A stretch of 64,000 nucleotides of DNA from Stenotrophomonas maltophilia (GTDB lineage: Bacteria; Pseudomonadota; Gammaproteobacteria; Xanthomonadales; Xanthomonadaceae): positions 1,528,358 to 1,592,357 of the forward strand of contig FOZF01000001.1 of assembly GCA_900113425.1 (NCBI GenBank), written 5' to 3'. Below the pieces are notes generated by a model that saw only the letters and a list, made by a program, of their open reading frames with translations, searched no databases and was not told the DNA's origin. Shown piece after piece: positions 1-64,000 of this stretch. Numbering within the stretch: position 1 is the first letter of the stretch; every line of letters starts with the position of its first letter. The position numbers and the translations under genes are program-made.

Positions 1-152
1 GGGGAAGACTCGCTGTACGGTGACGGGGGATGTGGGGCTGGGAGCCTTCCATCGCAAGGGCGCACTATAGCGTGGCGCCCCGTTGCAGCATGCGACGGAG
101 ACGGGTTTCAGCATCCTATCGACGACCTCTTGACCCTCGTACACTGCAAGGC

Positions 153-857
153 ATGACCCGTCATTCGCGCCATCCGGAACGACACAGGGCCGACCGCGTC
201 GGCTGGCTGCGCGCCGCCGTGCTCGGTGCCAACGACGGCATCGTTTCAGTGGCAGGGCTGGTGGTCGGCGTTGCCGCCAGTGGCGCATCGGCCAGCACCC
301 TGCTGGCCACCGGCCTGGCGGGCACGGTCGCGGGGGCGATGTCGATGGCCGCCGGCGAGTACGTCTCGGTGCAGACCCAGGCCGACACCGAAGGCGCCGA
401 CCTGGCAATGGAGAAGCGCGAACTGCAGGACGATCCGCACAGCGAGCTGGAAGAGCTGGCCGCCATCTACCGCCATCGTGGCCTGGCCCCGGCGCTGGCG
501 CGGCAGGTGGCCGAACAGCTCACGGCCCACGATGCCCTCGGTGCGCACGCTCGCGACGAACTGGGTATCACCGATACCCTGCGCGCCCGGCCGCTGCAGG
601 CCGCGCTGGCCTCGGCCGCAGCCTTCACCTGTGGGGCGGCCCTGCCGGTGCTGACCGCACTGCTGGCACCGGCCGACTCGGTGGCAGCGGTGACCACCGC
701 CAGCACCCTGCTGGGCCTGTGCGTGACCGGCGCGATGGCGGCCCGCGCTGGAGGTGCGCCCGCCCTGCGCGGCGCCCTGCGCGTCATGTTCTGGGGCGCA
801 CTGGCAATGGCTGCGTCCGCCGGCGTCGGCCGGCTGCTGGGAGCCCACGTGACATGA
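153..857 (+). CDS. VIT1/CCC1-family (DUF125) membrane transporter
   Basis: A 234-residue inner-membrane protein of the VIT family, which in plants and fungi moves Fe2+ or Mn2+ across membranes. The family signature VLGANDGIVS lies near the N-terminus and is followed by a small-residue-rich helix, then the conserved AAGEYVSVQTQ segment. A charged cytoplasmic stretch (about residues 85-145) separates two N-terminal helices from about three C-terminal ones. The frame stays open upstream to position 30, but the ATG at 153 starts just before the conserved motif and follows a short AAGG. The stop overlaps the next ATG as ATGA, so translation of the AraC gene is probably coupled. The substrate (iron or manganese) cannot be read from the sequence. 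Confidence 0.85.
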   Translation: MTRHSRHPERHRADRVGWLRAAVLGANDGIVSVAGLVVGVAASGASASTLLATGLAGTVAGAMSMAAGEYVSVQTQADTEGADLAMEKRELQDDPHSELEELAAIYRHRGLAPALARQVAEQLTAHDALGAHARDELGITDTLRARPLQAALASAAAFTCGAALPVLTALLAPADSVAAVTTASTLLGLCVTGAMAARAGGAPALRGALRVMFWGALAMAASAGVGRLLGAHVT

Positions 858-1678
858 CCACGATGCTGCCCGCCGCAACGGCGCTGCTGGCCGAGATGTC
901 TTCGCTGGCCGGTTGTGATCGCGCCGAGGGTTATGCCTGCATCACCGCACGGCGCGAGCATGGCGCCAGCTCGGTGGAGATTCCGCAACCGCAGTTCGCG
1001 ATCCTGCTGGAAGGACGCAAGCAGGTACGTACCGCACACCAGACGCTGGAGTTCGCGCCCGGCGACATCCTGCTGCTGACCCAGCGTTGCCGCATCGACG
1101 TGGTCAACCGTCCAGACCCGCGCAGCGGCCGTTACCTCAGCGCCATCGTGCCGCTGTGTGCGGAAGTGCTGGCCGCGGCGCGGACACTGTGGAACGAGGA
1201 ACTGCCCAGCGCCGGTCCGTCGATGGCGCGGTTGTCGCTGGCCGAACATGGCGCCGTGCTGCGCCGCTGGCGGCAATCGCTGCAGGATGGCCATTACAGC
1301 GACGCCCGGCTGGCCCTGGCCTCGATGGTGCTGACCCTGTGCCGGCAGGGCCACGGCAACCTGCTGCTGCCCACGGCACCGACACTGGGTGAGCAGATAC
1401 GGGATCGCGTCGCCGCTGAACCTGCGCGCGACTGGCAATCGCGTGATCTGGAGGAGCAGTTCGCACTGAGCGGCGCCACCCTGCGTCGTCGCCTGGCGGC
1501 CGAGCACACCAGCCTGCGCCAGCTGCTGACCGAGGCACGACTGGCCCACGCCATGCAGTTGCTGTACACCACCGACCTGCCACTGAAGACCGTGGCCGCA
1601 CGCGCGGGCTACCGTTCCGCGGCCAGTTTCAGCAAGCGCTTCGCCGAGCAGTACGGACTGGCTCCTACAGACATTTGA
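854..1678 (+). CDS. AraC-family transcriptional regulator
   Basis: A 274-residue regulator. The N-terminal half resembles the AraC_N (PF06719) type: a cupin-like segment with FAILLEGRKQV and a GDILLL turn near residues 40-75. The C-terminal third carries two helix-turn-helix units, one around SGATLRRRL and the second with the typical AARAGYRSAASFSKRF ending. The start at 854 overlaps the preceding stop in ATGA. A longer reading from 719 would run inside the upstream transporter gene. The coupling suggests the regulator and the VIT transporter act in the same response, possibly metal or oxidative stress, but the effector is unknown. Confidence 0.88.
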   Translation: MTTMLPAATALLAEMSSLAGCDRAEGYACITARREHGASSVEIPQPQFAILLEGRKQVRTAHQTLEFAPGDILLLTQRCRIDVVNRPDPRSGRYLSAIVPLCAEVLAAARTLWNEELPSAGPSMARLSLAEHGAVLRRWRQSLQDGHYSDARLALASMVLTLCRQGHGNLLLPTAPTLGEQIRDRVAAEPARDWQSRDLEEQFALSGATLRRRLAAEHTSLRQLLTEARLAHAMQLLYTTDLPLKTVAARAGYRSAASFSKRFAEQYGLAPTDI

Positions 1679-1686
1679 GGGGGTCA

Positions 1687-2067
1687 GGCAGGGCTGCGCC
1701 CTGCACCCGCAGAGGCAATTGCAAGAGCCGAAGCAACAGCAACAGCGTGCATTCCGTGGGAAGGCGAAGCACTGTGCGCCGCCTTCGACAGATTCCGGCG
1801 GCTGATCGAATGAAATCCCGGGGTCAGATCCGTTTTCCTGCGGAAACGGATCTGACCCCAAGAGCATTTCCGACAGATCGTGGAAAACTGTCGAAGGCGG
1901 GGTGGGTCCGGTTGCGGGGGCGTGAGCGCCATGGATGGCGCGACCGAGCCTACAGGGACGTATTTACGGCGTCCCCCGCAGCCGGACCCACCCCGCCATC
2001 CCACGGACAGCCCGCTGTTGCCGTTGCTTCGGCTGTTGCCTCTGCGGGTGCAGGGCGCAGCCCTGCC
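1687..2067. repeat. Composite nested inverted repeat, about 380 bp
   Basis: This fills most of the gene-free stretch 1679-2176. The outer arms lie at 1687-1746 and 2013-2067; they begin GGCAGGGCTGCGCCCTGC and are near-perfect reverse complements. Inner arms at 1896-1922 and 1970-1997 are also reverse complements (GGCGGGGTGGGTCCGG side). A smaller palindrome at 1820-1859 pairs GGGGTCAGATCC with GGATCTGACCCC. A further short pair (CGACAG/CTGTCG) spans 1871-1893. No coding capacity is convincing here. It looks like several intergenic repeat units inserted into one another, non-autonomous and of unknown origin. Confidence 0.8.
1820..1859. repeat. Palindrome inside the composite repeat
   Basis: Arms starting GGGGTCAGATCCGT and ending ACGGATCTGACCCC can pair over about 18 bp with one bulged T and a tiny loop. 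It could form a hairpin in either strand. Its position after an AraC gene suggests it may also end transcription, although no T-run follows. Confidence 0.75.
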
Positions 2068-2176
2068 AGCACACTCTCTTCCCTGAGCATTCCGCGCAGC
2101 GGTTTGAGCGCCCCGCGCACGCCGGCCACGGCACGCTAGCCGCAACGGAACCGCCCGTCCTCCATCGAGAACCCTC

Positions 2177-3148
2177 ATGACCCTGCATCACCTGCCGCTG
2201 CGCGGCACCCTGCTGCTGGCCCTGGCTGCGCTGCCGCTGACCGCACTCGCCGAAGCCACCTCACCCGCCCCCACCCGGCAGATGCCCGGCGTCTATCACC
2301 ACCGCATCGGCACCCTGCAGGTCACCGCCCTGTTCGATGGCGTGGTCGCACTCGGCCGGCAGGAAGTGGTCGACGTGCCGCCGACGCTGGTCACCCGCCT
2401 GCTGGAAGGCCGCTATGTCCCCGAAGACAGCAAGGGCCTGCAGACCGCGGTCAATGCTTACCTGATCCGCCAGGGCAATCACCTCACCCTGGTCGACACG
2501 GGCACCGCACAGTGCTTCGGTCCCGGCCTGGGCCAGGTGCTGGGCAACCTGCGTGCCGCAGGCGTGGACCCCGCCGAGGTGGACGACATCCTGCTCACCC
2601 ACGCCCACCCCGACCATCTGTGCGGCGTGCTCGACGCACAGGGCAGGCCGGCCTATCCGAACGCGACGGTGTGGCTGTCCAAGGCGGACGCGGACTACTG
2701 GCTCAACCCGGCCAGCGAAACCACCGCACCGGAGGGCGTGCGCTTTGCCTTCCCGCTCGCGCGCACCGCCGTGGCGCCTTACCAGGCCAGCGGCCACCTG
2801 CGCACCTTTCAGCCCGGCGATGCCCTCCCAGGCGGTGCGCGGGCGCTGGATACCCATGGCCACACCCCCGGCCACGTCTCCTACCGGTTCGACAGCCAGG
2901 GCCAGTCACTGCTGGTGTGGGGCGACGTGCTGCACTTCCACGCGGTGCAGTTCGCCCACCCGGAAGCCGCGTTCGAGGCCGATTCGGACCGCAAGGCGGC
3001 CACGGCCAGCCGCCGCAGCCTGTTGCAGCAGGCCACCGCCGGGGCGTGGTGGGTGGCGGGTGCGCATCTGCCTTTCCCGGGCCTGGGCCACGTGCGCAGG
3101 GACGGCCAGGCCTATGCCTGGGTGCCGGCGGAGTATTCGCCGCTGTGA
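2177..3148 (+). CDS. Exported metallo-beta-lactamase-fold hydrolase
   Basis: A 323-residue protein with a Sec signal peptide (hydrophobic 8-25, ALA end). The zinc motif HAHPDH spans residues 142-147. Downstream are the HGHTPGH segment, the WGDVLH segment with a metal-bridging Asp, and a final AGAHLPFPG carrying the last His, so the set of metal ligands looks complete. Related proteins include lactonases, including AHL-degrading ones, and class B3-like hydrolases; the substrate cannot be assigned here. The ATG at 2177 gives a clean signal peptide. It stands alone, with a repeat composite upstream and a hairpin plus SMAG element downstream. Confidence 0.85.
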   Translation: MTLHHLPLRGTLLLALAALPLTALAEATSPAPTRQMPGVYHHRIGTLQVTALFDGVVALGRQEVVDVPPTLVTRLLEGRYVPEDSKGLQTAVNAYLIRQGNHLTLVDTGTAQCFGPGLGQVLGNLRAAGVDPAEVDDILLTHAHPDHLCGVLDAQGRPAYPNATVWLSKADADYWLNPASETTAPEGVRFAFPLARTAVAPYQASGHLRTFQPGDALPGGARALDTHGHTPGHVSYRFDSQGQSLLVWGDVLHFHAVQFAHPEAAFEADSDRKAATASRRSLLQQATAGAWWVAGAHLPFPGLGHVRRDGQAYAWVPAEYSPL

Positions 3149-3152
3149 GGGT

Positions 3153-3172
3153 GTGCCGACCAAGGTCGGCAC
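3153..3172. terminator. GTGCCGAC/GTCGGCAC hairpin
   Basis: An 8-bp perfect stem with a 4-nt loop just after the hydrolase stop and ahead of the convergent engB end. There is no T-run, so it may act as a weak bidirectional terminator or simply be a repeat-family member. Confidence 0.45.
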
Positions 3173-3183
3173 CCACCGATCCG

Positions 3184-3206
3184 GTAGCGCCGGGCCATGC
3201 CCGGCG
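3184..3206 (+). repeat. SMAG-type palindrome
   Basis: Begins GTAGCGCCGGGC and folds onto GCCCGGCG. This 23-nt unit recurs at least nine more times in the window. It matches the SMAG (Stenotrophomonas maltophilia GTAG) family, which resembles REP sequences. It lies between the convergent hydrolase and engB genes. Confidence 0.85.
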
Positions 3207-3215
3207 GGCAAGAGG

Positions 3216-3818
3216 TTATTCCAGCCCCAGCCAGCCACCGATCACGGCACGGGCTTCGTCCACGCCGGTGCGGTCTTCGCCGGAAAACACCTGCACGCTG
3301 ACGCTGTCGCCGTAGGCCGACTGCAGCTCCTTGCGCACCTTCTGCAGCGTCTGCATCTGCTGGCCACGGCCCAGCTTGTCGGCCTTGGTCAGCAGCGCAT
3401 GCGCCGGCAGGCCGCGCTGTACGGCGTAGGACAGCATCTGGCGGTCGTAGTCCTTCAACGGGTGGCGGATGTCCATCACCACCACCAGCCCCTTCAGCGC
3501 CTCCCGGGTACGGAAGTACCTGTCGATGAAGGCCTGCCAGTGCGCCTGCAGCTCCAGCGGCACCTTGGCGTAGCCGTAGCCGGGAAGATCGACCAGGCTT
3601 GCCTCCGGGGTGATCTGGAAGAACACCAGCTGCTGCGTGCGGCCGGGGGTCTTGGAGACGCGGGCCAGGGCATTCTGCCGGGTCAACGCGTTGAGGGCGC
3701 TGGACTTGCCGGCGTTGGAGCGGCCGGCGAAGGCCACTTCGGCCCCTTCGTCGGGCGGCAGCTGCCGCGCGTTGTGGGCCGAGAGGTGGTAACGGGCGCG
3801 TTCAAGGAGCAATGACAT
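3216..3818 (-). CDS. engB: Ribosome-biogenesis GTPase EngB/YsxC (YihA)
   Basis: A TrmE-Era-EngA-like GTPase of about 200 residues, needed for maturation of the large ribosomal subunit. The nucleotide-binding motifs are clear: G1 GRSNAGKS, G2 region SKTPGRTQ, G3 DLPGYG, G4 TKADK and a late SGED-type G5. Length fits the family. Two in-frame ATGs sit six bases apart (3824 and 3818); I use the inner one because homologues begin MSxLxERARYHLS. It is transcribed towards the hydrolase gene and divergently from cytochrome c4. Confidence 0.95.
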   Translation of the reverse strand: MSLLLERARYHLSAHNARQLPPDEGAEVAFAGRSNAGKSSALNALTRQNALARVSKTPGRTQQLVFFQITPEASLVDLPGYGYAKVPLELQAHWQAFIDRYFRTREALKGLVVVMDIRHPLKDYDRQMLSYAVQRGLPAHALLTKADKLGRGQQMQTLQKVRKELQSAYGDSVSVQVFSGEDRTGVDEARAVIGGWLGLE

Positions 3819-3974
3819 GCGCATAGGATCGCATGTTGCGGCGCCGCGCGCCCGTGCCAGCGGCCCCAGCGGGGATTTTGCTGCACTGCTTCGTTGACCG
3901 TGCGTGGAAACGCCGTTGATAATCCGGGCGATGCCGGCGGCCACCGCCCGGCCCGGTCCATACGGAGCTTTAGC

Positions 3975-4775
3975 ATGCGCCACGCTCGCGTTCTTGCCGT
4001 ATCCGCCCTTGCCACTGCTGTCGTTGTTGCCGCCGCTGCGTTCGCGCAGACCACGTTGACCCCGCTGCCCGACAACGGGCCGATCAACACCGCCTCGCTG
4101 GAGGTGGATTTCAGCAAGACGACCTGGGGCGATGCCAAGGCCGGCCAGGGCAAGGCTGCGGCCTGCGCGGCCTGCCATGGTGCCGACGGCAATTCCACGG
4201 TCGAGATGTACCCGTCCATTGCCGGCCAGAGCGAGCGCTATGTCGCCCAGCAGATGGCCCTGATCGCCAACGGCCAGCGCAGCTCCGGTGCGGCCGTGGC
4301 GATGGTGCCCTTCGTACAGAACCTCACCCCGCAGGACATGCGCGACATCGGCGCGTTCTTCGCCACGCAGAAGGCTACCGCCGGCATCGCCGACGACACC
4401 GCGGTGACCGAAGGCCCCTACAAGGGCATGAAGTTCTACCAGATCGGCCAGCAGCTGTACCGCGGCGGCGACGCGTCGCGCGGGCTGCCGGCCTGCATGG
4501 CCTGTCACGGCCCCAGCGGCGCCGGCAACCCGGGCCCGGCCTACCCGCATATCGGTGGCCAGCACGCCAGCTATGTCGCGCGCCGCCTGCAGGAGTACCA
4601 GGCCGGGCAGACCAACGAAACCGACAAGGCACACTTCCAGATCATGGCCGCGGTGGCACAGAAGCTGACCGAACAGGAAGTGCAGGCGCTGTCCAGCTAC
4701 CTGCAGGGCCTGCACAACCGGGCCGACGACGTGGCCACCGAAGCCACACCGGCACGACCGGCCGCCGCCCCCTGA
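3975..4775 (+). CDS. Diheme cytochrome c4
   Basis: A 266-residue periplasmic protein with a signal peptide (residues 1-24, AFA-Q) and two CXXCH haem-attachment sites: CAACH at 64-68 and CMACH at 174-178. The two domains have similar layout, as expected for cytochrome c4, an electron donor to terminal oxidases. Met ligands are available in both halves (MVPFVQ near 110 and a QIMAA segment later). The C-terminus has a short Ala/Pro tail. The ATG at 3975 gives the signal peptide, while the open frame upstream to 3894 does not. A terminator follows, then dsbA. The association with Dsb proteins fits shared roles in periplasmic thiol and haem handling. Confidence 0.92.
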   Translation: MRHARVLAVSALATAVVVAAAAFAQTTLTPLPDNGPINTASLEVDFSKTTWGDAKAGQGKAAACAACHGADGNSTVEMYPSIAGQSERYVAQQMALIANGQRSSGAAVAMVPFVQNLTPQDMRDIGAFFATQKATAGIADDTAVTEGPYKGMKFYQIGQQLYRGGDASRGLPACMACHGPSGAGNPGPAYPHIGGQHASYVARRLQEYQAGQTNETDKAHFQIMAAVAQKLTEQEVQALSSYLQGLHNRADDVATEATPARPAAAP

Positions 4776-4832
4776 CCGCCACTGGTCGGCCCGGGCCGCC
4801 ACCACGGCCCGCGCCTGCGGTATGTTTCCTTC

Positions 4833-4862
4833 ACGCCGGCGACTGCGCCGGCGTTGCTTTTT
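4833..4862 (+). terminator. Rho-independent terminator after cytochrome c4
   Basis: A 9-bp perfect stem ACGCCGGCG/CGCCGGCGT with loop ACTG, followed by TGCTTTTT. It ends the cytochrome gene, and it sits only 18 nt before the dsbA start, so dsbA would need a promoter inside or upstream of this element. Confidence 0.85.
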
Positions 4863-4880
4863 CAACGGAGATGCGTGTCG

Positions 4881-5528
4881 ATGAGGTTGATTCCCCGCCT
4901 GCTGTTGTCCCTGCTGGTGCTGCTGCCGATGGCCGCCAGTGCCGCCCCTGCCGCAGCCCCGCTGGTCGAAGGTCGCGACTACGAGCGCATCGCCCAGGCC
5001 GGTCCGTTCCAGCCGCTCGCCGGCAAGATCGAAGTGGTCGAGGTGTTCGGCTACACCTGCCCGCACTGCGCGCGTTTCGAACCGCAGCTGGAAGCCTGGG
5101 CGGCCAAGCTGCCGGCGGATGTGCGCTTCACTCCGGTGCCGGCGGCGTTCGGCGGGCCGTGGGATACCTGGGCGCTGGCCTATTACGCCGCCGAAGAAGT
5201 CGGCGTCGCCAAGCGCAGCCATGCGGCCGTGTTCAAGGCACTGCACGAGCAGGGCACCCTGCCGATGCAGAATGTCTCGGCCGATGAGCTCGCCACCTTC
5301 TACAAGGGCTACGGCGTGGCGCCCGAGCGTTACATCCAGGCCCTGCGGGGCGACGCCGTGCAGAAGAAGGTCGATGCGGCGCGGGCATTCGCCCAGCGCA
5401 CCCGCATCCCCGGTACCCCGGCGCTGATCATCAACGGCCAGTATCTGGTCCGCGGCAACAGCTTCGACGACCAGCTGCGTATTGCCTCGGCGCTGATCGC
5501 CCAGGTCCGCGCCAACCGCGGCCGCTGA
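4881..5528 (+). CDS. dsbA: Thiol:disulfide interchange protein DsbA
   Basis: A 215-residue periplasmic oxidoreductase that introduces disulfides into exported proteins. The signal peptide covers about residues 1-21. The thioredoxin active site is CPHC at residues 60-63 within VEVFGYTCPHCARF, as in DsbA. The cis-Pro loop reads RIPGTPALIING. The ATG at 4881 follows a purine-rich ACGGAG; the upstream in-frame codons from 4854 would place residues before a good signal peptide. The next gene encodes a second, lipoprotein DsbA homologue about 100 nt downstream, probably on the same transcript. Confidence 0.93.
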   Translation: MRLIPRLLLSLLVLLPMAASAAPAAAPLVEGRDYERIAQAGPFQPLAGKIEVVEVFGYTCPHCARFEPQLEAWAAKLPADVRFTPVPAAFGGPWDTWALAYYAAEEVGVAKRSHAAVFKALHEQGTLPMQNVSADELATFYKGYGVAPERYIQALRGDAVQKKVDAARAFAQRTRIPGTPALIINGQYLVRGNSFDDQLRIASALIAQVRANRGR

Positions 5529-5634
5529 ACCAACGCCCACTCCCGACACGGCGCTGTCGCCGCCGCGTGTCATCATTTCCCCCTGGCCGGCGCCCGCCGC
5601 CGGCCCCACCATTCCAGATGCTGGAGACGCTTCC

Positions 5635-6462
5635 ATGAAGATCCGCTACGCCCTCGCACTCGCAGCGCTGCTGCCGATCCTGGCGGCCTGCAAGGCCGAC
5701 GACGGCACCGCCAACACCTCCGCCGCCCCGGCCGAGCCGACCACCACCCCGGCCAGCACCGAGCCCGCTGCGGCACCGGCCACTGACAACGCAGGCGCGG
5801 CCCCGGCAGCCGAAGGCGAGAAGGCCGCCGAAGCCGCTCCAGCGGCCGCTCCGGCCCCGACCACCACCGCACTGACCGGTCCGGCGCCGGTGGCCGGTGA
5901 GGACTACCAGGAAATTCCGAACGGCCAGCCCTTCCAACCGGTTGCCGGCAAGGTCGAAGTGGTCGAGATCTTCGGCTACGTCTGCCCGGCCTGCGCCGCC
6001 TTCCAGCCGCTGGTCGGCCCGTGGAAGGCCGGTCTGCCGGGCGACGTGAACTTCGTCTACGTGCCCGCCATGTTCGGCGGCACCTGGGACGACTACGCCC
6101 GCGCCTTCTATGCCGCGCAGACGCTGGGCGTGCAGGAAAAGACCCACGAGGCGCTGTACGCCGCCATCCACGCGCAGAAGACCCTGAAGGGTGAGCGCGG
6201 CCGTGACTCGGTCGAGGACATCGCCAAGTTCTACGCCGGTTACGGCGTTGATCCGAAGCAGTTCGCCGCCACCATGGGCAGCTTCGCGGTGAATGCCAAG
6301 ACCAACTCGGCCAAGCAGTTCGCGCAGCGCAGCCAGATCAGCGGCACCCCGTCGATCATCGTCAACGGCAAGTACCTGGTGAAGGGCAAGAGCTTCCCGG
6401 ACATGCTGCGCATCGCCGACCACCTGATCGCCCGCGAGCGCGGTGCGGCCCAGGCTCACTGA
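5635..6462 (+). CDS. DsbA-family lipoprotein thioredoxin
   Basis: A 275-residue DsbA paralogue. It has a lipobox (LAAC, Cys19) and an Ala/Pro/Thr-rich linker over about residues 20-85, so the domain is predicted to be tethered to a membrane by a lipid. The active site is CPAC at residues 117-120, unlike the CPHC of its neighbour, which should alter redox potential. The remainder aligns well with the upstream DsbA (AMFGGTWDDYARAFYAAQ, SGTPSIIVNGKYLVKG). The tandem arrangement points to duplication followed by divergence of anchor and redox motif. Confidence 0.9.
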   Translation: MKIRYALALAALLPILAACKADDGTANTSAAPAEPTTTPASTEPAAAPATDNAGAAPAAEGEKAAEAAPAAAPAPTTTALTGPAPVAGEDYQEIPNGQPFQPVAGKVEVVEIFGYVCPACAAFQPLVGPWKAGLPGDVNFVYVPAMFGGTWDDYARAFYAAQTLGVQEKTHEALYAAIHAQKTLKGERGRDSVEDIAKFYAGYGVDPKQFAATMGSFAVNAKTNSAKQFAQRSQISGTPSIIVNGKYLVKGKSFPDMLRIADHLIARERGAAQAH

Positions 6463-6485
6463 TCCAAGAGAAGCTGTCCCCGGCC

Positions 6486-7253
6486 GTGAATTCCCCCTCT
6501 ACACGGACCCTGCGTCTGCTGACGGCCAACATCCAGGCCGGCTCCAGTACCCGCCGCTACAGCGACTATGTGACCCGCAGCTGGTCACATGCGCTGCCGG
6601 CGGGTCGCAAGCGCAGCAGTCTTGATGCGATTGCCACACTGGCGCGTGGGCACGACATCGTTGGCCTGCAGGAAGCCGACCCAGGCAGCCTGCGTTCGGG
6701 CTTCACCAACCAGACCCACTACCTGGCCCAGCGTGCCGGCTTCAACTACTGGAGCCACCAGCCGAACCGGCGCATGGGCGGGGTGGCATCCAGTGCCAAC
6801 GGCCTGCTGAGCAAACTGGAGCCGGTGGAGGTGCAGGACCACGCCCTGCCCGGCCGCATCGGCGGGCGTGGCGTGCTGCTGGCCAGGTTCGGTGATGGCA
6901 GGGACGGCTTGGCCGTGGCTGTGGCCCACCTCTCGCTGGGTGCCGGCTCGCGGATGGCACAGCTCGGTTTCATCGCCGAGCTGCTGTCCGACCATCCCAA
7001 TGCCGTGCTGATGGGTGACTTCAACTGCCTGGCCGAACGGCCGGAAATGCAGGTGCTGTACCAGAAGACCCGGCTGCAGCCTCCAGGCTGCATCGTGCCG
7101 ACCTTCCCCAGCTGGCGTCCGGACCGCGCCATCGACCACATCCTGGTCAGCAGCGGCCTGCAGACCCGCGCGGTCGAAGCCGTACCGGCGGCCTTCTCGG
7201 ACCATCTGGCGCTGGCCATGGCCATCGACGTACCGGCCAGCGCCCTGCGCTGA
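6486..7253 (+). CDS. Endonuclease/exonuclease/phosphatase-family protein
   Basis: A 255-residue metal-dependent phosphoesterase-fold protein without a signal peptide. Motifs of the family are visible: LLTANIQAG near the start (Asn metal ligand), GLQEAD (catalytic Glu), the AHLSLG His, MGDFNCL (Asp/Asn pair) and the C-terminal RAIDHILVS with SDHLALAM. The likely start is the GTG at 6486, which begins 23 nt after the DsbA-like stop, so it may belong to the same operon. Such proteins range from DNA repair nucleases to lipid phosphatases; the substrate cannot be assigned. Confidence 0.85.
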   Translation: MNSPSTRTLRLLTANIQAGSSTRRYSDYVTRSWSHALPAGRKRSSLDAIATLARGHDIVGLQEADPGSLRSGFTNQTHYLAQRAGFNYWSHQPNRRMGGVASSANGLLSKLEPVEVQDHALPGRIGGRGVLLARFGDGRDGLAVAVAHLSLGAGSRMAQLGFIAELLSDHPNAVLMGDFNCLAERPEMQVLYQKTRLQPPGCIVPTFPSWRPDRAIDHILVSSGLQTRAVEAVPAAFSDHLALAMAIDVPASALR

Positions 7254-7256
7254 TCG

Positions 7257-7316
7257 GTAGCGCCGGGCCATGCCCGGCGAACGGAACCCAATCCGCCGGG
7301 CATGGCCCGGCGCTAC
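7257..7316. repeat. Inverted pair of SMAG palindromes
   Basis: One unit on the plus strand (7257-7279, starts GTAGCGCCGGGC) and one inverted unit (7294-7316, ends CCCGGCGCTAC), with 14 nt between. A partial third copy follows at about 7322. The pair lies between the convergent phosphoesterase and RhtA-like genes, the head-to-head dimer layout typical of SMAG and REP elements. Confidence 0.85.
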
Positions 7317-7331
7317 CAGTACAGCCCGGCG

Positions 7332-8207
7332 CTACCCCGCCTGCACCGCCGGCGCCTTCGACCGCCGCGCCGTCATCGTGCTCCCCACCGAAGCGACCAC
7401 GGTGCAGCCGATCGCCAGCCACTGCAGCCCGTGCAGGTGTTCCTGCAGCAGCAGCATCGCCCACAGCGCGGCCACCGCCGGCTCCATGCTGATCAGGATG
7501 CCAAAGGTTTCCTTCGGCAGGCGCTTGAGCGCCATCATCTCCAGCGACATCGGAATCGCACTGGACACCAGTGCCACCAGCAGGCCCGCCAGCAGGATCT
7601 TCGGATCGAGCAGGGCCGCGCCGGCGTGGATCACCCCGACCGGCACCACCACCAGCGACGCCGCCAGCAGGCCCAGCGACACCGAATGGCCGGCATGCAG
7701 GTGCCCGGCGCGCTTGCCGAACACGATGTACAGGCCCCAGCACGCGGCCGCACCCAGTGCATACAGCACGCCCACCGGATCCAGTGCCGCCCCACCGCCC
7801 AGCGGCAACAGCAGCAGCAGGCCGACCACTGCACATCCCACCCACAGGAAATCGATCGGGCGCCGTGACGACAGCATCGCCACGGTCAACGGCCCGGTGA
7901 ACTCGATGGCCACTGCGATGCCGAACGGGATCGTGCGGATGGCCATGTAGAACAGCAGGTTCATCAGGCCCAGCGTGAGCCCGTAACGCAGGATGGTGAT
8001 CGCATCCGCGCGGTGGGTCTTCCAGCGCCAGGGTCGCCAGAACAGCAGCAGCAACAGTGCGGAGAAGCCCACGCGCAGCGCGCTGGTGCCCTGCGCGCCG
8101 ACCAGCGGGAACAGGTGCTTTGCATAGGACGTGCCAACGGACAGCGCGGTTACCGAGCCGAGCACCGCCAGCGCCGGCAACATCGGCGCGAATCGTGAAG
8201 TCTGCAT
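7332..8207 (-). CDS. EamA/RhtA-like amino-acid (threonine/homoserine) exporter
   Basis: A 291-residue integral membrane protein with about ten hydrophobic helices arranged as two five-helix repeats, the EamA (DMT) layout. Recognisable segments include GTSYAKHLFPLVGAQGTSALR near the N-terminus and the second-half PKETFGILISMEPAVAAL, close to RhtA of enteric bacteria, which exports threonine and homoserine. It is divergent from an Lrp-family regulator with only a short gap, the usual pairing of a transporter with its local regulator. The exact substrate is inferred from family resemblance. Confidence 0.82.
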   Translation of the reverse strand: MQTSRFAPMLPALAVLGSVTALSVGTSYAKHLFPLVGAQGTSALRVGFSALLLLLFWRPWRWKTHRADAITILRYGLTLGLMNLLFYMAIRTIPFGIAVAIEFTGPLTVAMLSSRRPIDFLWVGCAVVGLLLLLPLGGGAALDPVGVLYALGAAACWGLYIVFGKRAGHLHAGHSVSLGLLAASLVVVPVGVIHAGAALLDPKILLAGLLVALVSSAIPMSLEMMALKRLPKETFGILISMEPAVAALWAMLLLQEHLHGLQWLAIGCTVVASVGSTMTARRSKAPAVQAG

Positions 8208-8279
8208 GCGTCCAGTCTATTGCGTCGACGGCGAGCACTTGGCTCAATTACCGGCCCGTCCATGCAACTTCTGCTCACC

Positions 8280-8753
8280 ATGGCCACTGCCCCCGTGCTG
8301 GACAGCTTCGACCGCGCCATCCTCGCCCTGCTGCAGCGGGACAACACGCTGCCACAGCGGGAGATCGCCGAAGCCGTGCACCTGTCGACGCCGGCCGTGC
8401 AGCGGCGGGTCAGGCGTCTGCAGGACAGCGGTGTGATCGCCGCCAATGTGGCCGTGGTGGCGGCGGCGCGGATCGGCCGACCGCTGACCCTCATCGTCGA
8501 GGTGCGCATGGTCAGCGAGCAGCGTGATCGCGTGGCGCCGTTCAAGCAGCGCGTGCAGGACGACCCGGCGGTGCAGCAGTGCTATGCCATCACCGGTGAC
8601 GGCGATTTCCTGCTGGTGCTCTCGGCCGCCTCGATGGAGGAGTACGACGCCATCAGCGAGCGCCTGTTCGGTGGCGACGACAACATCGAACGATTCCGCA
8701 CCGCGGTGGCACTGTCCACGTTGAAGCGCAGTTTCGAAGTCCCCTTGGAATGA
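8280..8753 (+). CDS. Lrp/AsnC-family transcriptional regulator
   Basis: A 157-residue feast/famine regulator. The N-terminal helix-turn-helix reads LDSFDRAILALLQRDNTLPQ, continuing into EIAEAVHLSTPAVQRRVRRL. The C-terminal RAM (ligand-binding) domain contains VQQCYAITGDGDFLLVL. The ATG at 8280 gives the standard length; an ATG at 8262 is also possible and would add six residues. It is divergent from the RhtA-like exporter, which it probably controls in response to an amino acid. Confidence 0.9.
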   Translation: MATAPVLDSFDRAILALLQRDNTLPQREIAEAVHLSTPAVQRRVRRLQDSGVIAANVAVVAAARIGRPLTLIVEVRMVSEQRDRVAPFKQRVQDDPAVQQCYAITGDGDFLLVLSAASMEEYDAISERLFGGDDNIERFRTAVALSTLKRSFEVPLE

Positions 8754-8769
8754 ACCGGCCTCGACACCC

Positions 8770-8788
8770 ACCGCGCCATACTGGCGCG
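8770..8788. other. Short perfect hairpin before the M23 gene
   Basis: CCGCGCCA and TGGCGCGG flank a TAC loop, giving an 8-bp stem that ends two bases before the M23 peptidase ATG. It could end the lrp transcript or, in mRNA, partly hide the start of the peptidase. No T-run follows. Confidence 0.4.
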
Positions 8789-8790
8789 GC

Positions 8791-9360
8791 ATGAATCCTT
8801 CGCCCCGCACACCCTCCACGTCTTCCGCCCGCCTGCTGCGCCGTTGGCTGCTGCGTGCCTTCCTGCTGGTCGTCACCGTCATTGCCGCCCTGTCCGTCTG
8901 GAACAGCCGCTGGGCCGAAGCGCCGAAGATGCTGTGGTCATTGGCCCGGATGCCACCGGCCACCGAGCTGCCGGTACCGGTGGACGGCGTGCGGCCGGGC
9001 CAGATCGCCGATACCTTCGGCGCGCCGCGCGGGCGCGACCGCAGCCATGCCGGCATCGACATCTTCGCCGCGCGGGGTACGCCGGTCCGCAGCGCGACCC
9101 CGGGCGTGGTTGCCGAGGTGCGGGAAGGCGGCCTGGGCGGCCGTCAGGTCTGGGTGATCGGCCCCGGCCGCGAGCGCTACTACTACGCCCATCTGGAGAG
9201 CTGGGCCGCAGGCCTGGCGCGCGGCCAGGTGGTAGCCGCGGGCGATCTGCTCGGCCACGTCGGCGACAGCGGCAATGCCAAGGGCACCCCGCCGCACCTG
9301 CACTGGGGCATCTACGGCGCCGACGGCGCGCGGGATCCTCTGCCACTGCTGCGCCGGTAA
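8791..9360 (+). CDS. M23-family (LytM-like) peptidase, membrane-anchored
   Basis: A 189-residue protein with an uncleaved-looking N-terminal membrane helix (about residues 20-38) and a periplasmic M23 domain. The zinc ligands are present: HAGIDIFAARG supplies the first His and Asp, and HLHWG supplies the HxH pair. GTPVRSATPGVV and the GDSGNAKGTPPHLHWG loop are typical of active members. These enzymes cut peptide cross-links in peptidoglycan, or, if inactive, activate amidases. With the ligands intact I infer an active endopeptidase. Confidence 0.88.
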   Translation: MNPSPRTPSTSSARLLRRWLLRAFLLVVTVIAALSVWNSRWAEAPKMLWSLARMPPATELPVPVDGVRPGQIADTFGAPRGRDRSHAGIDIFAARGTPVRSATPGVVAEVREGGLGGRQVWVIGPGRERYYYAHLESWAAGLARGQVVAAGDLLGHVGDSGNAKGTPPHLHWGIYGADGARDPLPLLRR

Positions 9361-9429
9361 GCCACCGGACGTCGGTCTCCCGCAGCAGCCTGACGATCCG
9401 GCGCTGCGCATACCCGTTCACGATTTGTA

Positions 9430-9448
9430 AATAGGAATAGTTCGTATT
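9430..9448 (+). promoter_or_regulatory. Fur-box-like operator
   Basis: The 19-nt AATAGGAATAGTTCGTATT matches the palindromic Fur consensus AATGAGAATCATTCTCATT at 13 of 19 positions by my count. It lies in an AT-rich patch 111 nt before the siderophore-receptor ATG, where iron repression would be expected. Confidence 0.55.
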
Positions 9449-9559
9449 AACATTCCTTTCGATTACGGCGCCGCCAGGAGGGCGCGCCCGCCTCTCCCCT
9501 ACCCGTAGCGCCTCGCCTCCTGGATGTCGGCCGAACGCGCATGCTCGTCCAGGAATCCC

Positions 9560-11719
9560 ATGAACCGTCCTGCATTCCGTATCCCGCAGCCACAGCGGCT
9601 GTCCGTTGCCGTGCTCGCCGCACTCTGCGCCATCGCCCCAGCCGCCTTCGCTGAAACGGCCACCGACGCGACCACCCTCGACAAGGTGGTGGTCAAGGGC
9701 GAGCGCGCGGAGGGCTACTCGGTGCGCCGCACCTCGGCCGGTACCCGCTTCGATCTGACGCCGCGCGAGATTCCGCAGTCGGTCAGCATCATCAGCCATC
9801 AGCGCATCGAAGATCAGAACCTGGACGACATCATCGACGTGCTGGCCAACACTACCGGTGTGACCAGCACGCAATCGGACAGCGAGCGCACCGAGTTCTA
9901 TGCGCGCGGCTTCTACATTGACAGTTACCAGTTCGATGGCCTGCCCACGCAGATGGTGCAGAACTGGAGCTACGGCGATTCCGGCCTGGACCTCGCCCTG
10001 TATGACCGCGTGGAGGTGGTGCGCGGCGCCACCGGCCTGCTCAGTGGCGCAGGCAACCCGTCCGCCTCGGTGAACCTGATCCGCAAGCATGCCGACAGCG
10101 CCGAGCTGACCGGCAGCGTATCGGTGAACGTCGGCAGCTGGGGCCGTACCCGTACCACCGTGGACGTCGGCAGCGCGCTGAATGCCAGTGGCACCGTGCG
10201 TGGCCGGGTGATCGGCAGCTACCTCGACACCGACGCGCAGATGGACCGCTACAACCAGCACAAGACGCTGGGCTACGCGGTGATCGACGCCGACCTGACT
10301 CCGGACACGCAGCTGAGCGTGGGCTACGACTACCAGCAGAAGCGCGCCAATGGCGCGACCTGGGGCGGCTTCCCGATGCTGTTCTCCGACGGCTCGGCCA
10401 CCGGCTACGACGAATCGTTCAACGCCAGTCCGAACTGGACCTACTGGGACACCACCAGCAAGCGCGCGTTCGCCACCCTGCAACATGCCTTCAGCAATGG
10501 CTGGAAGTTCAAGGTCGGTGCGACCCACGATGAGACCAAGGCCGACGACAAGCTGTTCTACCCGGCCTACAACGACTGGACCAGCGGTGCATCGTTCTTC
10601 GACAGGACCACCGGCACCGGCATTTCGCCATCGGCCGGCTTCTACAACACCGAGCGCAAGGTCAACGCGGTGGACGGCTATGTCGACGGCCCGTTCCGGC
10701 TGTTCGGCCGCGAGCACCAGTTCATGGCCGGCCTGAGCTACAACAAGCGCGAGTACGCCAACTACGGCGACTACCAGATTGGCGGCCCCGGCCAGAGCTG
10801 GGACCCGTTCACCAGCTACCTTGGCTGGACCGGCGACATCTCCGAGCCGAACTGGAACCCGCTGGCGCTGGCCAGCGAAGGCACCATCACCCAGAAGGCC
10901 GGTTACATGGCCACGCGCCTGTCGCTGGCCGACCCGCTGAAGCTCATCGTCGGCGCACGCTACACCGACTGGAAGAGTGAAGGCGAAGGTGCGGACCGCT
11001 CGCACAAGGTCACCACGCCCTACGCCGGCCTGGTATTGGACATCAACGATACCTTCTCCACCTACGCCGCCTATACCGAGATCTTCCAGCCGCAGACACT
11101 GAAGGACCGCAACGGCAGCTACCTCGATCCGGTCGATGGCAAGAGCTACGAAGTGGGCGTCAAGGGCGCGTGGTTCGACAACCGCCTCAATGCTTCGCTG
11201 GCAGTGTTCCGCATCGAGCAGGACAACGTGGGCCAGGCCACCGGTGAGCCGGTGCAGGGCAGCCAGAACGAGTTCGCCTACCGCGCCGCGCGCGGCACGG
11301 TCAGCCGCGGCTTCGAATTCGAACTGAACGGCGAGCTGGCGCCGGGCTGGAACGCGACCTTCGGTGCCTCGCGTTACGTGGCCAAGGATGCCAACGATGC
11401 CGACATCAACACCAACCTGCCGCAGACCGCGCTGAAGCTGTTCACCAGCTACACGCCGCAGTCGCTGCAGGCACTGACGGTCGGCGGCGGGGCGAACTGG
11501 CAGAACCGCATCTACTATGCGGTGCCGGCCTACGGCCGCATCGAGCAGAACGGCTATGCCCTGGTCAGCGCCTTCGTGCGCTACCGCATCTCGCCGGAGT
11601 TCAGCGTGCAGGCCAACCTCAACAACCTGCTGGACAAGCAGTACCTCTCGCAGATCAACGGCTACGGTGCGTACGGCGATGGCCGCAACGGCTCGCTGAC
11701 GTTCACCTGGTCGTTCTGA
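9560..11719 (+). CDS. TonB-dependent siderophore receptor
   Basis: A 719-residue outer-membrane receptor of the ferric-siderophore type (FhuE/FpvA-like). The signal peptide ends AFA-E. A TonB-box-like KVVVKG precedes the plug domain, whose signature TPREIPQSVSIISHQRIEDQ and RVEVVRGATGLLSGAGNPSASVN-type region are characteristic of siderophore TBDRs. A 22-strand barrel follows and ends with an aromatic residue (TFTWSF). The ATG at 9560 follows AGGAAT and gives the signal peptide. A Fur-like box upstream supports iron-regulated expression. The ligand could be a hydroxamate or a mixed type; it cannot be fixed from sequence alone. Confidence 0.92.
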   Translation: MNRPAFRIPQPQRLSVAVLAALCAIAPAAFAETATDATTLDKVVVKGERAEGYSVRRTSAGTRFDLTPREIPQSVSIISHQRIEDQNLDDIIDVLANTTGVTSTQSDSERTEFYARGFYIDSYQFDGLPTQMVQNWSYGDSGLDLALYDRVEVVRGATGLLSGAGNPSASVNLIRKHADSAELTGSVSVNVGSWGRTRTTVDVGSALNASGTVRGRVIGSYLDTDAQMDRYNQHKTLGYAVIDADLTPDTQLSVGYDYQQKRANGATWGGFPMLFSDGSATGYDESFNASPNWTYWDTTSKRAFATLQHAFSNGWKFKVGATHDETKADDKLFYPAYNDWTSGASFFDRTTGTGISPSAGFYNTERKVNAVDGYVDGPFRLFGREHQFMAGLSYNKREYANYGDYQIGGPGQSWDPFTSYLGWTGDISEPNWNPLALASEGTITQKAGYMATRLSLADPLKLIVGARYTDWKSEGEGADRSHKVTTPYAGLVLDINDTFSTYAAYTEIFQPQTLKDRNGSYLDPVDGKSYEVGVKGAWFDNRLNASLAVFRIEQDNVGQATGEPVQGSQNEFAYRAARGTVSRGFEFELNGELAPGWNATFGASRYVAKDANDADINTNLPQTALKLFTSYTPQSLQALTVGGGANWQNRIYYAVPAYGRIEQNGYALVSAFVRYRISPEFSVQANLNNLLDKQYLSQINGYGAYGDGRNGSLTFTWSF

Positions 11720-11749
11720 TCAGCTGCAGGGCTTGACCGCCCCGCTCCT

Positions 11750-11777
11750 GTAGCGCCGAGCATGGGCTCGGCGCTAC
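11750..11777. repeat. SMAG-variant palindrome between convergent receptors
   Basis: GTAGCGCCGAGC pairs with GCTCGGCGCTAC around an ATGG loop. It differs from the main SMAG copies by one base pair in the stem, changed on both arms, so the pairing is preserved. It sits between two convergent receptor genes and probably also terminates both transcripts. Confidence 0.75.
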
Positions 11778-11822
11778 ACCCGCAAGGCAGCGCCGGAGCA
11801 TCCGGCGCTGCCCCTCATCACA

Positions 11823-14684
11823 TCAGAACCGCAGGTCCGCGCGCATGTACCAGTAGCGGCCACGCGGGATGTCATAGGTCGACGCGTCATAGCCGTTCAG
11901 CGAGCACGACAGGCAGATCGGCGGATCCTTGTCGAACACGTTGTTCAGGCCAGCGGTCAGCTGCAGCCCCTTCATCCAGTCGATCCTGTAACCCACCTGC
12001 AGATCATGGAAGGTGGTCGCCGAGAGCGTGTTGGTGCCCGCCACCTGGTTGCTGCACACCGGGAACGCCACGGCGTCGCCACAGTCTTCGGTCAACTCGG
12101 AGATGTGCCGCACCGTCCAGTTCGCGCTCCAGTTGTCCAGTGTCCAGCCGATGCTGGCGTTGCTGGTCCATTCCGGAATCGAGCTGTCGGCCACTTCCAC
12201 GCCCGGCTTCTGTGGCTGCCGCTGGCCGGCCGCACCGGTGGCCTCGTAACGACCGACGAAGGTGTTCTTCCAGCCCAGCTTGAACTGGCCGATCGAGGTC
12301 TGCGGCAAGGTCCAGAACAGGTCCACGTCCCAACCATCGGTCTTGATCGAACCCAGGTTGGTCAGCCGGTTGTTGAAGCTGCTGACCGCGCCGGTGCTGG
12401 CACGGGTGATGCCATCGCAGTACACCGGATCCAGCGTATCAACGCACAGGTCCAGCTGGGTCTGCGCGTTGATCGCCTGGATCGCGCCATCGATGTTGTG
12501 GCGATAGAACGTCACTTCCACGTCGAAGCGCTCCGACCAGGAGGTGTTGTTGCCGAACCACGGGCTCCAGACGAATCCGGCACTGAAGCTGCGTGAACGC
12601 TCCGGTTCCAGCTCGCGGTTGCCGCCGGTGGTCACCGAGATCTGCGAGTTGGCCTGCTGGAAGCCGGCCGGCACGCCCAGCGCGGCACAGTTGGCGGCGC
12701 TGCCACGCGGCGGCGTGCCGCCCAGGCCGATCGAACACGGATCGAACAGCTGCAGGTCCGCGCGCGCGGCCGAGCCGTACAGTTCGCCGATCGACGGCGC
12801 GCGGAAGCCTTCGGCATAGGAGGTGCGCAGCACGAAGTCATCGGTCACCTGCCAGCGCAGGCCGTACTTGGGCGTGAACTCACCACCGAAGGTGGAGTAA
12901 TCCGAGTAGCGGCCCGCCAGACTCAGGTCGAGCTTCTTGCCCAGTGCCGAGTCGGCGAAGATCGGCACGCTCAGTTCCAGGTAGGCTTCATTGACGTCGT
13001 ACGAGCCGGAGGTCGGCTGCGACGGCACGCCGTTGTAGTGACCGATCACCGTCAACGGGTCGGGCTGGTACCAGCCTTCGTACTTGCGGTACTCGAAACC
13101 GGTGGCGAAGGACAGCGGGCCGGCCGGCAGGTTGAACAGATCGCTGGACAGATTGGCGGTGAACAGGCTCAGCTCGTTCTGGCTGCGGTCGCGTACCACC
13201 GGCTGGATCCAGCGCAGCATGTCCGGGGTGATGGAACCGGCACCGCCGAAGATGTTCAGCGGCACGCAGCCCGGCGTCGCCGCACATGCGGCCGGATCGC
13301 CCAGCGCCAGGTTGACGTTGTAGATGTTGTAGCTGCCGTAGTTGGTCTGTTCGGCCTTGTTCTTGCTGTATATGCCATTGACGTCCCAGAACCAGCTGCG
13401 GTCGGCCGCCTGGAAGTTGCCGACCAGGCCGGTGGCGAAGTACGTGGTGTTGACCTCCTGCTCGAACACGCGCGCGCCACCTTCCACCGGGCGACGGCCG
13501 ACCAGGCTCATGTTGCCGGACGACACCAGGTCGAAGCCGAACGGGTTGTAGGGATTGAGCGCCGAGATGGTGATGTTGTCGGCCAGAGGATTGCCGGTAG
13601 CGCCGTCGGGGCCGAAGAACAGCGGCTCGGGGCCGGCCTGGTTGGTCGACTCGCGACGGTTGCCCAGTGCCTTGACGTACCACTGCACGTTGTCGGTGAT
13701 GTCAAAGCGGAACTGGCCGAAGAGGCCCTTCCGCTCCGACGGCGTCAGCACCATGTTGTACTCGGCGAAGTTGAAGCGGTCAGCGCTGGTGAAGCAGTGG
13801 TAGTCGTCGGTGCGGTTGCAGCCGGCACTGCCGTCGTAGCGTGGATTGCTCACGCCGGTGTTGGGCACGATGTTCTGCTGCGCGCCGGTGTTGGGATCGA
13901 CGAAGGCGAAGCGGCCCTGCGGAATGGCACCGCTGCCGAAGGCCAGGCCGGTGCCGGGAATCGGGAAGCGCGACTGTTCACGGTCCTTCGCATACACCGG
14001 ATCCTGCTTGGTCCAGCTGGCGCCGAGGAACAGGCTGAAGCGATCGCCGCTCTTGCCCCAGGCCAGGTCCACGCCCTTCTGCGTGCCGTCGCCCTTGCTG
14101 TATTCGCCGTAGTTCAGGGTCACCTGACCGCCATCGAAATCACGGCGGGTGATGATGTTGACCACGCCTGCGATGGCATCGGAGCCGTACAGCGACGACG
14201 CGCCGTCCTCCAGCACCTCGATACGCTCGACGATGGCCAGCGGGATGGTATTGAGATCGGTCGCGGCGCCGACACCGGACGCCGATGACTCATTGACCCA
14301 ACGGATGCCGTCGACCAGCACCAGCACGCGCTTGGCCCCCAGGTGGCGCAGATCGACCTGCGCCGAACCCGCACCGACGCCGCTGCCATCCGGGGGGAAG
14401 CCGAAGTTGCCGGACGAATTGAACTTGGCATTGAGCGCCGAACCGGAGCCGGTGAGCTGCTGCAGCACTTCGCCGATCGAACTCAGGCCGGTGCGCTCGA
14501 TGTCGCCGCGGGTCAGGGTCTGGATAGGAACCTGGCCCTCCACTTCAGCGCGCTTGATGCGAGTGCCGGTGACCTCGACCGCGTCCAGATTGGTGGTGGA
14601 CTGTGCGGCGGCGCCCAGCGGTGCCAGGGCAGTCACGCACAGGGCGACGGCAACCGCCAGGGGGCGGTGGTGCAGGTGATTCAT
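11823..14684 (-). CDS. TonB-dependent receptor, non-siderophore type
   Basis: A 953-residue outer-membrane receptor. The signal peptide ends GAAAQS. The segment [15 protein letters not shown] is the TonB-box region, and the plug carries the [18 protein letters not shown] and [20 protein letters not shown] motifs of the large RagA/CirA-like group used for peptides and glycans. The barrel ends in RADLRF, a C-terminal Phe. The ATG at 14684 lies behind a strong GGAGAGAGAG ribosome site. Extracellular loops are rich in Cys pairs (for example CSLNG and [10 protein letters not shown]). An ExbD gene lies upstream in the same direction. The substrate is unknown. Confidence 0.9.
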
Positions 14685-14945
14685 TCGCTCTCTCTCCAAA
14701 GGAATGTCGGGACATTGGCTGCCGTACGCCCCTCCTGCATGGCGGCAGCGTCTCCTTTGTAAACAAGTAGTCAAAATCACGGCGTGATGACCGACACCCT
14801 TTCACGTGGGCTTGACGCGATTGACGGGCAATCACATCAGATAGCGACAGATTCTGTCTTGTGTTCCGGTCTTGGCGCGGTGGTCACGCGCCCGTTGCGA
14901 CAGCAGGTGCCGGCATCCGCGGAGTGTTCCAAAGCACTCTGGGTG

Positions 14946-14971
14946 GAGGGGCTGTTGATCGACAGCCCCTC
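14946..14971 (-). terminator. Hairpin after exbD
   Basis: GAGGGGCTGT pairs with ACAGCCCCTC around a 6-nt loop, just beyond the exbD stop. It lacks a T-run but is a strong 10-bp stem, and suggests exbD and the downstream receptor are transcribed separately. Confidence 0.6.
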
Positions 14972-14980
14972 ATCCGCTGC

Positions 14981-15388
14981 TCAGCGCACGAACGCAATGC
15001 GCTCCATGCCGGTGGCCTCGGCCGCCGCCAGGATCCGTGCCATTCCTTCGTACTCGGCCGCCGGATCGGTCGCGATGCGCAGCTCCGGCAGGTTGCCGGC
15101 GTACTCACCCGTCTGCGCTTGCAGGCGCGGCTGCAGATCGGCCATGGCCAGGGGCTGGCCGTTCCAGCTGAGCTGGTTGGCTGCATCCAGACGCAGTTCG
15201 ATCGGCGGCGGCGGGTCCGGCCGGGCGACCACGTGATCGGTCGCCTGCGGCAACTGCACTGCGATCGGCCGGGCCACGATCGGTGCGGTCACGATGAAGA
15301 TGATCAACAGCACCAGCATCACATCCACCAATGGCGTGACATTGATCTCCGCCAACGGGCCATTCCTTCCTGCGCTACTGAACGCCAT
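14981..15388 (-). CDS. ExbD/TolR-family biopolymer transport protein (orphan)
   Basis: A 135-residue proton-channel subunit. One N-terminal membrane helix (about 18-42) carries the conserved Asp22 in TPLVDVMLVLL, the residue that moves protons in ExbD. The periplasmic domain follows and ends in IAFVR. The ATG at 15388 is chosen because the upstream extension lacks family similarity. No exbB or tonB is beside it, so it probably works with ExbB/TonB encoded elsewhere, or as an extra ExbD as known in Xanthomonas. The next gene in this direction is a TonB-dependent receptor. Confidence 0.88.
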   Translation of the reverse strand: MAFSSAGRNGPLAEINVTPLVDVMLVLLIIFIVTAPIVARPIAVQLPQATDHVVARPDPPPPIELRLDAANQLSWNGQPLAMADLQPRLQAQTGEYAGNLPELRIATDPAAEYEGMARILAAAEATGMERIAFVR

Positions 15389-15551
15389 GTGCCGCTCCCT
15401 GCAGCCGGGCGGTTCGCCCGGCTCTGACGTTACGCCTGCATCCCGCTGCTGCGGCAGAGGAGCCATGCACCTGCATTCAGCTGCCGTTGCCTTCGCCCGA
15501 CGTGCACGCGATGCGAAACTGAATTCAGCCAGTGCCCGCTATGCTGACGCC

Positions 15552-17525
15552 ATGACCCGACGCTCTTCGACCGCCCTGTCCCTGCTCCCGCTGGCCACCC
15601 TGCTGCTGATCGGCTGCGCGGGTGCCCAGTCCCTCGATGCCCAGAACGCGCAGCTCAAAGCCGCCATCGCCGCGGCCGAACGCGGCCAGTTCGATCCCGG
15701 CCAGGCCGCCACGCTCAGCCGCCATCCGGCCTATGGCTGGCTGGAGTACGCCAATCTGCGGCGCAACATCGACACGGTCGACACCGCGCAGGCGCAGGCC
15801 TTCCTCAAGCGTTACGAGGGCCAGGCCGTGGCCACCACCTTCCGCAGCGTATGGCTGCCCTCGGTGGCACGCCGGCAGGACTGGCCCACTCTGCTCGCCA
15901 ACTGGGCCCCTACCGACAATCTCGGCCTGCGCTGTGCGCAGTTGACCGCCCGACAGGTAACCAGCGGTGTCGATCCGCAATGGATCAGCGACGCCCAGGA
16001 GCTGTGGCGCCGGAACGGCAAGTCACTGCCCGATGGCTGCGATGCGGTGTTCGCCGTACTGCAGGCCCAGGGGGGCCTGAGCGACGCACTGCGCTGGGAG
16101 CGCATCGACGCGGCCGCCGACGCGCAGCAGCCGGCGGTGATGCGCAGCGCCGCGCGTGGACTTCCCGCTGCCGACCTGGCGCTGGCCAACACCTATGCTG
16201 CGTTCGTCGACAAGCCCAATGCCAGCGCACTGAACTGGCCGCGCAACGATCGCAGCCGGCGCATCGCCACCGACGGCCTGGTCAAGCTGGCCAAGGCCGA
16301 TCCGGATGCCACCGAGCAGCAGCTGCCGCAGTACGCACAGGCCCTGGGCCTGAGTGCCGAGCAGCAGGCCCAGGTGCGCTACCAGATCGCGTTGTGGACG
16401 GTTGCCTCCTACCTGCCTGATTCTGCGCGGCGCCTCAATGCAGTCCCCGACGCCGCCTACGACGAGCGCCTGCATGAATGGCGCGTGCGTGAAGCGATGT
16501 CGCGTGGCGACTGGCCAGCGACCCTGTCAGCAATCCGCAAGATGGGGCCGAAACAGCGCAACGATCCACGCTGGCGCTATTACGAAGGACGCATGCTGGA
16601 GAAGACCGGGCAGGCACAGCAGGCACAGTCGCTGTTCCGGGAAGCCGCACGCACGCCCACCTTCCACGGCTTCCTCGCGGCCGACAAGCTGCAGCAGGGC
16701 TACACACTGTGCCCGTGGAAACCCAACGACAGCGTACAGGCCAAGGCTGCAGTGGCTCGTGATCCTGCCATCCAGCGCGCCGTGGCGTTGTTCCAGATCG
16801 ATCGCGCCGGCTGGGCCGTGGCCGAATGGAACAGCGCGCTGTCGCGCTTCGATGACACCCAGCGCCGACTGGCCGTGCGGGTGGCCCAGGACAACGGCTG
16901 GTTCGACCGCGCGGTGTTCTCCCTCGGCAAGCAGCCGCAGGAACAGCGCCTGTATGACCTGCGCTTCCCCCTGCACCATGACGCCACGATCCGCCGCGAA
17001 TCGGCACGCAATGCCATCGACCCGGCCTGGGTCGCTGCGGAAATCCGCGCCGAAAGCATCTTCACTCCGCGCGCGCGCTCGCCTGCCAATGCGATGGGCC
17101 TGATGCAGGTGCTGCCGGCCACCGGTGCCGCCGTGGCGAAGTCCATCGGCCTGACCGGCTACGGCGGCGCCGACAGCCTCTACGACCCCGACACCAACAT
17201 CGCCATCGGCACCGCCTACCTGCGCCAGCTGATGAACAAGTACGACGGCCTGCCCTATGTGACCATCGCCGCCTACAACGCCGGTCCGACGCCGACGGCA
17301 CGCTGGCAGAGCCAGCGCCCCGGTTTCGATCCCGACCTGTGGATCGAGACGATCAGCTACAAGGAAACACGCGAGTACGTCGCGCGCGTGCTGGCATTCA
17401 GCGTGATCTACGACTGGCGCCTCAACGGTGACGCCCTGCCGCTGAGCGACCGCCTGATGGGACGTCTGGTCGACAAGCGCAAGAGCTTCAGCTGTCCGGC
17501 GGACGCGGGCCAGGGCGGCGACTGA
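15552..17525 (+). CDS. slt: Soluble lytic murein transglycosylase Slt
   Basis: A 657-residue periplasmic enzyme that cleaves peptidoglycan glycan strands to 1,6-anhydro products. A signal sequence with a possible lipobox (LLIGC) opens the protein, then a long alpha-helical U/L domain (about 30-470) typical of Slt70. The SLT catalytic domain includes [20 protein letters not shown] with the catalytic Glu near residue 501, then [10 protein letters not shown] and the AYNAGP motif. The length matches Slt70. It is divergent from exbD and runs into cca 37 nt downstream. Confidence 0.93.
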
Positions 17526-17562
17526 TTCGGCTCTGCACGCCGGGCATGCCATCATCCCCGCC

Positions 17563-18783
17563 ATGAAGATCTATCTTGTCGGCGGCGCCGTGCGCGACCG
17601 CCTGCTGCAGCGTCCCGCCGGCGACCGTGACTGGGTGGTGGTCGGGGCCACGCCTGCGCAGATGGAAGCGCAGGGCTACAGCGCCGTGGGGCGGGACTTC
17701 CCGGTCTTCCTGCATCCGCAGACCGGTGAGGAATACGCCTTGGCCCGCACCGAGCGCAAATCCGGCCGCGGCTATCGCGGTTTCGTGGTCGATGCCGATC
17801 CGGCGGTAACGCTGGAAGAGGATCTGCAGCGCCGCGATTTCACCATCAATGCCGTTGCCTGCGACGAAGACAACGGTGCGCTGGTCGACCCTTACGGCGG
17901 CGTGCGTGACATCGAGCAGCGCGTGCTGCGCCACGTCGGTCCTGCCTTCGTTGAAGATCCATTGCGCGTGCTGCGCGCGGCCCGCTTCATGGCCCGCTTT
18001 GCCCCGCTGGGATTCACCGTTGCCCCCGAAACGATGGCGCTGATGCGCGAGGTCGCTGCCAGCGGTGAACTCGACGCGCTGGTACCAGAACGCGTCTGGC
18101 AGGAACTACGAAGAGCGCTGGCAAGCGAACGGCCTTCGGCGTTCCTGCGCACCCTGCACGAGGCCCAGGCACTTGGCCCGGTCCTGCCCGAGCTGGAAGC
18201 GCTGTATGGCGTTCCGCAGCGTGCCGAGTTCCACCCGGAAATCGACACCGGCCTGCACCAGGAGATGGTCAGCGACATGGCAGCGGCACTGGCCCCGGGC
18301 GATGACCTAGTCGGCTTCGCCGCGCTTACCCACGATCTCGGCAAGGGCCTCACCCCGCCGGAGGAATGGCCGCGCCACATCATGCACGAGCAGCGCGGCA
18401 TCACGCCGTTGAAGGCGCTGTGCGCCCGCTTGAAGATCCCCACCGAACACCAGCAGCTGGCAGAGGCGGTCTGCCGCGAGCACTTGAATGTGCACCGCAT
18501 CGACGAGCTCCGCGATGCCACCGTACTGGAACTGCTGGGTCGCTGCGACGCGTTGCGCCGGCCCGAACGCATCGCGCGCATCGCACTGTGCTGCGAGGCC
18601 GACAAGCGCGGACGGCTGGGATTCGAAGACAGTGACTACCCGCAGGGCGAAACGCTCAAGCGCCTGCATCAGGCGGCGCTCTCGGTACAGGCACGGGATC
18701 TGGATACGACGCACCTGAAAGGCCCGGCGATTGGTGAAGCATTGGCCAGGGCGCGGGTGAAGGCGATTGCGGCTGCACGCTGA
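17563..18783 (+). CDS. cca: Multifunctional CCA tRNA nucleotidyltransferase
   Basis: A 406-residue enzyme that adds or repairs the 3' CCA of tRNA. The class II nucleotidyltransferase head starts [12 protein letters not shown] with the metal-binding GDRDWVVVG, followed by RRDFTINA and [16 protein letters not shown]. The HD phosphohydrolase domain has THDLGKG and HE near residues 245-290, as in gamma-proteobacterial Cca with phosphatase and phosphodiesterase activities. Length fits the E. coli enzyme. Confidence 0.96.
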
Positions 18784-18992
18784 CGCTGAGGTGAGGCGCT
18801 GAGGTGCCTTGAAGCTCGTCCACGCCAAGCGTTTGGCTGGAAGACCCTGCGCCGAGACCTACGCACAGCACTACCGAATTTCTTCTGATGAGAACCCCAA
18901 AGTGATTGTCGAATCACTTCTCAGCGGTAAATCCGGTCCTTATGCGACACCGCATCTGAGCGCATCCGGATCCACCACCGGCATCTGTTTGG
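18784..18992. other. Intergenic stretch with a small hairpin
   Basis: No gene is supported in these 209 nt between the convergent cca and SseB-like genes. An 8-bp perfect stem, AAGTGATT with AATCACTT around GTCG, is at about 18899-18918 and could work as a terminator. An open frame through the region has atypical composition and no recognisable features. Confidence 0.5.
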
Positions 18993-19427
18993 TCAGTGCG
19001 CCATGCCCCGCGTGATCGCAGCAGCGCGCTGCTTCAACTGCGCCACGGCATCGGGAATCATCTCCATGCCCACGTCCAGGCCGGGGTTCAGCACCAGGCC
19101 GACACCGTCGCCGATTCCGGCCAGCAGCGCATGCACCGCGATCGGCATGGCATGCGCGAACTGCGGCAGCTGTTCGTGCCACAGGCCGGCACGCTCGGGG
19201 GCGGTGAACACCGCGAACATCGGCTCGCCACTCTCGCTGGTCAGCACCAGGGGCGAGATGCTTTCATCCCATGCGCCGTCTTCGCCGATGGCCTTGTCCA
19301 GCAGCACGAACGCCGTCGAGGTCAGCAGCCCATCGAGGAACTGCGACGCGGTCAGCGTGCCATCCTGGGCCTGCAGCAGGCGCACCTCGAGGTCGTTGAG
19401 GGGTTCGAACGGGGTGTCGTGGTCCAT
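18993..19427 (-). CDS. SseB-family protein
   Basis: A 144-residue cytosolic protein resembling the SseB N-terminal domain: a NDLEVRLLQAQ start, a FVLL strand, then PLVLTSESGEPMFAVFTAPERA, a pattern typical of these enhanced-serine-sensitivity proteins. A later GVGLVLNPGLDVGMEMIPDAV matches the family's central NPG motif. It has no signal peptide and stands alone. Its function is unknown beyond weak links to serine sensitivity and secretion in other species. Confidence 0.75.
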   Translation of the reverse strand: MDHDTPFEPLNDLEVRLLQAQDGTLTASQFLDGLLTSTAFVLLDKAIGEDGAWDESISPLVLTSESGEPMFAVFTAPERAGLWHEQLPQFAHAMPIAVHALLAGIGDGVGLVLNPGLDVGMEMIPDAVAQLKQRAAAITRGMAH

Positions 19428-19533
19428 GGTCGCTTCCGCTACGTGATTGCAGGAGAGACTTTAACAGGCCGGGCCCTCGAGCGATGAACCGGTGTCATCG
19501 GCCCCTCCCACGGCTCGCCTTCCTGCGTGCAGA

Positions 19534-20577
19534 TCAACGCCCCGAGCAGGCGGGCTGGGCCAGCAGCCAGTCCTGCGCGGCCTGCAGACCGGACGCTCCG
19601 GGGGCGGCGGGCTGATCCGGCTGCAGCTGGCGACCGTCACCCTGCCCCTGGCGGTCGGTCATGATATTGACGGTCAGCAGCAGCATGCTGCCATCCACCA
19701 AGGGCACGGGTTGATTGCCGGTGGAATAGCCTGCACTGGGCTGGCCGAAACTGCGGCTGCCGGGCTGGCCGCGGAAGGCCAGCGCCACGGCCTCGCCCGA
19801 ACTGGCGGTACGGGGGCCGAACACCACCGCGACCGGTGCGGAACCGCCGCGCAGCGCATAGGCCGCCTGCCGCGAGCGAAGCCGCGAATTCGCGCCATCC
19901 AGGACTTCTCCGTCGCGCTGTCGCCACGGCCGTTGCCCTTCGGCGCTGAGGAAGCCGCCGATCACGGCCCCTTCCTTATCCGGGGTGCCCTGCAACAACG
20001 GCAGCAGGCCCAGCAGCATGGGCCACATGTTGCCGCCGGCATTGCCGGACAGATCCACCACCCAGCCGCACCGCGTGCCGTCATCCAGGGCCACGATGCG
20101 GTGCTGCAGCGCCAGCGCGTAGGTTCTGCGTGCGTCATACCGTGCCTGCTCGCCCGCCTGGGGATCGTCCAGGAACGGGCTCACCTGCAGCACACCGACG
20201 CGCGCATCGGCCTGCCAGGGCATTGGCGACGCCGCATCCTGGCCGGCCTTCAAGCGTTGCGCACGCCCGGAACGCTGGCGTTGCAGGCTGGGCGGAATCC
20301 AGCGGCCATGGCCGCCCGTGCTGCGGGTAGCGGCGTCATCCAGCAACCGGCGCCGGTCGGCATCATCGGTTGCGGCGGCCAGCGTCGCACGTACACCGGC
20401 CCAATCGACACGGTCGCGGTACAGCGCGCGTGCCTCCAGCAGCTGCAACATCTGCACCTGCGCCTCCGGTGAGGGCAGTTCAATCGCGGATGCCGAGGCC
20501 GTTGCGGCCATCATCTGCGCAGCCCACAGCACGACCACCGCCGCACCCGCGCGGCGCACTCCGTTGCAGATCCGCAT
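19534..20577 (-). CDS. Exported S41-family (C-terminal processing-like) peptidase
   Basis: A 347-residue protein with an N-terminal signal peptide (hydrophobic 9-30). The catalytic part carries CGWVVDLSGNAGGNMWPML, the usual oxyanion and substrate segment, and the nucleophile loop GPRTASSGEAVALAF with the Ser of S41 peptidases. A lysine partner is not obvious: the segment after it reads GQPGSRSFGQPSAGYSTG, with Arg or Ser where the Lys is expected, so the protein may be catalytically different. It is shorter than Prc, without a visible PDZ domain, and stands alone facing a long intergenic region. Confidence 0.75.
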   Translation of the reverse strand: MRICNGVRRAGAAVVVLWAAQMMAATASASAIELPSPEAQVQMLQLLEARALYRDRVDWAGVRATLAAATDDADRRRLLDDAATRSTGGHGRWIPPSLQRQRSGRAQRLKAGQDAASPMPWQADARVGVLQVSPFLDDPQAGEQARYDARRTYALALQHRIVALDDGTRCGWVVDLSGNAGGNMWPMLLGLLPLLQGTPDKEGAVIGGFLSAEGQRPWRQRDGEVLDGANSRLRSRQAAYALRGGSAPVAVVFGPRTASSGEAVALAFRGQPGSRSFGQPSAGYSTGNQPVPLVDGSMLLLTVNIMTDRQGQGDGRQLQPDQPAAPGASGLQAAQDWLLAQPACSGR

Positions 20578-21026
20578 ACGACATTCCTTGCCGTTGAGTC
20601 AGGCGCCCAGCATAACCGGTTGGTGATCGGCACGGCCATCGCGCAGGTTGTCGTATCTGGACTGGCTGGCAACGCAGGCATTGTGCGACGCCGACACGGC
20701 TCTCCGGGCGCGCGGAAGGCCGCCGATCCGAACACGCACATTGCAACTTTGCCCATGTCATCGCGCTGTAGACCGCGCGACGGTGGCATCTGCCAGCGCC
20801 CCTGTGCTGGCCGGGATTGGCGTCCCGAATGAAGCTTTTCACGAGCGGGCTTTGCAACGTTATTGCAGGTCCGAACAATGCGCCGTCCGTCGTTCTGCGG
20901 CGGGCGGTACGTGGGGATCTCCGGATCCGCCGGCGTCTTTTCTCGTGAAGAGCTTCACCGGCACGCCAACCCGCACCGCCCGCCACCTTGCGTCCTGCAG
21001 GTGGACTTGCCTGTGAGGTTGCTGCC
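20578..21026. other. 449-nt intergenic region with a spaced inverted repeat
   Basis: No convincing ORF. A 15-nt inverted repeat, GAAGCTTTTCACGAG at 20831-20845 and CTCGTGAAGAGCTTC at 20942-20956 (14 of 15 pair), encloses 96 nt. Inside is a small hairpin TGCAA-CGTTA-TTGCA and a GGATC/GGATCC pairing. It may be an RNA leader of the downstream small gene or a short mobile remnant. The remaining 250 nt to the left hold the divergent promoter region of the S41 peptidase, with nothing else I can name. Confidence 0.55.
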
Positions 21027-21455
21027 ATGACCCTGCCCCATCCCACCCATCCCCGCCTGCACGCGCTGCTGGGTGACGCCCTGCCCGGCCTGAAGCTGTC
21101 CAGCACTGTGGCCGAGGCGCTGGAACATGCACTGACCGGCGCCCACGACCACGTTTCGGTGCCAGCGTTCTTCGCCCGCCTGCGCGGCATCGCACAGGGC
21201 CATGGTGTGGATGGCCGGGCGTGGCGCGAACTGCGGCTCAGTGAGGCACGTGCCCGCGACATGGCGGAGGCCACGCGCTGTCTGGCAGCGGTTTCATCAT
21301 GCGCGGTGCTGCTGGTGGCCGCGCAATCGGCGCGCGAAACCGACAGTGCCGATGTCCACTGTCCGCCGCAGGTGGAAGAAGGCCTGCTGCATGCGGTGCT
21401 GCTGCTGGCCGATCATGCCGGAGCATTGATGGTCCCTGCGGTGGAGCATCGCTGA
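21027..21455 (+). CDS. Hypothetical protein, small and Ala/Leu-rich
   Basis: A 142-residue protein I do not recognise. It has no signal peptide or membrane helix strong enough to call. Its mid-section has alternating hydrophobic helices (LGDALPGLKLSSTVAEALEHAL) and a Val/Leu-rich CAVLLVAAQSA. Two His/Asp-containing segments (GAHDHVSVPAFF and LLADHAGALM) might bind metal, but this is speculative. The start at 21027 follows GTGAGG. High third-position GC is like its neighbours, so the frame is plausibly real. The large structured leader upstream may regulate it. Confidence 0.55.
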   Translation: MTLPHPTHPRLHALLGDALPGLKLSSTVAEALEHALTGAHDHVSVPAFFARLRGIAQGHGVDGRAWRELRLSEARARDMAEATRCLAAVSSCAVLLVAAQSARETDSADVHCPPQVEEGLLHAVLLLADHAGALMVPAVEHR

Positions 21456-21461
21456 AGACGT

Positions 21462-21499
21462 GGCCGGCTCATCGCCGCGCAGGCGATGATGAGCCGGCC
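21462..21499. terminator. Long bidirectional hairpin
   Basis: GGCCGGCTCATCGCC pairs with the reverse-complement side ending GATGAGCCGGCC, with a three-base insertion in one arm. It lies between the convergent hypothetical gene and the autotransporter, so it probably terminates both. Confidence 0.65.
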
Positions 21500-21511
21500 G
21501 ACGCACACGTG

Positions 21512-24307
21512 TCACCAGTCCATGCGCAGGCCGATATTGCCTTCCATCACCCTGCGTTCCTTCTGCGTGTCGCTGCCGAGGTCACGGGTGTAATCGGCCA
21601 CCGCGAAGGCACTGACGTTGCCATTGAAGCGCGCGACCATGCCCACACCCACTTCCAGCGCGCGGTAGCGCTGTTCGCTGGTGAGAGGATCGCCACCGAT
21701 GTCGATCCGGTCCTCGCCGCTGAAGCCGTGCCAGTAATTGAGCTTGAAGTAGGGCTGCCAGCCGTTGGTGGCCAGGCCATAGTCGCCGGCCAGGCGGAGG
21801 CCGGCACGACCGGTCCATGCATTGTCGCTGTGCATGCGCACCGCCGATACCGCGTCGGCGGTGTCGTCGAAGTCGATGCGCTGCCAGATCACCTGCAACT
21901 GCGGTTCCAGCGACCAGGCCGACTGCCCGAAGCGAAGCAGCGGCTTGCCCACTTCCAGCGAGGCGGTAGTGCCTTTGCCGTCCAGGTCCACTCCCAGGCC
22001 GCGGATCGAAGTGCTGCTGCCGTCATAGCGGCTCTGCATCACCACCGCATCCAGGTAGCCGGCCTTCTCGCCCACCCGTGTCCAGTACAGACCGACGTGT
22101 TCGTCGTCCAGGCGCGCCTGGCCAGCAGCAACGTTCTCCCAGCCCAGGGCAAGGCCGGTGACATCGCCCTTGGCGCGGTTGCGACCAACGAACACGCCGA
22201 ACTGGTCGCGGGTGCTGCCGGCATGTGCGAACAGATCCGCGCCGGCCTGTACGCCCACGAAGTGACCGTCAAACCCGGGCTGTGCGCTGCCCTTCCAGCG
22301 CTGCTCATGGCTCTGGCCGATCAGACGCGCCCATGAGGCACGCAGCCCCCCTTCGCCGCGCAGAACCCGCTGCTCACCCTGCCGCTCATGGAAGGTGCCC
22401 AGGCTGGACAGGCTGGCCTCGCGCGCGATCGGTGGCATCGCGGCATAGGGTGGGGTCTCCAGCCGGTAGATCGGAACAACGTCCAGCGTGGTGGGCAGGC
22501 GTGCCTCCGGTGTAGGCGGCACCAGCAGCGGGCTCGGTGCCGGTGGGGGCGCCGGCTGTCCCGGCTCCACCACGGGTGGCGGTGCCGGCGCCGGAACCGG
22601 ACCGGGCACGATGGTGGAGCGCAGATACCAGTTTTCGCTCGTGCCCGCGCTCACCCCTCCCTTGAACAGGAAGTACTCGTACGCACCGGCTGAAAGGCTG
22701 CTGGTCAGCGCGAACGCACCGGCGGCCGTGCTGCCGCCGTTGGTGGCCTGCACCACCATGATGCCGTCGGCCGCGGTGGCGCCACCGTTTCCCCCCACGT
22801 TGCGGATGTCCATCACCGTACTGCCGCTCGCGCTGCCGCCTTCGATGACCAGCCGGTCCGAGACTGAAGCATCGTTGCCCAGCACCGTCTGCAGCCGCAG
22901 ACTGCCGCCGTTGCCGATATAGTTGCCCGCGATGGTGAAGCGGTCTCCCGGCGTGCTGCCACCGTTGCTGAGGTCGATGCGGCCAGCGTTGCTGACCGAG
23001 GCCAGCTGCCCCGCCCCCGATGCGGCCACGCGCCCGTTGCCACCGCCGGCCAGCAGCGTGCCGCCCGCGCCCACGGCCAGGCTGCCGGTTCCGCTGGCGC
23101 TGTCGCCCAGGACCAGCGTGCCGTCCATGGTCAGCGCGCTGCCACCGGTTACGTTGACCTGTTCCCAGCCGAGCAGGCGTTCCACCCCGGCCAGTTGCAC
23201 ATTGGTCAGTTCCAGCCGGTCGTTGCCCAACCCGGCCTGGAACGTGCTGAAGGAGCCCAATTGGTCCGGTCCCAGGTTGCTGAGTCGTGCACGATCATCA
23301 CCCTCGCCGAAGTCGACACTGCCGCGCAGCACGCCGCCACCGGTCCAGTCCAGGGTGTCGTTGCCCAGGCTCATCAGCACATTGCCGCTGACGGTACCGC
23401 CGCTGACGGTGAGCGAGTCGTTGCCACCGGACAGGCTGATGTTGCCGCCGATGTCGCCGGCCGACAGCACGATGGTGTCGTTGCCGAAGCCGGCGACCAG
23501 ATTGCCGTCGATGCTGCCACCGGACATCAGGAAGGTATTGTCTTCCAGCCGCAGGTTGACGCGGCCGATGCGCCCCCCACTGAACTCGGCGTAGTCGCCG
23601 TCGTCGAAGCCACCGATGATGTGCCCGGCCGTCATGCGGAACCGGTCGGAGCCGTCGCCCTGTACCAGCGCCCCGATGGTGCCACCGGTCATGACGAAGG
23701 TGTCGCTTTCCTGGCCCTGGTTGAGCTCGCCGCTGATGGTGCCGGCGCTCATCTCGAAGCTGTCCTGGTCCGCGCCCTGGTCGATGCGATCCACCGTACC
23801 GCCGGAAAACAGCACTGCGTCATTGCCCGCGCCCTGCAGTACCCCTCCGGTGATGCTGCCTTCCCGCATCTCCAGCCGGTCATCACCTGCCCCGGTAATG
23901 ATGGCCCCGTTTGTGCCACTGATCACGCCACGATTGACCGTGCGGGTGGCCCCGTTGGAGACGATGCCCACCCCGGCACTGTTGGTGATGCTGCCGTCGT
24001 TGATGATCTGGTACCCGGTGCCGCCATTGAATGCCACCGCCCCACCGGTCGCTACCGCCAGCTGCGCGCCGCTCTGTACGGTGACGGTCACGTTGGACGC
24101 GCCCACCACGCCGACGATGGGCGTGGTGGACGGATTCGGGGCGGCAGTGCTGCACGTCACCGTCTGCCCACTGGCGGGTGCGGTGTTATCGCATCCGGCC
24201 CAGGCCGGAACAGCGACGGCAAGCAGGGCTGAGGTGCAGGCCAGTCGGACCATGGCGTCGACGGAAACTGCGAGAGGGTGCCTGGAAAGCGCGGTTCTGG
24301 TGCACAT
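21512..24307 (-). CDS. Type V autotransporter with repeat passenger
   Basis: A 931-residue secreted surface protein. The signal peptide ends AVPAWA-G near residue 37. The passenger (about 40-560) is a predicted beta-helix, including about ten 20-residue repeats with G-x-x-x-D/N starts over residues 139-345. A Pro-rich linker (PAPAPPPVVEPGQPAPPPAP type) spans about 585-625. The translocator barrel occupies roughly 660-931 and ends in an aromatic (RMDW), as needed for outer-membrane insertion. Only two Cys appear in the mature N-terminal segment. It likely serves adhesion or a surface activity; no catalytic triad is evident. Confidence 0.88.
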   Translation of the reverse strand: MCTRTALSRHPLAVSVDAMVRLACTSALLAVAVPAWAGCDNTAPASGQTVTCSTAAPNPSTTPIVGVVGASNVTVTVQSGAQLAVATGGAVAFNGGTGYQIINDGSITNSAGVGIVSNGATRTVNRGVISGTNGAIITGAGDDRLEMREGSITGGVLQGAGNDAVLFSGGTVDRIDQGADQDSFEMSAGTISGELNQGQESDTFVMTGGTIGALVQGDGSDRFRMTAGHIIGGFDDGDYAEFSGGRIGRVNLRLEDNTFLMSGGSIDGNLVAGFGNDTIVLSAGDIGGNISLSGGNDSLTVSGGTVSGNVLMSLGNDTLDWTGGGVLRGSVDFGEGDDRARLSNLGPDQLGSFSTFQAGLGNDRLELTNVQLAGVERLLGWEQVNVTGGSALTMDGTLVLGDSASGTGSLAVGAGGTLLAGGGNGRVAASGAGQLASVSNAGRIDLSNGGSTPGDRFTIAGNYIGNGGSLRLQTVLGNDASVSDRLVIEGGSASGSTVMDIRNVGGNGGATAADGIMVVQATNGGSTAAGAFALTSSLSAGAYEYFLFKGGVSAGTSENWYLRSTIVPGPVPAPAPPPVVEPGQPAPPPAPSPLLVPPTPEARLPTTLDVVPIYRLETPPYAAMPPIAREASLSSLGTFHERQGEQRVLRGEGGLRASWARLIGQSHEQRWKGSAQPGFDGHFVGVQAGADLFAHAGSTRDQFGVFVGRNRAKGDVTGLALGWENVAAGQARLDDEHVGLYWTRVGEKAGYLDAVVMQSRYDGSSTSIRGLGVDLDGKGTTASLEVGKPLLRFGQSAWSLEPQLQVIWQRIDFDDTADAVSAVRMHSDNAWTGRAGLRLAGDYGLATNGWQPYFKLNYWHGFSGEDRIDIGGDPLTSEQRYRALEVGVGMVARFNGNVSAFAVADYTRDLGSDTQKERRVMEGNIGLRMDW
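23273..23893 (-). repeat. 20-residue tandem repeats in autotransporter passenger
   Basis: About ten consecutive units of roughly 20 codons share the pattern GxGxDxFxMxGGTIxGxLxQ. Examples begin GAGDDRLEM, GQESDTFVM, GFGNDTIVL and SLGNDTLDW. The Asp/Asn-rich turns recall, but do not match, the calcium-binding GGxGxDxUx of RTX repeats. Copy number could vary between strains. Confidence 0.8.
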
Positions 24308-24433
24308 GACCCTGTCCTTGTGTTGAGGAAGGAGTACGGCTGAAGCGCGGTAATGCAGGAAACCACGGTGTAATGGCGCGCACTGTCACTGGCCCGATGT
24401 GACGGCCCGGTGCAGGAAACGTGAGTGGCCGGG

Positions 24434-25507
24434 TCAGATCTTGAGGTAGATGCGGCGACGGTCCAGCCCCCACACCACGGCCCACCAGAGCAGCACGAAG
24501 CCCAGCGCGCATCCGAGCGAGGCCAGCTGCGGATGCGACGGCAGCCATCCCAGCAGCCACGCGTTGCACGCCGCCCATGCCCCGCTGGCGATCATGACCA
24601 AGGCCATCACCGACGAGCCCAGGTAGGCAGCGATGGCGTTCACACCGAAGCGGCGGCCGATGGCCGGCCAGCCGTGGCGGTCTACCAGCACATGCGCCAG
24701 CAGCAGCGCGAAGACCGACATGCCGCCGGTCACCAGCACATAGCTTGGCGTCCACAGGTTCTTGTTCAACGGCAGTCCACCCGGCCACTGCGCTGCCAGG
24801 CCCAGCGCCAGGCTGGCGGCGCCCAGCGCGACCAGCGCGCGGGTCCCGCCATCGCGCAGTGCACGGCCGGCGATCAGCCCCAGCAGCGTGGTTGCCAGTG
24901 CACCTGCTGTGCTGGGTAGCCCCTCCGGATCATGCCCAAGGCCGGTGAGTGGGTCGTATCTGTACAGATAGGGCGCAAACAGCGTCGTATCCAGCCGGCT
25001 GACCGGATTGTGCCAAGGCTCCAGCGTGTCAGCTGCCAGCAACGCGACGGCATAGCCCAGCAGCAACAGGCCCAGAACCGCCCACTGCAGGCGCGGCCGC
25101 AGGTAGAGAGCGAACAGCCCCACGGTGCCCACGCACAGTGCGATGCGCTGCAGTACGCCCCACAGCCGGTACGCCGGCAGCGCGAACAACCACCAGGCCA
25201 GTGCGTGCAGCAGCACGCCGGCCAGCAGAATGCGCAGCGCCCGCTGCAGCAGAGCCCGGCGCAGGGCCGGGCGGGCAGCAACATTCTGCGCACGCGGCTC
25301 CAGGCTGAAGGCCAGCGACACGCCAGCAATGAACAGGAACAGCGGGAAGATCAGGTCGGTCGGCGTGAGGCCATGCCAGTCCGCATGCAGAAGGGGCGCG
25401 TAGACGTGCGCCCAGTCGCCGGGGTTGTTGACCAGCAGCATCGCCGCCACGGTGATGCCGCGCAGGGCGTCGATCGAGCCCAGGCGCGCTGACGGCGCAG
25501 CACTCAT
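24434..25507 (-). CDS. nagX: NagX-type membrane acetyltransferase-like protein
   Basis: A 357-residue integral membrane protein of the DUF5009/heparan-alpha-glucosaminide N-acetyltransferase-like group. The N-terminal motif SIDALRGITVAAMLLVNNPG is conserved in the family, followed by DWHGLTPTDLIFPLFLFIAGV and about nine further hydrophobic helices. NagX is linked to GlcNAc operons in several proteobacteria; its biochemical role is not settled. Its start overlaps the nagA stop as TGATG, so it is translated last in the nagP-nagQ-nagB-II-nagA-nagX order. Confidence 0.82.
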   Translation of the reverse strand: MSAAPSARLGSIDALRGITVAAMLLVNNPGDWAHVYAPLLHADWHGLTPTDLIFPLFLFIAGVSLAFSLEPRAQNVAARPALRRALLQRALRILLAGVLLHALAWWLFALPAYRLWGVLQRIALCVGTVGLFALYLRPRLQWAVLGLLLLGYAVALLAADTLEPWHNPVSRLDTTLFAPYLYRYDPLTGLGHDPEGLPSTAGALATTLLGLIAGRALRDGGTRALVALGAASLALGLAAQWPGGLPLNKNLWTPSYVLVTGGMSVFALLLAHVLVDRHGWPAIGRRFGVNAIAAYLGSSVMALVMIASGAWAACNAWLLGWLPSHPQLASLGCALGFVLLWWAVVWGLDRRRIYLKI

Positions 25508-26655
25508 CAGGCGGCCTCGTACTGTCCGGCAATCCAGGTGCCCCGCACCTGCAGGGCATCGTCCAGCAGCACCAGGTCGGCCTGGTAACCCTCGGCGATG
25601 TGGCCCAGCCGGTCGCCCACGTTGAGGAACTGCGCCGGATAGGTCGAGGCCATGCGCGCCGCTTCGGCAAGCGGCTGGCCGAGCAGCCGCACGGTGTTGC
25701 GCACGGCCGTGGCCATGTCCAGCGCCGAGCCGGCCAGCGCGCCAGCAGCATTGCGCACCACCCCATCGACGGCAGTGATGGTCTCGCCGTACAGCACATA
25801 GCTGGGATCATCGGCGCCGACCGGCGGCATCGCATCGGTCACCAGCAGCAGGCGGCCGCGTGGCTTGGCCGCCAGCGCCACCCGCAGGCTGGCCGGATGC
25901 ACGTGCACGCCGTCGACGATGATGCCGATCCAGCTGTCGCGATCTTCCAGCGCCGCCCCCACCGCTCCCGGCTCCCGGCCCTGCAGCGGCGACATCGCGT
26001 TGTACAGATGGGTGAAGCCGCGCACACCGGCATCCAGGCCGGCGCGGATCTCTTCGTAGGTTCCGGCGGTATGTCCAGCCGCGACGATCACCCCGCGCTC
26101 CACCAGCGCGCGGATCGACTCCAGCGGTACCCGTTCCGGCGCAAGGGTGAGCAGGGTCACGCCATTGTCCAGCGAGGCGGCCAGCGCGATCTCCTCCGCA
26201 TCGGGCACGCGGAACTTGCTGGCGTCGTGGGTCCCCTTCCGTGCCGGGGCGATGTACGGCCCTTCCAGATGGATGCCGATGATGCCGGGCACACCTTGAG
26301 CGATGGCTTCGCGCAGGGCCGCGATCGCCTCGCGCATCACCGCCACGTCATCACTGATCAGCGTCGGCAGCAGGGCGGTGGTACCGAAGCGGCGATGGGC
26401 ACGTGCGATGGTGCGCAGCGCACCGACGTCCGGCGTGTTGTTGAACAATGCGCCGCCACCGCCATTGACCTGCACGTCGATGAAACCCGGCAGCAGCCAG
26501 CCGCCGCCGAGATCGACCTGCTCGGCCGCCTGGCCCAGCTGCGGCGCGGCATCGGGGAGCAGCGCGCTGATGCGGCCGTTCTCGATCACCAGCGCCAGAT
26601 CATCGCGGAACCCGTCGCCAGCGAGGATGCGCGCGTTGCGCAGGACCGTCCTCAT
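25507..26655 (-). CDS. nagA: N-acetylglucosamine-6-phosphate deacetylase
   Basis: A 382-residue cytosolic amidohydrolase that removes the acetyl group from GlcNAc-6-phosphate. Family motifs are in order: GFIDVQVNGGGG near residue 60, HLEGPYIAPARKGTHD (metal-binding Glu and His), GHTAGT, FTHLYNAMSPLQGR and the catalytic Asp in LLVTDAMPP. The start at 26655 overlaps the stop of the isomerase gene in TGATG, so the long upstream extension of the frame is discarded. It is in a tight operon with nagB-II and nagX. Confidence 0.95.
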   Translation of the reverse strand: MRTVLRNARILAGDGFRDDLALVIENGRISALLPDAAPQLGQAAEQVDLGGGWLLPGFIDVQVNGGGGALFNNTPDVGALRTIARAHRRFGTTALLPTLISDDVAVMREAIAALREAIAQGVPGIIGIHLEGPYIAPARKGTHDASKFRVPDAEEIALAASLDNGVTLLTLAPERVPLESIRALVERGVIVAAGHTAGTYEEIRAGLDAGVRGFTHLYNAMSPLQGREPGAVGAALEDRDSWIGIIVDGVHVHPASLRVALAAKPRGRLLLVTDAMPPVGADDPSYVLYGETITAVDGVVRNAAGALAGSALDMATAVRNTVRLLGQPLAEAARMASTYPAQFLNVGDRLGHIAEGYQADLVLLDDALQVRGTWIAGQYEAA

Positions 26656-27683
26656 CAGACAGTCTCCGTGACCTTGTTCAGATGCGGCGGCAGGTCCGGG
26701 TTGAACCCGCGGCGCAGCGCCAGCGCATTGATCGCGCGGTAGAAGCTCTGCACGGTGAGCAGCGGGGCGCACAACGGATGCGGCGCGGCGGCCACCGGCA
26801 GGTTGCCCGCGGCGCCGGCCATCCACACCTGCGCGCCACGCGCCGAGAACTCCTCCACCACGGCACGTGTGCCCGCACCGGTCTCATCGGGCTGGGCGAA
26901 GGCCAGCACCGGGAAGCCACGGCCGACCAGCGCCATCGGCCCATGCTTGACCTCGGCCGAGCTGTAGGCTTCGGCATGCAGGCTGCAGGTTTCCTTGAAC
27001 TTCAGCGCCGCTTCCTGCGCGGCGCCGAGGCCGAGCCCACGGCCGAGCACGAACAGGTTGGTGGCGTCCACCAGGCCATCGGCCAGCGCCGTCCAATCGC
27101 ACTGCCATGCCTCACGCAACGCATCGGGCAGCAGGTCCAGCGCAGCGCGCAGGCCACTGTCCTGCTTCCAGTAGGTGGCCAGCTGCAGCAGTGCCGCCAG
27201 CGACGCCAGGTAGCTCTTGGTCGCGGCCACGCTCTTCTCCGGGCCCGCATGCAGCGGGATCACCGTGTCGGCCAGCTGTGCCAACGGCGAATCCTCGACA
27301 TTGACCAGTGCAACCACGCGCGCGCCGGCGGCCTTGGCCGCTTCGGCATTGCGCAGCAGATCCGGACTCTTGCCCGACTGCGAGATGACAATGAACAGTG
27401 CACCGCGCAGCTGCAGCGGCGCGGCATACACCGAGCCCACCGACGGCGAGGCGGAGGCGACCACCAGGCCCAGCTGGGTTTCCAGCAGGTACTTGCCGTA
27501 GGTGGCGGCATGATCGGAGCTGCCGCGCGCGCAGGTGACCACGAACGGGGGGGGCGCGGCGCGCAGGCTGGCAGCCAGCGTCTCCATCGTGGCGTGGTTG
27601 CGCGAGAACTGGCGGGCGACGACGTCGGCCGCTTCAGCGGCTTCGGCGAACATCAGGGTGGAGGTCGGGTCGGACAGCGACAT
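26655..27683 (-). CDS. nagB-II: SIS-domain glucosamine-6-phosphate deaminase NagB-II
   Basis: A 342-residue protein with two SIS sugar-isomerase domains, similar to the isomerase half of GlmS but without the glutaminase domain. Segments such as CARGSSDHAATYGKY, SQSGKSPDLL, EKSVAATKSY and the C-terminal EVKHGPMAL are typical. Proteins of this type replace the classical NagB in Shewanella and Xanthomonas, converting glucosamine-6-phosphate to fructose-6-phosphate and ammonia. It lies 7 nt after nagQ and overlaps nagA, consistent with co-translation. Confidence 0.9.
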   Translation of the reverse strand: MSLSDPTSTLMFAEAAEAADVVARQFSRNHATMETLAASLRAAPPPFVVTCARGSSDHAATYGKYLLETQLGLVVASASPSVGSVYAAPLQLRGALFIVISQSGKSPDLLRNAEAAKAAGARVVALVNVEDSPLAQLADTVIPLHAGPEKSVAATKSYLASLAALLQLATYWKQDSGLRAALDLLPDALREAWQCDWTALADGLVDATNLFVLGRGLGLGAAQEAALKFKETCSLHAEAYSSAEVKHGPMALVGRGFPVLAFAQPDETGAGTRAVVEEFSARGAQVWMAGAAGNLPVAAAPHPLCAPLLTVQSFYRAINALALRRGFNPDLPPHLNKVTETV

Positions 27684-27690
27684 GGCGGGC

Positions 27691-28758
27691 TCAGGCAGGA
27701 TCGGAAGGAAGTGGGCGGGCGCCGGCGGGACGCATCGGCGCGGTCGACCCGCGCACTACCAGCTGCGGCACGAAGCCCTGGTTGTGCAGCGGTGCCGGCG
27801 CGTCGTCATAGGCATCGCTGCGCAGCTGCGCGATCAGCAGGCGCGCAGCGTGGCGTGCGATGTCCTCGGTGGCCTGCTTGGCGGTGGTCAACGGCGGCCA
27901 GGACTGACGCGAGAACGGGCTGTCCTCGAAGCCGGCGATGGACAGGTCGTAGGGCACGTTCATCCCCGCCGATTTGGCGGCGGCCAGCACACCCGCAGCG
28001 ATTTCATCGTTGGAACCGAAGATGGCCGTGGGCGGCTCGCGCAGCGCCAGCAGGCGGCGCGCGCCCCGGAAACCGTCGTCGAAGGTGTAATCGCCCTGCA
28101 CCACCAGATGCTTGTCCACGGTCATGCCGTAGTCCTTCAGCGCCGCCTCGTAGCCGGCATAACGCTCGCCGGAAGAGCGGTGCGAGCTGCCCCCCCACAG
28201 AAAGCCGATGCGCTGATGGCCCAGCTGGATCAGATGCTCGGTGATCTCGTAGGCCGCTTCGCGGTCGTCGACGAACACGCAGGCTCCGTCGGCCGGGTCC
28301 TCGGTCGCCGCGATGATGCGCACCAGCTTGATGCCGCGTGCGGTCAGCGCCTGCACCAGATCGCGGCGCTCGGACATCGGTGCGGTCAGCACCAGCCCGG
28401 CCAGGCGCGAGCGCTGTACCCAGTCGGCCAGCTCATCGGCCAACAGCGGCGAGCTGGAGTCGCAGGGATGGATCTGCAGGCCGAAGCCGGTTTCCCGGCA
28501 CGCGGCCAGCACGCCGTTCTGCACGCCGATGATGTGGTACGGGTTGGGGTTGTCGTAGACCAGCCCGATCACGAAGGTGGTACCGCTGCGCAGGTTGCGC
28601 GCGGACGGGTCGGGCTCGTAGTCGAGCTCGGCGATCGCCCGCAGCACCCGTGCGCGGGTGGCCTGCATCACGGAGGGCTCGTTGTTGATCACCCGCGAGA
28701 CCGTCTTCAGAGAGACCTTGGCCTTCTCCGCGACGTCCTTGATGGTCGCTCTGCGCAT
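27691..28758 (-). CDS. nagQ: LacI-family regulator of GlcNAc catabolism
   Basis: A 355-residue repressor. The N-terminal helix-turn-helix MRRATIKDVAEKAKVSLKTV and the hinge NLRSGTTFVIGLV are typical of LacI/GalR proteins. The periplasmic-binding-like core has GSNDEIAAGVL and IAGFEDSPFSR. The start at 28758 follows AGGG and avoids an 11-residue extension. The position inside the nag operon matches NagQ, described in Xanthomonas as the LacI-type repressor of GlcNAc genes. Its likely operators are the ACAACGTTGT-centred palindromes in the divergent control region. Confidence 0.88.
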   Translation of the reverse strand: MRRATIKDVAEKAKVSLKTVSRVINNEPSVMQATRARVLRAIAELDYEPDPSARNLRSGTTFVIGLVYDNPNPYHIIGVQNGVLAACRETGFGLQIHPCDSSSPLLADELADWVQRSRLAGLVLTAPMSERRDLVQALTARGIKLVRIIAATEDPADGACVFVDDREAAYEITEHLIQLGHQRIGFLWGGSSHRSSGERYAGYEAALKDYGMTVDKHLVVQGDYTFDDGFRGARRLLALREPPTAIFGSNDEIAAGVLAAAKSAGMNVPYDLSIAGFEDSPFSRQSWPPLTTAKQATEDIARHAARLLIAQLRSDAYDDAPAPLHNQGFVPQLVVRGSTAPMRPAGARPLPSDPA

Positions 28759-28797
28759 GGGTTTTCCCTGGGGTTGGCTGCCGTCCATCATCGCCTA

Positions 28798-30084
28798 TCA
28801 GCGCTCCTGCGGCAGGCCGGCGCGGTGGCCGATGACCGAGTAGAAGAGGATGTACAGGTAGCACGGCACCATCAGCAGCACGAACACCAGCTGGAAATCG
28901 ATGTGCTGCTTGAGCACGGCGAACAACTGCGGAATGATCGCGCCACCGGCGATACCCATCACCAGCAGCGCCGAGCCGGTCTCGGTGAAGCGGCCCAGGC
29001 CACGGATCGCCAGCGGGAAGATGGCCGGCCACATCATTGCGTTGGCAAAGCCCAGCAGGGCCACGAAGGCCACCGAAACGTAGCCGTGGGTGGCCCATGC
29101 ACCGAGGCAGAACACCACGCCCAGTACCGCCGAAACGGTCAGGTAGCGCGACTGCGAAACCACCCGGGGAATCAGCAGCAGGCCCACCACGTAGCCGGCC
29201 AGCATCGCCGCCAGGGTCAACGAGGTGAACATCTTGGTCTGGTCCAGCGGCAGGTCGAAGCCATGGCCGTAGGTACCAATGGCATCACCGGCCATCACTT
29301 CCACGCCGACATACACGAACAGGCAGAGCACGCCCAGCCACAGGTGCGGGAACTGGAAGATGCTGCTGCGCTCGGCTGCGCCGGCCGCCGTCGGGGTGGC
29401 ATTGGCCTCGGAGGACTTGATCTCCGGCAGCGGCGAGAACAATACGGCGACGGCCAGCAGCACCAGCAGGCCGGCCATCGCCAGGTACGGCGCATGGATC
29501 TTGGCGGCGAACTCATTGAGCAGGGCCACCTTGGTGACCGCGTCGGCCGCCTGCACCTGCTTGTCCAGGTCACCGATGCCATGCAGCACCAGGGTGCCGA
29601 TCAGCACCGGCGCCAGCATGCCGGCGATCTTGTTGCAGATGCCCATCAGCGCGATGCGACGCGCTGCAGTCTCGATCGGGCCAAGGATGGAGATATAGGG
29701 ATTGATCGCCGTCTGCAGCAGGGCCAGGCCGCTGCCGATCACGAACAGCCCGCCCAGCGCGCCGGGGTACCAGCGCTGGGTCGCGAATTCACCGAAGAGT
29801 GCGGCGCCGCCGGCCATCACCAGCAGGCTCAGGCTAAGGCCCTTCTTCATGCCGGTGCGGCGCAGGATCCACGACGACGGCAGGGCCAGGAAGAAGTAGG
29901 ACAGGTAGAACACCATCAGCACCAGGAAGGCGCCGACCTCGCTGAGCTCGAAGGCCAGCTTGACGAAGGTGATCAGCGGGCCGTTGAGCCAGGTGAAGAA
30001 GCCGATCAGGAAGAACAGCACGCCGACGATGGCGATGGAGGTGGCCACGTTCGGGCGCGCGCTTGCAGCGGGGACGGCGGACAT
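28798..30084 (-). CDS. nagP: MFS-type sugar transporter NagP
   Basis: A 428-residue inner-membrane permease with about 12 helices, of the FucP/GluP branch of the major facilitator superfamily. The N-terminal GVLFFLIGFFTWLNGPLI and NPYISILGP are characteristic of this group. It is first in the leftward operon, 39 nt before nagQ. In Shewanella and Xanthomonas, NagP imports GlcNAc. The frame upstream of 30084 is open but includes the promoter, so ATG 30084 behind GGAG is the likely start. Confidence 0.92.
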   Translation of the reverse strand: MSAVPAASARPNVATSIAIVGVLFFLIGFFTWLNGPLITFVKLAFELSEVGAFLVLMVFYLSYFFLALPSSWILRRTGMKKGLSLSLLVMAGGAALFGEFATQRWYPGALGGLFVIGSGLALLQTAINPYISILGPIETAARRIALMGICNKIAGMLAPVLIGTLVLHGIGDLDKQVQAADAVTKVALLNEFAAKIHAPYLAMAGLLVLLAVAVLFSPLPEIKSSEANATPTAAGAAERSSIFQFPHLWLGVLCLFVYVGVEVMAGDAIGTYGHGFDLPLDQTKMFTSLTLAAMLAGYVVGLLLIPRVVSQSRYLTVSAVLGVVFCLGAWATHGYVSVAFVALLGFANAMMWPAIFPLAIRGLGRFTETGSALLVMGIAGGAIIPQLFAVLKQHIDFQLVFVLLMVPCYLYILFYSVIGHRAGLPQER

Positions 30085-30139
30085 CAGGAGGGCTCCTGCG
30101 GCGACGGTCGCAGAACGCGGCGTCGGAGAGTGGCTGGGA

Positions 30140-30183
30140 ACAACGTTGTCACATTCTTTCGATGGACAACGGCGGTTTGTCAA
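30140..30183 (-). promoter_or_regulatory. nagP promoter with NagQ-type operator on the start site
   Basis: On the leftward strand a perfect TTGACA lies at 30183-30178. A weak -10 (AAAGAA/AAGAAT) is 18-19 nt further, around 30153-30160. The palindrome ACAACGTTGT at 30140-30149 then covers the predicted transcription start, where a LacI-type repressor would block initiation. Confidence 0.7.
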
Positions 30184-30252
30184 CTTCCCTGCGCGGGGCA
30201 GCGCAGGCCATGCTGCACCGCGCAACCGTCGCGGCCGATCCCCTGCTGAATG

Positions 30253-30292
30253 CGCTGGAGCCGTTGAGCCCCGTGCAGCAAGGGCTCCAGCG
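30253..30292. other. 10-bp hairpin in the nag control region
   Basis: CGCTGGAGCC and GGCTCCAGCG are exact reverse complements separated by 20 nt. It lies midway between the divergent promoters and could insulate them or act in a transcript. Confidence 0.5.
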
Positions 30293-30315
30293 TGAAGGCA
30301 CCGTTCACGCCATGG

Positions 30316-30358
30316 AAACGTTTACCGCACACCCCATTCGTTGCGCCGCAGCAACGAA
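30316..30358. promoter_or_regulatory. Two further palindromes upstream of glk
   Basis: GGAAACGTTTACC around 30314-30326 contains the LacI-like AAACGTTT. TTCGTTGC at 30337-30344 pairs with GCAACGAA at 30351-30358, six bases apart. Both have the central-CG or spaced dyad shape of repressor sites, but which protein binds is not clear. Confidence 0.4.
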
Positions 30359-30372
30359 AGTGTCACGAACTC

Positions 30373-30390
30373 GTTGACATCGTTGTCAAC
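30373..30390 (+). promoter_or_regulatory. NagQ-type operator upstream of glk
   Basis: GTTGACATCGTTGTCAAC is an 18-nt dyad whose core ACATCGTTGT differs from the nagP operator in one base. It includes TTGACA, which could be the glk -35; 17 nt downstream is a weak -10 (ACAGAC). Repressor binding would block RNA polymerase. Confidence 0.65.
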
Positions 30391-30459
30391 GGAGTTACAG
30401 ACTCCGCCCAACAGCCGGCCTCACCCTCGGATCCGGCCCCCTCTTCTGCAGGAGCCCGC

Positions 30460-31476
30460 GTGACCGCCAGCCATCCCGCCCCGGCCCATGTCCTGTCCCG
30501 CGTCGCGCCCTCGTTCCTGGCCGCCGATGTCGGCGGCACCCATGTGCGTGTCGCCCGGGTCCAGGCCAGCGGCGATGCCGCCCATCCGGTGCAGGTGCTG
30601 GAATACCGCAAGTATCGCAATGCCGACCATGCCGGCCTGAGTGCGATCCTGTCCGACTTCCTGGGCGACGGCCCGCGCCCGGCGCATTGCGTGGTGGCCA
30701 CGGCCGGCTATGCGCGCGAAGACGGGACGGTCATCACCGCCAACGTGCCCTGGCCGCTGTCCGCGCGGCAGATCGAGGCCGACGTCGGCGTACAGCAGGT
30801 CCACATCGTCAACGACTTCGAAGCGGTGGCCTATGCCGCGGCACAGGTCGACGCCAGCGGCGTCCTGCATCTGTGTGGGCCGGAAAGCGCCCCGCGCGGT
30901 CCGACCCTGGTGGTCGGTCCGGGCACGGGCCTGGGTGCGGCACTGTGGATTCCGACCGCCCACGGCCCGGTCGTGCTGGCCACTGAAGCCGGGCAACCAA
31001 CGCTGGCCGCCAGCACCGAACTGGAAATGGCCATCGTCCGCCACATGCAGCGCGAGCGCGCTCACGTGTCGATCGAGCACGCCATTTCCGGCCCCGGCCT
31101 GATGAACCTGTACCGCGCGGTGTGCGCCCTGCAGGGACAGCAGCCCACCCTGGCCAGTCCGGACGCGGTCACCGCCGCGGCGATGGCCGGCACCGATGCG
31201 CACGCACGCAAGGCGCTGGATGTGTTCTGCGGCCTGCTCGGCAGCACCATCGGCGACATGGCCCTGTTCTACGGCGCCCATGGGGGCGTCTATCTGGCCG
31301 GCGGCATCCTGCCCCAGATCCGCGAGTACCTGCGCACCAGCACCTTCGTCGAGCGCTACCTGCAGAAGGGGCCGATGGGCGAAGCACTGGCACGCATCCC
31401 GGTGAAGGTGGTCGAACACGGCCAGCTGGGCGTGGTCGGTGCTGCCAGCTGGTACCTGCAGCAGTCCGCCGCCTGA
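30460..31476 (+). CDS. glk: Glucokinase-family sugar kinase (likely acts on GlcNAc or glucose)
   Basis: A 338-residue cytosolic kinase. The ATP site FLAADVGGTHVRVARV is near residue 20, and VGPGTGLGAALW and YGAHGGVYLAGGILPQI complete the glucokinase signature. The GTG at 30460 follows CAGGAG; the frame upstream would read through the operator. In Xanthomonas nag loci the equivalent enzyme makes GlcNAc-6-phosphate for NagA, and there is no other sugar kinase here, so I infer that role, although glucose is an alternative. Confidence 0.88.
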   Translation: MTASHPAPAHVLSRVAPSFLAADVGGTHVRVARVQASGDAAHPVQVLEYRKYRNADHAGLSAILSDFLGDGPRPAHCVVATAGYAREDGTVITANVPWPLSARQIEADVGVQQVHIVNDFEAVAYAAAQVDASGVLHLCGPESAPRGPTLVVGPGTGLGAALWIPTAHGPVVLATEAGQPTLAASTELEMAIVRHMQRERAHVSIEHAISGPGLMNLYRAVCALQGQQPTLASPDAVTAAAMAGTDAHARKALDVFCGLLGSTIGDMALFYGAHGGVYLAGGILPQIREYLRTSTFVERYLQKGPMGEALARIPVKVVEHGQLGVVGAASWYLQQSAA

Positions 31477-31619
31477 CACCGCAACAGGCTTCAACGCAAT
31501 CGCAGCACGCAGTACGTGGCACGCCAATGCACGGGACATCGCCGCCGCCCCGCGCACGTCAACGCAACCGCAACCGAACACCGCCGCCGGCACCCAATCG
31601 AGTGATGAGGAGAGACATC

Positions 31620-34280
31620 ATGAACACCCGCAAGACCCTGCTTTCGGCCGCCATCGTCAGCTGCCTCGCTTTCAGCGCACATGCCCAGCAGGCTGCGCCG
31701 ACCGCAACCGACCTGGACACCGTGACCGTCACCGGCATCCGTGGCTCGATGGAGAAGTCGCTGGATACAAAGCGCGAAGCCAACGCGCGCGTGGAAGTGG
31801 TGACCGCCGAAGATGTCGGCAAGCTGCCGGCACACAATGTGGCCGACACCCTGCAGCGCCTGCCCGGCGTCAACATCAGCTCGTCCAGCGCCGACGAAGG
31901 CGGCTTCGATGAAGCCGACCGCGTCAGCCTGCGTGGCACCAGCCCGAGCCTGACCCAGACCCTGATCAACGGCCACACGGTCGGCTCGGCCGACTGGTTC
32001 GTGCTCAGCCAGGGCAACAACGTCGGCCGCAGCGTCAGCTACTCGCTGCTGCCCTCCGAGCTGGTGAGCTCGGTGGAAGTGAACAAGTCCTCGCAGGCCA
32101 AGCTGCAGGATGGCGGCACCACCGGTACCGTCAACATCATCACGCGCAAGCCGCTGGAGTTCGCCAAGCCCTTCAGTGCGGAAGCCTCGGTGGGTGCGGT
32201 CCGTTCGGACCAGGCCAAGTCGACCGACCCGCAGTACTCGGCGCTGTTCAACTACAAGAATGACGCCAACAACTTCGGCGTGATGCTGCAGGCCTTCTAC
32301 CAGAAGCGCGAGCTCCGCCGCGAGGCACAGGAAATCCCGGGCGGTTTCACCCGGATCGGCGCCGACGATCCGGTGGCCCTCACCAATCCGGACCTGATCG
32401 GCGTAGCCGTCCCCGGCCTGCTGGGTTCGACCCTGTTCGAACAGACCCGCGAACGCAAGGGCGGGCTGGTGACCATCCAGTTCAAGCCGACCGACACGCT
32501 GAACCTGTCGCTGAGCGGCTTCTCCTCCAAGCTGGAAGCCAACAACTACAACCGCAATTTCATGCTGTGGGGCGGCAACTTCGCCAAGTCGCAGGCGCCG
32601 AACCCGGGCTACACCGTGACCGACGGCGTGTTGAGCAATGCCACCTACGCGGGCGTTCCGGGCACCAACTACGGTGTCTACGACATGATCTACCGCGAAG
32701 CCACGGCCAAGACCAACTACGTCACGTTCGACGCCGACTGGCAGATCAACGACACCCTGGACATGAAGTTCCAGGCCGGCACCACCAAGGGCACCGGTGA
32801 AACCCCGCGCCAGTTCATCGCTGAAGTCACGCTCGGACAGGGCGGCGGTGCCAGCTGGGCAACGCACGGCGCCGGTTCGCCGGTGGACTGGAACATCGGC
32901 GGCGACATCGGCCCCAGCGGCGTCACCAGTTTCGGCACGTGGGGCAACCAGCTGGTCCGCGCCGAAGACAAGGAAGACTGGGCCACGCTGGACTTCAGCC
33001 AGTATTTCGGCACCGGCGTGCTGAACTCCGTGGACTTCGGCGTGCGCTTCGCCGACCACGAACGCGAAGCACTCTCGCCGGAAGGTGCGACCCCGGGTGA
33101 CATCTGGTCCGCACTGCAGGGCAGCGCCACCGCCAACTATCCCAGCGGCTTCGCCGGTGATGTCGGCGGCACCTTCCCGCGCAACATCTGGTACTACACG
33201 CCGGATGCACTGAAGAACGCGATCATCAACAACTCCACCTGGCTGGCCGGCAACGATGGCCCCACCGGCCGCCACAACTACGGCGCCGAGTGGAAGGTGA
33301 AGGAGAAGAACTTCGCCGGCTATGTGCAGGCCAACTTCAGCGGCGACTGGTGGAGCGGCAACGTCGGCCTGCGCTACGTCAACATCAAGCAGGACATCGA
33401 CACCTACAACGCGGTCAGCAATGCCGCCGATGCCGATGTGAGCAGCCTGTTCGGCATGTGGGAGCGCACTGCCTTCCAGAACAAGCGCAACCGCGTCCTG
33501 CCCAGCGCCAACATCAAGTTCGACCTGGACGACAGGCTGGTGCTGCGCGTGGCCGCGTCGCAGACCCAGACCCTGCCGGATTATTCGGCGCTGGGCGCTT
33601 CGTCGTGGGGTTCGGACCTGAACAAGACCGGCGGCGGTGGCAACCCGAACCTGAAGCCGACCCTGTCCACCAACTTCGATGCCAACCTGGAGTGGTACTT
33701 CATGCCGCGCGGCCTGCTGTCGGTCGGTGCGTACCACATGGACATGAAGGACTACATCGCCTTCGACGTGGTCTCGCGCCAGCTGTACAGCGAACTGACC
33801 AACCAGCTCGAGACCTACCAGATCTCCACCCCGATCAATGCCGACGGCAAGGTCACCGGCGTGGAAGTGGCCTACGAGCAGCCGATCGGCGAGTACTTCG
33901 GCGTCAATGCCAACTACACCTACGCCAACGGCACCACGGCCCACACCTGGTCCGACGGTTCGCACAACCTGCTGGGTACCTCGAAGAACACCTACAACGT
34001 GGGGGCCTACTTCGAGAACGAGCGTTTCGGAGCACGCGTCAGCTACACGCACCGCTCGTCGTTCCTGATCAGCCTGTCGGGCACCAACCCGTACTACCAG
34101 GATGATTTCGGCACGCTGTCGGCCTCGTTGAGCTACAAGGCCACCGACTGGCTGAGCATCAGCCTGGATGCGTTGAACCTCAACAACCCGACCTACAAGT
34201 ACTACCAGACCGCGGCCATTCCGACGTCGTTCTACAGCAACGGCCGCCAGTACTACCTCAACTTCCGCTTCAAGTACTGA
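31620..34280 (+). CDS. TonB-dependent receptor for GlcNAc-type oligosaccharides
   Basis: An 886-residue outer-membrane receptor of the Xanthomonas/Caulobacter glycan type. The signal peptide ends AHAQQ. The N-terminal DTVTVTGIRGSMEKSL is the TonB-box region, and EDVGKLPAHNVADTLQRLPG opens the plug, typical of TonB-Xanth-Caul receptors. A long barrel ends in NFRFKY. The ATG at 31620 has a strong GATGAGGAGAG ribosome site; the reading frame upstream overlaps glk and is not coding. There is no operator in the 143-nt gap after glk, so the two genes probably share the glk promoter. Confidence 0.9.
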   Translation: MNTRKTLLSAAIVSCLAFSAHAQQAAPTATDLDTVTVTGIRGSMEKSLDTKREANARVEVVTAEDVGKLPAHNVADTLQRLPGVNISSSSADEGGFDEADRVSLRGTSPSLTQTLINGHTVGSADWFVLSQGNNVGRSVSYSLLPSELVSSVEVNKSSQAKLQDGGTTGTVNIITRKPLEFAKPFSAEASVGAVRSDQAKSTDPQYSALFNYKNDANNFGVMLQAFYQKRELRREAQEIPGGFTRIGADDPVALTNPDLIGVAVPGLLGSTLFEQTRERKGGLVTIQFKPTDTLNLSLSGFSSKLEANNYNRNFMLWGGNFAKSQAPNPGYTVTDGVLSNATYAGVPGTNYGVYDMIYREATAKTNYVTFDADWQINDTLDMKFQAGTTKGTGETPRQFIAEVTLGQGGGASWATHGAGSPVDWNIGGDIGPSGVTSFGTWGNQLVRAEDKEDWATLDFSQYFGTGVLNSVDFGVRFADHEREALSPEGATPGDIWSALQGSATANYPSGFAGDVGGTFPRNIWYYTPDALKNAIINNSTWLAGNDGPTGRHNYGAEWKVKEKNFAGYVQANFSGDWWSGNVGLRYVNIKQDIDTYNAVSNAADADVSSLFGMWERTAFQNKRNRVLPSANIKFDLDDRLVLRVAASQTQTLPDYSALGASSWGSDLNKTGGGGNPNLKPTLSTNFDANLEWYFMPRGLLSVGAYHMDMKDYIAFDVVSRQLYSELTNQLETYQISTPINADGKVTGVEVAYEQPIGEYFGVNANYTYANGTTAHTWSDGSHNLLGTSKNTYNVGAYFENERFGARVSYTHRSSFLISLSGTNPYYQDDFGTLSASLSYKATDWLSISLDALNLNNPTYKYYQTAAIPTSFYSNGRQYYLNFRFKY

Positions 34281-34314
34281 TCCATCGGCCGCGTCATCGC
34301 CGAGTCGTGCACGC

Positions 34315-34350
34315 ACGCCGGGCCTGGGTCATTCCGGGCCCGGCGTTTTT
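34315..34350 (+). terminator. Rho-independent terminator after the receptor
   Basis: ACGCCGGGCC pairs with GGCCCGGCGT and is followed by a run of T. It splits the receptor from the hexosaminidase gene, so that gene either has its own promoter in the remaining 41 nt (TATAGCG at 34356) or depends on read-through. Confidence 0.85.
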
Positions 34351-34391
34351 CATGTATAGCGTTCATCGCACCGTTCCAAGGAGTCGTTCCG

Positions 34392-36749
34392 ATGGTCAAG
34401 CCCTTCCGCGCCAGGATGCACGGCGCACTGCTGCTGGGCAGCCTGTTTGCCCTGCTGCCGGCCCTGCCGGCCTCCGCCGCCGATCCGGTGCCCGCCGCTG
34501 AAGCTCCTGGCCCGCAGCTGCGCGCCAACAGCCTGATGCTGATTCCCGCCCCCGCCAGCGTGCAGCCGGGCCAGGGCAGTGGCATCACGGTGGGCGCCAC
34601 GACCGCACTGTACGCCGACGGCGAGGCCGCACAGCGGGTCGCCACCCAGTTCGCCGACCTGCTGGCGCGCAGCGGCGGCCCGCGCCTGGTGCCGGCCAAG
34701 GGCAAGGCGACAGGCGGCAGCGGCGGCATCCGCTTCCAGATCGTTCCCACCTTCCGCGACAGCGGCGAGAGCTACACGCTGGACAGCACCGCGCAGGGCG
34801 TCGTGGTGCAGGCCGGAAACGAGAGTGGCCTGTTCTATGGCGCGACCACCCTGGCCCAGCTCGCCACCGGTGGCAGCAACGGTGTGCTGCCGGCCGTGCA
34901 GATCCAGGACGCACCCCGCTTCCCCTGGCGGGGCTTCATGCTCGACTCGGCGCGGCATTTCCAGAGCCTGGACGAGATCAAGCGCGTGCTCGATGCGATG
35001 GCGGCGCACAAGCTCAATACGTTCCACTGGCACCTGACCGATGACCAGGGCTGGCGCATGGAGATCAAGCGCTATCCGAAGCTGACCGGCGTGGGCAGTT
35101 GCCGCCTGCCCGCGGGCGAGGGCGGCATCGATCCGGTCACTGGCCAGGAGCATCCGTACTGCGGCTTCTACACGCAGGAGCAGATCCGCGAGGTGATTGC
35201 CTACGCGGCAAAGCTGCACATCCAGGTGATTCCGGAGATCGACGTGCCGGGCCATGCCACCGCTGCGATCGCCGCCTATCCGGAGCTGGGTTCGATCGAC
35301 ACACCGCTGAAACCCCTCAGCGAGTGGGGCGTGTTCCCCAACCTCTTCAACGTGGAAGACAGCACCGTGACCTTCCTCGAGAACGTGCTGGAGGAAGTGA
35401 TCGCACTGTTCCCGGCGAAGTACGTGCATGTGGGCGGCGACGAGGCCGTAAAGGACCAGTGGGAGGCGTCCGCGCAGGTTCAGCAGCGCATGCGTGCGCT
35501 TGGCATCAAGGATGAAATGGCCATGCAGAGCCACATCATCAAGCGCCTGGAGACATTCCTGGAGGAACACGACCGGCGCCTGATCGGCTGGGACGAAATT
35601 CTCGAGGGCGGGCTGCCTCCCCAGGCCACGGTGATGTCCTGGCGCGGTACCGAAGGCGGCCTGGCCGCTGCCAGCGCCGGCCATGACGTGATCATGTCGC
35701 CGGTCGGCTACCTGTACCTGGACTACCTGCAGACCGCCTCGCCCAACGAACCCCCGGGCCGGCCCACGCAGGTCAACCTCGGCAAGCTCTACAACTTCGA
35801 GCCGGTGCCGGACGAACTGCCCGCCGACAAGCGCGGACACATCCTCGGCCTGCAGGCGAACATGTTCACCGAGCACACCCGCAGCTATGCGCGGCTGCAG
35901 CACAACCTGTTCCCGCGCCTGGCGGCGGTGGCCGAGACCGGCTGGAGCCCGCCCGGGAAGCGCGACTTCCGCGACTTCCTGGCACGCCTGCCGTCACAGC
36001 TGCAGCGCTACCGCGCGTGGGGACTGGCCTATGCACAGACGCCGTTCGAAGTGGGCGTGGCGTACCAGGATGATCGCGCCGCAGGCACGGTGACGGTGTC
36101 GCTGGCCAACCCGCTGGGCTACGAGGTGCGCTACAGCACCGATGGCCAGACGGTGACCGCGCAGTCGCCGCTGTACCAGCAGCCGCTGACCGCGAAGGTG
36201 CCCGCCACCGTACAGGCCGCAGCGTTCTACCAGGGCCGGATGCTGGCCGCAGAGCCCACCGTGGCCGCGTTCACCCCGCAATCGCTGCTCGCCCGCCGCA
36301 GCGACGAACTGCTCAGCTGCGTCGGCAACAAGGGCCTGGTACTGCGCCTGGAAGACGATGGCCCGCGCGAGGGCGCACGCGCGGTCTTCAACGTGGACAT
36401 CTTCCAGCCCTGCTGGCGCTGGCCGCAGGCGCAGCTGGACGGCATCGGCAGCGTGGAGGTGCGCGCCGGTCGCATCCCCTACTACTTCCAGCTGGCCCAT
36501 GACGAGCCGAACCGCCGCTTCGAGAAGGCCCGGCGCGCGCACGGCGAGATGTTGATCCGCCGTGGCAGCTGCACGGGCAAGGTGCTGGCCGAAGTACCGC
36601 TGCCGGCCACTCCCGATGCCGATGGCTTCGTGAGCCTGCGTGCGACGCTGCCGAAGGGCACGCACGGCACCGACGACCTGTGCATCAACTTCACCGGTGA
36701 TACCCGCCCGGCGATGTGGGTGCTGGACGAAGTGACGCTGCAGAAGTAA
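34392..36749 (+). CDS. GH20 beta-N-acetylhexosaminidase
   Basis: A 785-residue exported enzyme that removes terminal GlcNAc (or GalNAc) from oligosaccharides. A signal peptide (1-30, ASA-AD) precedes a GH20b helper domain (about 45-165) and the catalytic barrel with FPWRGFMLDSARHFQSLDEI, HWHLTDDQGWRMEI and the catalytic pair Asp350-Glu351 in HVGGDEAVKDQW. A C-terminal extension of roughly 200 residues has a beta-sandwich-like segment. In this locus it would act in the periplasm on oligosaccharides taken up by the receptor. Confidence 0.93.
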   Translation: MVKPFRARMHGALLLGSLFALLPALPASAADPVPAAEAPGPQLRANSLMLIPAPASVQPGQGSGITVGATTALYADGEAAQRVATQFADLLARSGGPRLVPAKGKATGGSGGIRFQIVPTFRDSGESYTLDSTAQGVVVQAGNESGLFYGATTLAQLATGGSNGVLPAVQIQDAPRFPWRGFMLDSARHFQSLDEIKRVLDAMAAHKLNTFHWHLTDDQGWRMEIKRYPKLTGVGSCRLPAGEGGIDPVTGQEHPYCGFYTQEQIREVIAYAAKLHIQVIPEIDVPGHATAAIAAYPELGSIDTPLKPLSEWGVFPNLFNVEDSTVTFLENVLEEVIALFPAKYVHVGGDEAVKDQWEASAQVQQRMRALGIKDEMAMQSHIIKRLETFLEEHDRRLIGWDEILEGGLPPQATVMSWRGTEGGLAAASAGHDVIMSPVGYLYLDYLQTASPNEPPGRPTQVNLGKLYNFEPVPDELPADKRGHILGLQANMFTEHTRSYARLQHNLFPRLAAVAETGWSPPGKRDFRDFLARLPSQLQRYRAWGLAYAQTPFEVGVAYQDDRAAGTVTVSLANPLGYEVRYSTDGQTVTAQSPLYQQPLTAKVPATVQAAAFYQGRMLAAEPTVAAFTPQSLLARRSDELLSCVGNKGLVLRLEDDGPREGARAVFNVDIFQPCWRWPQAQLDGIGSVEVRAGRIPYYFQLAHDEPNRRFEKARRAHGEMLIRRGSCTGKVLAEVPLPATPDADGFVSLRATLPKGTHGTDDLCINFTGDTRPAMWVLDEVTLQK

Positions 36750-36759
36750 CCGGGAGGCT

Positions 36760-36786
36760 GTGGAGCCGGGCCATGCCCGGCTCCAC
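36760..36786. repeat. SMAG-like variant palindrome
   Basis: GTGGAGCCGGGC folds onto GCCCGGCTCCAC. The outer stem differs from the GTAGCGCC form, but the centre is shared. It sits 11 nt after the hexosaminidase stop and before the convergent VanZ-like gene, where it may also end transcription. Confidence 0.7.
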
Positions 36787-36805
36787 TTCCATCAGGGAAG
36801 GCGTG

Positions 36806-37198
36806 TCAGCCCCGCCAGCGCAGCAGGAGGTCGCGCAGCGGGGTCAGCGCGAGGCCCATTCCGGCAAGAACGCCAACCGTGTTGGCGACGGCGTCCATCG
36901 GATCGGCCATGCGGTCGCGGGTCAGCGCCCCCTGTGCGAACTCGATGCCGATTCCCATCAGCACCAGTCCCAGCCCGACCCACAGCAGCGGGCGCCCTTG
37001 CCGGAACAGCTGTACGGCACTGCCGGACAGAATGAAGTACGCCAGGAAATGCTCGACCTTGTCGCCGTTCTCCGGCACCGGAATCGGTGGCGGCGGAATC
37101 AGGCAGACCACGATCACGAACAGCACGGCCAGCACCCACAGCGCGGTCCATAGCCACGGCCGCCGCAGCGGCTTGATCATGCGCGCCGTCGCGCTCAC
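36806..37198 (-). CDS. VanZ-like membrane protein
   Basis: A 130-residue inner-membrane protein with about four helices. Family traits include the helix ALWVLAVLFVIVVCLIPPPP, the DKVEHFLAYFILSG segment (conserved K, E/H) and GIGIEFAQGALTRDRM-DPMDAVANTVG. Homologues confer teicoplanin resistance in some bacteria, but most have unknown function. The GTG at 37198 overlaps the stop of the MidA gene (GTGA); an ATG at 37180 is an alternative start. Confidence 0.75.
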   Translation of the reverse strand: MSATARMIKPLRRPWLWTALWVLAVLFVIVVCLIPPPPIPVPENGDKVEHFLAYFILSGSAVQLFRQGRPLLWVGLGLVLMGIGIEFAQGALTRDRMADPMDAVANTVGVLAGMGLALTPLRDLLLRWRG

Positions 37199-38379
37199 AG
37201 GCGCCAGCTCAGATCGCCCAGCGCGAACGCCGGCTCGAAGTCGATTCCACGCTGCAGGCCGATCGCCTGGAAGCGCTCGCCCATGCCGGTCGGCAGGGTC
37301 AGCTTCTTCACCTGGTCGCGCAGCTGGATACGCCCCACCTCATCGGTACGCTCTTCGGCCAGGCTCAGCACCTGGTCCAGGCCATTGCCGATCAGGAAGC
37401 TGGCCTGGCTGCAGTACCCCGCCAGTTCGAAGCCACCGTGCAGGCCCGCTTCGGCCATCGCGGTGAAGTCCACCGAGGCCGTGATGTCCTGCAGGCCCGG
37501 CCAGCGATGCACGTCGTTATGCACGTGATGGCGGTAGAAGGCGCGCACCGTGCCGTCGTCGCGATCGTGCTGGTAGAACTCGCTTCGGCTGTAACCGTAG
37601 TCGATGAACAGCATCGCGCCGCGTTGCAGGCCGCCCGCCACTGCCTGCAGCCAGTACGGCAGCTGCGGCAGCACCTCCGAGCGGTATCCGTCCGCGAAGG
37701 GCTTTTCGAGATAGCGCTCGATGTGCCGCACGGCGCCGTTGAGCAGGATATCGGCCGGCTGCGCGCCGCGGATGAAGTTGCCCTCCGCGTCCAGTTCCAC
37801 GGTCTCCTCGTAGACCTCGCCGTCCCTGATCAGGAAGCGCGGGGTCGGAAGTGCGTCGATCACTTCGTTGGCGAACACCACACCTTCCCAGTCCTCGTCG
37901 AACGGACGGTCGATCCAGTCCACGCGCGTGGCCAGCTCTGCCGGCAGCGCCTGCTGCAGGCGCTGCTGCTGGCGCTGGCGCAGGTCGGCACTGGGTTCAA
38001 GGATGGCGTAACGCGAAGGCACCGCATCCAGCTCGGCCAGCCGCAGCAGCACGGCTTCGGCGAAGGCACCGGTGCCGCCGCCCAGCTCCAGCATCCGCGA
38101 CTGCGCACCGAGCTGGGCGAACACCGGCGCCAGTGCATTGGCCACGCTGCCCGCGAACAGGCCGCCCAGCTCGGGCGCGGTGGTGAAGTCGCCCCCGCCA
38201 CCGAACTTGCTGGCACCGGCGCTGTAGTAGCCCCACCCAGGTGCGTACAGGCACAGTTCCATGAAGCGGGAAAACGGCATCGCGCCCCCCTGAGCGAGGA
38301 TCTCAGTGCGCAGTGCGGCGGCCAGCTGGTCGCTGTGGGCCAGGGCGTCGGCATCGGGCAGAGGGAAGGTAGGCTGCAT
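37195..38379 (-). CDS. SAM-dependent methyltransferase, MidA/DUF185 family
   Basis: A 394-residue class I methyltransferase of the family that includes human NDUFAF7, which methylates an arginine of complex I. Motifs: FSRFMELCLYAPGWGYY near residue 35, DFTTAPELGGLFAG, then the SAM-binding LELGGGTGAFAEAVL, and the FANEVIDALP segment. The role in bacteria is not firmly known; a respiratory complex I partner is a reasonable inference. Its stop overlaps the VanZ-like start, making a two-gene operon. Confidence 0.87.
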   Translation of the reverse strand: MQPTFPLPDADALAHSDQLAAALRTEILAQGGAMPFSRFMELCLYAPGWGYYSAGASKFGGGGDFTTAPELGGLFAGSVANALAPVFAQLGAQSRMLELGGGTGAFAEAVLLRLAELDAVPSRYAILEPSADLRQRQQQRLQQALPAELATRVDWIDRPFDEDWEGVVFANEVIDALPTPRFLIRDGEVYEETVELDAEGNFIRGAQPADILLNGAVRHIERYLEKPFADGYRSEVLPQLPYWLQAVAGGLQRGAMLFIDYGYSRSEFYQHDRDDGTVRAFYRHHVHNDVHRWPGLQDITASVDFTAMAEAGLHGGFELAGYCSQASFLIGNGLDQVLSLAEERTDEVGRIQLRDQVKKLTLPTGMGERFQAIGLQRGIDFEPAFALGDLSWRL

Positions 38380-38438
38380 GGCGTCTTCGAATGCGGTGAC
38401 AATGGTGCACAGGATAGCCGAGCCTTGGAGGACCCTCG

Positions 38439-39176
38439 ATGAGCGACACCGCCCCCGTGGCCCTGATCACCGGCAGCGCGCGCCGGATCGGCGCCGCCAT
38501 CGCACGCCAGTTCCACGCCTGTGGCTGGTCGGTGGTGCTGCATGCCAACACGTCCAGCGCCGAGCTGCAGCAGGCCGCCTTCGACCTGGACAACGTCCGT
38601 CCGGGCAGCGTGCTGGCCCTGCAGGCCGACCTGCGCGATGCCGGTGCCCTGCCGGATCTGGTCGAGCAGGCCGTGGCCCACTTCGGCCGCCTCGATGCGC
38701 TGGTCAACAACGCGTCCAACTTCTTCCCCACCCCGCTCGGCCAGGTGACCGCCGAAGCGATGGATGAGCTGTACGCGGTCAACGCGCGTGCGCCGCTGCT
38801 GCTGTCACAGGCGGCCGCGCCGTACCTGCGCCGCCAGCAGGGCTGCATCGTCAATCTGACCGATCTGCACGGCACCGACCCGATGCGTGACCATGTGGCC
38901 TACACCATGGCCAAGGCCGCACTGGAGATGGCCACCCGGTCACTGGCGCTGGAACTGGCGCCGAAAGTGCGGGTCAATGCGGTCGCTCCCGGTGCAATCC
39001 TGTGGCCCGAGCAGGGAAAGGACGATTTCGCCCGCGAGGCCCTGCTGGCGCGCACGCCGCTGGCACGCACCGGCACGGTGGAGGAGATCGCCGAGGCGGT
39101 GTACTGGCTGGTGGCCGAGGCCAGCTTCGTCACCGGCCACACCCTGCGCGTGGATGGCGGACGCACGGTGAGTTGA
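38439..39176 (+). CDS. Pteridine reductase (SDR family)
   Basis: A 245-residue short-chain dehydrogenase. The NADP motif TGSARRIGAAIA is of the PTR1/FolM type with an Arg at the second position. The active site shows NNASNFFPTPL and the Tyr/Lys pair in VAYTMAKAALEMATRSLALE. Such enzymes reduce dihydrobiopterin, dihydromonapterin and dihydrofolate. It has a clear GGAGG ribosome site and converges with folK, so two folate genes are adjacent. Confidence 0.85.
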   Translation: MSDTAPVALITGSARRIGAAIARQFHACGWSVVLHANTSSAELQQAAFDLDNVRPGSVLALQADLRDAGALPDLVEQAVAHFGRLDALVNNASNFFPTPLGQVTAEAMDELYAVNARAPLLLSQAAAPYLRRQQGCIVNLTDLHGTDPMRDHVAYTMAKAALEMATRSLALELAPKVRVNAVAPGAILWPEQGKDDFAREALLARTPLARTGTVEEIAEAVYWLVAEASFVTGHTLRVDGGRTVS

Positions 39177-39180
39177 AGTC

Positions 39181-39203
39181 CGTCGGGCATGGCCCGGCGC
39201 TAC
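39181..39203 (-). repeat. SMAG-type palindrome
   Basis: An inverted copy, ending CCCGGCGCTAC, that lies four bases after the pteridine-reductase stop. One stem base differs from the main copy. Confidence 0.8.
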
Positions 39204-39231
39204 CGATCCACGTGGGCGAGCGCAGCGGCCC

Positions 39232-39717
39232 TCATTCCAGGTCAACCACCTCGAATGCCTCGCCGAACTGCGCGTGTGCGCGCCACAGCGCGGCCAGGGC
39301 CAAGCCGCTGACCGGGTCGATGAAGTCCGGCGCGATGTCCGCCAGCGGCTTGAGCACGAAGGCATGCTTCAGCTCGGGACGCGGAATGCGCAGATGGCCC
39401 GGGCCTTCCACGATGTGGTTGCCGTAGAACACCACGTCGATGTCCAGGGTACGGTCGGAGAAGCGCGGACCACTGCGATCACGACCGTGGGCGTCTTCCA
39501 GCGCGTGCAGCCAATCATCCAGCGCCTGCAGCGGCAGATCGGTCTGGATCAGCACGCCATTGTTGAGGAAGGCCGGGCCATCGAAGCCGACCGCGGCCGT
39601 GCGGTAGGCCGGAGACACCTGCAACGCGCCGAAACGCTCGCGCAGGGCGGCCACCGCGGCATGGAGATGGCGGCGGGGCTGGACGTTGCTGCCCAGGCTG
39701 AGAAGCACGGTGGTCAT
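39232..39717 (-). CDS. folK: Hydroxymethyldihydropterin pyrophosphokinase
   Basis: A 161-residue folate-pathway enzyme (HPPK). Motifs include the N-terminal LLSLGSNVQPR, FLNNGVLIQT, the metal-binding region GPRFSDRTLDIDVVFYG and LRIPRPELKHAFVLKPL. Length fits the family. It converges with the pteridine reductase gene and diverges from the Anbu peptidase gene, 90 nt away. Confidence 0.95.
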   Translation of the reverse strand: MTTVLLSLGSNVQPRRHLHAAVAALRERFGALQVSPAYRTAAVGFDGPAFLNNGVLIQTDLPLQALDDWLHALEDAHGRDRSGPRFSDRTLDIDVVFYGNHIVEGPGHLRIPRPELKHAFVLKPLADIAPDFIDPVSGLALAALWRAHAQFGEAFEVVDLE

Positions 39718-39807
39718 GCGGTTCAGGTGACGGGTCTGGGGGGCGTGGGCATGCCGTCGTCACGGCGGCCTGCCTACAATCCGGGACGCACATGATAGGG
39801 CACCGAC

Positions 39808-40557
39808 ATGACCTATTGCGTTGGAATCGAGGTGGACCAGGGCCTGGTCTTCGCTGCCGACACCCGGACCAATGCCTCGCTGGACGATGTGCGCGTGCAC
39901 CGCAAGCTGCACGTGTTCGAGTATCCCGGCCAGGCGGCCTACGTGTTGATGGCGGCCGGCAACCTGGCCACCACCCAGTTGCTGGTCTCGCGCCTGACCC
40001 GGGACGCCGGCGAACGGCGCACGCCCAACCTGCGCGACATGACCCATCTGTTCGAAGCGGCGGCCTATGTCGGGCGCCTGCTGGTGGACAGCCAGGTGCA
40101 CGGCGGCCACAGCGAGCACGGCCATGACGGCGTCAACACCCAGGCCACGCTGATCTTCGGCGGCCAGGTCGCCGGCGAACGCCCCGGCCTGTACATGATC
40201 TATCCGCTGGGCAATGCCATCGCCGCCTCGCCGGAGACCCCCTACCTGCAGATCGGCGAGTCCAAGTATGGCAAGCCGATCCTCGATCGCATCCTCAGCC
40301 CGGCCACGCGCCTTGAGGACGCCGCGCGCACGGCGATCGTGTCGCTGGATTCGACCATCCGTTCCAACCTCTCGGTCGGGCTGCCGATCGATCTGGCATT
40401 GCTGCGCGACGGCGAGCTGCGGATCGCCCAGCAGCTGCGGCTGGGCGCGGACTCGCCCCTGTACGCGGACATCCACCAGAACTGGTCACGGCGGCTGGAA
40501 CAGGCTGTGGACAGCCTGCCACGCTTCCCGTGGGAGACCCAGGAACGGCCGACCTGA
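39808..40557 (+). CDS. Bacterial proteasome-like peptidase (Anbu)
   Basis: A 249-residue Ntn-hydrolase of the ancestral beta-subunit type, forming helical or ring-shaped oligomers in other species. The expected catalytic Thr is residue 2 (MTYCVGIEV), exposed by Met removal. Also conserved are FAADTRTNASLD, HRKLHVF (putative catalytic Lys) and the C-terminal SNLSVGLPIDLALL. Elsewhere Anbu genes cluster with a transglutaminase-like protein, an alpha-E protein and an ATP-grasp enzyme; none lie next to it here. Its substrates are unknown. Confidence 0.85.
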   Translation: MTYCVGIEVDQGLVFAADTRTNASLDDVRVHRKLHVFEYPGQAAYVLMAAGNLATTQLLVSRLTRDAGERRTPNLRDMTHLFEAAAYVGRLLVDSQVHGGHSEHGHDGVNTQATLIFGGQVAGERPGLYMIYPLGNAIAASPETPYLQIGESKYGKPILDRILSPATRLEDAARTAIVSLDSTIRSNLSVGLPIDLALLRDGELRIAQQLRLGADSPLYADIHQNWSRRLEQAVDSLPRFPWETQERPT

Positions 40558-40562
40558 ACGGC

Positions 40563-40659
40563 CGCCGGGCATGGCCCGGCGCTACCCACCGCCTTCGATG
40601 ACGCCGGGCATGGCCCGGCGCTACCTACCGCTTCCGGTAGCGCCGGGCCATGCCCGGCG
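40563..40659. repeat. Cluster of three SMAG palindromes
   Basis: Inverted copies at 40563-40585 and 40602-40624, and a direct copy at 40637-40659, fill the gap between the convergent Anbu and hybrid-kinase genes. This is the densest SMAG site in the window. Confidence 0.85.
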
Positions 40660-40666
40660 ACGCAAT

Positions 40667-42178
40667 TCAGCCCAGCGCCTCTGCCACCGCGCGGAACACC
40701 TGCTGCATCTGCAACGGCTTGCGCAGCACATGCACCTCGATGCCATCAGGGAATGCATCGGCCGGAACGTCCACTGACGCGTCTTCCAGCACCAGCGCCG
40801 GCCCCCGGTAACCCAGTCCGGCCATTTCGCCCAGCAGCTGGCTGGCCGGCAGCAGTTTGGAGCCGGCATCGGCGATCACCAGCGCCGGCATCGCCTCCTG
40901 CTGCATCCAGCGCAACGCCGCCGGGCCATCGGAAGCCAACTGCAGCTGATATCCCTGGCTGGACAGCGCGTTGCCCAGCAGCGACAGGCGTGTGGCTTCG
41001 CCATCGACCACCAGGATCGACTGGCCACTGCCCAGTGCCACCAGCTGCTCGATCGGCTCGCCGCTCTCGATGGCGTCACGCATCGGCAGGCGCAGCTCGA
41101 AGCAGGTGCCCTGCCCCGGCTGGCTGGTGACCGTGATGCTGCCGCCAGCACCTTCGACGATGCGCTTGCAGGAAATCAGGCCCAGGCCGGTACCGTCCGC
41201 CTTGGTGGTGAAGAAGGGATTGAACAGGTGCGAGAGCGTGTCGGCATCCATGCCGATGCCTTCGTCGGCCACCGCGATGCGCATCCAGTCCACACCGTCG
41301 CGCTCGCCGGCATGGCTTGCGGTCAGGCTCAGGCGGCCGCCGCTGGGCATCGCCTGGATCGCATTGAGTGCCAGGTTCAACAGCACCTGCTGCAGCTCGG
41401 TGTAGTTCGCATCGACCGCCAGCCCCTCGTCTTCCACCTGCAGGTGCAGGCGCACGGCATCGGGCACGTTGCTGCGCAGCAGCAGCGCCACCGCGTCGAA
41501 CAGGCCGTCGATCTGCACGCGTTCGCTGGGCTTGCGCGAGCCACGGACGAACGACAACATCGATTCCGCCATTTCATGACCGCGGCGGCCGCACTCGGCG
41601 ATCACATCCGCAAGGTGGTGCAGCTGCGGATCATCGGTGCGCGCCTTCAGCAGGTCCGGCATGATCAGCAGCGGCTGCAGGATGTTGCGCAGGTCGTGGC
41701 TGAGGCCAGCGGCGAGCAGCGAAAGGCTTTCCAGCCGTTGCGCGCGCATCAGCTCGGTCTCCACGCGCGAACGCTCCACCGCGCTGCGCGCCTCGCGGAT
41801 CGCACGGGCCACCGCCGACGGCAGGCGCGCCGGCTGGTGCTTGATGATGTAGTCGTTGGCGCCCTTCTGCAGCGCCGCCACTGCATTCTCCTCACCCATC
41901 GTGCCCGAGACGAAGATGAAGGGAACGTCCGGCGCCGTCTCGCGCACGATGCGCAGGGCGTCGTCGCCGGAGAAACCGGGCATGCTCAGGTCGGACAGCA
42001 CGATATCCGGCTGGAATGCGGCCAGCGCCTGGCGCAGTTCCGCCTCGCTCTCAACGCGCTCGAAGCGGGCTTCCAGGCCCGCATCCAGCATCTGTTCGGA
42101 CATCAGCTCGGCGTCTTCCGGCGAATCCTCCACCAGCAGGATGCGCAGTGCCCCGAGGGAGGGACCGGTCAGGGGCAT
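40667..42178 (-). CDS. Hybrid sensor kinase: receiver, kinase, degenerate receiver
   Basis: A 503-residue soluble signalling protein. An N-terminal receiver has D63 (LSDLSMP) and Lys113. The HisKA domain has phosphoacceptor His161 in LSHDLRN, then an HATPase domain with NAIQAMPSGG, DEGIGM and TGLGL (about 265-365). The C-terminal segment 386-503 resembles a receiver with Asp437 and Lys487, but the usual acidic pair is changed to VDGE, so it may not be phosphorylated normally. It has no membrane segment, so it takes its input through the first receiver. It is 4 nt after the response-regulator gene. Confidence 0.88.
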   Translation of the reverse strand: MPLTGPSLGALRILLVEDSPEDAELMSEQMLDAGLEARFERVESEAELRQALAAFQPDIVLSDLSMPGFSGDDALRIVRETAPDVPFIFVSGTMGEENAVAALQKGANDYIIKHQPARLPSAVARAIREARSAVERSRVETELMRAQRLESLSLLAAGLSHDLRNILQPLLIMPDLLKARTDDPQLHHLADVIAECGRRGHEMAESMLSFVRGSRKPSERVQIDGLFDAVALLLRSNVPDAVRLHLQVEDEGLAVDANYTELQQVLLNLALNAIQAMPSGGRLSLTASHAGERDGVDWMRIAVADEGIGMDADTLSHLFNPFFTTKADGTGLGLISCKRIVEGAGGSITVTSQPGQGTCFELRLPMRDAIESGEPIEQLVALGSGQSILVVDGEATRLSLLGNALSSQGYQLQLASDGPAALRWMQQEAMPALVIADAGSKLLPASQLLGEMAGLGYRGPALVLEDASVDVPADAFPDGIEVHVLRKPLQMQQVFRAVAEALG

Positions 42179-42182
42179 GGGC

Positions 42183-42623
42183 TTACTCGAGTTCCGGTGC
42201 CTGGTTGATCAGTGCCCAGAACTTGCCCAGGGTCTGCACGGCACCGAAGAACTGGTCCACGTCCACCGGCTTGACCACGTAGGCGTTCACGCCCATGTCC
42301 CAGCTGCGGGCCAGATCGCTCTCTTCGCGCGAGGAGGACAGGATCACCACGGGAAGGCGCTTGAGTTCCTCGTGCTCACGGATCTGCCGCAGCACTTCCA
42401 GGCCGTCCATGCGCGGCATCTTGATGTCCAGCAGCAGCACCGCCGGCAGGCCCTCCTCGCGGCTGGCGAAGGTGCCGCGCCGCAGCAGGTAGTCCATGAC
42501 CTCCACGCCGTCCTCGACGTGCACGATGGGATTGGCCAGGCGGGCTTCCTGCAGGGCGTCGATCGCCATCTCGGCATCGGCCGGGCTGTCTTCGGCAAGA
42601 AGGATGGTGCGCAGAGTCGTCAT
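42183..42623 (-). CDS. Single-domain response regulator (Rcp1-like)
   Basis: A 146-residue receiver with no output domain. The phosphoacceptor is Asp66 (LLLDIKMPRMDG), with acidic pair ED near residue 11-12 and Lys118 (VVKPVD). The insert RRGTFASREEGLP after the second helix is typical of Rcp1-type regulators that pair with phytochrome-like kinases. The start overlaps the kinase stop as ATGA. It would carry phosphate between the upstream kinase and the downstream hybrid. Confidence 0.9.
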   Translation of the reverse strand: MTTLRTILLAEDSPADAEMAIDALQEARLANPIVHVEDGVEVMDYLLRRGTFASREEGLPAVLLLDIKMPRMDGLEVLRQIREHEELKRLPVVILSSSREESDLARSWDMGVNAYVVKPVDVDQFFGAVQTLGKFWALINQAPELE

Positions 42624-44437
42624 GCGGAGGGACCTTGTTTGTCCGCGTCGAGCGCGGGAGGCAGGTAGAAGTGGAAGGTTGCGCCGGCATCCGGTTCGGC
42701 TTCGGCCCAGACCCGGCCTCCATGACGGGTCAGTACACGGCGTACGCTGGCCAGGCCGATGCCGGTACCGGGGTAATCACTGGCCTTGTGCAGGCGCTGG
42801 AACACGCCGAACAGCTTTCCGGCATAGGCCATGTCAAAGCCTGCACCATTGTCGCTGACCGTGAACTGATGGCCGCCATCAGGCTGCGGCTGGTAATCCA
42901 CGCGGATCTTCGCCGGCTCGCGGTTGCTGGAATACTTGACCGCGTTGCCAAGCAGGTTCAGCCACACCTGGCGCATCATGTTCTCATCGGCCACCACGAT
43001 CGGCAGCGGTGCGATGTTCCATTCGACGTGATGGACCTGGCCAGTGCTTTCAGCCTCGGCCTGCAGGTTGGAATCGAGCATCGCACGGGTATCGGACACC
43101 AGCGACTGCATGTCCACTGCCTGCTGGCGCATCGCTGCGCGCCCCAGCCGCGAGTAGACCAGCAGATCGTCGATCAGCGTCGCCATGCGCCGCGCCGAGC
43201 TGGAGATCACGCCCAGGTAATGCAGGCTCTTCTCGTCGGCGCTCTCGCCCAGATGGCGCGACAGCTTGTCGGAGAAGCCGGCAACGTGGCGCAGCGGCGC
43301 GCGCAGGTCATGCGACACCGAATAGCTGAATGCTTCCAGCTCGCGATTGACTTCCGAGACCTGCGCCACCTTGCCTTCCAGCTGGCGGTTCAGTTCCTCA
43401 ACACGCGACTGCACGGCGCGCTGCACGGTGACATCGCTGACGGTCAGCAGGACCACTTCATCGTCGGTATCCGGCAGCGGCATGCGCCGGGCGTTGAGCA
43501 GCATGTAGCGCACCACGCCCTCGGAGGTGCGCTGTTCGTGCTCGAAGTCCCACAGCTCGCGACCGCGCAGCAGCACATCGACGAGGCGCTGGCGCACGAC
43601 GGCGTCCCGCCAGGCGCCGTCGCCGACGTCATCCAGCAGCAGGCCATCGGCACGTTCATCCTGCAGGCCGTACAACTCGGCAAAGGCCGGATTGTGCAGC
43701 TGCACGCGCAGCTCGCGGTCGAGCAGCACGATCGGCTCGCGCACGGTCTGCAGTACTGAAGCGGCACGCGCGGCCGAGCGCAGCGACTGCCGCTCGGCCT
43801 GCAGGCGTCGACCGATCTGCCGCTGCAGCAGCCAGAGCACCAGGCCGAGCAACGCCAGCTGCACCACCAGCGAGCTCCACGAGACGAATTCGGTCTGCCT
43901 GCGCTGCCGCGCAGCCTGTTCGGCCCGCTCGGCCAGCAGCGCCTGCTCGCTGTTCTGCAGCTCTTCAACCAGGCTGCGGATCGGGTAGCGGGTACTCAGG
44001 TCCTGTACCAGTGCGCGCTGGTCACTGTTCGGTTCGGCCTTGGCCAGCGCGCGCGCCACCGCCAGCCGCCCTTCCAGCATGGACTCGATGCGACCGATGC
44101 GGATCAGCTGTTCAGGATTATCCCGTGTCATCCGGCCCAGCTCTGCGAGTCGGCCGGGAATCTCGTTGGCCTTGGCCATGCGCTCGCGCAGGCCGGGCGC
44201 GTCCACGCCCTTGGACAGCGTCAACGCCGCCGACTCGACATCGCGCACATCGGCCTGCAACTGTTGCAGCGCCACGCCAACCGCCTGGGTATGCGTCACC
44301 CAGGTCATGGCTTCTTCGTTTTCACGCTGAAGCTTGCGCTGGGTCAACCACGGCACGACGATGATCGCGGCGGCAGCCAGCGCCAGGGCCGGCAATCGCC
44401 AGCGATCCCAGATGTCGTCACTGAACACCAGCGCCAT
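42620..44437 (-). CDS. Membrane sensor histidine kinase with PAS domain
   Basis: A 605-residue kinase. Membrane helices at about 14-31 and 188-207 flank a periplasmic helical sensor resembling CHASE3, then a coiled-coil linker, a PAS domain (about 225-335) and a HisKA domain with His376 in YSVSHDLRAP. The HATPase domain has NLLGNAVKYSS and GAGFD near residues 490-540. The C-terminal region resembles the bacteriophytochrome-type kinases. It is first in a three-gene operon with the two receivers. Confidence 0.9.
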   Translation of the reverse strand: MALVFSDDIWDRWRLPALALAAAAIIVVPWLTQRKLQRENEEAMTWVTHTQAVGVALQQLQADVRDVESAALTLSKGVDAPGLRERMAKANEIPGRLAELGRMTRDNPEQLIRIGRIESMLEGRLAVARALAKAEPNSDQRALVQDLSTRYPIRSLVEELQNSEQALLAERAEQAARQRRQTEFVSWSSLVVQLALLGLVLWLLQRQIGRRLQAERQSLRSAARAASVLQTVREPIVLLDRELRVQLHNPAFAELYGLQDERADGLLLDDVGDGAWRDAVVRQRLVDVLLRGRELWDFEHEQRTSEGVVRYMLLNARRMPLPDTDDEVVLLTVSDVTVQRAVQSRVEELNRQLEGKVAQVSEVNRELEAFSYSVSHDLRAPLRHVAGFSDKLSRHLGESADEKSLHYLGVISSSARRMATLIDDLLVYSRLGRAAMRQQAVDMQSLVSDTRAMLDSNLQAEAESTGQVHHVEWNIAPLPIVVADENMMRQVWLNLLGNAVKYSSNREPAKIRVDYQPQPDGGHQFTVSDNGAGFDMAYAGKLFGVFQRLHKASDYPGTGIGLASVRRVLTRHGGRVWAEAEPDAGATFHFYLPPALDADKQGPSA

Positions 44438-44570
44438 AGTTCCTCATCAGCACGGCCGCAGAGGGATGGGCCCGGAGAGGCCCAACTGCGGCGGAACCGG
44501 CAATATAGCGCAGGCGGTCACACCTCTGGAATGTCTGGTCCCGGCAGCTGAACGGTCCAGAAAACATCAT

Positions 44571-44601
44571 GGGTGGAGCCGGGACTGGCCCGGCTCCACC
44601 C
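44571..44601. repeat. 31-nt variant palindrome of the SMAG group
   Basis: GGGTGGAGCCGGG and CCCGGCTCCACCC form a 13-bp stem with a 5-nt loop. It matches the GTGGAGCC variant at 36760 but is longer. It is between the kinase operon promoter and the BON gene end. Confidence 0.75.
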
Positions 44602-44618
44602 TCATGCAGCTGTGCTGC

Positions 44619-44637
44619 GGCGCCGCGGGGCGGCGCC
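44619..44637 (-). terminator. GC hairpin after the BON gene
   Basis: GGCGCCGC pairs with GCGGCGCC around GGG, six bases beyond the BON-protein stop. No T-run is seen. Confidence 0.5.
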
Positions 44638-44642
44638 CGGGA

Positions 44643-45029
44643 TCAGCGCTTGGCCGCCGCGCTCACCTTCAGCGCGCTGGCATCAACGCGGGTGACGCCC
44701 TTGATGCCCTTGGCCGTGGTGACGGCCTTGTCGTGCTCGGCCTGGGTCGCCACCGTGCCGCTGAGGCTGACTACGCCGTTCACGGTTTCCACCTTGACCT
44801 CGGTGCCCGGCACATTGCTGCTGGCCAGCAGGTCAGCCTTCACCTTGGTGGTGATCCAGGTGTCGGTCACCGGCTCGTTGGAGTCGTGGCGATCGGCGTG
44901 GGTCATCGCAGAATGGTCGGTGGTGGGCGGGCTCTTGGCTGCCGGATCCTTGGCGAATGCAGCCGAGGAGGACAGCGCCAGGCCCAGGGTGAGGGCCGAA
45001 GCAATCAGCGTGCGGGTCGGGGTGTTCAT
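44643..45029 (-). CDS. BON-domain periplasmic protein (OsmY-like)
   Basis: A 128-residue protein with a signal peptide (1-26, AFA-K). The single BON domain over about 58-125 has DTWITTKVKADLLASSNVPG and VNGVVSLSGTVATQAEHDKA, then GVTRVDASALKV. Such domains bind phospholipid and are common in stress-induced periplasmic proteins such as OsmY. A strong AGGAGGTAA ribosome site precedes the ATG. It is divergent from the oxidoreductase gene and stands alone. Confidence 0.88.
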   Translation of the reverse strand: MNTPTRTLIASALTLGLALSSSAAFAKDPAAKSPPTTDHSAMTHADRHDSNEPVTDTWITTKVKADLLASSNVPGTEVKVETVNGVVSLSGTVATQAEHDKAVTTAKGIKGVTRVDASALKVSAAAKR

Positions 45030-45202
45030 CGTGTGTTACCTCCTGCGGAATGTGGGGCCAGTGTGGCCGCAGCGCCGTGCAGCAGGCGTGGCGCTGCGGT
45101 CATGCCGCCGTGAATCGCGCCTGTCATCGCTGCAACGGTTCAGCTTTGGATCCCGGCCCGCCGTCGTTTACCCTGCATGCCTGATCTGCGCGGAGCACTG
45201 CC

Positions 45203-46246
45203 ATGCGCCCTGACCTGCAACTGGCCCTGATCGGGTACGGCCTTGCCGGCCGCGTTTTCCACGCGCCGTTGATCCAGCACACGCCGGGACTGACGCTGCA
45301 CAGCGTGGTCAGTTCGCAGCGCGACCTGCTGCTGCGCACGTTCAGCGATGTACACGTGCGAGCGGCACCCCAGGACGTATTCGACGATCCGGCGGTGGAT
45401 GCGGTGGTGATTGCCACGCCGAATGACCAGCACGCGCCATTGGCGATGGCAGCGCTGGCCGCTGGCAAGCATGTGCTTGTGGACAAACCCTTCGCACTGG
45501 ACGTGGCCGAAGCCGAAGCCGTGCTGGCGGCGGCGCGCGATGCGGACCGCATCGTCACGGTGTTCCAGAATCGCCGTTTCGACGCGGATTTCCTGACGCT
45601 GCAGGGCCTGCTGGCCGAAGGTGCGCTCGGCGAAGTCGCCGAATGCCATGCGCATTTCGATCGCTACCGCCCGCACGTGCGCGAGCGCTGGCGGGAGCAG
45701 GAGGGGCCTGGCAGTGGTCTGTGGTACGACCTTGCACCGCATCTGCTGGATCAGATGCTGGTGCTGTTCGGCTGGCCGCAGGCGATCGACGCGGACCTGG
45801 CGGTGCAGCGCGAAGGCGGCAGCGGCATCGATTACTTCCATGCGGTGCTGCATTACCCGCGGCACCGCGCGATCCTCCATGCCGGTTCGCTGGTGGCGGC
45901 ACCGACACCTCGGTTCGCCGTGCACGGCAGCCGCGCCAGCTGGATCAAGCTGGGCGTGGACGTGCAGGAAGCACAGCTGCGCCGCGGCGTTGCGCCGGGC
46001 GCGCCGGGCTGGGGCATCGACCCGCGTCACGGCGAGCGGGTGTACTGCGATGCCGAGGACAACGTGCAACGCAGCACGGTCGACAACCTGCCGGGCGACT
46101 ACCGCCGCCTGTATGCCCGGTTCGCTGCGGCGATGCAGGGTGACGGTGAACCCACGGTCAGCCCGCTGCAGGCGCTGCAGGTAATGCGCTTGCTGCAGGC
46201 TGGCAGGGACAGCGCGCGCGAGGCCCGGCGCATCGCACTGAACTGA
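45203..46246 (+). CDS. Gfo/Idh/MocA-family oxidoreductase
   Basis: A 347-residue NAD(P)-dependent oxidoreductase, similar to YdgJ. The Rossmann motif ALIGYGLAGRVFHAPL is at residue 8, and the catalytic HVLVDKPFALDVAEAE (with the EKP-type Lys) is near 95. The WYDLAPHLLDQMLVLFG segment supplies the active-site His. Substrates of this family are sugars or cyclitols; the exact one is unknown. It is divergent from the BON gene with 173 nt between. Confidence 0.85.
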   Translation: MRPDLQLALIGYGLAGRVFHAPLIQHTPGLTLHSVVSSQRDLLLRTFSDVHVRAAPQDVFDDPAVDAVVIATPNDQHAPLAMAALAAGKHVLVDKPFALDVAEAEAVLAAARDADRIVTVFQNRRFDADFLTLQGLLAEGALGEVAECHAHFDRYRPHVRERWREQEGPGSGLWYDLAPHLLDQMLVLFGWPQAIDADLAVQREGGSGIDYFHAVLHYPRHRAILHAGSLVAAPTPRFAVHGSRASWIKLGVDVQEAQLRRGVAPGAPGWGIDPRHGERVYCDAEDNVQRSTVDNLPGDYRRLYARFAAAMQGDGEPTVSPLQALQVMRLLQAGRDSAREARRIALN

Positions 46247-46302
46247 TCGCGGTCTGCGGCCCGGAACCCCACGGCAGCACCGAAGGGCTCCGGTCCTGGC
46301 GC

Positions 46303-47208
46303 TTACGACTTCTTGATCGCGTGCCCACCGAATTCGTTGCGCATCGCCGACAGCAGGCGGTCAGTGAACGAATTCGACTCGCGCGACCGCAGGCGTTCCA
46401 GCAGCGAGAGCGTGATCACCGGCGCCGGCACATCCAGCGCGATCGCTTCGGCCACGGTCCAGCGGCCTTCGCCGGAATCCTCCACATAGGGGGCGATGCC
46501 ATCCAGCGACGGATTGCGCTTGAGCGCCTCGGCACTCAGGTCGAGCAACCACGAACGCACCACGCTGCCATGGCGCCAGACCTCGGCAACCTGTGCCAGG
46601 TCCAGCTCCATGTCCTGCTTGCGTTCCATCAGTGCGAAGCCTTCGGCGTAGGCCTGCATCATTCCGTACTCGATGCCGTTGTGGACCATCTTGGTGAAGT
46701 GGCCCGCACCGGGAGGACCGACGCGTGCCCAGCCCCGATCCTCCGCTGGCGCCAGCGTGCGCAGCAGCGGCGCAACCTGCTCAACCACCTTCGCCTCACC
46801 GCCGACCATCAGGCTGTAGCCCTCCTGCAGCCCCCAGATGCCGCCGCTGGTGCCGCAGTCGACGTAGCCCAGGTCGTCCTCGGCCAGTGCCTTGGCGCGG
46901 CGGATCGAGTCCTGGTAATTGGAGTTTCCGCCGTCAATGACGATGTCACCCTCGGCCAGGTGCGGGGTCAGCTGGCCGAGCGTCTGGTCGACCGTTTCGC
47001 CCGCCGGCACCATCAACCACAGCACGCGCGGCACCGGCAGCGCGGCGACCGCGGCGGCCAGTGAATCGACCACTTCGATGCCGGCCTCCGCGGCGCGCTG
47101 GCGGGCGCCTTCGCCCGGGTCGTAGCCGACCACGCGGTGGCCGCCGCGATGCAGGCGCTGGGCCATGTTGGCGCCCATGCGGCCAAGGCCGATCATTGCA
47201 ATATCCAT
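46303..47208 (-). CDS. gnd: 6-phosphogluconate dehydrogenase (decarboxylating), short form
   Basis: A 301-residue enzyme of the short, NAD-type branch. The N-terminal MIGLGRMGANMAQRL holds the dinucleotide fold, then GGNSNYQDSIRRA and DCGTSGGIWGLQEGYSLMVGG at the substrate site. The catalytic Lys is in GAGHFTKMVHNGIEYGMM. It is about 170 residues shorter than the classical NADP-dependent Gnd. The ATG at 47208 follows GAAGG; the preceding gene stops 10 nt upstream, so it is in an operon with two exported proteins. Confidence 0.93.
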   Translation of the reverse strand: MDIAMIGLGRMGANMAQRLHRGGHRVVGYDPGEGARQRAAEAGIEVVDSLAAAVAALPVPRVLWLMVPAGETVDQTLGQLTPHLAEGDIVIDGGNSNYQDSIRRAKALAEDDLGYVDCGTSGGIWGLQEGYSLMVGGEAKVVEQVAPLLRTLAPAEDRGWARVGPPGAGHFTKMVHNGIEYGMMQAYAEGFALMERKQDMELDLAQVAEVWRHGSVVRSWLLDLSAEALKRNPSLDGIAPYVEDSGEGRWTVAEAIALDVPAPVITLSLLERLRSRESNSFTDRLLSAMRNEFGGHAIKKS

Positions 47209-47218
47209 TGTTTCACCT

Positions 47219-48478
47219 TCAGTTGGGGTCTAGGGTCAGGCTGCCTGGCCTGCCGGTTGACGCACAATGGCGCAGCTGCGCCTCGCGCCAACGCCGGTAG
47301 AGCGTGGTATGCAGATTGTGCACCGCCAGGTCGATCGAAAACGGCGTTCGTGGATTGCGGTCGAGCAGCCGGGCGACGTGGTAGCCGATGGGACGTATAC
47401 CGCGCGGATGCACGTAGATCACGAACTGCTGGTAGAACGGATCGTCCAGCAACTGGTCCATGCGTGCCAGGCGGGCGTGGTAGCGCGCTGGAAGGCGCGC
47501 CCGCAGGCCAGGGTCGCGTTCGAACAGGAGCCGCTCGAAATAGCGCCGCCCCACCCGCGGCAGCCCCTGCGCCAGCTGCCACAGCTCGGCATTGCGCTGG
47601 TCGTACCAGGTCAGGCCTCCGTGGCGGGCAAGCGCCTGCGCTGCGTCCGGCCCGACGTCGACCACGACGAAGTTCTCGGCCTGGTTGCTCAGATCGTCCA
47701 GCGTGCTCTTGTCGTACACGTGTTCGATGAAGCCGGGTACGCCCGCGAAGGCCTGGCGTCCCCTCGCCGAGGTGCGCACGGCTTTGCCGTCGGCAAGGAA
47801 GTCGCCCGCATGCGCACCGAGCAGGACACTGTCGGTGCCATGCAGCGCGATGAAGGTGCCGATCGACAGTTCGCCTGCGGTGAACTCCGCGTCGAACGCT
47901 GCATCGCCATACAGCTCGCGCTGCGTTGCCAGCTGCGCGACCTGGCGGCCGACACCACATTCGGCACGCACCGCGCCGCCGTAGAACGCCTGCAGCGCAC
48001 GGCTGTTGCCATCCACGGGAACGTAGCCGCGGCCGAAGCTGCGCACGCGCTGCCAGCCCTGCGCCCGTGCGCCCTGCATCCCGAAGCCGATCCAGCCCAG
48101 CTGTGCGCCGGAGAAGCGGAACTGCGGATTGCCCTGCAGCGACGTGGCGGCCCGTCGGGTTGCCGCACCCAGTTCGAAGGCATAGGCACAGACCGTGGCA
48201 GGGTCCTCCAGCAGCTGCTGCAGCAGCACCTCGCGCTGCGCCCCATCCAGCGTCTGCGGCCATCGCACACGCAGATCACCTGCGGCCTGCGCCTCGACCA
48301 GCGATGCCCGGGTGCACACCGGGCCACCCTGGATCTGTGGTGCACTGACCGCAGCCACTTCAAATCGCCAGCCCAGCCGCTCCAGCAGGCCCTGCGTGCA
48401 GTCCACGGCCGCCGCCGCACTGCCTGCCGGCGAAGCCAGCAGCAGGGCCATGACCATCAGCCCACGCCGCACGCTCAA
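47219..48478 (-). CDS. Exported protein of unknown function
   Basis: A 419-residue protein with a signal peptide (about 1-24). I do not recognise it firmly. The segment VRAECGVGRQVAQLATQREL has an ECG reminiscent of the catalytic Cys environment of transglutaminase-like proteins, and GTFIALHGTDSVLLGAHAGD contains a His that could be part of a Cys-His pair, but the match is weak. The C-terminal part has FVIYVHPRGIRPIGYHVARL. The start appears to be a TTG at 48478 overlapping the stop of the DUF2242 gene; ATG at 48457 is an alternative that would shorten the signal peptide. The gnd gene follows. Confidence 0.6.
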   Translation of the reverse strand: MSVRRGLMVMALLLASPAGSAAAAVDCTQGLLERLGWRFEVAAVSAPQIQGGPVCTRASLVEAQAAGDLRVRWPQTLDGAQREVLLQQLLEDPATVCAYAFELGAATRRAATSLQGNPQFRFSGAQLGWIGFGMQGARAQGWQRVRSFGRGYVPVDGNSRALQAFYGGAVRAECGVGRQVAQLATQRELYGDAAFDAEFTAGELSIGTFIALHGTDSVLLGAHAGDFLADGKAVRTSARGRQAFAGVPGFIEHVYDKSTLDDLSNQAENFVVVDVGPDAAQALARHGGLTWYDQRNAELWQLAQGLPRVGRRYFERLLFERDPGLRARLPARYHARLARMDQLLDDPFYQQFVIYVHPRGIRPIGYHVARLLDRNPRTPFSIDLAVHNLHTTLYRRWREAQLRHCASTGRPGSLTLDPN

Positions 48479-49077
48479 CCCTGATCCGTCGCCGCCGCCG
48501 GCTCCGATACGGGGGGAGCAGGCAACCGTTCCGGAACCGGCGGCGCCTCACCGGGGGCGGCCGGCAGGTACTGCTGCAGGCGCTGGAAGAACCGGCGGTA
48601 GAAGTCGGCATCCGTGATGGTGCTGCTGGCAACCTTCACCAGGGAATCGTCATTGCTGCCGAACGGCAGCGATACCGAGCCCAGCGCGCCCACGCCCACG
48701 CTGGCCGAGGTCGGGCTCTTCTTCAACGCATAGCGGTCCTGCACCGCGCTGACGAACACCAGCGATTGGCTGCCACGCGGCGCGCAGGAGATGCGCAGTA
48801 CCAGCTGCTCGTGATCATCCTCGCGTGGCTGGAAGTTCTTGCTCCCCTCCACCTGCGCGTCATCGACGCGGGCGATCGCATAGCCCTGGCTGAGCAGGGC
48901 CCGTCGCGCCGCTTCACAGGCATCGGCCGGACGGCTGTCGACGGTCCGGGAGAAGGTGTCGCCGGAATCGAAGGACTCGCGCAGCACGGTGCTGTCGGCG
49001 GCGCGGCCACCGCAGGCCGACAGGATCAGGGCACTGGCAATGCCCACGGCAACGCTGCACAGGGGGGAGACCCGCAT
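48475..49077 (-). CDS. DUF2242 family lipoprotein
   Basis: A 200-residue lipoprotein (lipobox LSAC, Cys22). The mature part matches the DUF2242 pattern: FSRTVDSRPADACEAARRAL, then LVLRISCAPRGSQSLVFVSA and the GSVSLPFGSNDDSLVKVASS segment, and a Pro-rich C-terminus. The function is unknown. It is the first of a three-gene operon with an exported protein and gnd. An SMAG element and a terminator lie upstream, at the end of prc. Confidence 0.78.
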   Translation of the reverse strand: MRVSPLCSVAVGIASALILSACGGRAADSTVLRESFDSGDTFSRTVDSRPADACEAARRALLSQGYAIARVDDAQVEGSKNFQPREDDHEQLVLRISCAPRGSQSLVFVSAVQDRYALKKSPTSASVGVGALGSVSLPFGSNDDSLVKVASSTITDADFYRRFFQRLQQYLPAAPGEAPPVPERLPAPPVSEPAAATDQG

Positions 49078-49223
49078 GGGAACTCCTGCGAGAAAGGTAG
49101 CTGCAAGGGTAGCCCCGCCCCCGTGTGCGGCAGGTCGACAGCACCGCTGGCGGCGCAGGCCGTTGCTCCCGGTTCATGCACCGGCAGCGGCATGGCCCGA
49201 CAGCGTCCGCCAACCGCTGCGCT

Positions 49224-49246
49224 CGCCGGGCACGGCCCGGCGCTAC
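49224..49246 (-). repeat. SMAG-type palindrome (one-base variant)
   Basis: An inverted unit ending CCCGGCGCTAC with CAC instead of CAT at its centre, between prc and the DUF2242 promoter. Confidence 0.8.
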
Positions 49247-49258
49247 CCGTGAACGCAG

Positions 49259-49283
49259 ACGGGGCCGGCATTGCCGGCCCCGT
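49259..49283 (-). terminator. GC-rich hairpin after prc
   Basis: ACGGGGCCGGCA pairs with TGCCGGCCCCGT with essentially no loop. It begins 25 nt beyond the prc stop. No T-run is seen on the leftward strand. Confidence 0.6.
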
Positions 49284-49307
49284 GGGGTACGTCATGTCAC
49301 GCGTGGC

Positions 49308-51485
49308 TCAGTCGGCCCAGCGACCAGCCCCGGTGGACTGCGGCAGGACCTGCGCCGACAGCGGGCGATCATTGGCCAGCAGATTCACCGCATCGGCCAG
49401 GATCGCAGCGGATTCACGCAGCAGCGGGTCCGGTCGCTTCTCGGCGGCCTTCTCACGGGCGGCATCCTTGACGATATCGCGCTCGTTGCCGGTCAGGCCA
49501 TCATCGCTGCTGTCATCGGCCAGCGGGTCCAGTGCCAGGCCCAGCTCCTTGCGCATGATCTGGCGCTCCTTGCGCTGGGTGTCCTGGCGTTCCCGCTCGG
49601 CGCGACGCGTCGCTTCATTGAGCGAGACATACTTCTTCGCCGCTTCGGCACGGAACTGCTCGACATCCTCGTTCCACCACACGAATTCCTTGTCGGTGGC
49701 GATGCGTGCGTCGTGGCGGGTCTCCAGCTTCGGCAGCAGCGGCGCGAAATTGCCGTACTGCGTGTGCGGCACCGCGGCGATGCGGGTCCACGGCAAGGCA
49801 TTGTCGTAGGTGCTTTCGCCGAACTCGGTCGCATCGACGCTGGCCGGGAACGCCAGGTCCGGTACCACGCCCTTGTGCTGGGTGCTGCTGCCGCTGATGC
49901 GGAAGAACTGGGCGATGGTCAGCTTGACCTGGCCGAAGCGCTGCGTTTCGCCGCTCGGCCAGCGGTCAAGGTCGACGATGTTCTGCACGGTGCCCTTGCC
50001 GAAGGTGGTCTCGCCGATCACCAGGCCGCGGCCGTAGTCCTGGATGGCACCGGCGAAGATTTCCGACGCCGAGGCCGAACCACGGTTGACCAGCACGGCC
50101 AGCGGGCCGTCCCACGCAACGCCCTGATTGCGGTCGCTGTTGACGGTAATGCGGCCGCCCGATTCACGCACCTGCACCACGGGGCCCTGTTCGATGAACA
50201 GCCCGGTCAGTTCGATCGCCTCGTCCAGCGAGCCACCACCGTTGTTGCGCAGGTCCAGCACCACGCCATCGAGCTTGTCGTTCTTGAAGCCCGCCAGCAG
50301 CTTGGCCACATCGCGCGTGGCCGACGCGTAATCGGCGGCATTGCGGCGGCGGCCCTCGAAGTCCTGGTAGAAGGTCGGCAGCTTGATCACGCCGATCTTC
50401 CGCGCCGGCTCGCCGTTGGCGGCCGGAATGGTCATGGTCTCGCCCTTGGCGGCCTGCTCGGCCAGGCGCACCTTCTGCCGGGTCAGGACCAGGGTGTGAT
50501 GCTTGCCATCGGCGCCCTCCTCGGCCGGGATGAACTCCAGCTTGACCTGGGTGTCCTTGGCACCGCGGATCTTGGCCACGACATCGTCGATGCGCCAGCC
50601 GATCACATCCTCCACCACGCCGGACTTGCCCTGGCCGACACCGACGATGCGGTCACCCGGCTTCAGGGTGCCATCCACGGAGGCCGGTCCGCCGGCGATG
50701 ATCTCGCGGATCACCACCATGTCGTCCTGCCGCTGCAGCTGCGCACCGATGCCTTCCAGCGACAGCGACATCGCCTGGTTGAAGTTCTCGGCAGTACGCG
50801 GAGTGAAGTAGTCGGTGTGCGGATCGACCGCACTGGTGTAGGCGTTGAGGAAGAACTGGAAGACATCCTCGCCCTTCAGCTCGTTGACCGACTTCTCCAG
50901 CGTCGCGTAACGCTTGTCCAGCGTCTTGCGGATGTCGTCGGGCTTCTTGCCGGCCAGCTTCAGGCGCAACCAGTCGTTCTTGACCGACTTGCGCCACAGC
51001 TCATCCAGCTCGGCATTGCTGGCTGCCCACGGCACCTTCTTGCGGTCGTACTCAAAGCGCTCGTCGGTGGTGAAGTCCGGCTCCTGCCTGAGCAGCTTGC
51101 GTGCGTAGGCCACGCGCTCGCCTACGCGCTGCTTGTACACCGCGAAGACCTGGAAGGCTGGCTCGAGTTCACCGCCACGGATGGCATTGGCGATGTTCGC
51201 CTCGAAGGGTGCGAAGCGCGCCACATCGGCCTGGGTGAAGTACTGCTTGCCGCCGTCCAGGGTTTCCAGGTAACGCTTGAACACATCCTTGGAGGTGGCT
51301 TCGTCGAGCGCACGCGGACGGTAGGCGTACCGGCTGTCGGACAACAGGCCGTATACCAGCTTGGAGGTGGTCACCTGATCGGCGGTCGCCGCAGCCGGCA
51401 GCGCCGGCGAATCGGCCTTGGCCGACAGCGCCAGCGGTGCGACCAGCGCCAGGGCCATCAGGAATGCGGGGGCTTTGAATTTCAT
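49308..51485 (-). CDS. prc: Tail-specific (carboxy-terminal processing) protease Prc
   Basis: A 725-residue periplasmic protease with a signal peptide (1-24). An N-terminal helical part is followed by a PDZ domain (VIREIIAGGPASVDGTLKPGDR, about 245-330) and the S41 catalytic core: DLRNNGGGSL, then the Ser loop NRGSASASEIFAGAIQ and the Lys in GRGLVIGETTFGKGTVQ. A C-terminal KRRE-rich tail follows. E. coli Prc degrades proteins with nonpolar ends and regulates the peptidoglycan hydrolase MepS. It fits the nearby cell-wall genes. Confidence 0.95.
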   Translation of the reverse strand: MKFKAPAFLMALALVAPLALSAKADSPALPAAATADQVTTSKLVYGLLSDSRYAYRPRALDEATSKDVFKRYLETLDGGKQYFTQADVARFAPFEANIANAIRGGELEPAFQVFAVYKQRVGERVAYARKLLRQEPDFTTDERFEYDRKKVPWAASNAELDELWRKSVKNDWLRLKLAGKKPDDIRKTLDKRYATLEKSVNELKGEDVFQFFLNAYTSAVDPHTDYFTPRTAENFNQAMSLSLEGIGAQLQRQDDMVVIREIIAGGPASVDGTLKPGDRIVGVGQGKSGVVEDVIGWRIDDVVAKIRGAKDTQVKLEFIPAEEGADGKHHTLVLTRQKVRLAEQAAKGETMTIPAANGEPARKIGVIKLPTFYQDFEGRRRNAADYASATRDVAKLLAGFKNDKLDGVVLDLRNNGGGSLDEAIELTGLFIEQGPVVQVRESGGRITVNSDRNQGVAWDGPLAVLVNRGSASASEIFAGAIQDYGRGLVIGETTFGKGTVQNIVDLDRWPSGETQRFGQVKLTIAQFFRISGSSTQHKGVVPDLAFPASVDATEFGESTYDNALPWTRIAAVPHTQYGNFAPLLPKLETRHDARIATDKEFVWWNEDVEQFRAEAAKKYVSLNEATRRAERERQDTQRKERQIMRKELGLALDPLADDSSDDGLTGNERDIVKDAAREKAAEKRPDPLLRESAAILADAVNLLANDRPLSAQVLPQSTGAGRWAD

Positions 51486-51687
51486 GAACGTGCTCGAAGG
51501 CGCCTTGCCAAGGGGGAGACTGCGTGGTGTTCAGACATCACGACAGTGCCGAAAGTTGCCGGGTTTGTCACCCGCCCGCATCCGGTGGAAAACCAGCCTA
51601 GCGGGGCCGGTGTAGCAAATTGTGAATGCAGGCGAAGGCGTGCGGACCAACGGTGCGCGCCCACCACGGTGGCAGGCACGCCCATCG

Positions 51688-51751
51688 GTAGCGCCGGGCC
51701 ATGCCCGGCGAGCGCAGCGGGAAAGAACCGCCGGGCATGGCCCGGCGCTAC
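51688..51751. repeat. Inverted pair of SMAG palindromes
   Basis: A direct unit at 51688-51710 and an inverted one at 51729-51751, 18 nt apart, four bases beyond the lipA stop. The 269-nt gap 51486-51754 otherwise holds the prc promoter region, with an AT-richer patch near 51620 and no gene. Confidence 0.85.
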
Positions 51752-51754
51752 CGG

Positions 51755-52765
51755 TCAGGAAACGCCGGCGCCCTTGGCCTGCACGTCGGCGTGGTACGAA
51801 GAGCGCACCATCGGGCCTGAGGCGACGTGGCTGAAGCCCAGCTCATAGCCGTAGTCTTCCAGCGCCTTGTAATCCTCGGGCGTCCAGTACTTCAGCACCG
51901 GGTGGTGGTGCGCGGTCGGCTGCAGGTACTGGCCGATGGTGATCATGTCCACGTCGTGGGCACGCAGGTCACGCATCGTCGCCTTGATCTGCTCGAAGTC
52001 CTCGCCCAGGCCGAGCATGATGCCGCTCTTGGTCGGCACCTGCGGGTGCTGGGCCTTGAAGCTCTTCAGCAGCGTCAGCGACCACTGGTAGTCCGCGCCC
52101 GGGCGCACGTTGCGGTACAGGTCCGGCACGGTCTCGATGTTGTGGTTGAACACGTCCGGCGGGTTCTGCGCGAGGATGTCCAGCGCGCGCTCCATGCGGC
52201 CCTTGCCGCGGAAGTCCGGAGTCAGCACTTCGATGCGGGTACCCGGCGACTTCTCACGGATGGCGGTGATGCAGTCGACGAAGTGCTGGGCACCGCCGTC
52301 GCGCAGGTCATCGCGGTCGACACTGGTCACCACCACATACTTCAGGCCCATGTCGGCCACCGTCTGGCCAAGGCTGGCCGGCTCGTTGGCATCCGGCGGC
52401 TTGGGCCGGCCGTGGGCGACGTCGCAGAACGAGCAGCGGCGGGTGCAGACCTCGCCCAGGATCATGAAGGTCGCCGTGCCGTGGCCGAAGCACTCATGGA
52501 TGTTCGGGCAGCTGGCTTCCTCGCAGACCGTCACCAGGCGGTTCTCGCGCAGCTTGGCCTTCAGGTTCTGGACCGCGTTGCCGGAAGGAATGCGCACGCG
52601 GATCCAGGAGGGCTTGCGCAGCACCGGTGCATCGGCGAACTGAACCGGCGAACGGTTGATCTTGTCCCCGCCCAGCTGCTTGACGCCGGCCTGCAACGGC
52701 GCGGCGGTCGGAATGTCGCCCTGCACGATCTGCAGGGGAATGGTGCGGGCAGTGGTTTCAGTCAT
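51755..52765 (-). CDS. lipA: Lipoyl synthase
   Basis: A 336-residue radical SAM enzyme that inserts two sulfurs into octanoyl groups. Two cluster motifs are present: [13 protein letters not shown] for the auxiliary cluster, and CTRRCSFC for the SAM-binding cluster. The [17 protein letters not shown] segment and the C-terminal RSSYHAD, which bears the conserved Ser, are also as expected. It lies 18 nt after lipB in the ybeD-lipB-lipA operon. Confidence 0.97.
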
Positions 52766-52783
52766 GGCAGTTCCGGGGAGCGG

Positions 52784-53494
52784 TCAGGCGGCCGCAGAGA
52801 GATCAGGCAGTTCGGGCACGTGCTGCAGCCGCAGGCCGAACTGGCGGGCCAGCTGTTCCAGCAGCACCGTCTTGACGGCATCCATCCCGGACGGCCCGCC
52901 CAAGTCTACCACCGAGGTCACCTGCAGCCCCTGGTAACCACAGGGGTTGATGCGGTGGAAGGGTTCCAGGTCCATGGCCACGTTGAAGGCCAGGCCATGG
53001 AAGGTGCAGCCGCGGCGCACGCGGATACCCAGTGCGGCAATCTTGGCATTGCCGACGTAGACGCCCGGGGCACCTTCACGGCGTTCGGCACCGATGTTCC
53101 ATTCGGCCAGCGTATCGATGATGGCCTGCTCGATGCGGCACACGTAGTCGCGCACGCCGATGCCCAGGCGGGGCAGGCGCAGCAGCGGGTAGATCACGAT
53201 CTGCCCCGGCCCGTGGTAGGTGACCTGGCCGCCGCGGTCCACGTGCAGCACCGGGATCGCCCCTGGCGCCAGCACATGCTCGTCCTTGCCGGCCTGGCCG
53301 AGGGTGAACACCGGATCGTGCTCGACCACCCACAGCTCGTCGGTCGTCTCATCAGCACGCTGATCGGTGAAGCGCTGCATCGCCCGCCAGACCGGCTCAT
53401 AGGCCTGGCGGCCAAGGTCGCGCACCAGCGCCGGACGCGGCGGACGGTTTTCCGGAGCTGCGTCGGCCGGGCAGCTGTCGGCTACAGCGTCCAC
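52784..53494 (-). CDS. lipB: Octanoyltransferase
   Basis: A 236-residue enzyme moving octanoyl from acyl carrier protein to lipoate-dependent enzymes. Conserved are [18 protein letters not shown], the catalytic Lys in [10 protein letters not shown], the [11 protein letters not shown] segment and the catalytic Cys in [14 protein letters not shown]. It opens with a GTG at 53494 and overlaps the ybeD-like gene by 13 nt, so expression is translationally linked. The first 20 or so residues are a variable extension compared with E. coli LipB. Confidence 0.95.
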
Positions 53495-53760
53495 TTCACT
53501 TCCGGGTGATCGCGCAGCGCCCGATGGGCGGCGTCGTACTGTTCGCGGGTCTCGGCCTTGAACACCAGCCGGACCGACACGTACTTGCCATTGGACGAAT
53601 GCTTCCAGCTGATGCGCTCGTTCACGACGTCGAGGCCTTCGGCCTGCAGCAGTCGGGGAAGCTCATGCTCCAGGCCGCGGTTGGCCGGGCCCATGGCGCT
53701 GAGCTCGAACTGGCCGGGGAACTGGAAGCCGTGGTCGGGGTTGTCGGACTTGATTTCCAT
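53482..53760 (-). CDS. YbeD-like DUF493 protein
   Basis: A 92-residue protein that starts at the ATG at 53760. It carries the [20 protein letters not shown] core and [20 protein letters not shown], matching the small ACT-like YbeD/DUF493 domain. Members are commonly found upstream of lipB, and a regulatory role in lipoate metabolism has been suggested. Its 3' end overlaps the lipB start. Confidence 0.88.
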
Positions 53761-53982
53761 GGACCCATTATCGGGCCGCGGGGCAACAAACCCAAGAGTA
53801 TTCATCCAGCTCAACACGGACACCGGCAGGCCGCTGCGTTGCACCTGAATTCCCATTCAGCTTCCTGCCGCGGGGGCACGGCAAGCCCCCACCGGCGCCG
53901 GTTGTCGTCACGAGACAATGTCGTTTTCGGAACAGACAAGTGACCGGGACGCGCTCGTACCGTCACGCCGCTCGGGGTACCG

Positions 53983-54002
53983 TGTCGTTGCATATAACGA
54001 CA
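53983..54002. promoter_or_regulatory. Palindrome upstream of the LpxR-like gene
   Basis: TGTCGTTGCATATAACGACA has 7-bp arms around a GCATAT centre. It ends 19 nt before the ATG and covers the CATATAAC that could be a -10, so it looks like a repressor operator or a leader hairpin. Confidence 0.5.
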
Positions 54003-54021
54003 GACAACCACCCCTTTCCCC

Positions 54022-55095
54022 ATGAGCATTCCATCCATGCGTAGCGTCGCAGCCCTCGGGCTGTCCGGCCTGCTGGCCGCCGCCCTCCCCCTTGCCGCGC
54101 AGGCCGCCGAACAATGCGGCCCCGATGCCATGCGTGAGCACCCGCCACAGATCAATTTCCGCGTTGACAACGACCTGTTCGGCGGCCGCCACCAGGACCA
54201 GGGGTATACCAACGGCGCGGAGCTGACCCTGGTGTCGCCGAACCTCGTCGATTACACCGACGATCCCTGCCTGCCGCGCCTGGCGCGCTGGGTCAACGGC
54301 TATCTGGAGCGCCTGCACCCGGGCCGGTTCGAACAGCAGAACATGATCTTCAGCATCGCCCAGGGCATTTTCACCCCGACCGACTTCACCCGGAAGGACC
54401 TGATCAAGGATGACCGCCCCTACGCGGGCGTGCTGATCGCCAGCTTCGGCTACAACGCACGCAGTGGTGATCGACTGCAGACCACCCAGCTGACGCTGGG
54501 CGTTGTCGGTCCGTGGGCCCAGGGCAAGCAGGTGCAGAACGCCGTGCATGAGGTGCTGGGCGACGAGAAATTCCAGGGCTGGGACAACCAGCTGCACAAC
54601 GAGCCGCTGTTGATGCTGACCCATGAGCGGATGCGGCGTTGGCCGGGCGATGCCAGCGTCAACGCGGGCGGCTGGGGTTGGGACGCGATCAGCCACTACG
54701 GCGGCTCGGTCGGCAACCTGGCGACCAAGGCCAACATCGGTGGCGAAGTGCGCTTCGGCTGGAAGCTGCCGGATGACTTCGGCAGCACGCCGCTGCGTCC
54801 TGCCGGCGAGAACACCGCGCCGACCCGCAGTGGCAGGCCGAGCGGCTGGTCATGGCACCTGTTCGCCACCAGCGATGCTGCCTGGGTGATCCGCGACATC
54901 ACTCTGGATGGCAACACCTTCCGCAACAGCCACAGCGTCGACAAGCGCCACATCGTGGCCTACGGCGGCTACGGAATCGCGGTGATGCGCGGGCGCTGGA
55001 AGTTCGCGGCGGCGCGCTACCACAGCACCCGCGAGTTCAATGGCCAGCGCGAGGCACCGGTGTTCGGCAGCTTCACCATCAGCCGCTCGCTGTAG
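54022..55095 (+). CDS. LpxR-like outer-membrane lipid A deacylase
   Basis: A 357-residue outer-membrane barrel of the DUF2219 family, which includes Salmonella LpxR that removes the 3'-acyloxyacyl chain of lipid A. The signal peptide ends AQA-A. The conserved N-terminal motif NFRVDNDLFGGRHQDQGYTNG contains the Asn/Asp residues of the active site, and RPYAGVLIASFG with GEVRFGWKLPDDFGST follow. The C-terminus ends in a non-aromatic Leu. No ribosome site is obvious. A palindrome sits in the promoter region. Confidence 0.85.
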   Translation: MSIPSMRSVAALGLSGLLAAALPLAAQAAEQCGPDAMREHPPQINFRVDNDLFGGRHQDQGYTNGAELTLVSPNLVDYTDDPCLPRLARWVNGYLERLHPGRFEQQNMIFSIAQGIFTPTDFTRKDLIKDDRPYAGVLIASFGYNARSGDRLQTTQLTLGVVGPWAQGKQVQNAVHEVLGDEKFQGWDNQLHNEPLLMLTHERMRRWPGDASVNAGGWGWDAISHYGGSVGNLATKANIGGEVRFGWKLPDDFGSTPLRPAGENTAPTRSGRPSGWSWHLFATSDAAWVIRDITLDGNTFRNSHSVDKRHIVAYGGYGIAVMRGRWKFAAARYHSTREFNGQREAPVFGSFTISRSL

Positions 55096-55099
55096 AACA

Positions 55100-55120
55100 G
55101 TGCGGACGCCCGGTCCGCAC
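55100..55120 (+). other. Hairpin after the LpxR-like gene
   Basis: GTGCGGAC pairs with GTCCGCAC around a 5-nt loop, four bases after the stop; it may add to the terminator that follows. Confidence 0.5.
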
Positions 55121-55134
55121 ATCGGCTGCTACGA

Positions 55135-55160
55135 AAAAGGCCGGCATGCGCCGGCCTTTT
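55135..55160. terminator. Bidirectional Rho-independent terminator
   Basis: AAAAGGCCGGC and GCCGGCCTTTT form an 11-bp stem with loop ATGC, with A/T runs on both sides. It serves the convergent LpxR-like and dacC genes. Confidence 0.9.
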
Positions 55161-55190
55161 CCTTTTCATGTCAGCGCACGGCGCCGCGCA

Positions 55191-56408
55191 TCATTCCGAT
55201 TCCCACCACATCCAGAAGCTGTCCCACAGGCGCTTGAAGAAGCCGGCCTGCTCGACGGCAGCCACCGCCACCAGCGGCGCTTCGGCCACCACCTTGCCAT
55301 CCAGGCTCACCTTCACCGTGCCGATCTGCTGGCCGGCCGTGAACGGCGCTTCCAGCGTCTTGGGCACATCGATGCTCGGCTTCAGGTCGTTGTAACGGCC
55401 ACGCGGCACGCTGACCAGCATCGGCTGGGCCACGCCCAGCTGCACCTTGTCACTGGTGCCCTTCCACACCTTGTGCTCGGCGACGGCCTTGCCCGGCTCA
55501 TACAGGCGGTGCGTTTCGAAGAAGCGGAAGCCCCAGTTCAACAGCGCCAGGCTGTCATCGGCGCGCTGCTTCTCGGAGGCGCCACCCAGCACCACCGCGA
55601 TCAGGCGCTGGTCACCGCGCTGCGCCGAACTCATCAGGCAGTAGCCCGCCTCGGAGGTGTGCCCGGTCTTGATGCCATCGACACTGCCGTCGCGCCACAA
55701 CAGCAGGTTGCGGTTGGGCTGCTTGATGTTGCCGACCTGGAATTCCTTGATCTTGTTGTACGCGTAGGTTTCCGGGTAATCACGCACCATCGCCCGGCCC
55801 AGCAGGGCCAGGTCATAGGCGGTGCTGTGGTGGCCCGCGGCGGTCAGGCCGTGGGCGTTGACGAAGTGCGAGTTCTTCATGCCGATCTTGGCGGCGTAGC
55901 TGTTCATCAGCGAGGCGAAGGCTTCCTCGCTGCCCGCCACGTGCTCGGCCAGGGCGATCGCGGCATCGTTGCCGGACTGGATGGCCATGCCCTTTTCCAT
56001 GTCTTCCAAGCGCGCCGTCTGGTTCACTGGGAAGCCGCTGTAGCTGCCGTCGGTACCCGCACCGCCTTCGCGCCAGGCGCGCTCGCTCATCATCACCTGG
56101 TCATCCGCACGGACCTTGCCGTTCTTGACCTCGGCGGCAATCACGTAGGACGTCATCACCTTGGTGATGCTGGCCGGCGCCAGCTGCTCATGGATGTTCT
56201 CGCCTGCCAGCACCTGGCCGGTGGCGTAGTCCATCAGGATCCAGGCCTTGGACACACTCGGCACCGGGGCCGGTGGCGTGGCCACGGTGGCCGGAGCCGC
56301 AGCGGCGGCAGGTGCGGGTGCGGCCGGGGTCGGCAGCGGCGTCTGGGCAGAAGCCAGGCCCACCACCAGGGTGGCGGCCAGGGCGGTGGCGGCGGAACGG
56401 AAATTCAT
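55191..56408 (-). CDS. dacC: D-alanyl-D-alanine carboxypeptidase (PBP5/6-like)
   Basis: A 405-residue penicillin-binding protein that trims pentapeptide stems. The signal peptide is at 1-21, followed by an Ala/Pro-rich spacer (22-48). The catalytic SITK is at residues 80-83, then SGN in AIQSGNDAAIALAE, and KTG in DGIKTGHTSEAG. A C-terminal PBP5-type domain ends in an amphipathic helix with many aromatic residues (FKRLWDSFWMWW), which anchors it to the membrane. The symbol could equally be dacA. It is preceded by rlpA 98 nt upstream on the same strand. Confidence 0.94.
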   Translation of the reverse strand: MNFRSAATALAATLVVGLASAQTPLPTPAAPAPAAAAAPATVATPPAPVPSVSKAWILMDYATGQVLAGENIHEQLAPASITKVMTSYVIAAEVKNGKVRADDQVMMSERAWREGGAGTDGSYSGFPVNQTARLEDMEKGMAIQSGNDAAIALAEHVAGSEEAFASLMNSYAAKIGMKNSHFVNAHGLTAAGHHSTAYDLALLGRAMVRDYPETYAYNKIKEFQVGNIKQPNRNLLLWRDGSVDGIKTGHTSEAGYCLMSSAQRGDQRLIAVVLGGASEKQRADDSLALLNWGFRFFETHRLYEPGKAVAEHKVWKGTSDKVQLGVAQPMLVSVPRGRYNDLKPSIDVPKTLEAPFTAGQQIGTVKVSLDGKVVAEAPLVAVAAVEQAGFFKRLWDSFWMWWESE

Positions 56409-56506
56409 TGGACAGCGGGCTCCAGGGACGGCCGGGAATGGAGGGGGAACAGAATGGCCATTGTAGGCCGGGGTGGCCCGGGCCGGCAGCACCGACCCGG
56501 GCGGGA

Positions 56507-57769
56507 TCAATCCTTGACGATCTGCGGCGATCCAAGGCCCAGACCGGCAATGCGGCCGACAAGTTCCGCGGCACTGGCATGGTCGCTGGCGGGTACGCGC
56601 AGGCGGAAGAGCGTGCGGCCACCGGCGGCGATGTCGCTGATGGTCGCGCCGACGATGCCGGCCGCATTGAGCTGACCCATCGCACGATTGGCATTGTCAC
56701 GGTTGGAGAAGCTGGCTACCTGCACCATCACCGCCCCCACCACCTGCTGCGACAGCGTGGGACTGCTGGCCGGCGCCGCAGAAGCGCGCGGCGCAGTGGC
56801 AGCGACCCTCGTCGGCGCGGCGGCAGGTGCCGCACCGCGGACGGCCACCGCACTCGGCGGCAGGCTGCTGACCGCCACGTCCGGCAGCGTGCTGACCACC
56901 GCCTGCGTGGTGGCCGGCTGGCCCCGCGTCGGCGCCGCATCGGCAGGCAGGCGTTTGACCAGGCGGTCGATGTCACTGTCGGCTGCCGGGCGCGTGGCGA
57001 CAGTGCTCGCCATCGTCGTCGCCGCACCGGCAGCGGCGGCGGCTTCGGCCGCCCGGCGCTCGCGGCGCGACGGCTTCTGCGCCAGCAGATTGCCCTCACC
57101 CGGCTGCAGCGCGCGCACCTCCACATTGCCGGTACCGCGCTGGGTGATGCCCAGGCGCACCGCAGCGGCATAGCTCAGATCGACCACGCGGCCATCGTGG
57201 AACGGGCCCCGGTCGTTGACCCGCACGATCACCGACTCGCCGTTGTCCAGATTGGTCACCCGGGCGAAGCTGGGCAACGGCAGCGTCTTGTGCGCAGCGG
57301 TGAACTGGTACATGTCGTAGACCTCGCGGTTCGAGGTCAGGCGGCCATGGAACTTGGCGCCGTAGTACGACGCCGTACCGCGCTCGACATAGTCGCGGGT
57401 ATCGTCGAGCACCTTGTACGACTTGCCCAGCACCACGTACGGCGATTTGTTGCCGATGGCCGAACGTGTTTCAGCCGTCACTTCCGGCTCGGGAATGCAG
57501 GCCACGTTGGGAATGTAGGTCGGCGTGCTGTCTTTCACGCCCGGTCGGTACAGGCCGCCGGCGGTGTAGTTGCCCCGCGTGTTCGGGTCTTCCTTGGCCG
57601 CCGCATAGGGCGACCCCTCGGGACAATGCGCCGGGCGCGTGCCCCTGCCCTGCACCACCGTACCGGAAGGCGTTCCACCGTGGCCGGCGGTGGCCGGCTT
57701 CTTCGGCGCGCTGCTGCAGGCGGCCAGCGCGAGGACGATCAATCCAGGGACCAGCCATCTGATGTTCAT
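56507..57769 (-). CDS. rlpA: RlpA septal-ring lytic transglycosylase lipoprotein
   Basis: A 420-residue lipoprotein (LAAC, Cys18). A double-psi beta-barrel domain spans about 125-215 with GTASYYGAKFHGRLTSNRE and the catalytic Asp in RVNDRGPFHDGRVVDLS. A long Ala-rich linker leads to a C-terminal SPOR domain (about 350-418), which binds denuded glycan strands at the septum. The start overlaps the mltB stop as ATGA. The protein acts in cell division and daughter-cell separation. Confidence 0.93.
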   Translation of the reverse strand: MNIRWLVPGLIVLALAACSSAPKKPATAGHGGTPSGTVVQGRGTRPAHCPEGSPYAAAKEDPNTRGNYTAGGLYRPGVKDSTPTYIPNVACIPEPEVTAETRSAIGNKSPYVVLGKSYKVLDDTRDYVERGTASYYGAKFHGRLTSNREVYDMYQFTAAHKTLPLPSFARVTNLDNGESVIVRVNDRGPFHDGRVVDLSYAAAVRLGITQRGTGNVEVRALQPGEGNLLAQKPSRRERRAAEAAAAAGAATTMASTVATRPAADSDIDRLVKRLPADAAPTRGQPATTQAVVSTLPDVAVSSLPPSAVAVRGAAPAAAPTRVAATAPRASAAPASSPTLSQQVVGAVMVQVASFSNRDNANRAMGQLNAAGIVGATISDIAAGGRTLFRLRVPASDHASAAELVGRIAGLGLGSPQIVKD

Positions 57770-58911
57770 GCCGGGGGCAGCTCCTGTCCGGCAATGGCCT
57801 GGGACAACTGGAACACGGCCATCGCGTACATCTTCGAGAGGTTGTAGCGGGTGATCGCGTAGTAGTTCTGGAAGCCCAGCCAGTACTGCTTGCCGGTGCT
57901 GCCCTCGAGGGTCACCGGAGTCGCCGTCGCACCCGGCTGTACCGGTGCGGCAGGCCGATAGCCACGCTGGGCCAGGTCGGCCAGCGACCAGGTCGGTGCC
58001 CACTCGGTCGGATTGAATTCCTCGCGCCCCGGAGCGAGTGTCGCCGGCACGGCCACCTGCCCACCCCGGACCCAGCCTCCCTTCTTCACGAAGTAGTTGG
58101 CAATGGAGGAAAACACGTCGTCGTAGCTGTTGAACAGGTCACGGCGACCGTCGCCATTGCCGTCCACGGCATAGTCCAGATAGCTGGACGGCATGAACTG
58201 GCCCATGCCCATCGCACCGGCATAGCTGCCCTTGAGCGTGGTGATGTCGAGTTTCTCCTCGCGGCCCAGTTCAAACAGCTTGGCCAGTTCATCACGGAAG
58301 AACAGCTCGCGGCGCACCTCGCGTTCCAGCTTCTCCGGATCGCCGCTGCGCGGGTAGTAGAAGGCCAGCGTGTACAGCGCATCGAGCACGCGGTGGTTGC
58401 CGGCATTCCTGCCATAGCTGGTTTCCACGCCGATGATCGCCACAATCACCTCGGCCGGAACGCCGGTGCGCTGCTGCACGCGATCAAGCTCGGCGCGGTG
58501 TTCGGCGAGGAAGGCACGGCCACCGTCGATGCGCGCCTTGCTGATGAACATCGGCCGGTATTCGTTCCAGGGTTTGACCCGTTCGGCCGGGCGCGACATC
58601 GCGGCGATGATCGGCTGGCGCACCTGCGCCTGGTCGAGCACGCGACGGATCTCGTCGGGCTGCAGTCCGTAACGCTTGGCGGTATCGGCGATGAAGGTGG
58701 CGCGCGCGGTCTCGAACGGAACCGGCGTGAGATCGACCGGCGGCGCGGTGGCGGCGGTGGCTTCCGGCGCGGCCTCGGCCGGTCCCTTGGGCTTGCTGGC
58801 CGGATGGCGCGGCGTACTGCTGGCCTGCGGTGAAGACGGTGGAGATGTCGGCTGGGTCGCGCAGGCGACCAGGCCGAGGGTAAGCATGCAGGCCAGAGTG
58901 CGTCGAATCAT
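57766..58911 (-). CDS. mltB: Lytic murein transglycosylase B
   Basis: A 381-residue lipoprotein (Cys17 in LVACA) with a Pro/Ala-rich spacer and a lytic transglycosylase domain. The catalytic Glu163 is in AIIGVETSYGRNAG. MGMGQFMPSSYLDYAVDGNGDG is the family's second signature. It overlaps rlpA by four bases, so both hydrolases are made from one transcript. A likely promoter is 30-70 nt upstream (TTGTGA and TTTAAT). Confidence 0.94.
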   Translation of the reverse strand: MIRRTLACMLTLGLVACATQPTSPPSSPQASSTPRHPASKPKGPAEAAPEATAATAPPVDLTPVPFETARATFIADTAKRYGLQPDEIRRVLDQAQVRQPIIAAMSRPAERVKPWNEYRPMFISKARIDGGRAFLAEHRAELDRVQQRTGVPAEVIVAIIGVETSYGRNAGNHRVLDALYTLAFYYPRSGDPEKLEREVRRELFFRDELAKLFELGREEKLDITTLKGSYAGAMGMGQFMPSSYLDYAVDGNGDGRRDLFNSYDDVFSSIANYFVKKGGWVRGGQVAVPATLAPGREEFNPTEWAPTWSLADLAQRGYRPAAPVQPGATATPVTLEGSTGKQYWLGFQNYYAITRYNLSKMYAMAVFQLSQAIAGQELPPA

Positions 58912-59438
58912 CGTCGCAGGTTAGCAGGTCATGGATGAATTAAAACCCCTAACACCATGAATCACAACGATTTGCTTGCGAGCAGTCGAAATTGTGAAAA
59001 CGATGTGAGCGATCCATCGCATTCAGTTGAGAGGTTGCCGGTTGCGTCCCCATCCCCGCAGACGCAACCGGCGACCGGATCCGGTCGATACGCGCGCGGC
59101 TGCCGCTCCCCAGTGGCAGTGCCCCGCGCGCCTGTATCCGTTGGATCAGTACTGCTTCCCGCCCGACGCCCCCTCGCGCTGCAACGATAGACGGCGCGCC
59201 GTGCCGAACGGGCCGCCATTGTGCAGGCCGATTACGACAAGTCCATTGATCAAAATCAACGCGGTGTAAAAATGTGAACCAGATAACGTTTTTTTAGGGC
59301 TTTGGTCAGCGGACCTGCTGTTGCGCGTCTTCATGGGAACGCTTCCATGAAGGGCGTTGCGCAAGCGTTGGACGGCCCCGGCCTTGCCCGAAACGCAGGC
59401 GTGCAGCACCCTGCGTCGGCCGCGCGCTCCCAGAGGTA
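58912..59438. other. 527-nt AT-richer gap between mltB and rodA
   Basis: No gene is firmly supported. A leftward reading frame of 62 codons (59334 to 59146, starting MKTRNSRSADQ) has a hydrophobic stretch but poor codon usage for this genome. A rightward 77-codon frame at 58957 is also unconvincing. The gap holds the mltB promoter, a perfect FNR-type site and an 8-bp hairpin CTTCATGG/CCATGAAG at about 59330-59353. Confidence 0.55.
59246..59259. promoter_or_regulatory. FNR/ANR-type box
   Basis: TTGATCAAAATCAA fits the FNR consensus TTGAT-N4-ATCAA exactly. A GATAAC at 59282-59287 lies at the spacing of a -10 when the box is centred near -41.5, giving a rightward start near 59294. A weaker leftward alternative (CACAAT) would start near 59211. 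Confidence 0.6.
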
Positions 59439-60551
59439 CTAGCCGTAGCCGCCGTGCACGGGATTGTGGCTGCGCACCGCCATCACCAGCCCGAAGCCGG
59501 CCAGCAGCGAGACGGCCGACGTACCGCCATAGCTGATCAACGGCATCGGCACGCCCACCACCGGCAACAGACCCGAGATCATTCCGCCATTGACCAGCAC
59601 GTAGACGAAGAACGCCAAGCCGGTGGCACCGGCCAGCAGCCGCGAATAGGAGTCGCGCGACTGGCTGGCGATCCACAGGCAGCGCCCGATCACCATCAGG
59701 TACAGCGCCAGCACGATGGCCACGCCGATCCAGCCGAATTCCTCGCTCAACACCGAGAACGCGAAGTCGGTGGTCTGCTCGGGAATGAAGTTCAGGTGCG
59801 ACTGCGAGCCTTCGCCCCAACCCTTGCCGTCGAACCCGCCGGAACCGATCGCGATCTTCGACTGGATGATGTTCCAGCCCGCGCCCAGCGCATCCATCTC
59901 CGGGTCGAGGAACATCATGATGCGGTCTTTCTGGTAGGGCCGCAGCAGCCAGAACCAGGCCAGCGGCGCGACCGCGGCCACGCCGCCCACGCCCAGCCCC
60001 ACCCACCACCATGGCAACCCGGCCAGCAGCAGCACGAACACGCCGCTGGCAGCGATCAGCACGCCCGTGCCGAAGTCCGGCTGCAGCATCACCAGACCGG
60101 TCGGCACGCCGATGATGACCAGCGACACCAGCACCGTATTGATGCGTGGCGGCAAAGGCACCTTGTGCAGGTACCAGGCCACCATCATCGGCAGGCTCAC
60201 CTTCAGCAGTTCAGCCGGCTGCAGGTAGAAGAACTTCAGGTCCAGCCACTGCCGGCCGTATTTGCCGGTACCGAGCACGAACACCGCCAGCAACGGGATC
60301 ATGGAGATCGCGTAGATCATCGGCGTCGCCGAACGGATGCGCAGGATCGGTACCCGCGAGATGCCCCACAGCGCGGCCATGCCCACGGCGAAGCGGGCGC
60401 CCTGCGCCATCACCAGGCTGTCGCCGCCTGCACTCTTCAGCGTGGCCAGGCCGATCATCATCAGCGCGCCCAGGGCAAGGCACAGCACCCAGTCCAGCGT
60501 GCTGAAGAAGCGCCGCAGCATGTCCCCGGCCCATCGCAGGAAGGCCTTCAT
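59439..60551 (-). CDS. rodA: Rod-shape peptidoglycan polymerase RodA
   Basis: A 370-residue membrane protein with about ten helices, the SEDS-family glycosyltransferase that works with PBP2. Motifs include the WYLHKVPLPPRIN region, LQPDFGTGVLI, and NGGMISGLLPVVGVPMPLIS near the C-terminus. The start overlaps the mrdA stop as ATGA. It completes the mreC-mreD-mrdA-rodA order. Confidence 0.96.
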   Translation of the reverse strand: MKAFLRWAGDMLRRFFSTLDWVLCLALGALMMIGLATLKSAGGDSLVMAQGARFAVGMAALWGISRVPILRIRSATPMIYAISMIPLLAVFVLGTGKYGRQWLDLKFFYLQPAELLKVSLPMMVAWYLHKVPLPPRINTVLVSLVIIGVPTGLVMLQPDFGTGVLIAASGVFVLLLAGLPWWWVGLGVGGVAAVAPLAWFWLLRPYQKDRIMMFLDPEMDALGAGWNIIQSKIAIGSGGFDGKGWGEGSQSHLNFIPEQTTDFAFSVLSEEFGWIGVAIVLALYLMVIGRCLWIASQSRDSYSRLLAGATGLAFFVYVLVNGGMISGLLPVVGVPMPLISYGGTSAVSLLAGFGLVMAVRSHNPVHGGYG

Positions 60552-62626
60552 CGCGTCGCCTCCGCAGCCGCCGGTGGACGCGCCGCGGCAGGCAGTGCCG
60601 GTGCCGGCGCAGCGGGCGTTCCCGGCTGCGGCTGCGGCTGCGGGGCCGCAGCGCCGATCAGCACCGGATGCTCACCGATTTGTGCGGCGGCAGCATCCCC
60701 CGCCTGGCGGGCGCCCACATCCTCGTTGTCGAAAGCGGTCGCACCGATGGCGGTGGTGCCGCGTTCGCTGTCCAGCGGCTGGATGCCATCGGGCATCTTG
60801 CCCAGCAGCCAGGCATCGAACACCTTGCGCGCGATCGGCGCAGCTGCCGAGCCGCCGTAACCGCCACCTTCCACCGCGATCGCCAGCGCGATCACCGGCT
60901 GATCGGCCGGTGCGAAGCCGACGAACAGCGCGCGGTGGCGCAGGTGCATCGGCAGGCTCTTGGGATTCACCGCTGCCGTGCCACGGCGGCTGACCACCTG
61001 CGCGGTGCCGGTCTTGCCGGCCATCACGTACGGCGCCCCGACCGCCACCCGCCAGCCGCTGCCGCCGGGCTGCATGGTCGCCATCATGCCTTCGCGCACC
61101 GCCTGCACGTTGTCCGGATTGGGGCTGATCGGCTTGCTGTCGCGCGCCGGCACCCCGGTCCACTCGCTGTCGAACCCTTCGCGCTGCTGGATGACCAGGT
61201 GCGGCGTGCGCAGCTGCCCGCTGGCCAGACCGCTGACGCCCCGCGCCAGCTGCAGCGGGGTGACCTTCCAGTCGCCCTGGCCGATGCTGATGTTGACCGT
61301 ATCGCCGGGGTACCAGGCTTCCTTGCGGCTCTTCCGCTTGTACGCCGGTGACGGCAGGATGCCGCCGATCTCGCCGGTCAGGTCGATGCCGGTCGGCTGG
61401 CCGAAACCGTAGTAGTCCATGTAATGATCGAAGCGCTCGATGCCCAGGTCCAACGCCAGCCGGTAGTAGTAGGTATTGACCGAATTGGAGATCGACTTGC
61501 GCAGGTCGGTCCAGCCATGGCCGCCACGGTTGGCATCGCCCCAGCCACGGCTGGTGCCGGGCAGGTAGAACATGCCGGTGGACAGGATCTTGTCTTCCGG
61601 GCGGCGCACGCCGGCGTCGAGACCGGCCAGTGCGATCAGCGGCTTGAGCGTCGAGCCGGGGGCCACGCCGCCCAGTACGAGGCGGTTGAACTGCGGGCGC
61701 GACGGATTGTCGTTCAACGCTCTGAAGTCGGCGTGGGAGATGCCGTTGACGAACAGGTTCGGGTCGTACGACGGCAGGCTGACCATCGCCAGGACCTCGC
61801 CCGTGCGCGGGTCCATCGCGACCGCCGAGCCTTCCTGGTCGCCGAAGGCGGCAACCATCGCCCGCTGCAGATCGGCGTCGATCGACAGGCGCAGGTCGAC
61901 ACCGGACTGCGCGGCGACGCGGCCGATGGTGCGGATCGCACGGCCCTGCACATTGGTCTCCACCTGCTCGTAGCCGACCTTGCCGCGCAGCTGCTGCTCG
62001 TAATAGCGCTCCAGGCCCGACTTGCCGATGTGGGTCAACGCGGCATTGCCCTCGCCAAGGATCTCCAGATCCTTGTCATCGACACGGCCGACATAGCCGA
62101 TGATGTGCGCGAACAGATCGCCGTACGGATAACGGCGGGTCAGGTAGGGCTCCAGCTCGACGCCCGGGAAACGCCAGCGATCGACAGCGAAGCGCGCCAT
62201 CTCATCGTCGGTCATGCGCAGCTTGAGGGTGACCGGCAGGAACTTGCGGCGCGCCTTGCGCGACTTGTTGAACGCCTCCAGCTCTTCCGGACTGATCTCG
62301 ATGATCTTTGCCAGGCCTTCCAGCGTGGCATCCATGTCCTTGACCTTGTCCGGGGTCACGTCCAGGCGGAAGGCCGGCACGTTCTCGGCCAGCAGACGGC
62401 CGTTGCGGTCGTAGATCATGCCGCGCCCCGGCACCACCGGCCGCGGCTTGATGCGGTTGGCTTCCGAACGGGTGGCGTAGATGTCGTGGTCCAGCACCTG
62501 CAGCTTGAAGTACCAGCCGCCCAGCCCGAGCAGGCAGACCAGCACCCCCAGGAAGCCCAGCGCCGCACGACGGCGGAACTGCTCGGCTTCGGCGTGCGGG
62601 TTCTTGACCTGGCGGCGCGGAATCAT
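60548..62626 (-). CDS. mrdA: Penicillin-binding protein 2
   Basis: A 692-residue class B penicillin-binding protein, the transpeptidase of the elongation complex. One N-terminal membrane helix (about 27-47) precedes the pedestal and transpeptidase domain. The active-site Ser is in GVAPGSTLKPLIAL, then SNSVNTYYY and KTGTAQ. A Pro/Ala-rich tail of about 60 residues extends beyond the usual length. The mreD gene is 3 nt upstream. Confidence 0.96.
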   Translation of the reverse strand: MIPRRQVKNPHAEAEQFRRRAALGFLGVLVCLLGLGGWYFKLQVLDHDIYATRSEANRIKPRPVVPGRGMIYDRNGRLLAENVPAFRLDVTPDKVKDMDATLEGLAKIIEISPEELEAFNKSRKARRKFLPVTLKLRMTDDEMARFAVDRWRFPGVELEPYLTRRYPYGDLFAHIIGYVGRVDDKDLEILGEGNAALTHIGKSGLERYYEQQLRGKVGYEQVETNVQGRAIRTIGRVAAQSGVDLRLSIDADLQRAMVAAFGDQEGSAVAMDPRTGEVLAMVSLPSYDPNLFVNGISHADFRALNDNPSRPQFNRLVLGGVAPGSTLKPLIALAGLDAGVRRPEDKILSTGMFYLPGTSRGWGDANRGGHGWTDLRKSISNSVNTYYYRLALDLGIERFDHYMDYYGFGQPTGIDLTGEIGGILPSPAYKRKSRKEAWYPGDTVNISIGQGDWKVTPLQLARGVSGLASGQLRTPHLVIQQREGFDSEWTGVPARDSKPISPNPDNVQAVREGMMATMQPGGSGWRVAVGAPYVMAGKTGTAQVVSRRGTAAVNPKSLPMHLRHRALFVGFAPADQPVIALAIAVEGGGYGGSAAAPIARKVFDAWLLGKMPDGIQPLDSERGTTAIGATAFDNEDVGARQAGDAAAAQIGEHPVLIGAAAPQPQPQPGTPAAPAPALPAAARPPAAAEATR

Positions 62627-62629
62627 GGC

Positions 62630-63115
62630 TCAGCGCCCGCGTTTGCCGAAACGCACCGCGTCCAGCAGCACGAATACCAGCGGCCACAGGCCCATGCCCA
62701 GCAGCGGCGCCCACCAGTACGACCACGGCAGCGTCGGCTCGTCCACCACGATGTGCACCAGCGCGCTGACGATGCGGTCGTTGAACAGCAGGCCACCAAT
62801 GGCCAGCATCTGCTGGGACATCGGGAAGAAGCGGATGCGGGCGCGGAAGCGCTGCAGGATGAAGGCCAGCATCACCAGGCGCAGCGCCTGTTCACCCAGC
62901 ACCCCGCCATACAGCAGGTCGGCGACCACGCCACTGGCGAAGGCGATGCCGAGACCGACGCGCTCGGGCGTTTCGATCACCCAGTACGCCAGCACCAGCG
63001 CCAGCCAGTACGGGCGCAGCGGCTGCAGCAGGGCCGGCAACGGCAGCAGGCCCAGCAGCAGCGCCACCACCAGACTGGCCGGCAGCACCCAGGGATTGTC
63101 GCGCAGGCGGCTCAT
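62630..63115 (-). CDS. mreD: Rod-shape membrane protein MreD
   Basis: A 161-residue inner-membrane protein with about five helices, part of the elongasome with MreC, PBP2 and RodA. The family pattern is weak in sequence but the position between mreC and mrdA, the size and hydrophobic profile (LPALLQPLRPYWLALVLAYW) fit. The start overlaps the mreC stop by ATGA. Confidence 0.92.
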   Translation of the reverse strand: MSRLRDNPWVLPASLVVALLLGLLPLPALLQPLRPYWLALVLAYWVIETPERVGLGIAFASGVVADLLYGGVLGEQALRLVMLAFILQRFRARIRFFPMSQQMLAIGGLLFNDRIVSALVHIVVDEPTLPWSYWWAPLLGMGLWPLVFVLLDAVRFGKRGR

Positions 63116-64000
63116 CGCTGGACCTCTGCGGCGGCGGCCGGTCCGGCTGCCGGCTGCGGGGCCGGGGCTGTCGAAGACGCCGGAGTGACGGCCGGCGCCG
63201 GTGGCTGCCCTGCGCGCGTGTCTGCCGGCGTTGCTGCCGGCGTTGCTGCCGGTATTGCCGGGACCGGCGCGGTTGCGGCATTGGCTGGCCCGCCCGGCGC
63301 GGTGTCCTCCAGCTGCAGGCGTACTTCCGGCGGGATGCGGATCGCTGCGCCCGGGCGCAGCAGCAGCACATCGCGGCCGCGGTCGAGCTGTGCGGCCGGC
63401 TTCAGCTCACCGACCAGGAAAGCATGGGTGTCATCCGGGCGCAGCGCGGTGATGGTGCCGACCGGGAAACCGGCCGGGAAACGGCCACCGAGGCCGGAGG
63501 TGACGATCTCATCGCCCACTTCCACCCCGGCACTGAGCGGGATGTCGCGCAGCTCCAGCGTATCGCCACGACCGTAGACGATCAGGCGGACACCGTTGCG
63601 GGCCACGGTCACCGGCACGGCATGGTCGGGGTCGGTCAGCAGCAGCACGGTGGAGGTGCCGCCGGTAACGCTGATCACCTGGCCCATCAGACCACCGGCG
63701 TCGATCACCGCCTGGCCGACATGCACCCCCTCGCGGCTGCCGGCGTCGAGCACCAGACGCTGTTTCACCGGGTCCAGGTCGATATCGAGGATCGGCGCCA
63801 ACTGCACGTCCAGGCCGCTGCGCTCGGCCACGTTCAGCAGTTCGCGCAGCTGGGCATTGTCCAGCGCCGCCGTCTGCAGACGGGTCAGGCGGGCGTTGGC
63901 CAGCAGCAGCTGGTTGCGCAGCTCGCGGTTCTCGGCGACCAGCTGGCTGTGGCTGGCCGCGTTGTCCTTGACCTGGCTGCCCAGCTTGCCCGGCAGGCCT
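63112..64000 (-). CDS. mreC: Rod-shape protein MreC (5' end beyond the window)
   Basis: The visible C-terminal 295 codons run off the right edge, so the N-terminal cytoplasmic and membrane parts are missing. The frame at the edge reads an Asn/Leu/Gln-rich coiled coil (QLVAENRELRNQLLLANARL), followed by the two beta-barrel domains with LDAGSREGVHVGQAVID and SAGVEVGDEIVTSGLGG. The C-terminus has an Ala/Pro-rich tail of about 70 residues. MreC scaffolds the elongation complex in the periplasm. Confidence 0.95.
   Translation of the reverse strand, partial: GLPGKLGSQVKDNAASHSQLVAENRELRNQLLLANARLTRLQTAALDNAQLRELLNVAERSGLDVQLAPILDIDLDPVKQRLVLDAGSREGVHVGQAVIDAGGLMGQVISVTGGTSTVLLLTDPDHAVPVTVARNGVRLIVYGRGDTLELRDIPLSAGVEVGDEIVTSGLGGRFPAGFPVGTITALRPDDTHAFLVGELKPAAQLDRGRDVLLLRPGAAIRIPPEVRLQLEDTAPGGPANAATAPVPAIPAATPAATPADTRAGQPPAPAVTPASSTAPAPQPAAGPAAAAEVQR

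Follow-up and report, generated by a model that had tools for sequence, protein, structure and literature searches.

Between mltB and rodA, the Stenotrophomonas maltophilia genome almost certainly carries a small-RNA gene with its own leftward promoter, and the predicted RNA is probably an FNR-activated sponge of the small RNA sX13, resembling FnrS in how it is triggered and CrfA in how it acts. The features behind this reading, all from one stretch of 64,000 nucleotides that we call the window, are collected in Table 1.

Table 1. Features of the mltB-rodA interval and its flanking genes (positions in the window)
Feature	Position	Strand	Basis or remark
mltB, lytic murein transglycosylase B, downstream neighbor	57766..58911	-	TIGR02282, PF13406
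Predicted non-coding RNA, ~186 nt, start ~59211, 3' end approximate	59026..59211	-	Promoter geometry, fold, covariance model
3' hairpin, likely terminator stem	59037..59072	-	Compensatory change in 8/13 pairs
3' loop GGGGAUGGG, contains GGGGAUG	59049..59057	-	GGGGAUG exactly complements CAUCCCC in sX13 loop 1
Middle hairpin	59079..59147	-	Alignment, fold
Middle loop UGGGGAG	59106..59112	-	Exact complement of CUCCCCA, sX13 loop 2
G-run AGGGGGC, 5' domain, might also contact sX13 loop 3	59168..59174	-	Not universal
-10 element CACAAT, 22 nt from box	59218..59223	-	CACAAT/GACAAT at same spacing in all 29 perfect-box genomes
FNR-type box TTGAT-N4-ATCAA (palindromic), predicted to act leftward at about -41.5	59246..59259	-	Letters, conservation
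CRP/Clp-like element TGTGA-N6-TAACG, near -70 of leftward promoter	59273..59288	.	Fixed spacing to box
rodA, rod shape-determining protein, upstream neighbor	59439..60551	-	TIGR02210, PF01098

The preliminary description had reported a perfect FNR box, and indeed the window holds no TTGATNNNNATCAA site other than TTGATCAAAATCAA at 59246-59259, even when one mismatch is tolerated (mean in shuffled sequence, 0.32). Its intergenic position and its distance to the mltB start (58911) had also been given correctly. The whole genome (4.14 Mb) holds seven perfect boxes, against none in the backwards control. Further perfect boxes lie before or beside genes assigned by Pfam to an OmpW-family protein, a hemerythrin, and a zinc alcohol dehydrogenase; the gene downstream of another we take, from its translation, to be cydA, and yet another precedes a frame that presumably encodes a truncated hemoglobin, again on our own reading and with no Pfam match. 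Judged by these predicted products, the set of genes beside the perfect boxes has the makeup expected of an FNR regulon.

We compared the mltB-rodA interval across 31 Stenotrophomonas genomes, that of the window included, and found the box perfect in 29, degenerate in one (TTGATCTCGGTCAT), and gone in one. A second comparison took in 80 named mltB loci, 53 from Stenotrophomonas or close kin and 27 from Xanthomonas, Pseudoxanthomonas, and related genera. Box and RNA loop occurred together at 47 of the 53, the loop without a perfect box at 2, and neither at 4, and neither box nor RNA was found at any of the 27. Conservation in close relatives, on which refutation had been staked beforehand, is thus borne out (29/31 genomes, 47/53 loci). 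One of the four loci with neither feature belongs to S. terrae, in which the FNR-type query also found no match, in an assembly of unsure completeness. The same box and RNA also turned up at a Stenotrophomonas-type mltB locus in a record titled Bacillus subtilis SK7B5 (L222), a record that is on this account probably contaminated or mislabeled.

The direction of the promoter can be read from what has been kept on either side of the box. On its left, ATTGTG, which is CACAAT on the minus strand, lies exactly 22 nt away in every one of the 29 perfect-box genomes (GACAAT in two), and the spacing is held even where the sequence between box and -10 has wholly changed. A TTGAT-N4-ATCAA palindrome near -41.5 with a -10 at the matching distance is the arrangement of a class II FNR promoter. 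The combination box-N22/23-NACAAT was found in 31 of 198 family genomes and never in the reversed control, and elsewhere in the family it heads genes for a COX1-family ccoN-type oxidase, cytochrome c assembly, coproporphyrinogen oxidase, and a universal stress protein. Because the leftward -10 and its spacing are kept, the rightward features are not, and the same arrangement stands elsewhere in the family before genes typical of low oxygen, the promoter is predicted to fire to the left. The class II FNR promoter in a gene-free gap that had been proposed earlier therefore stands, but its rightward direction does not, the conserved -10 being the minus-strand CACAAT. Box, -10, spacing, and conservation were read directly from the letters; transcription, dependence on FNR, and the ends of the RNA we infer from them.

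The right-hand neighbor of the box varies, since many relatives carry an extra rodA paralog there. This RodA-like paralog, which shares about 66% identity with rodA, lies between the box and rodA (e.g., L031, 2165-3232) and is missing from the window, in the gap 59260-59438, and from several other genomes. In the S. maltophilia/S. rhizophila group, TGTGA-N6-TAACG keeps a constant distance of 28 bp to the FNR box, and its resemblance to a CRP/Clp site is better in other members of the group (e.g., TGTGACGCAATTCGCA). By its letters and spacing, this element hints at a second activator, and we offer it as a lead only.

Encoded in the genome are two FNR-type regulators, both of which have N-terminal cysteines and a recognition helix of the E-x-x-S-R form. 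P0001, with CSTCAFSDAC and a PETASR recognition helix, aligns over its length with solved FNR proteins and scores below the NCBIfam cutoff for Fnr itself. P0002 is FnrL/FixK-like, with N-terminal cysteines (CLHC...C) and METVSR. Since some genomes with both RNA and box lack a close homolog of P0001, and their sole FNR-type match is at the level of P0002 (26 to 32% to P0001), P0002 may be the more general activator of the RNA promoter.

Promoter geometry places the predicted start of the RNA near 59211, and the minus strand from 59211 to 59026 folds better than shuffled sequence (z, -3.1). In the conserved stretch that runs from the -10 toward mltB, a 5' domain is followed first by the middle hairpin and then by the 3' hairpin. 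Across 22 distinct sequences, the 3' hairpin combines compensatory changes in 8 of its 13 pairs with 99.3% of cells paired; controls in which one arm was slid gave at most 3 compensatory pairs and 29 to 51% paired. Its loop is constant at GGGATGGGG and has decayed solely in the genome that lost the box. In the middle hairpin, pairs of the stem are swapped (beside the loop, e.g., U-A to A-U and G-C to A-U) and the loop GGGGAG is kept, reading GGGGAAG in one case. A U-run after the 3' hairpin is clear in several distant members and weak in the window and its S. maltophilia relatives. A protein-coding reading is unlikely, because the start of the 85-codon frame on the minus strand (58962-59219) falls within the -10 and differences in RNA length between species are not divisible by three.

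A covariance model of the RNA, R1, detected it in all 31 Stenotrophomonas genomes and in divergent members of the genus, where it again adjoins mltB and has the box and -10; the only two misses among the genus genomes tested were incomplete or fragmented. No R1 homolog was found outside the genus in 198 family genomes under strict filters, and the matches there of R2, a short model of the 3' hairpin, were set aside as hairpins lacking the GGGATGGGG loop and with no mltB nearby. No Rfam family matches the locus, either at the gathering score or in a relaxed scan; the FnrS model does not match it, and the sX13 family (RF02232) matches the polA locus and not this one. Our search of the open-access literature yielded nothing relevant on small RNAs of Stenotrophomonas at low oxygen, a result that falls short of proving novelty. 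Our best reading is nevertheless that the RNA is previously undescribed, a putative oxygen-controlled sponge directed through two loops against one defined small RNA and matching no known RNA family. Elsewhere in the window, at 20893-20990 (+), lies a match to the C4 antisense RNA (Rfam RF01695, 53 bits). C4 antisense RNAs are typical of P4/P1-type phage elements, and the match suggests a prophage or satellite in the window.

The proposed partner, sX13, is a constitutive RNA encoded downstream of polA that acts through three C-rich loops on mRNAs with a GGGG motif (PMC3771888). We turned to it because its loops were known to be C-rich and those of the new RNA are G-rich. In the genome of the window, sX13 lies downstream of polA (RF02232, 124 bits), with predicted loops CAUCCCCU, CCUCCCCA, and UCCCCCU. 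GGGGAUG in the 3' loop of the new RNA exactly complements CAUCCCC of sX13 loop 1 over 7 nt, a match that extends to 9 nt (GGGGAUGGG) with the neighboring stem, and UGGGGAG in the middle loop exactly complements CUCCCCA of sX13 loop 2, likewise over 7 nt. The two matches are in antiparallel order, as needed for a double kissing complex, and complementarity of this kind to the targeting region of another small RNA is one mark of a sponge. With the costs of opening counted, the two contacts together scored better than all but 4 of 600 random windows.

The sequence CATCCCC-N15-45-CTCCCCA occurs once in the genome of the window, at sX13, and was found at sX13 in 38 of 38 genomes; elsewhere we counted about 19 occurrences in some 320 Mb of strand, or roughly 1 per 17 Mb. 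From that background, the probability that a given 200-nt RNA would match at both places by chance is around 1e-5, a figure to be read with the caveat that sX13 was picked for its known C-richness, so that a match was more likely from the outset. In sX13, loops 1 and 2 are invariant across all aligned sequences of the genus, and with loops invariant on both sides, covariation cannot support the pairing. Moreover, sX13 keeps its loops in genera that lack the new RNA, so that it is the new RNA that fits sX13, and co-evolution is not demonstrated. In distant members the 3' loop reads UGGGAUG, leaving 6 of 7 in-loop pairs with sX13. Two further observations concern sX13 itself: in one genome the full sX13 is accompanied by another, partial sX13-like copy (97% over 61 nt; L149, G034:C392:14790-15060), and an exact 19-nt match to the sX13 5' region lies close to the box in one genome.

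In the scheme that we favor, low oxygen would cause the class II FNR-type promoter to fire leftward and yield a structured non-coding RNA of about 186 nt, ending at the strong 3' hairpin before mltB. Its UGGGGAG and GGGGAUG loops would pair loop to loop and antiparallel with sX13 loops 2 and 1 and take up the C-rich loops through which sX13 acts on GGGG-motif mRNAs, and as a sponge of this kind the RNA would relieve the repression of sX13 targets under low oxygen. While the covarying hairpins, the invariant loops, the complementarity to sX13, and the FNR-type regulators are there to be read in the genomes, physical pairing and an effect on sX13 targets are what we infer. A stronger version, which we consider possible and rather doubtful, would have a purpose-built mirror of sX13, with G-rich segments facing all three sX13 loops antiparallel, an FNR oxygen switch supplemented by a CRP/Clp-type factor in the S. 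maltophilia/rhizophila group, and the whole sX13 regulon made oxygen responsive.

The same evidence for promoter and RNA would also apply to an FNR-activated small RNA that, like FnrS, pairs directly with mRNAs; its G-rich loops could reach C-rich messages, and the match to sX13 would then be a by-product of those loops. We think this unlikely, however, as each of the two loops has an exact counterpart of its own among the sX13 loops, the order is antiparallel, and no other place in the genome of the window offers such a pair.

The RNA could instead be a long, FNR-driven regulatory 5' leader of mltB, given that it lies on the same strand and always upstream of that gene. Yet the stretch from the RNA to mltB varies in both length and sequence, and several members show a U-run after the 3' hairpin. 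A separate block at the start of mltB (58917-58972, minus strand), in which two ATTCAT-type repeats stand at a spacing of about 22 nt (ATTCATGGTGTTA...ATTCATCCATGA), is strongly conserved, also in Xanthomonas and at loci that lack the RNA. This speaks for an RNA separate from mltB and makes the leader quite improbable; the block is probably the mltB promoter or an operator.

About as improbable is a decoy for RsmA/CsrA. In the same bacterial family, Xanthomonas campestris has the decoy-type RsmU, an RNA that carries GGA motifs and binds the protein RsmA; it is processed from the comEA 3' untranslated region and has been reported only in Xanthomonas (PMC7694677). The GGGGAG and GGGAUGG loops of the new RNA, both conserved, would likewise offer GGA, and in distant members GGGGAG forms a hexaloop in the register preferred by CsrA. 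Against this, RNAs of the RsmY/RsmZ/RsmU type have hairpin loops with several ANGGA motifs, and the new RNA has two conserved GGA-containing loops, with no Rfam match; the base before N-GGA is G and not the favored A; and the whole GGGG and GGGAUGGGG runs are conserved beyond what GGA binding needs.

Least credible is the RNA originally proposed, running rightward from about 59294 and possibly antisense to the rodA 3' end: its letters are present in the window and the symmetric box might fire weakly to the right, but its -10 (GATAAC, 59282-59287, in the weak half of the TGTGA-N6-TAACG palindrome) drifts in relatives (gctaac, gcgcac, etc.), the stem-loop of its CTTCATGG...CCATGAAG repeat, which the window does have as letters, is absent from relatives, its right-hand neighbor is not conserved, and it folds no better than shuffles (z, -0.58). 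The general idea of a small RNA with FnrS-like logic holds, on the opposite strand, with a predicted course from about 59211 leftward to about 59026, and the RNA is not antisense to rodA.

FnrS of enterobacteria is a small RNA turned on by FNR at low oxygen; together with Hfq, it uses single-stranded segments to act on mRNAs. The new RNA would share its trigger, but it matches no Rfam family and is highly structured, with G-rich loops. CrfA of Caulobacter crescentus, a sponge of the small RNAs SisA-D, is similarly a separately encoded, condition-induced RNA, whose G/A-rich stem-loop complements the C-rich core of other small RNAs; it differs in being induced by carbon starvation, linked to Hfq, and directed at four sibling targets (PMC12559287). 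In the new RNA, by contrast, two loops face two loops of one small RNA, the promoter is of the FNR type, and the lineage is unrelated. With sX13 it has in common that both are structured Xanthomonadaceae RNAs and act, in the new RNA by prediction, through hairpin loops (RF02232; PMC3771888). However, sX13 has C-rich where the new RNA has G-rich loops, and it is constitutive, encoded downstream of polA, and found family-wide. The new RNA is the complement of sX13 and not its homolog.

As a conserved constitutive regulator of the Xanthomonadaceae, sX13 controls virulence and motility genes in Xanthomonas, and why S. maltophilia, without the Xanthomonas secretion system concerned, retains it is an open question (PMC3771888). 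If our reading is true, sX13 would gain a regulatory input from an antagonist dedicated to it and controlled by oxygen, low oxygen would be tied to a posttranscriptional network, and the pair would clearly illustrate how one RNA can be shaped, loop for loop, to fit another.
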